A DNA stretch of 32,222 nt from a virus, in the IMG/VR virus record IMGVR_UViG_3300030116_003570, positions 1-32,222 of that record, one strand, 5' to 3'. Each line of letters begins with the position of its first letter. The stretch's first letter is position 1. Position numbers and translations under genes: made by a program. This document shows, piece by piece, positions 1-32,222 of this stretch. The notes beneath the pieces were generated by a model. It made no database searches and was not told where the DNA came from. It saw only the letters and a list, made by a program, of their open reading frames with translations.

Positions 1-100
1 GATATAGCATAACGTTTAGCGTAGGTGATAGCACCACCCCAGGCTTGAATGTCGTTGCTTTTAAGATGTAGTTTAAACGTACTAGAGATGGATTGACCAG
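1..100. repeat. Left copy of contig-terminal direct repeat
   Basis: Bases 1-98 are identical to 32123-32220; base 99 differs (A here, G at 32221) and base 100 matches. The repeat lies inside the ERF reading frame, and the mismatch leaves the serine codon synonymous (TCT or TCC). Because a gene runs in frame through it, I read this as the overlap left when a circular molecule is assembled, not as a biological terminal repeat. Confidence 0.93.
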
Positions 101-329
101 ACTCTACGTGTATAACAGAACTGGTCATCATATCGTCGCTACCTAACTGGTGTACAATAATTAGTCCGGCTTCTAACAATGGTGGGCGTAATGCCTTTTG
201 TATGTCAGCTAGCGTAGCGTATGCGCTTTTGAATCGTGGATTGTACCCTGTCATATTAACGACAGTATCTGTTTTGTGGAATTTTTGTATTGCCTTGAAC
301 AAGGCTGTTGTGTCAGTATTTTCATTCAT
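1..329 (-). CDS. erf: ERF-family single-strand DNA annealing protein, N-terminal part (gene continues at 32122-31840)
   Basis: Begins at ATG 329-327 behind AGGAGTAAACA and runs off the contig start. Joined with 32122-31840 it gives 612 nt, an unbroken 203-residue protein. Around residues 99-120 it carries the ERF signature: WGGAITYAKRYAISALL followed by an acidic stretch with EPDDDAN. ERF proteins bind single-stranded DNA and promote annealing, circularising or repairing phage DNA without RecA. The basic, Gly/Asn-rich tail (about residues 125-203) is variable in the family. It has its own promoter (362-390) just upstream. It is the only DNA-transaction protein besides the methyltransferase that I recognise here, so it probably supports recombination-linked replication. 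Family assignment is confident; the biochemical role is by family. Confidence 0.88.
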   Translation of the reverse strand, partial: MNENTDTTALFKAIQKFHKTDTVVNMTGYNPRFKSAYATLADIQKALRPPLLEAGLIIVHQLGSDDMMTSSVIHVESGQSISSTFKLHLKSNDIQAWGGAITYAKRYAI

Positions 330-361
330 TGTTTACTCCTGAATGTTGTTGTTGTAATAGT

Positions 362-390
362 ATTGTATCATAATAGTTTAGTTTTGTCTA
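362..390 (-). promoter_or_regulatory. Leftward sigma70 promoter of the ERF gene
   Basis: On the minus strand TAGACA (390-385), a 17-nt spacer, then TACAAT (367-362). The transcript would start near 355, about 26 nt before the ERF start codon. The stretch 358-384 is a perfect copy of 3212-3238, which is also placed as a promoter. The TAG of the -35 box is the stop codon of the preceding gene (388-1098). Confidence 0.72.
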
Positions 391-1098
391 CCAAGGTGGT
401 AACTCTTCCTCTTGTTCTGACTCCTTGCTCGCCAGCCATTCCTCCAGTTTGTGTATGTACTGGAGATAGTGATTGACTCGACCAGAATCACGTTCCTCTT
501 GCAGGTGCTTTTGCAATGCATCATATCCATCCGGATCTGTGATACTACGTGGTAGTCTAGGGTATCGATAGTCCGTTACCCAGTGACCTAGCAGTTGGAT
601 ACGTGCGTCGTTGGTCAGTTTGTCTAGTAGAACGTTCCAAGCCATCATATTCGGATAGTGATCGCACGAACCCTTGCACGTACATCTAGTGACTCGATTC
701 CTGGTGATAGTCTCCTGTGTCTCCAGTAGCACGTAGGCAAAGGTTGTGTATCGTATACCATCGTTGACTTGGCAGTCCTCACAGTACTGGTAGTTTTTTA
801 TTGTCAGACCAGTACCACCCTGTTCACGTATGATGTCCTCCACGTGGTCTAGGAAGTGTGACAGTTTAGCGTACTGCTCACTACTCCTACACAGACGTTT
901 GCTAGCCTCCATAATGACTTGGTCTTTCACCATCTCCAGATGGGATTCCCACGTGGGATACATCACACGCATATAGTCCTGACGTTTATTGAAGTTCATC
1001 ATAAACTGTTCGATAGCATAGACTACCGAGTACCGTTTCCCATCATCCGTTTCACGACGTGGCTTTGGTTGATCTGATTCTCTACTGTAGTATGGCAT
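388..1098 (-). CDS. Cysteine-rich phage protein of unknown function
   Basis: A 236-residue soluble protein that I do not recognise. ATG at 1098 follows a strong AGGAGG ribosome site. Its middle contains two cysteine clusters, YCEDCQ near residue 105 and CTCKGSCDH near residue 140, spaced like a metal-binding (zinc) module; the flanks are helical and charged, and the C-terminus is acidic (ESEQEEELPPW). It lies 9 nt downstream of the 1108-1794 gene in the leftward operon, and its stop codon is part of the next promoter. A zinc-binding DNA- or protein-interaction role is possible, but no function can be assigned. Confidence 0.8.
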   Translation of the reverse strand: MPYYSRESDQPKPRRETDDGKRYSVVYAIEQFMMNFNKRQDYMRVMYPTWESHLEMVKDQVIMEASKRLCRSSEQYAKLSHFLDHVEDIIREQGGTGLTIKNYQYCEDCQVNDGIRYTTFAYVLLETQETITRNRVTRCTCKGSCDHYPNMMAWNVLLDKLTNDARIQLLGHWVTDYRYPRLPRSITDPDGYDALQKHLQEERDSGRVNHYLQYIHKLEEWLASKESEQEEELPPW

Positions 1099-1107
1099 AG
1101 CGTCCTC

Positions 1108-1794
1108 CTAAATTAAGTTGCCATCAGCATCAAAGCGATGGACGGGCGATTGATTCTTAGGCTTTTGTTTCAGTACAGATTCCGATTCAAATGTCAAACA
1201 TTCAGCGTAAACCTTAGAGCGTAGCACGGTAGTAGGTGATGTATTTTTATTCTCACGATACCAAACAGCGCGACTATGGTCAGATGTGAACAGCCACGTC
1301 AATAAACGTTTGCCATTCTCATATCCATTAGCCTTACCCTGTAACGCGCATATCACACCCATATCTGTACAGGAGATGATTGGAGGTATGTCACCATACC
1401 TTTCCTCGTGCAAACTAAACCAATGGGTGATAACGCCTTGCAGATTAGTATTGTATGCAATCGTGGTAACCAGTCTTGGTTCACACGTAGGATCTACATC
1501 TACATCTATCATCTCACCGTCGAACAGAATCTGGATTCTCAGTTCTCGGTTTGGCTGTCTAGGTACAGTCCGATTATTATTAGTGATGTTGTTATTATAA
1601 TCATCATCACCATCAATATTACTATTAAAGCAAGAATCGTGCCAAACACTTTCTACCTCCTGAATTGATTCCTTAACCTCAAACAGTTGTCCATAGTATA
1701 CTACGGTCGATCCACCTCTACTGCCAGGATACACAGCGTGTACCCCGGTTAGTAGTAAAGGTGTATTACGGTCTAACCTCGTAAGCCTAATCAT
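1108..1794 (-). CDS. Unknown protein with a FlbD-like N-terminus
   Basis: A 228-residue protein. The first 50 residues (MIRLTRLDRNTPLLL ... FEVKESIQEVES) follow the pattern of the small FlbD-like beta fold: MIxLTRL, then a target strand, then VKES..EV. Similar domains occur in phage proteins of unknown role. A low-complexity Asn/Asp stretch follows at about residues 55-75 (GDDDYNNNITNNN), acting as a linker, then a beta-rich region of unknown type. ATG at 1794 follows GGAGGTGAGCA and overlaps the stop of the upstream regulator gene (ATGA), so the two are translationally coupled. The FlbD resemblance is a pattern call and may be superficial. Confidence 0.78.
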   Translation of the reverse strand: MIRLTRLDRNTPLLLTGVHAVYPGSRGGSTVVYYGQLFEVKESIQEVESVWHDSCFNSNIDGDDDYNNNITNNNRTVPRQPNRELRIQILFDGEMIDVDVDPTCEPRLVTTIAYNTNLQGVITHWFSLHEERYGDIPPIISCTDMGVICALQGKANGYENGKRLLTWLFTSDHSRAVWYRENKNTSPTTVLRSKVYAECLTFESESVLKQKPKNQSPVHRFDADGNLI

Positions 1795-2513
1795 TGCTCA
1801 CCTCCCTGCTCTATGATTGCCACTTCCTTTATAGAGTCGAAGTCAATAACAATTTGGTTGAGTGTGTCCGTGGTGTGTGGGAACCACCGTATGACACCAC
1901 TTTCATACGTGACCATTACAATCTCACGTAACCGAGGTTGTGTTACCTCCGCCGGTATGTTTCTAAGTTTGTCATACGTGCCACCATCTAATCCAGACGC
2001 AATACCATCCGCAACATCTGTACCTAACGCCTGTGAAAAATAATTGTGAATGTATTCTAAATATAGAAAAGTTGGAGCGTTTTTGCCGTTCTCCCAAAAA
2101 CTAATAGTTTTTTGCGTGATGTCTCCTAACTCCTTACCCATCTGTTTTTGTGTGAGGTTAAGTTTGCGACGAGCGATTTTAAATGCACGTCGATTAAACT
2201 TTTGACGTATAGGTACATCAAATGCTGTGTCAGGTAAATTGCCTGGGTCTAAACCCGTAATCGCGATAGCCCGTTCCTTGCCATATTTGCTTGCAATCCA
2301 ATGCGAGAGTTGGCACAGTTCGTAATGTTTGGGAGTACCACCATATTTTTCACTGACAGATTCCCAACGTGATATTTTCTTTTGTGACATTCGTCTTAAT
2401 GTTGGAATCTCACTCATTAAATAAACAGCAAATTGTTCTTGATTCATTCCTGAATACCCGTACTCTAATCCAGTCTCATGACGTAGTTTTTGAAACTCCA
2501 TTTTATTAAACAT
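1791..2513 (-). CDS. Transcriptional regulator with two XRE-type helix-turn-helix regions
   Basis: A 240-residue protein. Residues about 105-150 form a clear XRE/Cro-C1 domain (ARRKLNLTQKQMGKELG followed by TISFWENGKNAP). The N-terminal 60 residues look like a second, diverged copy (NQEQFAVYLM, then MSQKKISRWES), so the protein may bind two half-sites or be an internal duplication. The C-terminal ~60 residues are beta-rich (REIVMVTYESGVIRWF) and may be the dimerisation or sensor part. ATG at 2513 follows GAGGTGAACG, overlapping the end of the gene before. It is a good candidate for the protein acting on the inverted-repeat operator at 5478-5529; that link is inference. Confidence 0.84.
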   Translation of the reverse strand: MFNKMEFQKLRHETGLEYGYSGMNQEQFAVYLMSEIPTLRRMSQKKISRWESVSEKYGGTPKHYELCQLSHWIASKYGKERAIAITGLDPGNLPDTAFDVPIRQKFNRRAFKIARRKLNLTQKQMGKELGDITQKTISFWENGKNAPTFLYLEYIHNYFSQALGTDVADGIASGLDGGTYDKLRNIPAEVTQPRLREIVMVTYESGVIRWFPHTTDTLNQIVIDFDSIKEVAIIEQGGEQ

Positions 2514-2943
2514 CGTTCACCTCACTACCTAGAAAGATTTTGATGTTTTCCACACACTGCATATCAAAGATGTTCATACAGTAGGATACCCATCGCTCTT
2601 GTACCTCCGGTATCACCTCATAGACATTTGATAGAGGTATGACATTGACGGACACAGCATTGTATTCATCAGTGGAGTACGGCATAGTCTGCTCAGTCGT
2701 TTTACCTCCACGTTCTAGGAACACAGTAACGCACGTGTTGGATAGCGCAACCTGTTTGGTTGTTCCCATCGTGTACCTCCTATGAAGTATCACATTGACA
2801 CGACGATTATCGCGAAGTGGGTTAAGTATGGTCACCGTCTGGGTGTTGTCCCTGTGTGGTGATGAATAGAACTCATACATAAACGGCATACGTGCGCTTA
2901 GTGAGTCCATTATTGGTTGTAGTAGATAGTGGTCAGTACTCAT
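2506..2943 (-). CDS. Hypothetical early phage protein
   Basis: A 145-residue protein, not recognised. The frame is open back to 3009, but ATG at 2943 is preferred because GGAG lies 6 nt upstream and the longer form would overlap the 2970-3182 gene. Predicted mixed alpha/beta, with a basic strand (NRRVNVILHRRYT) and a hydrophobic C-terminal half. No metal-binding motif or membrane segment. It is coupled to the downstream regulator by an 8-nt overlap. Confidence 0.75.
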   Translation of the reverse strand: MSTDHYLLQPIMDSLSARMPFMYEFYSSPHRDNTQTVTILNPLRDNRRVNVILHRRYTMGTTKQVALSNTCVTVFLERGGKTTEQTMPYSTDEYNAVSVNVIPLSNVYEVIPEVQERWVSYCMNIFDMQCVENIKIFLGSEVNDV

Positions 2944-2969
2944 TTTAATCTCCGAGTCTGGGGTTGTTG

Positions 2970-3182
2970 TTAGTTTAAGCATTCTCGACAAAAGCAAAGT
3001 ATATCGCAATCATCATCATCATCATCACTTGATTCCTCTTCGCTAGATTCCTCTTCGCTAGATTCCTCTTCGTCTTCTTCTTCACAGTATCTGCACCATC
3101 CCTCGGATGCGTGGTATCTGTGCTGATGGTAAGAGCAGTACTTCCAGTGTTCGTGCCAGTCAGGTGGTAAATTGTAACTCAT
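2970..3182 (-). CDS. Small Cys/His-rich protein with acidic SSEEE repeats
   Basis: A 70-residue protein. Residues 1-34 hold a possible zinc site (CSYHQHRYH, then CRYC). Residues about 35-58 are a nearly pure acidic tract: SSEEE units encoded by a 15-bp tandem repeat (3031-3072), then a run of six aspartates from a (ATC)n tract at 3009-3026. The tail again has cysteines (CDILCFCRECLN). ATG at 3182 follows AAGGAGTAACCA, with a sigma70 promoter at 3216-3243 immediately upstream, so it is first in its transcript. A DNA-mimic or zinc-binding host-takeover factor is imaginable from the acidity, but this is speculation. Confidence 0.72.
   Translation of the reverse strand: MSYNLPPDWHEHWKYCSYHQHRYHASEGWCRYCEEEDEEESSEEESSEEESSDDDDDDCDILCFCRECLN
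3009..3072. repeat. Triplet and 15-bp tandem repeats in the acidic gene
   Basis: Six ATC triplets at 3009-3026 are followed by the 15-bp unit GATTCCTCTTCGCTA at 3031-3045 and 3046-3060, with a partial third unit from 3061. The repeats stay in frame with the 2970-3182 gene and set the length of its acidic tract, so slippage would change tract length without a frameshift. Confidence 0.88.
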
Positions 3183-3215
3183 TGGTTACTCCTTGGTTGT
3201 GGGTGGTCTAGTAGT

Positions 3216-3243
3216 ATTGTATCATAATAGTTTAGTTTGTCAA
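3216..3243 (-). promoter_or_regulatory. Leftward sigma70 promoter of the 3182-2970 gene and its operon
   Basis: On the minus strand a consensus TTGACA (3243-3238), 16-nt spacer and TACAAT (3221-3216). A perfect 27-bp match to the ERF promoter spans 3212-3238. The TGA inside TTGACA is also the stop codon of the small membrane ORF at 3240-3356. The RNA should start near 3209 and serve the 2970-3182, 2506-2943, 1791-2513, 1108-1794 and 388-1098 genes. Confidence 0.75.
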
Positions 3244-3356
3244 TAGCCAATCGCATATCCCAGTAAAATAGTTGCCATTGCTATGTGCGCACCAATGCAT
3301 AGCGCGACTGCGAAAATTGTAATAAGGTCTAAAGCCAGGATTCTTAGGTGTTTCAT
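3240..3356 (-). CDS. Small hydrophobic membrane protein (38 aa)
   Basis: A short ORF starting at ATG 3356, two bases after the methyltransferase stop codon, with GGGGA upstream as ribosome site. The 38-residue product begins MKHLRILALDLITIF and is hydrophobic nearly throughout, with two glycine-containing helices or one long membrane helix, ending LLGYAIGY. It fills an otherwise empty gap between the methyltransferase gene and the next promoter, and its stop codon is embedded in that promoter. Function unknown; small early membrane proteins in phages may act in superinfection exclusion or host takeover, which is only a suggestion. No homology check was possible. Confidence 0.5.
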   Translation of the reverse strand: MKHLRILALDLITIFAVALCIGAHIAMATILLGYAIGY

Positions 3357-3358
3357 AT

Positions 3359-3967
3359 CTATCCCCATTGTTGTGCCATTGCTAATGCAATTCCAGTGTA
3401 CGTTTTACTTCTAATTTTTGATCGGTCCTTGTGAATTCCTAGATTGTTTTGTCCGCTGTCGGTTTGATTATCCCACCTCGGTAAACCATTTACATACCGA
3501 GGTTCTACGTAGCCAGTGTTTTTCAGTAGTGGTAAGTTCTTTAGCCATAGACACGTGCGTTTACTCGCATTGTGACCAAAGTTATAGGGCTGTATTATCT
3601 GGTCCGGTTTGCGCCATCGTGTAGATACACACCCTATCGGATTCTCGATTGCTATTCGCTCACAGTCGGCATTTGCTATCTCCATAAAGAACTCAAATGC
3701 TTGATCGGTTAACTTTGCCCTTTCTGGTCGTCGCTTATTCCAGTGTAGACCACTACTGCATAGGTACGTGCAAGGTGGGAATGCGATAATCATATCCCAC
3801 TTTTGACTACGTATTGTTTCCAAAGCATCACCAATAATATGTGGATGGTCATTGCCTGACGAACTGGGTATCAGGTCACAGGATACAGCTTGGTGTCCTC
3901 TCCGGATGAACGCATCACGGACAGCGCCGGACTCCTCACAGGCTATTAGTATTTTCATTGGTTTCAT
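3359..3967 (-). CDS. C5-cytosine DNA methyltransferase-like protein
   Basis: A 202-residue protein of the short phage Dcm-like family. Residues 5-15 (KILIACEESGA) are the SAM-binding first motif, D31 and D47 fit the following acidic ligands, residues 63-66 (FPPC) are the catalytic Pro-Cys loop with C66 as nucleophile, and ENP at 108-110 corresponds to the ENV motif. The C-terminus (KTYTGIALAMAQQWG) also fits. It lacks the long target-recognition region of restriction-associated enzymes. No endonuclease partner is visible, so it is an orphan, probably protecting phage DNA from host restriction or changing its methylation. ATG at 3967 follows GAGGTGACCAA and overlaps the upstream gene by 4 nt. 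An inactive relative cannot be excluded. Confidence 0.86.
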   Translation of the reverse strand: MKPMKILIACEESGAVRDAFIRRGHQAVSCDLIPSSSGNDHPHIIGDALETIRSQKWDMIIAFPPCTYLCSSGLHWNKRRPERAKLTDQAFEFFMEIANADCERIAIENPIGCVSTRWRKPDQIIQPYNFGHNASKRTCLWLKNLPLLKNTGYVEPRYVNGLPRWDNQTDSGQNNLGIHKDRSKIRSKTYTGIALAMAQQWG

Positions 3968-4326
3968 TTGGTCACCTCTACCCAGATCATCATAATCCTT
4001 TCGTTATTACTACTGGATACCCATACATGATGACCACCACGTCCACATTTGATTCCTACTGTACTGTTTTCAGTGAATACTTCACAGTCACATAGGATCA
4101 TATCAAGCAAGTAGTTTCTAAAGTTATCCTCTGAGAGTGTCATTAAGTTTTCATTGAATGTACAGTCGTATGAGAACCCGTTTTTGTGCCTATTCCAAAA
4201 TGCTATGGACTTCATTATATTGCATATTGGATCTATCTCACGTTCTAACAACGTGTTTTTCTCCAGTCTGAATTTCATATCCCATTGTAGGGCTGTTCTT
4301 GGTTGTAGTAGGTCAGTGTTAGTCAT
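3964..4326 (-). CDS. Hypothetical early phage protein
   Basis: A 120-residue protein, not recognised. ATG at 4326 follows AGGAGTAAACA, the leader shared by several genes of this operon. It is soluble, with an amphipathic N-terminal half rich in Lys/Glu and a C-terminal half with two cysteines (CDCEVF) and a GRGGHHVWV turn leading into two strands. It overlaps the methyltransferase gene by 4 nt and the upstream zinc-ribbon gene by 8 nt, indicating co-translation. Confidence 0.74.
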   Translation of the reverse strand: MTNTDLLQPRTALQWDMKFRLEKNTLLEREIDPICNIMKSIAFWNRHKNGFSYDCTFNENLMTLSEDNFRNYLLDMILCDCEVFTENSTVGIKCGRGGHHVWVSSSNNERIMMIWVEVTK

Positions 4327-4603
4327 TGTTTACTCCTGTTTTAATGAATATAATTGTGAGTCGAGCACCGGCTAGATCTGAGTAGCAACACTCGCATTTT
4401 TGTGAACTGAACTCATCAGTATTCCAGACCACATCCCCGTTTGTGACATAGCCGTACTGTTCTGTAAGTTCCGTTAGACACTGTTCGATATGGTTGATCT
4501 TGATCTCGGACTCCTCTGGACTATAGTGATAATCGAATGGAGTTAGATCTCCTGTAACGTATGTATGGCAATCGTAGCATACTTGTAATTTTGTTATTGT
4601 CAT
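4319..4603 (-). CDS. Small zinc-ribbon phage protein
   Basis: A 94-residue protein with paired cysteine knuckles: C9-x2-C12 near the start and C70-E-C72-C73 near the end, the latter within a segment (CECCYSDLAGARL) that resembles the conserved C-terminal motif of a widespread small phage protein of unknown role (D.C..SxLAGxR). The middle is an acidic helix. ATG at 4603 follows AAGGGG and overlaps the stop of the upstream gene (TAATG). It probably folds around one zinc ion; partner and function are unknown. Confidence 0.77.
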   Translation of the reverse strand: MTITKLQVCYDCHTYVTGDLTPFDYHYSPEESEIKINHIEQCLTELTEQYGYVTNGDVVWNTDEFSSQKCECCYSDLAGARLTIIFIKTGVNND

Positions 4604-4911
4604 TAGTTACCCCTTTCTAGTAAAAACACACCGTTGACACCATCATCATCAGTAAAGAAAAAGTGTACGTGATTTTCAGTTTTATGAATGTCTACTATTA
4701 GAAATGGATTGTCTTTAGTCTTAATGAATGCAGTACCAGTATTTGATACTTGATAGACCTTGACACGATACCATCTATTGACGTTATTTATTTGAATCAT
4801 ATAGTCGATAGGTACACCACACTTTTTTGTGAATCCATAACTATCGTAGTATTGATGTATGTTACCTGTGAACTCGGATATTTTTGCGTTCGTTATATTT
4901 GCGTAAGTCAT
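4603..4911 (-). CDS. Hypothetical early phage protein
   Basis: A 102-residue protein, not recognised. ATG at 4911 follows AGGAGTAAACA. The sequence is mostly alternating hydrophobic and polar strands with many aromatics (NRWYRVKVYQVS, HVHFFFTDDD), suggesting a small beta barrel or sandwich. No cysteine pairs and no membrane helix. It lies between the first early gene (9 nt apart) and the zinc-ribbon gene (1-nt overlap). Confidence 0.74.
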   Translation of the reverse strand: MTYANITNAKISEFTGNIHQYYDSYGFTKKCGVPIDYMIQINNVNRWYRVKVYQVSNTGTAFIKTKDNPFLIVDIHKTENHVHFFFTDDDGVNGVFLLERGN

Positions 4912-4920
4912 TGTTTACTC

Positions 4921-5433
4921 CTATTTGAATCTTAGTTGTTTTTTGGTTTTTTCGGTATAGTCGTAGCCGTCGAAATATTCATCTGTTGACGTAGCAGGAT
5001 CGGTACAGTGTTGACGTGCCTTGACTATAGTTAGGTTTTTGTATCCACCTTTTCGAATACGTAGACAACCCCCCGCTTTATAATGTCGAATAATGTCATA
5101 TTTTGGTTCGTGTGCTAGAATGATGTTAGCCATAAAAGAAAAGTAATTGTTACAAATTAGATCCTCTTGTCTATCGGTTAAAACATCATCACAACTCCCC
5201 ATATCCTTGGCTAACTGTAAAATTTCATAATTATAACAGGCGATAGGTATTGCTAGACCTTGTAACCAGTGGGTCATACTGTGTTGATCTGCTTGCACGT
5301 TCATCTCTTTATAGAATCGTTCGAAGATCTGTTCGAGCGCCTCTTGTATAGGATAGCGACAATCTTCTGTCTCCATTACCTGTGATAAGTATCTGAGATA
5401 GTTCTTTTTGTATTTTGTGTGATGTAATTTCAT
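4921..5433 (-). CDS. First leftward early protein, conserved-type hypothetical
   Basis: A 170-residue protein. The frame is open to 5529, but ATG at 5433 is chosen because AAGAGTAATACA before it matches the leader of its neighbours; upstream starts lie within the promoter or operator. Features are a basic N-terminus, a helical core (TEDCRYPIQEALEQIFERFY), then HWLQGLAIPIACYNYEILQLA, reminiscent of a conserved protein in aquatic phages (LQGLP...FYNYDIL) that has no known function. It is the promoter-proximal gene of the leftward operon, where host-takeover genes tend to lie. Function unassigned. Confidence 0.75.
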   Translation of the reverse strand: MKLHHTKYKKNYLRYLSQVMETEDCRYPIQEALEQIFERFYKEMNVQADQHSMTHWLQGLAIPIACYNYEILQLAKDMGSCDDVLTDRQEDLICNNYFSFMANIILAHEPKYDIIRHYKAGGCLRIRKGGYKNLTIVKARQHCTDPATSTDEYFDGYDYTEKTKKQLRFK

Positions 5434-5477
5434 TGTATTACTCTTGGTTGAATGGTTAGTATTAATCAACTTCATTG

Positions 5478-5529
5478 TTGATACTTTAATCTTAGCATAG
5501 GCAAAACAGATATGCAAGTAAAGTATCAA
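5478..5529. promoter_or_regulatory. Operator-like inverted repeat framing the leftward promoter
   Basis: TTGATACTTTA at 5478-5488 and its exact complement TAAAGTATCAA at 5519-5529 form 11-bp arms. The 30-bp gap between them contains the whole leftward promoter, with the -10 box touching one arm and the -35 box one base from the other. This spacing is about three helical turns between arms, as expected for two repressor dimers or a looped repressor. Confidence 0.7.
5489..5517 (-). promoter_or_regulatory. Leftward early sigma70 promoter
   Basis: On the minus strand TTGCAT (5517-5512), 17-nt spacer, then TAAGAT (5494-5489) preceded by TGC, an extended -10. The -35 is weak but the TGn motif compensates. 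Transcription would start near 5482, inside one operator arm, and run through the 4921-5433 gene and its followers. Confidence 0.6.
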
Positions 5530-5563
5530 TCTTTTTTATTCTTTTTATTCTGTACATATTCTA

Positions 5564-5592
5564 TTGTTTACTGTTTATCGAGTATGTAGAAT
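5564..5592 (+). promoter_or_regulatory. Possible rightward promoter
   Basis: TTGTTT (5564-5569), 17-nt spacer, TAGAAT (5587-5592) is a fair sigma70 match and would give a leader of about 200 nt before the small terminase gene. A second candidate is the perfect TATAAT at 5761-5766, but its -35 (TTAATA) is poor and the region is so AT-rich that chance matches are expected. One rightward promoter must lie here; which one is unclear. Confidence 0.3.
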
Positions 5593-5800
5593 GGAAAAAA
5601 TAATTAAAAAAAGTTTCATTATGTGTAATTACATTGTGGTTTTTTGCTGTTTTATTGGTTCAATGTATTGTCAATCATCATCAACACCACCATCACTAAA
5701 CCCACTTTCTAATTATCATTATCTTTTTATCTCTCTTTTAATATACAAATAAATATGATATATAATATTTTATACCACTTTCAAACCAGGATATAATTAT

Positions 5801-6121
5801 ATGTCAGACCAACTAATTAAACGGAAGAGAGGTAGACCAAAGGGTAGTTCCTCAGGTAGGCTATTGTCCCCAGTCGCTCTAATGAGTAAGGCTATTAAGG
5901 AGCAGAATATAAATGCGCTTCTTTGGTCATACATAACGCTAGCCCAAAGTGAGATAAAAAATAATGGCAGTTGTGTTACGTTTAACGGACATAACTTAAA
6001 CCAGTTTGTGTCACTTTTACACCAGAGGGAAGTGACACAAAAACTAGGCGAACCCGATAATACCGATATAGTAGAGATACAGAAGTGGATAGCGTCAAGT
6101 GATATATCAGATGACACATAG
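5801..6121 (+). CDS. Probable terminase small subunit
   Basis: A 106-residue protein at the head of the rightward block, directly before the large terminase. The N-terminus is a basic AT-hook-like element (KRKRGRPKGSSSGR, residues 7-20), a minor-groove DNA-binding motif. The rest is helical with an acidic tail (SSDISDDT). Small terminase subunits recognise the packaging site and load the motor; position, size and DNA-binding N-terminus support this, but the sequence lacks a family signature I can name. ATG at 5801 follows AGGA. An alternative is an unrelated DNA-binding early protein. Confidence 0.6.
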   Translation: MSDQLIKRKRGRPKGSSSGRLLSPVALMSKAIKEQNINALLWSYITLAQSEIKNNGSCVTFNGHNLNQFVSLLHQREVTQKLGEPDNTDIVEIQKWIASSDISDDT

Positions 6122-6150
6122 TAAAACGTGGTTTATGTCACTTGACACAT

Positions 6151-6282
6151 CCCACCCTCGACCCTTGGGAATCCCCCTTATGGCATATGGCATATACTCA
6201 TTACAACGGGCGCAGGCGTGTGTGTGCCTGGGTGCGTACGCGCGACCTTGGGGTTCCCCCGTAGGGGGAAAAGGTGCCGGAT
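6151..6282. other. GC-rich island between terminase genes, candidate packaging site
   Basis: Hand count gives 74 G+C in the 120 bases 6151-6270 (62%), far above the AT-rich surroundings. It holds an imperfect direct repeat (6159-6180 and 6243-6263, sharing CGACC, TTGGG and TCCCCC), a tandem GGCATAT pair (6182-6195), the palindrome GCGTACGC (6234-6241) and a perfect hairpin TTCCCCC-GTA-GGGGGAA (6254-6270) one base before the terL ribosome site (AAGGTG, 6271-6276). No credible gene fits. A cos/pac site or a translational control element for terL are the two readings. Confidence 0.5.
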
Positions 6283-7794
6283 ATGAATGAACTCAGCATC
6301 CAAGAAGTCTTTGCAGATCCGTTCCAGTTCATATCTAGGTTACGGATTGTCAATAAGTATGGCAAGATTGTTCCGCTACGTCTGAATGCAGAACAGATAG
6401 ACATCATCAATGCATTGGAGGAGGGCGAGGATACGTTGGTTCTTAAGCCTAGGCAGATTGGTTCATCTACTGTAGTGTGTGCGTATATGTTCTGGAAAGC
6501 ATACACTGCTACTACACCATTGACGTGTGTTATTCTGTCATACAAGATTGCTAGTTCTAAGCATCTACTGCATATACACAAGAGGTTCTATCAGTATCTG
6601 CCTGTTGGTTTACAGCGTGAAGTAGAGATTAACAATACAACAGAGTTAGCATTCAAAGGCGGTGGTAGGATTGTTGCATCCGCAGCAACTCAAGCAGGTG
6701 GTCTACGTAGTCAGACTTGTTCTATGCTACATATATCTGAGTATGCCTTTGCAGAGAATCCAGAAGAACTTAAGGCTAGTGCTATCAGTGCATTGAATGA
6801 TGGACAGTTAATCATAGAGAGTACAGCAAACTACTACAATGATGCATTGTGGAAAGAGATACATAAGCATCAGATAGGTGAGGCTAGATGGAACTACTTG
6901 TTCTTTCCTTGGTATAGACACGCAGAATATACAATGGAAGATATACCTATAACGTTGACTGATACAGAGTTAAAGTTACAGGAAGACTATGGACTGACAC
7001 TAGGACAACTATGTTGGAGAAGAGAGAAGATAAGTAAGTTAGGATGGGAGAAGTTTGTAAGAGAGTATCCATTGTCATTAGATGAAGCATACAGGATTAG
7101 TGGCAACACATACTTTACATACGAAGACTTTGAACATATAGATGTAGTACAGGTTAATCCTACAGAGTGGGTAACATTCGAAGAACCTAAGCCAGATGAT
7201 ACGTATGCTATTGGTGTAGATGTTAGTGGTGGTGTTGGTAGAGATTATGCAGTAGTGTATTGTGTAAGCAGGATAACATTACAGCCAGTGTGTATATACA
7301 GAAGTAATACAGTTAGTCCGGTACAGTTAGCAGATTATATATACGATATGAGTGTGACATATAACAATGCATTGACATTGGTAGAGAGTAACAACTATGG
7401 ATTAGCAACGATTAATGAACTAATGCACCAGGGGTTTTATAAGTTATGGAAAGACAGTCATACAGGTAAAGACTTTTTAACAACAAGTAGAACAAAGCCA
7501 TTGTTGTTTGAGAACTTAAAGAAAGGAATACAGACAGGTGCTATACGTACTATCGACAACATCACGGTTACAGAACTAAGAAGTATAACGGTAGATGAGA
7601 AAGGAGTGTTAAAGTTTGGTGATGATATGGATACACACTGTGATAGTGCAATGGCAATGGCATTGGCATATTGGTGTTTGAATAGTGTTAAGATAAAAGA
7701 GAGAGCATATTTGCCAGAGTGGATAATCGCACAAAAAGCAGATAAGGTGTTATCGAATGCAGGTGTTAGTCCTCAACTGCATAGGAGATACTAA
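6283..7794 (+). CDS. terL: Terminase large subunit (packaging ATPase-nuclease)
   Basis: A 503-residue motor protein. The ATPase half has the Walker A variant KPRQIGSST (residues 55-63), a Walker B of the form MLHISEYAF, and the coupling motif ESTAN. The nuclease half has the RNase H-like acidic residues: DVSGGVGRDYAVV, LVESNNYG, and DTHCDSAMAMALAY near the end. It cuts concatemeric DNA and pumps it into the prohead through the portal. The frame is open to a GTG at 6274, but ATG at 6283 sits 6 nt after AAGGTG and is preferred. The stop overlaps the portal start (TAATG). Confidence 0.96.
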   Translation: MNELSIQEVFADPFQFISRLRIVNKYGKIVPLRLNAEQIDIINALEEGEDTLVLKPRQIGSSTVVCAYMFWKAYTATTPLTCVILSYKIASSKHLLHIHKRFYQYLPVGLQREVEINNTTELAFKGGGRIVASAATQAGGLRSQTCSMLHISEYAFAENPEELKASAISALNDGQLIIESTANYYNDALWKEIHKHQIGEARWNYLFFPWYRHAEYTMEDIPITLTDTELKLQEDYGLTLGQLCWRREKISKLGWEKFVREYPLSLDEAYRISGNTYFTYEDFEHIDVVQVNPTEWVTFEEPKPDDTYAIGVDVSGGVGRDYAVVYCVSRITLQPVCIYRSNTVSPVQLADYIYDMSVTYNNALTLVESNNYGLATINELMHQGFYKLWKDSHTGKDFLTTSRTKPLLFENLKKGIQTGAIRTIDNITVTELRSITVDEKGVLKFGDDMDTHCDSAMAMALAYWCLNSVKIKERAYLPEWIIAQKADKVLSNAGVSPQLHRRY

Positions 7795-9431
7795 TGGCTA
7801 GAACAAAAGCAGAGATAGTACATCTAATACGAACAGTACTGGATGAGCATAATCATTTTTATGATCAGTTAAGACCGGAGTTAAAGCGTTATCGAGACGT
7901 GTATGAGAATAGATTCTGGCAAAGTGAGTATATGGATGATACAATGATTCGAATAGAAACTGCGGATTGTTTTAGTTATGTTGAGGGGTTTATTGCATCG
8001 TTGTTTAGTCGCAATCCTGCTATTGTTGTTGGTAAGGACGCTAGCGAAACAGCAGGTAGACCAGAAGTAGCACAAGCAATTATCAATCGGTTTTTGTTTG
8101 ACAAGCGTGAACAGTTGGAAATAGCCAGTAGACTTGCCCTTATTTATCCCTCAAGTTTCCTCAAACTGTCACCTACTGAAAGCACGGATATATTGGAAAG
8201 AGTAACGATCCGTGCTTTGCCTTGTTGGGAAGTGATAGTAGATATGGACGCCAATAGTTGGCAGGACCAAAGGTTTATAGCACATACATATTATTTAAGT
8301 ATACCGGAAGCAAGAGAAAAGTTTGGTAGCAAAGACTATACTGCAATTCCAAAGGTAGAGTTTTTTACACCTCAAGAGAAGTTTAGTGGTGTTTCTGATG
8401 ATTTACCAGATGATTATCTGTATATCCAGGTAGTAGAGTTTTATGATATGTTGTATGACCAATTGTATTTTTGGTCACCAAGTTACAAAGAGGGTGAGGG
8501 ATTGTTGGCAAAGGAAGAGATTCCTGTAAGAACGTATGATGATCAGCCATTAACACCTATCTGTCCTTTGTTTTATAGTCGTAAGCCAGAGAAACCAATG
8601 CAAGGTTTGTCTGCTGTGAGTCGTGTGTACGATCAGTTTTACGAGAAAAACATATTAAGAACGTATTGGGCTAATGCCATTCGGAGAGATTCACGTCAGT
8701 ATCTTTACAAGGAGGGTGCGCTTGATGAGGAGTCTCTAGCAAAAATTACTGCTGGTGTTGATGGTGCAATGATTGCAGTAGATGAACCTGTGTTACAAGG
8801 CGTGATACAACCTTTAGGTGTAGAGCCAATGAGTAACAACTTTGAGAGGTACTTAGGGTTTATCGAAGATGACATCAACCGTGGTAGTATACTTGCGCCG
8901 TTTAGTAGAGGGGAAGCTACGAAAGCGACAGCAACCGAAGTAGCTGCATTAGCCCAATACTCTGCAAGTGAAATTGGTAAGTTGGCACGTGAAAGAGATG
9001 GTGCTATTGAAATGATAAGTACTGTATACTTACGTATCATTGCTTTGATAGCGGAAGAAAAAGAAATTGCCGTTATTGAAGTAGACGAAAAGCCGGTAAT
9101 CATAACATCACAAGACTTAGATGCAAAGTTTAAGATTGTTGCATTGGATCAAAGTTCTACACCATTGTCACAGGCTTTAAAAAGAAGTAACATTGTACAA
9201 CTATTACCAACACTAATACAACTAGGTGTTAAGCCTGATACGATTAAAGAAGAGTTAATTAGACTCTTTGAAATGCCAGATTCTTTTAAAGAGGTTATAC
9301 AACAAGCAATGCCACCACAAGGTGCAATGGGTACTCCTGGAGAAGTTGAAACTGTTGCTGGTGATATAGGCGCACAAGGCGAACTTCCAGCACAAGCCTT
9401 TGCAGAATCTATCAATAAAGGTAGATTGTAA
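7794..9431 (+). CDS. Portal protein
   Basis: A 545-residue protein directly after terL, sharing one base with it, in the standard packaging order. N-terminal helical region (residues 1-60), then FVEGFIASLFSRNPAI-type core as in podovirus portals (here YVEGFIASLFSRNP), a wing and stem with the segment RVYDQFYEKNILRTYW, and a C-terminal helical part (EVAALAQYSASEIGKLARERDGAIE) typical of portals. Twelve copies would form the head vertex ring through which DNA enters and leaves. The Gln/Pro/Gly-rich tail (from about 500) is likely disordered. Size is within the podovirus portal range. Confidence 0.9.
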   Translation: MARTKAEIVHLIRTVLDEHNHFYDQLRPELKRYRDVYENRFWQSEYMDDTMIRIETADCFSYVEGFIASLFSRNPAIVVGKDASETAGRPEVAQAIINRFLFDKREQLEIASRLALIYPSSFLKLSPTESTDILERVTIRALPCWEVIVDMDANSWQDQRFIAHTYYLSIPEAREKFGSKDYTAIPKVEFFTPQEKFSGVSDDLPDDYLYIQVVEFYDMLYDQLYFWSPSYKEGEGLLAKEEIPVRTYDDQPLTPICPLFYSRKPEKPMQGLSAVSRVYDQFYEKNILRTYWANAIRRDSRQYLYKEGALDEESLAKITAGVDGAMIAVDEPVLQGVIQPLGVEPMSNNFERYLGFIEDDINRGSILAPFSRGEATKATATEVAALAQYSASEIGKLARERDGAIEMISTVYLRIIALIAEEKEIAVIEVDEKPVIITSQDLDAKFKIVALDQSSTPLSQALKRSNIVQLLPTLIQLGVKPDTIKEELIRLFEMPDSFKEVIQQAMPPQGAMGTPGEVETVAGDIGAQGELPAQAFAESINKGRL

Positions 9432-9910
9432 TGCCGTTATATGAATACAGATGCTGTGATTGCAACAAAGTACATGAAGAAATCTTATCTATTAATGACC
9501 CTGAACCGGTTGAATGTGGTGTTGATACTACTGATTATGGTTGTGGTGGTTCTATTTATCGTTTAATGTTTGCTCCTAGTGCGCATACAAGTTGGAATAC
9601 AACTGGTCGGTATGGTGCTGATGGTTATTACAGTAAGGCTTTAGGTACTCACGTTGATAGTCCGCACAAAGAGAAAAAGATTATGGAGTCCAGAGGCTTT
9701 GTGTGTGAGGCAGACTTGCCTAAACATCGGTGGGATGATGCAGTTGAAGCACAAAAACAACGTGTAGAGTTTCAAGATAAATGCATTGACACCTACACAA
9801 CAGCATTAGATAATGGTAAAACAAAAGAGGAAGCGGTCGTGGAAGCATTCACTGCTGAAGATGCGCTATCTGGTAAACTTGAAAAAGCATTCGCAGGAGA
9901 ATCAAAATGA
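9431..9910 (+). CDS. FmdB-type zinc-ribbon protein
   Basis: A 159-residue protein. The first 45 residues match the FmdB regulatory-type zinc ribbon: MPLYEYRCCDCNKVHE with C8/C11 and a second pair at C29/C38. The remainder is helical and ends in a charged tail. Such proteins recur between portal and scaffold genes of aquatic podoviruses, but their role in assembly is not known; they may be virion or assembly factors or act in late gene expression. ATG overlaps the portal stop (TAATG), and the end overlaps the next gene by 4 nt (ATGA). Confidence 0.85.
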   Translation: MPLYEYRCCDCNKVHEEILSINDPEPVECGVDTTDYGCGGSIYRLMFAPSAHTSWNTTGRYGADGYYSKALGTHVDSPHKEKKIMESRGFVCEADLPKHRWDDAVEAQKQRVEFQDKCIDTYTTALDNGKTKEEAVVEAFTAEDALSGKLEKAFAGESK

Positions 9911-10425
9911 GAGAAGAAGAGATGGATCAGCCAACTATGGAAATGGAGATTGAAATACAAGGTGCTGAAGATGAAGATGAGATGATGTTTGAAGATATGG
10001 CTCCAGAGGGTAACTATACTCCGAAAGCATTAAACAACTTGGTTAAAGCGACTAATCGTTTACTGCCATTGTTTGGTCAAACACCTGACTATCCTACCTT
10101 TAGTGAACCTCTTACTAAACTACCAACTGATTTTGTTCGTGTACTTATGATGTTTAGTGGTGCTATTGATGATGCCGTTGGACAGGACCTTATCGATGAT
10201 GAGATGTCTTTTGAACTTAGCGAGATTACTGATGACGCAATGTTGAATATGCTTGCCGGTAAGATTAACAATCTAGTAAACTCTAAAGAATTTAAACGCT
10301 ACTTAAAAGAAACACCTAGTGGTGATGTTGAAGAAGAGATGGATATGTCTGCTGGTGAATCTATGATGGGTGGTGAAGCACCTGATGAAGAACAGATGGA
10401 CGCTTTGTTTATGGAGAGAATGTAA
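9907..10425 (+). CDS. Acidic protein of the head-assembly region, unknown function
   Basis: A 172-residue acidic protein, very rich in Met, Glu and Asp at both ends (EMEIEIQGAEDEDEMMFEDM; DVEEEMDMSAGESMMGGEAP), with a neutral helical core (TPKALNNLVKATNRLLPLFG, residues 39-58). It lies between the zinc ribbon and a strongly basic small protein, with one-base and four-base overlaps. The Met-rich acidic ends resemble disordered assembly chaperones; a scaffold or portal accessory role is plausible from position only. Confidence 0.78.
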   Translation: MREEEMDQPTMEMEIEIQGAEDEDEMMFEDMAPEGNYTPKALNNLVKATNRLLPLFGQTPDYPTFSEPLTKLPTDFVRVLMMFSGAIDDAVGQDLIDDEMSFELSEITDDAMLNMLAGKINNLVNSKEFKRYLKETPSGDVEEEMDMSAGESMMGGEAPDEEQMDALFMERM

Positions 10426-10604
10426 TGCCAGGAAAAAAGAAAGGTTTGTACGCTAACATTCACGCGAAACGCAAACGTATTAAAGCCGGTAGTGGTGAAA
10501 AGATGAGAAAGAAAGGAAGTAAGGGCGCACCTACTTCTGCAAATTTTAAACGTGCTGCAAAAACAGCAAAGAAAAAACGTAAACCAACAACGAGGAAATA
10601 TTAA
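10425..10604 (+). CDS. Small highly basic protein (59 aa)
   Basis: A short gene starting at the ATG that overlaps the previous stop (TAATG). The 59-residue product begins MPGKKKGLYANIHAKRKRIK and continues AGSGEKMRKKGSKGAPT; about 40% of residues are Lys or Arg. I recognise this start as a recurrent small protein of aquatic podoviruses and cyanophages, located beside portal and scaffold genes, with no established function. Its charge suggests nucleic-acid binding or pairing with the acidic protein encoded just before. It ends one base before the scaffold start codon. Confidence 0.85.
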   Translation: MPGKKKGLYANIHAKRKRIKAGSGEKMRKKGSKGAPTSANFKRAAKTAKKKRKPTTRKY

Positions 10605-10605
10605 A

Positions 10606-11466
10606 ATGAATGACAACACTCCTATTCAAGGAACTGTCGCTGAAGATACAACTGTCGATAACGTCGAGTCTGTCGAGAATACAGGCGAAGTTGACTCTAC
10701 TGATACAGCGTCCGATGAAGAAACTGAAACACACGAAGAGCAACTGTTAACCATAGACGAGTTATTAGACTTAGGTGAAGATGATTACGCAGAATTTACT
10801 GATGATGCTAATCACAAAGGAATGAAGCCATTACACGAATGGATGAAACACATACCCGAAGATGCTAGGAAACACGTTGCTAATATACGTTCATCATATA
10901 CTCGAAAGACACAAGAGTTGGCTGAAATGCGCAAACAACTCGAAGCCGAACGAGCAGAGTTGCAAAGACAACAAGACTTGTCGCTCAATAACCCATACCT
11001 CAGACAAGCAGAGGAAGAGTTAGCAAAACACCAAGAAGAAGAGTACGACTTGTACACCCCAGAGGGTATGCAAGCAGAAATTAAAAGACAAGCTGCACAA
11101 ATGTTGCAAGAGATGATGAAGCCTGCACAAGAAGAAATGCAGATTAAACAACGTCGTATGCAACTTGAACAGTTTAAAAGTGATAATCCAGAATTAATGG
11201 ATGATCAATACAGAATGCCTATTGCTGAAATGCTAAGAGCCAGACCGGAACTTAGGCTTGAAGATGCCTTTTACATTGTAAAAGCAAAAGTAGATGCAGA
11301 AAAAATATCAGCAGAGCGAAAAGAACTGGAGAAACAACGAACTTCACGACGGCAAACATTGCGGAAAACAAGCACAGGTAAATCAGTAAGTCCATCTGGT
11401 ACTCCTAAGTTTCGTGATGCTTGGTCTGCATACCAATACCACAAGTCACAACAGGCAAAGAAATGA
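10606..11466 (+). CDS. Capsid assembly scaffolding protein
   Basis: A 286-residue helical, highly charged protein. The first ~60 residues are acidic and disordered (DTASDEETETHEEQ), followed by a long coiled coil (RKTQELAEMRKQLEAERAEL, about residues 100-125), a middle helical region, and a basic C-terminus (RTSRRQTLRKTSTGKS; YQYHKSQQAKK) of the kind that contacts the capsid shell. Placement upstream of the capsid gene is standard. ATG at 10606 follows GAGGA. It guides procapsid assembly and is absent from the mature head. The stop overlaps the amidase start (ATGA). Confidence 0.88.
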   Translation: MNDNTPIQGTVAEDTTVDNVESVENTGEVDSTDTASDEETETHEEQLLTIDELLDLGEDDYAEFTDDANHKGMKPLHEWMKHIPEDARKHVANIRSSYTRKTQELAEMRKQLEAERAELQRQQDLSLNNPYLRQAEEELAKHQEEEYDLYTPEGMQAEIKRQAAQMLQEMMKPAQEEMQIKQRRMQLEQFKSDNPELMDDQYRMPIAEMLRARPELRLEDAFYIVKAKVDAEKISAERKELEKQRTSRRQTLRKTSTGKSVSPSGTPKFRDAWSAYQYHKSQQAKK

Positions 11467-11927
11467 GATACTACAGATTACAAAATTTAGTTTTGCGCCC
11501 CGATAGATTTCACGTCGGTAGAAAAATTGATAAAATTATTATACATCATAGTGCAAGTCCATCAACAACAACAGTAGAAGATATACGTAAGTGGCACGTC
11601 GAAGATAATGGTTGGAACGATATAGGATACCATTTTGTAATTACTGAAGATGGTGTAATTCACGAATGTAGACCGTTGGCTAAGATTGGCGCACATACAA
11701 AAGGCAATAATCGCTACAGTATTGGTGTTTGTGTTGTTGGTAACACAAGTGTAATTGCTCCTAGTATGACACAAATGGCACAACTTACTTCGTTAATAAG
11801 AGCATTAAGTGATGATTTTGTATTAGAGCCAGAAGATGTATATGGTCATACAGAACACGGTGAAACAGAATGTCCTGGTGCATTCTTAATGGGATGGATT
11901 GAACAATATAGATCACACCTTGGTTGA
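11463..11927 (+). CDS. N-acetylmuramoyl-L-alanine amidase (T7 lysozyme type endolysin)
   Basis: A 154-residue Amidase_2/PGRP-fold enzyme that cuts the bond between muramic acid and the peptide stem. Zinc ligands are H28 (IIIHHSAS), H129 (YGHTEH) and C137 (ECPG); Y56 (DIGYHF) matches the catalytic tyrosine of T7 lysozyme. T135 replaces the T7 catalytic lysine, as in many amidases of the family. No signal peptide is visible, so it needs a holin for export. ATG at 11463 overlaps the scaffold stop by 4 nt. Its stop codon lies in the -35 box of the capsid promoter. Its place between scaffold and capsid, far from the holin-like gene, is unusual. Confidence 0.93.
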   Translation: MRYYRLQNLVLRPDRFHVGRKIDKIIIHHSASPSTTTVEDIRKWHVEDNGWNDIGYHFVITEDGVIHECRPLAKIGAHTKGNNRYSIGVCVVGNTSVIAPSMTQMAQLTSLIRALSDDFVLEPEDVYGHTEHGETECPGAFLMGWIEQYRSHLG

Positions 11928-11952
11928 CACCACACTATTTTATTACTATTAT
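11924..11952 (+). promoter_or_regulatory. Late sigma70 promoter for the major capsid gene
   Basis: A consensus TTGACA (11924-11929), 17-nt spacer and TATTAT (11947-11952). The RNA would start near 11959, leaving a leader of about 80 nt with a small stem (ACGGA 11970-11974 with TCCGT 11990-11994) and two GGAATAC copies (11972 and 11997). Such a promoter gives extra capsid transcript beyond read-through. The TGA within TTGACA is the amidase stop codon. Confidence 0.75.
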
Positions 11953-12040
11953 AAGTATTAAGAGACTCTACGGAATACCTCGACAACACTCCGTCTGGAA
12001 TACGTTAAACTAATCTATTAATATTTATTAAGGTAATACA

Positions 12041-13075
12041 ATGGCAATTTCTAATGATCTATTGTCGTCAACCTTGTATTCCATCCGTGATGGCGAGGTT
12101 GATGAACTATTTCAAAAAGTCGCATTCTTAGATAATGCGAAACGATATAATGGGATTGAATATGAAGATGGTGGTATTAAAATCCAACGTCCTCTTTCAA
12201 TCGCTGAACACTCACAAATTACAAATCTTCCAACTGGATACGAAGCAGTTAACTTGGCTGTTAAAGATGTATTGCAACCAGCCATTTACGAATGGGCTGA
12301 TTTCACTGCACCTATTGTTATCACTAAGAAAGAAGAGTTGGAGAACCAAGGCGAGAAAGCAATCGTTAAGATTGTTGAAGCACGTATGCGTTCTGTAATG
12401 GGTATGCTACGAAGAGAGTTAAACAAACAACTTTTGCGTGGTAACTCAACAATTCTTACTACTGTAAACACACTGAATGGTGATGTTGCTGGTGGATTCT
12501 TAGAAGCAGAAAACAAAGGTCCAGCTGCTGGTAACCAAAATAATACTGTAGGTGGTATTTCTAAGGCTACTTACAATACTACTACTGGTTGGCAAAACCA
12601 AGTATTTGATGTACAAGCAAACTTCAGTGCTAACGGTATTAGAGGTATGCAACAAGTTGCTATTCAAGCAAACTCAGTAACTCACATGGGAGAAATTGAC
12701 TGTGTGCTTATGTCTGAAGCGTGTATGGCAAACTACCGTCGTGCATTGTTCGCACAAGAGCGTTATATCAACGAAAAAACTCTTGATGGTGGACGTATGC
12801 AACTAGCCTTTGGTGGTGCAGTTGTTGAACAAGACCTAGAACTAGGTTTTGCATATACATCAACTGACTTTGGAGCAGGATTTATATCTGCTTACTTCCT
12901 TAACTTCGATGGAGTTAAGTTGTGTATGCATAAAGATGCTGACTTTGCAGTTTCGCCTTTCGAACATATTTCTGGAACTACTGCACGTGCAGCTCAACTG
13001 TATGTTAAAATGCAATTGATTGCAGACCATCTTGGTTCTTGCGGTATTCTTTTCGACGCAGAGCAATACACCTAA
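12041..13075 (+). CDS. Major capsid protein
   Basis: A 344-residue protein, near the size of T7 gp10A, following scaffold in the expected order and driven by its own strong promoter. The segment APIVITKKEELENQGEKA (about residues 89-106) followed by a long helix (IVEARMRSVMGMLRRELNKQLL) resembles the E-loop/spine helix region of HK97-fold capsid proteins. Later segments (GIRGMQQVAIQANSV; VLMSEACMANYRRAL) fit the P-domain/A-domain part. No protease or delta domain, consistent with a separate scaffold. ATG follows AAGG. Hundreds of copies form the icosahedral head. Confidence 0.9.
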   Translation: MAISNDLLSSTLYSIRDGEVDELFQKVAFLDNAKRYNGIEYEDGGIKIQRPLSIAEHSQITNLPTGYEAVNLAVKDVLQPAIYEWADFTAPIVITKKEELENQGEKAIVKIVEARMRSVMGMLRRELNKQLLRGNSTILTTVNTLNGDVAGGFLEAENKGPAAGNQNNTVGGISKATYNTTTGWQNQVFDVQANFSANGIRGMQQVAIQANSVTHMGEIDCVLMSEACMANYRRALFAQERYINEKTLDGGRMQLAFGGAVVEQDLELGFAYTSTDFGAGFISAYFLNFDGVKLCMHKDADFAVSPFEHISGTTARAAQLYVKMQLIADHLGSCGILFDAEQYT

Positions 13076-13086
13076 GGAGGTTTATT

Positions 13087-13575
13087 ATGGCTACTCAAAA
13101 TATTATTCAATACTTGGAAACATCTCAGTACAATGCTTTACCTGCTGGTGGTACAGTACCAGTTGGTGTAGAGGCAATGAATCGTCGTCAGATCGAAACC
13201 TTTATTGCTTCTGAAGCAATTGCTGTTAGAGAGGCTGTCGCTTTTGACATTACAAAAGCAGGCAATGGCGATAAAATGATTCACGTTGTAAAAGCAGATA
13301 GCAATGATGCAGAACACACGGCTTTTGTTGGTGTTGCATTAGGCGCAGCTGAAATTGGTGAAACAGTAGATGTTTGCATTGCTGGATTGTGTGAAGCAAA
13401 AACTGATGGTTCTGTAACCAAAGGTTCAGCATTGTCAGTGTTTACAACGGCAGGTGAGTTGAAAAACTACGCAAACTCTGATGTTTTGCCACCTGTTGCA
13501 TACGCTTGTGAAGATGATGGTACAGCACCTTTGCCGGCAGATGTTGCTACAATTATTGTTATTAAACAATTTTAA
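13087..13575 (+). CDS. Probable capsid decoration or head-fibre protein
   Basis: A 162-residue protein starting at ATG 13087 behind AAGGAGG, 11 nt after the capsid stop. It has an N-terminal extension (residues 1-50), then a beta-rich domain (AVAFDITKAGNGDKMIHVVKA; FVGVALGAAEIGETVDVCIAGLC; VTKGSALSVFTTAGELK) with the pattern of DUF2190-like phage surface proteins: small beta-tulip modules that stabilise capsids. It shares the promoter of the capsid gene, and the terminator at 13597-13640 closes this two-gene unit, suggesting high-level expression with the capsid. The exact family is not certain. Confidence 0.75.
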   Translation: MATQNIIQYLETSQYNALPAGGTVPVGVEAMNRRQIETFIASEAIAVREAVAFDITKAGNGDKMIHVVKADSNDAEHTAFVGVALGAAEIGETVDVCIAGLCEAKTDGSVTKGSALSVFTTAGELKNYANSDVLPPVAYACEDDGTAPLPADVATIIVIKQF

Positions 13576-13596
13576 ATAAAAAAGTCTTTGTACTTT

Positions 13597-13640
13597 AGGG
13601 TGGGGTGTCCAGGATTTGGTTTAACATCTCACCCTTTTTT
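13597..13640 (+). terminator. Rho-independent terminator after the capsid-decoration unit
   Basis: A 12-bp stem pairs AGGGTGGGGTGT (13597-13608) with ACATCTCACCCT (13624-13635), with two G-U pairs and a 15-nt loop, followed by six T residues (13635-13640). It lies in the 78-bp gap after the decoration gene. Read-through is needed for tail genes unless a promoter was missed, so it probably sets the capsid-to-tail transcript ratio. Confidence 0.88.
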
Positions 13641-13653
13641 ATTGGAGTAAGGT

Positions 13654-15162
13654 ATGGCTAATCTTAAAGCATTACGTGAAAAGGTTAAGAACATTACAGA
13701 TTATAGTCCTGAACTACAGCAGTTTAACGATCAACTTGATGAACTAATCAATGACGCATACTACTGTATATGGACTATGAAACGGTGGAACTTTGCTACC
13801 GAACTAGACTTTTTGCGTTTTCACGTAGACATTACTGCAACTACAGACCTAGAAAACGCAGTTACAACTGCTGTATACTTGGCTGTGAATAGAGGTGAAC
13901 GTAAAGTTACACTTAGTGCTGGTATTGATAGACTACACGATCCCGATATATGGGAGGGTCAACCTATAGAAATAGATACTATGGAGTATACTATCTCTAA
14001 GGTATTGTCAGTAACTGAGTTGCTATTAACAGAGGCGTACAAAGGAACAACGTATACATTAGGAGATAAGTATACTGGATGGAAGATAAAGAAAAGATTC
14101 TATGATTTACCAGAAAACTGCTTAGAACTATTGTATCTTGGACACAGAGATTATCCATATACTAGTGTTACAGGTTCACAAAACCCTTATGGTAAGTCTA
14201 CAGCAATCCTACCACGAAGAGAAGAGGATCTTGATCTACGTGTAGACTATGCGAATTCTTATGCAGAAGCATACATAACAACACCAACAATAGATATACC
14301 TCCAGCAGAAAACATTAAGTTAGAGGAATCTGAAACAGCAGGTAACTTTGTTACTGGTAAACATTATGAGATATGCTGGGCTTTTCTTAAAGATGGTAAA
14401 GTTGGTGGATTGTCAGAACCCAAAGTTTATACTATAGCCAACAACAACAAAGGTATTAAGGTGTCCTTTTTAGGTTGGGATGACTTAGTTATACAAGCAG
14501 ATACATACAACACAGCAGATAAGGTTGCTACACAGTGGGAGGGTTATCGTAAAGTTGTATATTGGAACAAGAACTTTGATCAGAATACCGGTGAGCGTAA
14601 AGGTTTACCGTGCTGGTTAGCAGTAACCAAAGGTGGGGGAACCAGAAACTCGTCTGCTTATTTAGAAGTTGCAATAAGTCCAGATACAAGTGCCTTTCAA
14701 GAAATTTTAAACATTAACCAGTTGGATAATGGATCAAAAAGATACATTGAGATTGATGGTTTACACCAACAGATTAGACCATACCCACGTGTTAATGGGT
14801 TTGACTTTGAAGTTGTTCAGATTAAAGATGGTGGTGGTACTATTACAACATTCCACGATTACGTAAGAGAGGGGATTATGCGTATATACAAAAAGCCCCA
14901 GGACCTTTTACTATCAACAGATGTACCACAAATGCCATACGAGTTTCACCAACTAATTGTTTACAAAGCATTAGAAGATATATACCTTAAACTTGGTCAA
15001 CAGCAGTTAGCAACTACTTATGAACGCAAGTATCTTAAAGAGATAACAGTATTAGCAAAAAGATATGTAGACAAGGTTGATCAACGTGTTCGACGTGGAC
15101 AGTTTCACTTTGCCCATAGTCGCCCAACTTATGATGGAACTACTTTACGGAGACTGCCGTGA
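13654..15162 (+). CDS. Head-tail adaptor with an inserted beta-domain
   Basis: A 502-residue protein in the adaptor position (T7 gp11-like role: connecting portal to nozzle). The helical N-terminus (LKALREKVKNITDYSPELQQ, then LINDAYYCIWTMKRWNFAT) and helical C-terminus (QLIVYKALEDIYLKLGQQQLATTYERKY) look like the adaptor core. Between them, about residues 229-345, a beta-rich insert (GKHYEICWAFLKDGKVGGLSEPKVYTI) has the pattern of a fibronectin-III-like domain. That makes it more than twice the size of T7 gp11. ATG follows GGAGTAAGGT after the terminator. Function is inferred from position and architecture. Confidence 0.7.
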   Translation: MANLKALREKVKNITDYSPELQQFNDQLDELINDAYYCIWTMKRWNFATELDFLRFHVDITATTDLENAVTTAVYLAVNRGERKVTLSAGIDRLHDPDIWEGQPIEIDTMEYTISKVLSVTELLLTEAYKGTTYTLGDKYTGWKIKKRFYDLPENCLELLYLGHRDYPYTSVTGSQNPYGKSTAILPRREEDLDLRVDYANSYAEAYITTPTIDIPPAENIKLEESETAGNFVTGKHYEICWAFLKDGKVGGLSEPKVYTIANNNKGIKVSFLGWDDLVIQADTYNTADKVATQWEGYRKVVYWNKNFDQNTGERKGLPCWLAVTKGGGTRNSSAYLEVAISPDTSAFQEILNINQLDNGSKRYIEIDGLHQQIRPYPRVNGFDFEVVQIKDGGGTITTFHDYVREGIMRIYKKPQDLLLSTDVPQMPYEFHQLIVYKALEDIYLKLGQQQLATTYERKYLKEITVLAKRYVDKVDQRVRRGQFHFAHSRPTYDGTTLRRLP

Positions 15163-17354
15163 AGTCGCAAAAGTTAAAAAAGTTTATTCCATTAGGTGGT
15201 ATTAATAGAATACTAACTCCACGAATCGGTGATGCAGAAACAGTATTAAACTGTAGAATGTCTGTCGAGGGTGGATGGGTGGCTAATGTTGGTTTTCAAT
15301 CTTGGTGGAAAAGTCCAGCATCTTGGACTGTATCTACAGCCACATTGCAAAAGTACTTTGAAAAACAAGTAGACAGTTGCTACCAATGGAAACGACAAAA
15401 CTCTAATGATGTTTATACTTTTGTTGAACAGAATGGTGTGTTGTATTATGTGCTAGGAAACAAAGGACAAGGTACTACATACGCTGGTACATTCTATGAA
15501 AAAGATATAGAGATTATTGATAGTAATAGATACGTACCTAAGTTAGGTGATACTTGTACACAGTATATAAACTTAGGTAATCACCTACTAATTATTAATG
15601 GACGTGACAGAGCCATATTATTTAGTGGTCATAAAACATATAGAGACTTTGGTTTTGCTATTGGAAGTCCAACAGTATCTCCTTATGATGTAGATACTGA
15701 ATATTTTGAAGATAAAGTACTTAAGGGTACAGCAATAGCCTACCCGAAAAGTACAGTGTTTGGATTGGGTCAAGCAACACCAGAACAATTATATACATAT
15801 CGTTATAAATTAACTACTATTACAGATACAGGTGCGGAGTCACCTTTAAGCGGTGAGCAAGAAGTTTCGTGGGAAAAACCCTCTGGTGCTTCAACTAGAC
15901 GATATGGAGTAGCATTAGACTTGCCATTAGGTGAAGAGGGCTGTGTTGCTCGTCGTATCTATAGAACAAAAGAAATTAATACAAGTGGTGGATCATATTA
16001 TTTTCTAAAACAAATTGATGAAAACAGCAGTCGTTTTTATATTGATACATTACCAGATAGATACCTGGTTGATCGAGCGCCTGATTTAATTGCTAGTACA
16101 ACAATTACTACTGACTTTAAGGTTGGTGAAAACTGGGATAACCGTCTTTGGTTAGCAAAAGGAACTGAGATTATATACTCTGATAGAGGTTTATTCGAAC
16201 AGTTTGGTGTCTTAAGTTATTTTGAAGTAGGTACATTGCGAGGTGGAGATGTTACACAGTTGCAATCTTTTTATAATAATTTAATAGTCTTTCGTGAATC
16301 TGCTATAAATATTATAAGTTTTGATAGTAATGGTTTTAATATTTCAACTATTACTAATACTGTAGGTACAACAGCACCAAACAGTGTAGTAGTTATACCA
16401 CAACTAGGTATTATATTTTTAAACGAACAAGGTGTGTACATTCTTACTGGTGGACTGAATGGTGGCGCTAGTCTAAGTGTACAAAAGATTAGTTTTGGTA
16501 TTGATGATCTATTGAATAGAATGAACTACTCTATGATTCATAAGACAATTGCATCTTATAGTACTATTGAAAGAGAGGTTTGGATACACTTTCCATCAGA
16601 TGATAGTGTTGTGCCGGACACAGGTATTGTTTTACACACTATGACTGGTAATCCTACTTGGTCTATAAGAACATCACTAACCAATGCTAAACAAGCATAT
16701 TGGTCTGCTATGACCACAACGGTTGATGGATTGTTCTTGTTAGGCACAGCACCAGATTGGACTATTAGTGCAAGCCAAACTACTGATAAATTTGGTGCGT
16801 TACAGGTAATGACGAACGCTAATAACTGGGGTCAATCTTGTACAATATCATCTATATCTGATGGTAATGGTGTATTAGCAATAACAAACGCTGCTAATCC
16901 AGGTCACACGTGGGAATCTGAATGGTATAACTTTAATGAGAATGATGTAAAGATACGATTCTATAGTGTTGAGTTACGATTATTATCTTATGGTGATAAC
17001 TCTTTTAACTTCTTTTACAGTACAGATTATTCATACATAGAGAATGCAACATCTGCACAAAAACAAGCTAGATCAGAAACTGTATACACAGTTGCAGAAG
17101 ATGCAGTGTTTGGTGCTGAAGATGCCTCTGTAACAAAAGTACCTTTTACAATAAACGAAAGTAAAATATCTGATGGAAGATTGATTGTTCTTAGATACGA
17201 TGTAAACACACAATTAGTTGATCAGTTTAAATTTGGCATACGTTCAACTGATGACACTCAATGGCATTTATTGTCTATGAATATATTATCTGATGCACAA
17301 GCATTGCCTGCTCTTAACCAGGCTACACGTTTGCAGAGAGGACAATCACGATGA
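15159..17354 (+). CDS. Tail nozzle / tubular protein B-like
   Basis: A 731-residue beta-rich protein starting with GTG at 15159, overlapping the adaptor stop (GTGA), with GGAG upstream. The opening (KKFIPLGGINRILTPRIGDAETVLNCR) and the following repeated strand blocks (GWVANVGFQSWW; LLIINGRDRAILFSG; TYRYKLTTITDTGAESPLS; RLWLAKGTEIIYSDRGLFE; NLIVFRESAINIISFD; IIFLNEQGVYILTGG) are like the propeller/barrel of podovirus nozzle proteins of the T7 gp12 type. Six copies would form the tail tube end. The VYILTGG and NIISFD repeats are typical; identification rests on pattern and synteny. Confidence 0.78.
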   Translation: MKSQKLKKFIPLGGINRILTPRIGDAETVLNCRMSVEGGWVANVGFQSWWKSPASWTVSTATLQKYFEKQVDSCYQWKRQNSNDVYTFVEQNGVLYYVLGNKGQGTTYAGTFYEKDIEIIDSNRYVPKLGDTCTQYINLGNHLLIINGRDRAILFSGHKTYRDFGFAIGSPTVSPYDVDTEYFEDKVLKGTAIAYPKSTVFGLGQATPEQLYTYRYKLTTITDTGAESPLSGEQEVSWEKPSGASTRRYGVALDLPLGEEGCVARRIYRTKEINTSGGSYYFLKQIDENSSRFYIDTLPDRYLVDRAPDLIASTTITTDFKVGENWDNRLWLAKGTEIIYSDRGLFEQFGVLSYFEVGTLRGGDVTQLQSFYNNLIVFRESAINIISFDSNGFNISTITNTVGTTAPNSVVVIPQLGIIFLNEQGVYILTGGLNGGASLSVQKISFGIDDLLNRMNYSMIHKTIASYSTIEREVWIHFPSDDSVVPDTGIVLHTMTGNPTWSIRTSLTNAKQAYWSAMTTTVDGLFLLGTAPDWTISASQTTDKFGALQVMTNANNWGQSCTISSISDGNGVLAITNAANPGHTWESEWYNFNENDVKIRFYSVELRLLSYGDNSFNFFYSTDYSYIENATSAQKQARSETVYTVAEDAVFGAEDASVTKVPFTINESKISDGRLIVLRYDVNTQLVDQFKFGIRSTDDTQWHLLSMNILSDAQALPALNQATRLQRGQSR

Positions 17355-18076
17355 AAGTATATACACAACAAGGTCAAAAACGGTTTGATCAGGTTAAACC
17401 AGAAAGCATTAATGATAATACACAAGCAGTTGTTAGTGTTTACAATGGACGTATTGATGGACAAAACTTTCCTATCAATACATTAGATAAGTTTAAATTT
17501 GTACCATCATCAGTAACCAGTACTTCTACTGCTAATGTTTATGGTTTTGTTTTTAATGGACAAACACAAGATTATTATTTTGTTAGACGTTGGAACACAT
17601 ACGAGGGCAGTGTTAACATACATTTGCCTTTATTAAGTTTTGATTTGAATGCATCAAATTGGTCTAGTGGTTGGAACAATTTAAGAGATATAGATAATAC
17701 TTTTAATGATTTTATATTACAGTTTGAAAGTTCTGAGGGTACTTTAACAGGGTGCATTGATATAGACTTTCGACACGGTGTTGATGTAGTTTCAGGTGCT
17801 AATAAATGGAATGAAAAATGGTGGACAAGATGGGGTTTATTTTGTAATGATATACTAATAGCAGAAAGTGGAAGAGTCTATCCTAGATTAGAAAACTTGT
17901 GCATACCATTTAATATATTTGTAGGAACGCAAAACATTAAACTAGAGTTAAAATGGCAGACTATTAATGATGGAGCAGAAGATAAGGTTGGCGCATCAGC
18001 AGGTACTATAACACCTTGTAAATCTATATTAGAAATATATGGTGCTTCTATTTGGGCTTGCAATACTAAGAGGTAA
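17351..18076 (+). CDS. Tail-associated structural protein, unknown
   Basis: A 241-residue protein overlapping the nozzle gene by 4 nt (ATGA), with GAGG upstream. It is beta-rich with many aromatics, giving alternating strands (YYFVRRWNTYEGSVNIHLPLL; WNEKWWTRWGLFCNDIL), which suggests a jelly-roll-like domain. No family recognised. Position between nozzle and the following paired proteins suggests a tail or fibre-attachment component. Confidence 0.72.
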   Translation: MKVYTQQGQKRFDQVKPESINDNTQAVVSVYNGRIDGQNFPINTLDKFKFVPSSVTSTSTANVYGFVFNGQTQDYYFVRRWNTYEGSVNIHLPLLSFDLNASNWSSGWNNLRDIDNTFNDFILQFESSEGTLTGCIDIDFRHGVDVVSGANKWNEKWWTRWGLFCNDILIAESGRVYPRLENLCIPFNIFVGTQNIKLELKWQTINDGAEDKVGASAGTITPCKSILEIYGASIWACNTKR

Positions 18077-18078
18077 CT

Positions 18079-18753
18079 ATGGGAAAAATTGGTAATCAAT
18101 ATTTTGATGGTGGTGTAGCACCTAACGCAAGTCAACTAAACACTGTGTATGATGCAGTTGCCGGTGATTCTATTAATGATCAGAATATAGAAACTGATTG
18201 TCTTAATAGGACACACTTTAGCGATACGACAGCCAATAGAATAAATCAGTTGTTTACATTTGATTATGGTGGATCTACTGATTGGGCAACATCTAGTACA
18301 ACAATGGCTACTATAGCAAATGGTGCATCATTATCAAAAGTTCTTCCAGCATATACTACACACGGTAATGTAGTAGTTAGAGTACAAGCAACTGGATTGG
18401 TAAGTGAACTTACTTTACCTGGCACACCATCAGGAGGTAACGGTACACCTGCACAAATAAACCGTAATACTTATGCTTTTCGGTTGTTAATGACACTAAA
18501 CAGTGGGGGATCTACTGTTGATGTTGCAAATGCAACATATAGTTTTAATGTACTATCATCACAAAGAACAAACACATCTTACAATGGAACTACTAATCCT
18601 ATACAATGGCGTTCTTTTGGCTTTAGTGGTCTTTGTACATTAGCACCAGGCGTAACAATAGACAGTGTTGAATTGCAAGGCTGTGTTGGTTTTGCAAGTA
18701 ATACACTAAGAGTCCAACATAATCACATACAAGTTATTGTAGTGGAGAACTAA
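18079..18753 (+). CDS. Virion protein with a short N-terminal anchor, possible tail fibre or spike
   Basis: A 224-residue protein. The N-terminal 45 residues (FDGGVAPNASQLNTVYDAVAGDSIND) follow the pattern of the next gene's N-terminus, a motif I associate with short anchors of virion fibre proteins in aquatic podoviruses (DG..LTA.QLN). The rest is Ser/Thr/Gly-rich beta structure (SGGNGTPAQINRNTYAF; TLNSGGSTVDVANATYSF), typical of fibre or lectin-like proteins. ATG follows GAGG, three bases after the previous stop; the stop overlaps the next gene (TAATG). Confidence 0.68.
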   Translation: MGKIGNQYFDGGVAPNASQLNTVYDAVAGDSINDQNIETDCLNRTHFSDTTANRINQLFTFDYGGSTDWATSSTTMATIANGASLSKVLPAYTTHGNVVVRVQATGLVSELTLPGTPSGGNGTPAQINRNTYAFRLLMTLNSGGSTVDVANATYSFNVLSSQRTNTSYNGTTNPIQWRSFGFSGLCTLAPGVTIDSVELQGCVGFASNTLRVQHNHIQVIVVEN

Positions 18754-19469
18754 TGGCGTTTGTAAAACCTTATACATACGTTGATGGTGCTGTATTAACA
18801 GCAGATAATCAACAAGCAAACGAACAAGCCTTGCAGTTATATGTTAATCAACAAATTGTTGCTGGAGACATTGCTGTAGATTCAGTAGTAGGTGAAAGTA
18901 TTGCTACACCTAGGTTTGTAAATGCTGTAAATACAGCAGAGTTTGTAACTAAAACAATACAAGGTCGTAGTATAATTAGATTAAGACACGACTTTGCATA
19001 TTTTTCTGCAACAACAAAAGGACGTAATCAAACATCTACTTCTGTTGAAGATTATCAAAGCCTAAATACAACTGGCGCAGAAGTAGTTATATACAAAAAC
19101 AATACTAAGGTAATGATTACAATATATTTTAAAGCGGTAGGTGATGAAAATACACCAACTGGTAGTGGTCGGTATCCAGGTAATGGTCAATGGGATAATA
19201 CATTTAAATTACAATATGAAAAAGATGGTTTGATTACTACTTATGGTGGAACTAGATCATACGTGTTTGAAGATACTACAACAGGTTCTTCATTAGGTGC
19301 GTACAATCCAGGTTCAGATGGTATAAGTTCTGGACACAGGAGCATAATGATTAGCCGTATGATACAATTAGATGTAGGTAGATACAAGTTTAGTGTGGCA
19401 GTTAATCCTAAATTAGAAAAAGGTAATATAAATTGTCAATCATTTTTAATAGAAACGTTTCACGTTTAG
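18753..19469 (+). CDS. Virion protein paired with the preceding gene, possible tail fibre
   Basis: A 238-residue protein. The N-terminus (TYVDGAVLTADNQQANEQALQL followed by VNQQIVAGDIA) parallels the preceding protein (short strand, DG, LTA/NASQLN, helix, then AGD), suggesting a shared attachment domain. The C-terminal 150 residues are a different beta-rich domain (AEVVIYKNNTKVMITIYFKAV; GTRSYVFEDTTTGSS) with Gly/Asn loops. GGAG lies before ATG 18753. It may attach at the nozzle or ejection complex. Assignment as fibre is by pattern only. Confidence 0.66.
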   Translation: MAFVKPYTYVDGAVLTADNQQANEQALQLYVNQQIVAGDIAVDSVVGESIATPRFVNAVNTAEFVTKTIQGRSIIRLRHDFAYFSATTKGRNQTSTSVEDYQSLNTTGAEVVIYKNNTKVMITIYFKAVGDENTPTGSGRYPGNGQWDNTFKLQYEKDGLITTYGGTRSYVFEDTTTGSSLGAYNPGSDGISSGHRSIMISRMIQLDVGRYKFSVAVNPKLEKGNINCQSFLIETFHV

Positions 19470-19478
19470 GAGTGTATA

Positions 19479-20432
19479 ATGGATCCGTTAACAATGGGTT
19501 TAATAAGTGCTGGAGCAACTGCAGCTCAAGCAATACCAGGTGCTTATACTCAGTATAAAACAGATAAGGCTCAAAAAAAACGTCTTGAAGAGTTAAAGCG
19601 TTTAGAAGAGATGAATGCTTTAGGTTTAACTGAAGAGCAGTTTGCTAATTATAGAAATAGATTAGAACAACCAGTTATGCAAGCACAGAAACGTGCAGAT
19701 GCTGAAATGCGTAGACTTGCAACTCCAACAGCACAACCAGCAAGACAATTGCAACAGGCTATGTTAGCGCAACAAAATCGTGAAGCAATTGAAGCACAAA
19801 TAGCATCTACTTTACTAGGTATTGACTTGCAAAAACAAGCAGAGCAACGACAAGAAATGAAAGACCTAAGAGCTGCACAAGATGAACGTTTAACACAAAG
19901 AATTGATGCTCTGACTGCTCCAGCGCTTGCAGGAGCAGAAGCATATATAATGGGTCAAACTTTACAAACATTGTATAATCAACCACCACAACAACGTGTA
20001 GAAACTGTATCGCAAACAACTGGTGCTACTCCGGATCAAATACAAGAAACATTCCCTATATTGCAAAAAGAAAGTGGACCTGATGGATTGTTCCCACAAG
20101 GTTTTGAAGCAAGTAATAGAATGCAAACAATTGCTCAAGAATACCCTACCGTTACAGATTCAACTACAGGAATTACTAGACCAAGAACGTACACATTTGG
20201 TAATAATCCAATACCACCACCACCAATTCTACCAACAAGTCCAGGTTTTAGACCAACAAATATATTAAGTGAAATGGGTATGGGAATAACTGGTCAAACG
20301 GAACTTGCACGTAGAGGGTTTACTGAACAGGATATGATTAGATTCCAACAATTTAGAGCAAATAATCCAAATATGTCAGATGAAGAAGCATTAAACTATT
20401 ATTTAACTATAATGGGTATGGGAGGTTTATAA
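19479..20432 (+). CDS. Internal virion (ejection) protein, first of three
   Basis: A 317-residue protein in the slot of T7 gp14-type ejection proteins. It has an N-terminal hydrophobic Gly/Ala segment (MDPLTMGLISAGATAAQAIPG, about residues 1-20), able to enter a membrane, then a Gln/Arg/Glu-rich coiled coil (to about residue 150) and a Pro-rich hinge (IPPPPILPTSPGF). This matches the outer-membrane pore component of podovirus ejection machines, which leaves the head and forms a channel at infection. ATG follows GGAG. It ends one base into the next start codon (TAATG). Confidence 0.7.
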   Translation: MDPLTMGLISAGATAAQAIPGAYTQYKTDKAQKKRLEELKRLEEMNALGLTEEQFANYRNRLEQPVMQAQKRADAEMRRLATPTAQPARQLQQAMLAQQNREAIEAQIASTLLGIDLQKQAEQRQEMKDLRAAQDERLTQRIDALTAPALAGAEAYIMGQTLQTLYNQPPQQRVETVSQTTGATPDQIQETFPILQKESGPDGLFPQGFEASNRMQTIAQEYPTVTDSTTGITRPRTYTFGNNPIPPPPILPTSPGFRPTNILSEMGMGITGQTELARRGFTEQDMIRFQQFRANNPNMSDEEALNYYLTIMGMGGL

Positions 20433-22435
20433 TGGCTATTGATAAAGTTGGTGGTGAATATATTATTAAAGGCAATAATACTAACCCTGCGCTTACACCA
20501 TCTGGTCAGTCGTGGGCTAATCTATTAACCCAAGAAAAGTATAAGTTGTGGCAAATTGCTAATCAAGAAGCAATGCGTCAACTCCAAACAGAACAACTAA
20601 ATGCAAAGCAACGTCAGCAAAGAGTTGATCAATTACGGCAAGATTTACAACGCCAACGTGCTAGTACACAACAAGGTATTGACGCTTTACGCGCACATCA
20701 ACTAGACGCTATTGGTGCATCAAACACAGCAACCTGGAAAGAAGAACAACAGAGAGGTAGAGGCTTTGCTGTATCGACTACATCTGGCAGTGGTAGTGGC
20801 AGTGGTAGTGGTTCTGGTAGTAGAGGTAAAACCATAGATAAATTAAAATGGGAAAATACGCAACGCGAAAATAGAAATAATTTAGCACAAGATATAGAAC
20901 AAAGAATTAATGAAAGAGTACGTGGCGAGAATAGCGAGTTTGTAAAAGAAGCATATAAGAAAAGAGCTCAAGGAAACGTTCTGTCTGTAGAGCAAGATGA
21001 GGCTATACAAAAATATACTAATCAAAATCCTGAATTAGCAAAAGCATTAGACAGTCAATTATTACGTTTAGAAGAACTAAACAAACGCATTGAAATATAC
21101 GATGTTGCAGGAGAGGCTGGTCAAAACAAAATTATAGAAGATTCATTTTTGCAAATAGGTGGTTCTGGAGGTAGTGGTAGTGGTAGTGGTTCTGGTAGAA
21201 GAACCACAGTAAGGTCGAGAACAGGTGTAAAACCTGTTACAGATGCACCAGTACAAGACTATACACCAGAAATTGAAAGACAAGAACAGCGTCTACGAGA
21301 TATAGAACAACAATTGTTGAACCTAGAAAACGTAGAAATTCCTGTTGGTGACGCTATAGGCGGGACAAGAAGAATATTAAAAACAAAGTTTGGGCAGGGT
21401 AACTATCAAGAACCTGTAGCGGAATCACCAGCAATACCTACAGAACCGGTTGTGGCACAACCGGTTGCACAACCAAAGGTACAGCCAACACAAGAAACTA
21501 CCGATGAACTAATGTCACAAAAAGATGCTGAAGCATATCTTGATAACTTGTTTGCTAGTAGATTAACACAACAAGGTACACAACAGAACTTTCAAAGACC
21601 TAAAGCAACAAGTGAATTACCAGCAGACGTAGAAACACGTAATACACCAGAATTACCAGCAGACGTACAAACACGTATTACACCAGCAGTATCAGCCCCT
21701 AGTCGTACAGAACAAACAGTTGTTCAAGAGATACTAGGACTAGATAATCCTTTACCAGAACTTCCAGTTAAAGGCAGTTATGCTCAGCAATATGGTGATA
21801 TAACTATTGATGGTGTTTCTGTACAGCAAGATTATGAAGATGTATTTAGATTAGAGCAGTTTACACCAGAAATGGCAATACAAAATTTAGATTCTCGAAT
21901 GGAAATTGAATTAAGTAAAGAGGGTGCTACACAACAGTCTGTTGCAGACGCTGTTCAAATTACAGCATTAAAATTATTAGATCAAAATTCTAAATTTAGA
22001 TTATCTGATCCAGAAAAATACGATAAATATAGAGATGCAATTTTTGATTATGTATTTAAATTAGTAAATCCAGAACAAGCACGGTCTTTTGATACTGCAA
22101 AAGAAATAATTGCAAGCAAAAATTTAGATGAAATGACTCTTTATCAATACGTAGATGGGGCAACTAAAGAAGATAATGCAAATCTACTACGTATTTTACA
22201 AACAAACTGGGGTGCTTTAACAGATCCAAAAGACCTAAATGATAAATCGAAAGAGGCATATAAAGCAATAGACTTTGCTTACAAAAATGGTGCTATAACT
22301 GAAAAACAGTATAAAACATATTTTAATTTATTAAGAACCTGGACAATGGTTGGTAAACAATTAATGAATAAATCGCTTGCTGAACAAGACGTAATCTTAG
22401 ATAAACGATTCACAACTTCTGTGTTTGGAGATTAA
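20432..22435 (+). CDS. Internal virion (ejection) protein, second, with Gly-Ser linkers
   Basis: A 667-residue protein in the T7 gp15 slot. Residues 30-110 form a Gln-rich coiled coil. Two near-pure Gly-Ser linkers follow, at residues 118-130 and 243-255, the first beginning TSGSGSGSGSG, flanking a helical block (residues 135-240). A Pro/Gln-rich region (about residues 330-440, with two copies of SELPADVxTR-like sequence) leads to a helical C-terminal domain. The linkers and helical blocks suggest a flexible protein that passes down a narrow tail. Identification is by synteny and architecture. Confidence 0.68.
   Translation: MAIDKVGGEYIIKGNNTNPALTPSGQSWANLLTQEKYKLWQIANQEAMRQLQTEQLNAKQRQQRVDQLRQDLQRQRASTQQGIDALRAHQLDAIGASNTATWKEEQQRGRGFAVSTTSGSGSGSGSGSGSRGKTIDKLKWENTQRENRNNLAQDIEQRINERVRGENSEFVKEAYKKRAQGNVLSVEQDEAIQKYTNQNPELAKALDSQLLRLEELNKRIEIYDVAGEAGQNKIIEDSFLQIGGSGGSGSGSGSGRRTTVRSRTGVKPVTDAPVQDYTPEIERQEQRLRDIEQQLLNLENVEIPVGDAIGGTRRILKTKFGQGNYQEPVAESPAIPTEPVVAQPVAQPKVQPTQETTDELMSQKDAEAYLDNLFASRLTQQGTQQNFQRPKATSELPADVETRNTPELPADVQTRITPAVSAPSRTEQTVVQEILGLDNPLPELPVKGSYAQQYGDITIDGVSVQQDYEDVFRLEQFTPEMAIQNLDSRMEIELSKEGATQQSVADAVQITALKLLDQNSKFRLSDPEKYDKYRDAIFDYVFKLVNPEQARSFDTAKEIIASKNLDEMTLYQYVDGATKEDNANLLRILQTNWGALTDPKDLNDKSKEAYKAIDFAYKNGAITEKQYKTYFNLLRTWTMVGKQLMNKSLAEQDVILDKRFTTSVFGD
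20783..21196 (+). repeat. Two Gly-Ser coding tracts (20783-20821 and 21158-21196)
   Basis: Both are tandem GGTAGT-type hexamer arrays in the second ejection-protein gene, each ending with GGTTCTGGTAG. The 13-codon lengths are equal and the DNA units are near-identical, so one may derive from the other by recombination. They are in frame and would contract or expand by codon pairs. Confidence 0.85.
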
Positions 22436-22437
22436 CA

Positions 22438-25400
22438 ATGGCTAGAACTGTTTTGCCTGTAGATTTGCAGACTGATTTAAAAGCAATTGAAAAAGGCATT
22501 GCAGAAATGGCAATGACAGAATCGGATGCAATTACAGCATTAGGACAATTGCAAAATGCTGATGGTAGTTTTGTATACAGTGCTGATGAAGCGATAGAAA
22601 TAGTAAACAACATACGTCAAAGAAGTTATCGGTCTGGTTATGGAACACCAGAAGAAATGGCAGTAGGCGATTCGTTGCTCTTTGGTTCTGCTACTCCGGC
22701 TACTGTTGTACCTAGACCTGACAAAGGTTTTGTAGAACGTGTTGAAGATATGGTAAAACTACAATCAGTTAGACCAGAGTCAGCAGGTATTGAATCATCT
22801 TTTGAATGGGATTTTGACGGATATAAAAACTATTTAATACAACAAGGAGTAGATTCTAATATAGCCACTAAACATCTTGTTGGATTAAATACTGTTTACA
22901 AAATAAAAAGAAGAGAGGGTTTGAATCAAGAGGAATCATTAGCAGCAGCTCAAGAGGAAATAAATAATTTAGAGACTGTTAAAGATATAGAGTTTGATTT
23001 TGATAAAAGTGGTGTAAGAACACAGGTAAGGCAAAGTTCACAAAAGTTTCCAGACTACACACCTGCTCAAATGGCTTATGTTAAAGCATTAAAAAATAAA
23101 GAAGTTAACGACCGTATATACCATTATAAAACAAATGTGTTTCCTAATAAAGAATATGATCATACTAAAATATTGGTAGACGGACAATACGAAGTAGATA
23201 TACCTACAGACCTATTAATATATATTGAAAATAACAAACGGTTTGAAAAACCTTTTACAGGGTATACTCACGAAGATAACATTATAAAAGGTAACTATGA
23301 AATAGTGTCACAAACAACTGGTCCGTATGAAGATTTATCAAAGAAAGTAAATCTGTATACACAAAACGCATTAGCAAAAGCGTTATCAGAAGTAGATGTA
23401 GGCGCACAACCAAGAAACATTTGGTATTTAGATCCTGAATTAAAAGATGCGATACTAACTAATCCTGAACAGTTTATAGATGAGGGTTTGTTGTTTGATA
23501 CAATGTACACTGGTGGTACTACTGAAACTATGTTGGGCAGTTTCTTTCGACAAATAGGAGGAGCCGGATCAGTAGCATTAGAAACAGTTGCACCAGCAAT
23601 TACTCCGGCTATGGCTTTAGCAACTGAATATATAGCAAAACCTATATCAAGTGCAATACAAGCACCTTTTTCAGATGACGTACAAAAAACTGCTCCTTTA
23701 ACTTTAGGTTATATGATGGGTGCAGAAGAGCGTAGGCAACAAAAGTTAAAAGAAACAACACCACAGTATGCTTCTGATGAATGGTGGCAACGCATACCTG
23801 CTGGATATGCAAAAGGTACAACTCTGTTTGAATTAGGTATGGAGGCAATAGAGGGTGAGGGTTACGATTTGCTTACCAAAACTATAGTAGGTGTACCATA
23901 CATTGGTGCTGATGTTTTAAACCCTGTAGATCCGCTTTTCTGGAAATTTCCTAGTGCAGTTATAGATACAAAAAACATTACAAAAGTAGAAAGAGCGTTA
24001 GGTGAGGGTGGTGTAACTAGCATTAAACCAGAATTAACAAAACAGTTTCTTATTAGAGCCGAAAAAGAACCGGTTGTTAAGGCAATTATCGGTTCAATGC
24101 CACAAAAGTATCAAAAAGCATTGAACAGTGGTGGTGATATAGAGAATGGTTACGACATTCGTTTCCAGGCCGGTTCAAAAATTAGACGTGAAATAGAGGC
24201 GCACGAACATTTTTTATTGCAACGTAATAGTGGCGTTGACGAGTATGATGCTTATCTTAGTTTAGAAGACAACTTTCCAACAACAGTATTGGCTAAACAA
24301 ATGAAACGAGCCAATAGCGTTGAAGAACTAAAACAAGTATATAAACAACACAGTGATCTATTATTTAATAATGACGATTTAGCATCTTTACGTACATATT
24401 ATCCACAAAGATATTTGGTTGATACACTACAAGCAGGTAGTACGGCAGAACGAGCAGTAGAGGCTATAAAACGTTCTGATAATTACAAAGAATTAAAACA
24501 AAAGTTTCCTACAGCAAACAACGATATAAACAGTGCATTGAAGTACATTCGTAGAAATTACGGACACAACTATAGATTGAATGAATTAGACATTGTTAAT
24601 ATACAAAAAGCCTTACAACACAGAATGTCACTAATGGCAACAATTGATTTGTTTCCTAAAGGTTTGAATACTCTACGACACGTAAGGAGACTTACTGATC
24701 GGGTGTTTGTAGATGATAAATCATTTAAAAAGATAGAAGATTCATTAGCAGATAACAACATAATGAAAACTTTCTTAGCATTAGCAACAGATAAAAACAA
24801 CATAGAAAGATTGTTGCAATCAGCGAGGATAGTTGAGGCAGATTATTTAAGAGGTTCGTATACCAGGAATAAAGACTGGGAACAAATGATCTATTACAAT
24901 GTAACTAGAGACAGAGATGCTACTGCTCTTAGATTAGATGTATTAAGCAATGCAGATAAAAATATGTTGTTACAAGAAGTGGCAAGATTACCTTTAAAAC
25001 GTGATGAACGACGTAGAATACTAACAGACATACGTGATAACAATAGACTGTTTCTAACTGATCAACGTAGAATAGTTGATACATTACTAGAACAAAAGGC
25101 TAGAGAATTACAAGTAGACTTACCTGTAGAAATGGTAAGTAATTTAAGTAAAGCAGAACAGGAAACATTAGCCAGTGCTGTTGGAAGTCCTGATAGAGCA
25201 TCTTTATATGAAGACATAAAAATGTTTGGAAGAGATGTAGGTGACAAATTCACTACAGCATACGAGACACTAAGTAAAAGACTTGACGGTAGATTAGCAA
25301 GGTTTGCAAAAGGATTAAAGACTAGAGTGGCTAATCAAGCAAGTCGTGAAATTAATCAACAAGTTAAGTTGATGAAACTAGATCCTGAGTCTTTGCCATA

Positions 25401-28400
25401 TATGCAAGAGCAAATGTTAAAAGAAGCAAGACAAGGTTTAACTGTTGCTAGGAATCAAATTGGTGAAAGATTAAAAAATGTTGAACTTGAATTTGAACAA
25501 TATGGTTTGACTGAACCACCTAAAGACGCATATCAAGCATTTAGTGCCTATATACGTGGTAAAACCCAAGTAGATGGTGCTGGAAAACTTGCACAAAGAA
25601 GTGACCTTGCAAGTATGTTTGAAGTAATCTTGCATACAATGTTAGCACCAAGAAAAGAAGTCCTTAACTATAGTTACCTTGACGACTTTTATGATACTAA
25701 AGTATTTACACACGATAAAATATACACAGCAGAGGGTTTAAAAGAATTACGGTTGTTTGCAGAAGCAATGACTAGAGACTTAATTGACAACCCAACAGAC
25801 TTTACTAGAATACTTACCGATGGTGTATACGAATGGAGAGACATATTACATAAAAGATATGTTTATGATGGTGACGACAGAATAAATTTATTAAAAAGCA
25901 ATGTAGTTCCAACAGATATACAAGTGCCTGCAACTCTAGAAGAGTTAACTGATGGAATCTTAAATGAGTATATGAGAGGGTACTTAATACAAGAAGTCTT
26001 TAAAGCCCAAGCAGAGGCAGTACACGATATAGCATTGCCAATGTTAGATGATGTAAACTTGCAATCATTAACACCATCAATAACAGTATCTCGTCCTGAA
26101 TACTTTAAAGCTGCAAAGGCTTTGGCTAAAGAAATGATTAAAGATTTTGATAGACGGCGTAACTATGATACGGCTACGCAACTATTAAATAGTGCTGCAG
26201 CTGATACAGCGATTGCAGACATTGATAACTTACGTGATCTATTGGAAACGTTTGATACAGAAATGAAAGAACTTTTAAGACCTGGATACACAAAGTCTTA
26301 TGAAAGAACTATTAAAAGTATTAATCGTGATATAGATGCTAGGTTGAAAATAGTAAAAGATGAATACACTGCTAAAGTAGACGCAAGTAAAGAGGTTGCT
26401 AGATTAGCGAGAGAATCTGTTAAAGGTGAAAGAACTAAAGAGGCAAAGTTAGTTAGAATAAAAGCAAAGAAACAATTAGAACAAGAAAAAACATCACACC
26501 TTAATCAACGTGACAAACGTATAAAAAATCTTGAAAAAGATAGAGAACTACAACTAGAATTAAACAATAGTCAATATGATGAGATAATGGAACTGATAGA
26601 AAAGTCTGATCAAGAAGAGTTGTTTGAGTTTTACTTTGAAGCAGTACGAAGTGATGTTGTAAAAGCAGACGATAGGTTTGATAATTTTATACAAATAAAA
26701 AGGTTCAAACCTATACGATATACAGAATATGATGAAAATGTTTTTAACCTAGTACAATATGTAGAGAACGTTGCAATAAAGAATGATTTGTTTGATAGAG
26801 GTATAGTAGAAACGGATATGCAATCTATTGCAAATGTTGTTGACGACATATTTGGTTCATCTAATCGTTTAGGTCAAGCATATTTTGGTGAACAAAACTA
26901 TGCTGAATTCTTTAGAATGTATGAGCAACACGGTTTATCACATATTAATGACGTGTTTGAAATATTAAAAAAGGACCAAGGTACAATTAAACGCGATTTT
27001 TTAAAATTTATGGGAATGTTAAAAAACCGTATGTACGATTTTATTTTACCGTTCCGTCCTAGATTCATAGGTCAAAATGCTATGACAGCACCAGCAATAG
27101 AATTGGCTACAACTGGTAGGGTTAGTAGCCCTAAAGATATAATACAAGGATACAATGCGGTATTTCGTGGCAGAACACCTCAGTCTGCTGATTATTACAA
27201 AGTCGCAGTAACTGATAGGTTTGGTAGGTCTTACACGTATGGTGAAATATACAAAGCCATTGAATCAAAAGGTGTTGCAACAGATCTTTCTTATGCAAGA
27301 AGTCTTTTACAAGATGGTGAAATAATTAAACTATTTAAGGATGCCGGTTTAAGTGAAAAGAATATATTAACAGTATTAGGCGATACATATTCTTTTATTA
27401 CTGGTTTTCCTATACAAGCCGATATGGCACACAGGGTAGCAAATACAATTAATGCTATTAGAAAAGGTCAGAACCTTACAGATGCAGTAAAAGGTGGTAC
27501 AGAGTCTTTGTTAAATTATATGAAACTATCAGGCTTAGAACAAACAATACAAAAGTTTTTATTCTTTTATGTGTTCAATAGACAAATATTCTTGACTGCT
27601 TTAAAAACATTATTTAATGCAGACAGATTAGTTAATACTATACAACTATTACGTGCAAAAAAAGACCTTAGTCTTTTTACACAAATGACCAATGACGGTA
27701 AAGATTATCCGTATCAGGCAACAATGCCAAACTATATGCAGGTACGTGCAGGTTTTCAAGCGTATATGAAAGAAAACTCCGAGAAAGATGTTTGGTTGTT
27801 TAGTCCGGCAGTGCCGTTATTTGAGGGATACGCAAATCTAATAAACATATTTGATATGTCTGTTAATCCTAAAGCCAGGGAAGATGTTGCAGAAACTCTT
27901 ACTAGATTAATTAACCCTAATTACAGTGGGTTTTTAACTGCGCCGAAAAGACACAAAAGAGTGCCACCTGAAATAGTTGGATTGGTATACAACTTTACTG
28001 GTAGTGACGCAGGTACACAACAGTTTATAAATATGTTAACAGGAGATAAAGTCATACCTGTACACGATCCAAGTTCTGTTTATGCTATTAATGGTATGGT
28101 TTACAATTTATCTAAAGAACAAGAAGCGCAGTTCTGGAGAAATATGAGTGTTGTGGGTCAAGTATTACGTGCGATAAACGTAGATATGCCACCTGTGCTA
28201 GAACAAGTAGTAGATGTACTAGATCCAAGTCGTTATGCTGAAACTGCTATTTTTGACTATTACAAAATGTTTGATGGCGAGGGTACACCATACGAAGACC
28301 TAAATACAACAGAACGTGTACTTGCAGGTACTGGCGCATACACACCTATGCGAGTTACTAAACCAGGGGTTACTGATCTTCAGCAAACGTTGCGCAGACT

Positions 28401-28467
28401 ACAACAAATGCGAGAACGTGTTAATCAATTGAAAGAACAAGAAGAGGGTTTTGAAGATCCACGTTAA
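22438..28467 (+). CDS. Giant internal virion (ejection) protein, third
   Basis: A 2009-residue protein, the largest gene, in the slot of T7 gp16, which extends into the periplasm and inner membrane to make the DNA channel. Visible parts: a mixed N-terminus (1-340), a hydrophobic Gly/Ala/Pro-rich segment (about residues 356-410, GAGSVALETVAPAITPAMAL), long charged helical blocks (to about 1300), a strongly basic coiled coil (about 1302-1378, KEAKLVRIKAKKQLEQEK), and a C-terminal 550 residues with a hydrophobic helix (KFLFFYVFNRQIFLTALKTL). I see no transglycosylase motif (E...S, GLMQ), unlike T7 gp16. ATG follows GGAG. Similar giant proteins occur in aquatic podoviruses. Confidence 0.78.
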   Translation: MARTVLPVDLQTDLKAIEKGIAEMAMTESDAITALGQLQNADGSFVYSADEAIEIVNNIRQRSYRSGYGTPEEMAVGDSLLFGSATPATVVPRPDKGFVERVEDMVKLQSVRPESAGIESSFEWDFDGYKNYLIQQGVDSNIATKHLVGLNTVYKIKRREGLNQEESLAAAQEEINNLETVKDIEFDFDKSGVRTQVRQSSQKFPDYTPAQMAYVKALKNKEVNDRIYHYKTNVFPNKEYDHTKILVDGQYEVDIPTDLLIYIENNKRFEKPFTGYTHEDNIIKGNYEIVSQTTGPYEDLSKKVNLYTQNALAKALSEVDVGAQPRNIWYLDPELKDAILTNPEQFIDEGLLFDTMYTGGTTETMLGSFFRQIGGAGSVALETVAPAITPAMALATEYIAKPISSAIQAPFSDDVQKTAPLTLGYMMGAEERRQQKLKETTPQYASDEWWQRIPAGYAKGTTLFELGMEAIEGEGYDLLTKTIVGVPYIGADVLNPVDPLFWKFPSAVIDTKNITKVERALGEGGVTSIKPELTKQFLIRAEKEPVVKAIIGSMPQKYQKALNSGGDIENGYDIRFQAGSKIRREIEAHEHFLLQRNSGVDEYDAYLSLEDNFPTTVLAKQMKRANSVEELKQVYKQHSDLLFNNDDLASLRTYYPQRYLVDTLQAGSTAERAVEAIKRSDNYKELKQKFPTANNDINSALKYIRRNYGHNYRLNELDIVNIQKALQHRMSLMATIDLFPKGLNTLRHVRRLTDRVFVDDKSFKKIEDSLADNNIMKTFLALATDKNNIERLLQSARIVEADYLRGSYTRNKDWEQMIYYNVTRDRDATALRLDVLSNADKNMLLQEVARLPLKRDERRRILTDIRDNNRLFLTDQRRIVDTLLEQKARELQVDLPVEMVSNLSKAEQETLASAVGSPDRASLYEDIKMFGRDVGDKFTTAYETLSKRLDGRLARFAKGLKTRVANQASREINQQVKLMKLDPESLPYMQEQMLKEARQGLTVARNQIGERLKNVELEFEQYGLTEPPKDAYQAFSAYIRGKTQVDGAGKLAQRSDLASMFEVILHTMLAPRKEVLNYSYLDDFYDTKVFTHDKIYTAEGLKELRLFAEAMTRDLIDNPTDFTRILTDGVYEWRDILHKRYVYDGDDRINLLKSNVVPTDIQVPATLEELTDGILNEYMRGYLIQEVFKAQAEAVHDIALPMLDDVNLQSLTPSITVSRPEYFKAAKALAKEMIKDFDRRRNYDTATQLLNSAAADTAIADIDNLRDLLETFDTEMKELLRPGYTKSYERTIKSINRDIDARLKIVKDEYTAKVDASKEVARLARESVKGERTKEAKLVRIKAKKQLEQEKTSHLNQRDKRIKNLEKDRELQLELNNSQYDEIMELIEKSDQEELFEFYFEAVRSDVVKADDRFDNFIQIKRFKPIRYTEYDENVFNLVQYVENVAIKNDLFDRGIVETDMQSIANVVDDIFGSSNRLGQAYFGEQNYAEFFRMYEQHGLSHINDVFEILKKDQGTIKRDFLKFMGMLKNRMYDFILPFRPRFIGQNAMTAPAIELATTGRVSSPKDIIQGYNAVFRGRTPQSADYYKVAVTDRFGRSYTYGEIYKAIESKGVATDLSYARSLLQDGEIIKLFKDAGLSEKNILTVLGDTYSFITGFPIQADMAHRVANTINAIRKGQNLTDAVKGGTESLLNYMKLSGLEQTIQKFLFFYVFNRQIFLTALKTLFNADRLVNTIQLLRAKKDLSLFTQMTNDGKDYPYQATMPNYMQVRAGFQAYMKENSEKDVWLFSPAVPLFEGYANLINIFDMSVNPKAREDVAETLTRLINPNYSGFLTAPKRHKRVPPEIVGLVYNFTGSDAGTQQFINMLTGDKVIPVHDPSSVYAINGMVYNLSKEQEAQFWRNMSVVGQVLRAINVDMPPVLEQVVDVLDPSRYAETAIFDYYKMFDGEGTPYEDLNTTERVLAGTGAYTPMRVTKPGVTDLQQTLRRLQQMRERVNQLKEQEEGFEDPR

Positions 28468-28475
28468 AGAAACCG

Positions 28476-28504
28476 TAGACTGACCTATCTAAAAGTGGTA
28501 TACT
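28476..28504 (+). promoter_or_regulatory. Rightward sigma70 promoter before the receptor-binding cassette
   Basis: TAGACT (28476-28481), 17-nt spacer and TATACT (28499-28504), in the 81-bp gap after the giant ejection gene. The RNA would start near 28511 and carry the 28549-31248 genes. No terminator is visible in the gap. Confidence 0.6.
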
Positions 28505-28548
28505 TAAACACATAGAACAAAACCAACCATCAGAAGAAGGAGAAGAAG

Positions 28549-28977
28549 ATGGCAAAAACAGGTAGATTCTTACATCCAATTGTAAACGATACTGATATAG
28601 CAAGCGTTGGTACATCTTATAATGTAGCCAAGTTTCATTTATTTGATTTGAACGTTACTCCATCAATAAACGTGTCGAATGCATTTAAAGGATTTTTGCG
28701 ATCAATGATTATTCGCGTGAAGTCTATTGCTGGTGGAGCATCAAAGGTAACATTTAGAATTTGTACTGACGCAACTGGTGATTTCACTGTGTTGGGTGAT
28801 ACAGAAGTTGCATTAGATATAGGTTTAACTACAGCAACTACAGGTTGTGGTCAAATCTTATTTGAAGATTACCCATTTTGGGAATCAATAACAAATACAG
28901 ATAATGTTTATGTATTTTATAAAGTAGATGCCGGAACAGTCACTATTGATTATGCACAGATAAGTTGGTCAGAGTAG
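28549..28977 (+). CDS. Structural-type beta protein, unknown function
   Basis: A 142-residue protein, first after the 28476 promoter. ATG at 28549 follows AAGGAG. It is beta-rich with regular strands (AFKGFLRSMIIRVKS; SKVTFRICTDATGDFTVLGDTEVALDI; VYVFYKVDAGTVTIDYAQISWSE), like a small jelly-roll or lectin-type domain. No cysteine motifs or signal peptide. Its place ahead of receptor-binding-type genes suggests a tail component or fibre chaperone; unassigned. Confidence 0.72.
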   Translation: MAKTGRFLHPIVNDTDIASVGTSYNVAKFHLFDLNVTPSINVSNAFKGFLRSMIIRVKSIAGGASKVTFRICTDATGDFTVLGDTEVALDIGLTTATTGCGQILFEDYPFWESITNTDNVYVFYKVDAGTVTIDYAQISWSE

Positions 28978-29772
28978 GGGGTCATTATGCCAGTTAATGC
29001 CTTTCCAAAAAACATCTATACTAATGATAGTAGAATCAGTTATTACCAACCATTAGTGTTAGATGATGGAACCTGGACATTGTTAGATTCAACCAATTTT
29101 ATTCAAAGTGTTTCTAGTAGTGCATCAGGTTCTGTTATTAGTGTTAACGCTCTTGGAGTAGCCAATAATCAACTACAGATTCAAGGTATCGGATCTGTCA
29201 GCGTTGCTCCTCGATGGTATAAGGGTGCATATTATGACGACGGAACACCAGTGTTAGGTACTGATGTTTTTATTCTGACTGTTTCGTTCGAAATGAAAGG
29301 CAGTACAGCAGGGGCGCTACGATATTTCAATTGGGGTTTTGGTGTATGCGCCGATCCCACGTCAACAGCAGTAGGGACAATTGCTCATAATGTTGTAGGC
29401 AACGGTTGGAACTTTGCGAATACTGATGCTGATACATTTGGTGTTTACTTTACTGGAGCAGGTTTTAATAACACATCACCACTTAATACTAATGACACAA
29501 TTGGATTTGGTAACATTTCTTTAATTGGTGGACACGGAACATTAGGACTAGCAACTGTAAACGCAAGTGATGTACACGAAAGTGATGTAGCTGCAGGTAT
29601 GTTGTCTACTGACTATACGTCTTCGCAACTTTATACATACTTTGTTTGTGGTGCTAGGGGAACAGGTAGAACCTACAGCGCAGGTGATGCAACACTTATC
29701 AATCTAAAATACAAGTTCAGTAAGATTGATAAAGTTAGCGCAAACATCTAGGAGGTCATTATGCCAGTAAGT
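28975..29772 (+). repeat. Shared initiation cassette of the two receptor-binding genes (28975-28994, 29749-29768)
   Basis: Both copies read TAGGnGGTCATTATGCCAGT with a single mismatch: stop codon of the gene before, ribosome site, start codon and first codons. The proteins then share MPV(N/S)AF. Position relative to start is identical (12 bases from stop to ATG), so the copies look like the boundary of a repeated or swapped module. Confidence 0.8.
28987..29751 (+). CDS. Tail fibre/receptor-binding-type protein A
   Basis: A 254-residue protein. The N-terminal MPVNAFPKNIYT parallels the next protein, and the initiation region is also shared (see the repeat entry), suggesting an anchor common to both. 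The body is beta-rich with many Gly, Asn and aromatic residues (VSFEMKGSTAGALRYFNWGFG; DTIGFGNISLIGGHGTLG), as in carbohydrate-binding or fibre-tip domains. Its start is set by GGGGG 8 nt upstream. Function inferred from composition and neighbours. Confidence 0.65.
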   Translation: MPVNAFPKNIYTNDSRISYYQPLVLDDGTWTLLDSTNFIQSVSSSASGSVISVNALGVANNQLQIQGIGSVSVAPRWYKGAYYDDGTPVLGTDVFILTVSFEMKGSTAGALRYFNWGFGVCADPTSTAVGTIAHNVVGNGWNFANTDADTFGVYFTGAGFNNTSPLNTNDTIGFGNISLIGGHGTLGLATVNASDVHESDVAAGMLSTDYTSSQLYTYFVCGARGTGRTYSAGDATLINLKYKFSKIDKVSANI

Positions 29773-30459
29773 GCTTTTAGCAACATCATTAAAACACAAA
29801 CTGTTAGGGTCGAAGTCGAAGTTCCTGGTAGTGGTGGTTATGAACCGATTAACATTACAGGTATAGAGGATAATGCTGGGCTATCTTTAATTGGGGGTGC
29901 GACAGTAGATTCCAATGGATATTTAAATCTTGATGGAACGGACGATACTGCAGCTATGAGTGATGATCCAGCGTATGATTATGCAGCTGGTCAAGTATTT
30001 TCCATTTCGTGTCTTTTTAAGGCAACTGCTCTTGTTGGAGACAGCACACTATTTTCCAAACATTCTGGAGCAACTTTTTATGAGGGTTACGCGTTTATTA
30101 TCGAGGCTGATGGTAACGCTGTGACATACTACAATACGTCTAACACATCAGCAGTAAACAAAAATACATTTACAACAAAACTAGAGACTGGTAAATGGTA
30201 TTCATTCATTGTAAATTTAAACACTGATAAAACTATCAACCTGTATATCAATGGAACAAAATTTAACGCCACAGCTGCTGAACTTCCAGCAGCTAATTCT
30301 GGACAACTGTATCTGGGTGCTCAGTATACTGGGTCGTCGTACTACAATTTATATAATGGATTGCTTGATAGTGTTGAGATTAGAAACAATGGACCGTTTA
30401 CTGATGCTGAGATTAACAGCCGAGTATTAAAAGCAGCTTTAAAAAATGAGCCAGAATAA
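29761..30459 (+). CDS. LamG/concanavalin-like receptor-binding protein B
   Basis: A 232-residue protein with a clear LamG/concanavalin A-like fold pattern from about residue 55: YLNLDGTDDTAAMSDD, FSISCLFKAT, ...GKWYSFIVNLNTDKTINLYING, QLYLGAQY, LLDSVEIRN. These domains bind glycans, so it is a likely receptor-binding protein. MPVSAF at the start parallels the previous protein. GGAGG lies 6 nt before ATG 29761. A fibre or loose virion adhesin are both possible. Confidence 0.8.
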   Translation: MPVSAFSNIIKTQTVRVEVEVPGSGGYEPINITGIEDNAGLSLIGGATVDSNGYLNLDGTDDTAAMSDDPAYDYAAGQVFSISCLFKATALVGDSTLFSKHSGATFYEGYAFIIEADGNAVTYYNTSNTSAVNKNTFTTKLETGKWYSFIVNLNTDKTINLYINGTKFNATAAELPAANSGQLYLGAQYTGSSYYNLYNGLLDSVEIRNNGPFTDAEINSRVLKAALKNEPE

Positions 30460-30470
30460 TTGGGGTTACT

Positions 30471-30797
30471 ATGGAAACAGAAATATTTCAACTATTGATG
30501 AGTGGTGGTGCAAATGTAGCATTCGCCATATTCCTGTATACTCAGAACAAGGATCTACAACGTAGGGCTGATGAGCGTGAAGTCAAGGCTGAGGCTAAAG
30601 AGCAAGAACTACGAGATAGGTATGATGGTGTGATAAAAGATATGCAACAAAAAGAGGAAGTAATCCGTAAAACAATTGTACAAGAGATGACTGACCTGGA
30701 CAAGCGAATGTCTTTAGTGGAGCAAAGCCTTACTACCCTAAGCACAATGATTAGTGAGATTAAAGCATCACTAATAAGGGTAGACAATGCCACGTAA
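30471..30797 (+). CDS. Holin-like membrane protein with coiled coil
   Basis: A 108-residue protein with one N-terminal membrane helix (about residues 5-23, FQLLMSGGANVAFAIFLYT) followed by a charged coiled coil to the end (EVKAEAKEQELRDRYDGVIK). This single-helix layout fits BhlA/UviB-type small holins and also spanin-like or structural membrane proteins. A holin is needed to release the amidase at 11463-11927, and no better candidate exists in the window. ATG is 12 nt after the previous stop behind GGGG. It overlaps the following gene by 11 nt. Confidence 0.6.
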   Translation: METEIFQLLMSGGANVAFAIFLYTQNKDLQRRADEREVKAEAKEQELRDRYDGVIKDMQQKEEVIRKTIVQEMTDLDKRMSLVEQSLTTLSTMISEIKASLIRVDNAT

Positions 30798-31065
30798 AAC
30801 AACACCATCTAAGGGCAAACGTTTTGTCAAGGTTGTTAAGAATAAGAAGACTGGTCGCAAAAGAAAGGTGTCCTATGGGCAAGCAGGCAAGTCTAAATCT
30901 GGAAAGGATCGTATACAACCGGGGACAAAAAAAGGCGACTCCTACTGCGCCAGATCATACGGAATCAAGAAGAGATTGTCACCTAAGAAACGGAATGACC
31001 CAAACAGCCCAAACAATTTATCACGAAAAAAGTGGAAGTGTTCTGGGAAAAAGAGTAGAAGATAA
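30787..31065 (+). CDS. Small basic cysteine-containing protein, conserved type
   Basis: A 92-residue protein, very rich in Lys and Arg, with KRFVKVVKNKKTGRKRKVSYGQAG near the start, GTKKGDSYCARSYGIKK in the middle and NDPNSPNNLSRKKWKCSGKK at the end. I recognise these three blocks from small proteins of cyanophages and other aquatic phages and algal viruses; no function has been established to my knowledge. It may bind nucleic acid or be virion packaged. The start overlaps the holin-like gene by 11 nt. Confidence 0.82.
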   Translation: MPRKTTPSKGKRFVKVVKNKKTGRKRKVSYGQAGKSKSGKDRIQPGTKKGDSYCARSYGIKKRLSPKKRNDPNSPNNLSRKKWKCSGKKSRR

Positions 31066-31083
31066 TACACCAAGGAGTACATT

Positions 31084-31248
31084 ATGGATAAAGATTTATT
31101 GGCATTAACACCTGAACTAGTGTTGTTTGTAAAAAAACTTATTGGTCATAGTCGTGGTGGTTTAACAAAAGATGAACGTCACGAACTAGCACAAGACCTA
31201 ATTAACTTGTTGTACAAAGTTCTTAAAGAACTTGTGGACGCTGACTAA
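31084..31248 (+). CDS. Small acidic helical protein (54 aa), last rightward gene
   Basis: A 54-residue protein starting at ATG 31084 behind AAGGAGTACATT. It begins MDKDLLALTPELVLFVKKL and ends LLYKVLKELVDAD, two amphipathic helices joined by a polar turn (SRGGLTKDERHE). Its end overlaps the convergent 31223-31543 gene by 26 bp, the only place where opposite genes overlap. No function suggested. The ribosome site and stable frame support it as real. Confidence 0.68.
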   Translation: MDKDLLALTPELVLFVKKLIGHSRGGLTKDERHELAQDLINLLYKVLKELVDAD

Positions 31249-31543
31249 GTTTCAACGCAGGCAGATGTCTTGTCTTTGCGGAGGTGCGTTTGTTGTAGCG
31301 TTCCTCCGCATAGGTGAGTTCGTCTATAGATAGCAGTGCCTCTACCAAGAGCCTAAGTGGACTGGTATTCTCAGCAATGCTTATCACCTCAACGATTGCT
31401 ATTAGGTTGATCAGACGTGGTGCGTAGTCTCCACATACATATCCATATATTGATTTTTTATGTAAGCCAGTCTTTTTGGCAACTAACTTTAATGTTAGTT
31501 TGTTTGCCTTAAACTTCTTTTGCAACCATATATCTAATGCCAC
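31223..31543 (-). CDS. XRE-type helix-turn-helix protein, last leftward gene
   Basis: A 106-residue protein if it begins at GTG 31543 (frame is open to TTG 31576, which lies inside a terminator hairpin). Residues about 10-45 (KANKLTLKLVAKKTGLHKKSIYGYVCGDYAPRLINL) form an XRE/Cro-type helix-turn-helix; the rest is helical, then a basic tail. No good ribosome site precedes GTG, so the start is uncertain. The terminator at 31553-31595 sits immediately upstream, so expression may require read-through. It could regulate the early or late promoters; target unknown. Confidence 0.68.
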   Translation of the reverse strand: MALDIWLQKKFKANKLTLKLVAKKTGLHKKSIYGYVCGDYAPRLINLIAIVEVISIAENTSPLRLLVEALLSIDELTYAEERYNKRTSAKTRHLPALKLSQRPQVL

Positions 31544-31552
31544 ACCACCACC

Positions 31553-31595
31553 ATAAAAGAAAGGGGCAAGTTCCAACCAAGATTGAACTTACCCC
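31553..31595 (-). terminator. Leftward rho-independent terminator between two regulator genes
   Basis: Read on the minus strand, GGGGTAAGTTC (31595-31585) pairs with GAACTTGCCCC (31573-31563), an 11-bp stem with one T-G pair and an 11-nt loop, followed by TTTCTTTTATGG (31562-31551). It lies 20 nt after the 31616-31843 stop. The T tract ends just 10 nt before the GTG start of the following regulator gene. Confidence 0.85.
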
Positions 31596-31615
31596 TAATA
31601 CTGACCACCTAAAGT

Positions 31616-31843
31616 CTAACCCAATTTCTTTTGCTTGTACAGCAATAAAGAAAGTTTTATGTATTCAGGTTGCCACTTCTTACCGTATACGAACTTCGAT
31701 AAGCCTACTAGATTCGGTACATTAGGTGTATTCACATCAGTTACCCACTTGGTAATTGCGTTGCGACTTATTCCTAACTCCCTGGCTAGATCCATCTTGT
31801 TCACTGGTTCAAGTACGATTCTTAGGTGTTCTCCGAAGATCAT
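31616..31843 (-). CDS. Small helix-turn-helix (Cro-like) protein
   Basis: A 75-residue protein. Residues about 15-40 (NKMDLARELGISRNAITKWVTD) form a Cro/XRE helix-turn-helix: ELGISRNAITKW is the recognition helix region. The C-terminal 30 residues are aromatic and basic (KFVYGKKWQPEYIKLSLLLYK), possibly a dimer contact. Its length is like that of Cro-type repressors. ATG at 31843 follows AAGGAG and overlaps the ERF stop (ATGA). It is followed by a strong terminator. It is a candidate for binding the arms at 5478-5529; this is inference. Confidence 0.8.
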   Translation of the reverse strand: MIFGEHLRIVLEPVNKMDLARELGISRNAITKWVTDVNTPNVPNLVGLSKFVYGKKWQPEYIKLSLLLYKQKKLG

Positions 31844-32222
31844 TGTAACTCCTTAAACGAATCCATCATTCTATTATTCACTTTGAATGTATCTCGTATC
31901 TTATATGGATTACCACCATCACGAACCCATTGTTTGATGTTCTCGTACTCAGGATGGGTGTTGTTTAGCCATTGTTTGTTTGCGTCATCTACTGGTTCCA
32001 TATAAAACGAACCACCTGTGTTGCTCTTAGCCTTAGGTCTATTGTCTAATGCTGTTCTTACCACACTGTCGGTTGCCTTGTTTGCATCATCATCAGGTTC
32101 CGTAATAATGTCTAGCAGTGCCGATATAGCATAACGTTTAGCGTAGGTGATAGCACCACCCCAGGCTTGAATGTCGTTGCTTTTAAGATGTAGTTTAAAC
32201 GTACTAGAGATGGATTGACCGG
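31840..32222 (-). CDS. erf: ERF-family single-strand DNA annealing protein, C-terminal part (gene starts at 329)
   Basis: Minus-strand continuation of the gene begun at 329. The last 100 bases (32123-32222) duplicate 1-100, so the unique part is 31840-32122 (283 nt). Frame is kept across the join: the RYAIS motif of 1-13 continues as ALLDIITEPDDDANKATDS, the acidic end of the ERF domain. The tail (GGSFYMEPVDDANKQWLN ... NRMMDSFKELQ) ends at TGA, overlapping the next start by 4 nt. Confidence 0.85.
   Translation of the reverse strand, partial: GQSISSTFKLHLKSNDIQAWGGAITYAKRYAISALLDIITEPDDDANKATDSVVRTALDNRPKAKSNTGGSFYMEPVDDANKQWLNNTHPEYENIKQWVRDGGNPYKIRDTFKVNNRMMDSFKELQ
32123..32222. repeat. 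Right copy of contig-terminal direct repeat
   Basis: Identical to bases 1-98, with one difference at 32221 (G against A at base 99). See the left copy. The single difference is synonymous in the ERF gene, so natural variation between genome copies is as likely as sequencing error. Confidence 0.93.

Follow-up and report, generated by a model that had tools for sequence, protein, structure and literature searches.

A perfect inverted repeat frames a promoter-like site in the early region of a 32-kb phage genome: a candidate operator

Introduction

Does a perfect inverted repeat that encloses a promoter-like site mark an operator at which a phage controls its early genes, or do the two coincide by accident in AT-rich DNA? 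This question is raised by a 52-bp element in IMG/VR virus record IMGVR_UViG_3300030116_003570, which was analyzed from position 1 to 32,222 (the window, 32,222 nt). A first-pass annotation had described the element as what a genetic-switch operator would look like, in a genome with three helix-turn-helix (HTH) proteins and no integrase. We tentatively favor a different role, i.e., a leftward early promoter combined with a repressor operator that would serve autoregulation of the early genes rather than a lysogeny switch. If so, early expression would be controlled mainly at this element in a phage family that is represented here by metagenome contigs alone, and three candidate regulators can be named.

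Results

The repeat lies in a divergent early region

The window is best explained as a tailed, roughly 32-kb virus of bacteria. Its ends repeat (1-100 vs. 32123-32222, 99/100 identical) and an Erf-like gene, for an Erf-type recombination protein, spans them, indicating that the window is close to complete with a circularly closed map. On such a map, the leftward genes would run from 5433 through position 1 to about 31223. The divergent intergenic region (5434-5800, 367 bp; 24.8% G+C vs. 37.9% for the window) is flanked by a leftward gene and by a rightward 106-aa gene, followed by that for the terminase large subunit. No library family matched the rightward 106-aa gene, which is taken from its position as a terminase small-subunit candidate. 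No leftward promoter-like site in the first 12 kb is stronger than the one at 3243-3216 (minus strand, TTGACA-16-TACAAT with TG), which is found upstream of the 70-, 167-, and 240-aa (HTH) genes. The features of the locus are listed in Table 1.

Table 1. Coordinates of the repeat, the predicted promoters, and the candidate regulators in the window.
Feature	Position	Strand	Remarks
Left arm TTGATACTTTA	5478..5488	+	Would overlap predicted start of leftward promoter; identical in L002
Right arm TAAAGTATCAA	5519..5529	+	Just upstream of -35; 5527 C to T in L002
-10 TAAGAT with extended TGC	5489..5494	-	From sequence; hexamer and TG unchanged in L002
-35 TTGCAT, 17-bp spacer	5512..5517	-	From sequence; unchanged in L002
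Predicted leader of leftward early transcript, up to ATG 5433	5434..5477	-	5434-5471 identical in L002
First leftward early gene	4921..5433	-	170 aa, MKLHHTKYKKN start, phrog_11100, unknown function
Invariant block, 109 bp, window vs. L002	5528..5636	.	Alignment with L002
Palindrome TGTAATTACA	5624..5633	.	Recurs in divergent early regions of the family; candidate family operator
Predicted rightward promoter TTAATA-17-TATAAT, terminase/structural operon	5738..5766	+	Sequence scan
240-aa HTH_3 protein, candidate repressor	1791..2513	-	Patchy in family
106-aa HTH_3 protein, candidate repressor	31223..31543	-	Conserved across family
75-aa HTH_3 protein, candidate repressor	31616..31843	-	Conserved across family

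The arms frame a promoter-like site of weak consensus more closely than expected by chance

The repeat is exactly where the first-pass annotation had placed it: two arms pair at 11/11 bp across a 30-bp gap, and the gap holds a leftward promoter-like site whose -10 hexamer abuts one arm and whose -35 hexamer is separated from the other arm by a single base. Read on the minus strand, the gap is C-TTGCAT(5517-5512)-17 nt-TAAGAT(5494-5489), where TGC precedes the -10. The match to consensus is weak at 7/12 (3/6 for the -35 against TTGACA, 4/6 for the -10 against TATAAT), which explains why a consensus scanner did not list the site. Its best feature is the extended -10, and no other extended -10 promoter-like site of at least its quality occurs on either strand of the intergenic region. 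Judged by sequence, the site would suit the leftward early genes as their promoter: the first ATG of these genes is at 5433, and the predicted transcription start is near 5482. The dyad symmetry overlaps the promoter-like site, as is expected of operators of the HTH_3/XRE type. There is no further exact arm in the window, where copies with one mismatch fall in genes, and no copy of the dyad at the rightward promoter or the stronger leftward promoter at 3243-3216.

Dinucleotide-preserving shuffles were used for all chance tests. Among the intergenic-region shuffles, 2.2% had a perfect arm of at least 11 bp with a gap of up to 60, and the whole window contains four perfect dyads of such size against 0.85 expected. 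A promoter of this quality was found in 16% of random 30-bp stretches, falling to 1.1% with TGn. For framing, a promoter of equal or better quality had to have 11-bp arms within 0-3 bp. Of 3000 intergenic shuffles, one had such a promoter framed by arms of 11/11, a figure that overstates the rarity because the test was shaped post hoc with the feature already seen; arms of at least 10/11 framed one in 44 of 3000 (about 1.5%), and for 13 family regions in 19 of 3900. Pure chance is thus an unlikely, though with a post hoc test still conceivable, source of the dyad and its framing of the promoter.

The promoter and leader are kept in the only close relative

Fifty-seven contigs encode a related terminase large subunit (best segments 79-99% identical), and among them only L002 (= L084, L085) holds the same intergenic region. 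Searches by terminase small subunit and by an arm-based pattern recovered only this relative, plus L003, a contig that begins inside the region and is without the arms. The window and L002 differ at 20 positions over the 367 bp (5.4%), with no changes in 5434-5471, 5528-5636, and 5728-5800. Three changes fall in the 52-bp element, a rate as in the rest of the region; two are in the spacer and one is in the right arm, where it breaks one pair, while the left arm is intact. Conservation of the arms in close relatives, which the first-pass annotation had made a test of its proposal, gives a mixed picture: 10/11 pairs are kept in the only close relative, though no better than the surroundings.

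Both hexamers and the TG are identical in the two contigs. Left of the start codon, L002 has different genes, indicating that promoter and leader have been kept as a block and the genes exchanged. The exchange falls exactly at the start codon (window 5397-5433; L002 near 2088), and unrelated phage contigs, e.g., L067, also retain a close version of the first 37 coding bases (MKLHHTKYKKN).

The early intergenic regions of 12 wider relatives gave no recognizable alignment with the window, and the arms were absent at the leftward promoter in all 12. Overall, sequence conservation speaks little for the arms as an operator. Several of these relatives have a much better leftward promoter, e.g., TTGACA-17-TATACT. 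No related phage was found in a DNA search of the phage collection. In most relatives, a GP88 (PF17338) gene lies between the early region and the terminase (L019:5651-6511, L043:4902-6053, L012:5548-6465); it is missing at that place in the window, L002, L054, and L036.

A different palindrome recurs across the family

Across the family, TGTAATTACA and not the 11-bp arms is the dyad that is conserved in the early region. It occurs once in the window, inside the invariant 109-bp block, and exact copies are present in the divergent regions of L002, L054, L030, L037, L026, and L012, several of which otherwise do not align. In addition, L035 has an exact copy 726 bp upstream of the terminase (650 in the window) and L036 a copy with one mismatch. 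The palindrome is common to 5 of 10 regions chosen as non-redundant, a number that overstates independence given that L026 and L012 are partly alike; the best shared palindrome in 1000 shuffle sets was common to at most three, reached once. Its only other occurrences in the complete records are two sites in open frames of G007 and one more in L012, located within a short ORF. The palindrome offers a second, better conserved target, which separates family-level from lineage-specific control. A link between the 75-aa HTH protein and TGTAATTACA was rejected for now, given that L012 and L024 share the recognition helix and the palindrome is found only in L012.

Two HTH proteins are family-wide and encoded away from the dyad

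The presence of three HTH proteins was confirmed, and all are of the HTH_3 type. The 75-aa and 106-aa proteins each occur in 13 of the 14 records searched, missing only from the 12.9-kb fragment G001, so that every record of sufficient length for the comparison (13) has both. For the 240-aa protein, a pattern search of IMG/VR returned no relative and distant ones were found among the family records. Of the three, the two smaller proteins are more promising as a core regulator; their recognition helices vary among family members, which would let the operators diverge. None of the HTH genes is adjacent to the dyad or divergently transcribed from it; the genes flanking the dyad are the 170-aa gene of unknown function and the terminase small-subunit candidate, with no repressor gene. 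In line with the first-pass annotation, the ORFs scanned gave no integrase match, although many of them lack any family match and a divergent integrase could be missed. These ORFs also yielded no S24-type repressor.

Identical arms occur in an E. coli-type prophage

We scanned IMG/VR for both arms with a gap of 25-35 and found a single contig, L083 (IMGVR_UViG_2617271340_000011). The two elements have identical, inverted 11-bp arms, with a gap of 28 in L083 compared to 30 in the window, and a promoter-like TTGATA-18-TACATT of L083 starts in the left arm and lies between the arms. In contrast to the window, the L083 dyad is situated between a CI-like repressor gene (HTH_3 plus Peptidase_S24) and a divergent small gene, and a third operator-like site is present, whereas the window offers no more than two sites and lacks a neighboring repressor. 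Apart from this element, the two phages are unrelated. The L083 region matches E. coli NZ_CP116067.1 (98.8% over 161 bp); three E. coli chromosomes carry the region, and their annotation names the repressor a LexA family protein. The L083 region contains three GATACTWWAGTATC-like 14-bp sites with 1, 2, and 2 mismatches; read as the same 14-bp sites, the window arms match at 11/14 each (three mismatches each). These operator-like repeats make an operator reading of the window arms concrete, without proving it.

The L083 repressor has no close counterpart among the window HTH proteins. In IMG/VR, dyads of the 9-bp arm core were found in 41 stretches, compared to 10 for a scrambled control; 31/41 and 6/10, respectively, lie inside ORFs, which shows no enrichment of the arm core in regulatory DNA. 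By our estimate, extending the 41 core stretches by four bases would give approximately 0.3 full matches, and since core dyads are mostly in genes, the L083 match may be luck. A text search of the literature for the arm and the palindrome returned no relevant operator paper by title.

Discussion

In our tentative model, RNA polymerase would start near 5482 and transcribe the early genes to the left. The repressor would be an HTH_3 protein of the phage itself, encoded either in this operon or where the operon continues past the genome ends, and would bind both arms, one over the start site and the other upstream of the -35. Once bound, it would shut the promoter off, amounting to negative autoregulation of the early genes. 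We favor this operator reading because 11/11 framing is rare and the extended -10 site is the only one of its quality in the region; because the hexamers, TG, and leader are kept in L002 despite different downstream genes; because the early genes run leftward from ATG 5433 and two HTH proteins are family-wide; and because L083 carries the same arms between a repressor gene and a divergent gene, at sites that the window arms match at 11/14. It is weakened by the broken pair in L002, by arms that are no more conserved than their surroundings and are absent in the 12 wider relatives, by the lack of a second copy, and by the poor -35. The L083 comparison also weighs against it, with no HTH protein of the window close to the L083 repressor and a match that may be fortuitous.

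Many of these weaknesses speak for the main alternative, which is almost as probable: that the promoter is real, the dyad is a coincidence of AT-rich sequence, and the regulated site lies elsewhere, such as TGTAATTACA at 5624-5633. Consistent with such a coincidence, the arms are not conserved in the family and one pair is broken in the only close relative; TGTAATTACA occurs in 5 of 10 non-redundant divergent regions and in the invariant 109-bp block; and dyads with the same core are found mainly in coding DNA. However, framing of this kind is rarer than expected by chance, and because operators of HTH proteins change quickly, their loss from distant relatives is expected.

Of the proposed genetic-switch operator, one part keeps some support: the leftward early promoter may plausibly have an operator. 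The switch itself, i.e., a lambda-like or TP901-1-like decision between lysogeny and lysis, is improbable. The divergent early region, three HTH_3 proteins, Erf-type recombination protein, and same arms in the L083 repressor region are in keeping with it, but no integrase or S24-type repressor was found in the ORFs scanned. Moreover, the dyad is single, with none at the opposite promoter, and the HTH genes are elsewhere. A scan of one genome collection (84,980 bacterial and archaeal genomes) also returned no terminase relative, and no prophage was seen. Repressor sites of P2 are direct repeats on both sides of promoter elements. The putative sites of the window likewise lie on both sides of promoter elements, but its arms are inverted and 41 bp apart center to center. 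The TP901-1 CI/MOR switch combines MOR sites with three operator sites for CI, and its promoters lie between the two repressor genes (PMC7250872). The window resembles this switch in its predicted divergent promoters, several putative repressor sites, and HTH-class candidate repressors, and it differs in having a terminase and an unknown gene where TP901-1 has its repressor genes.

An RNA element, i.e., a hairpin or terminator formed in read-through transcripts, is very improbable: RNA crossing both arms could form 11 perfect pairs, but the loop would be 30 nt, just 2 of the stem pairs are G-C, no terminator was called at the dyad, and with a start near 5482 the leftward transcript would hold just part of one arm. 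An invertible promoter flanked by recombinase sites for phase variation is extremely improbable. Such switches are indeed built as a promoter between inverted repeats, but 30 bp is a very small segment for a site-specific recombinase to invert, no recombinase of this kind was found, and the gap has the same orientation in the window and L002, with no inverted form in IMG/VR.

Returning to the favored operator reading, a broader and rather unlikely extension would be that this is a strictly lytic marine-type phage family in which a CI-like operator and conserved HTH proteins serve only early-gene timing, with lineage-specific operators at early promoters and a family-wide TGTAATTACA read by a shared factor.

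A further set of repeats lies at 6005-6155, in the 3' end of the terminase small-subunit candidate, where four copies of GTCACTT/AAGTGAC are arranged in mirrored pairs. A perfect 12-bp dyad is present at 6005-6016/6030-6041, 11 bp of which are kept in L003, and these repeats could be a packaging site or an operator.
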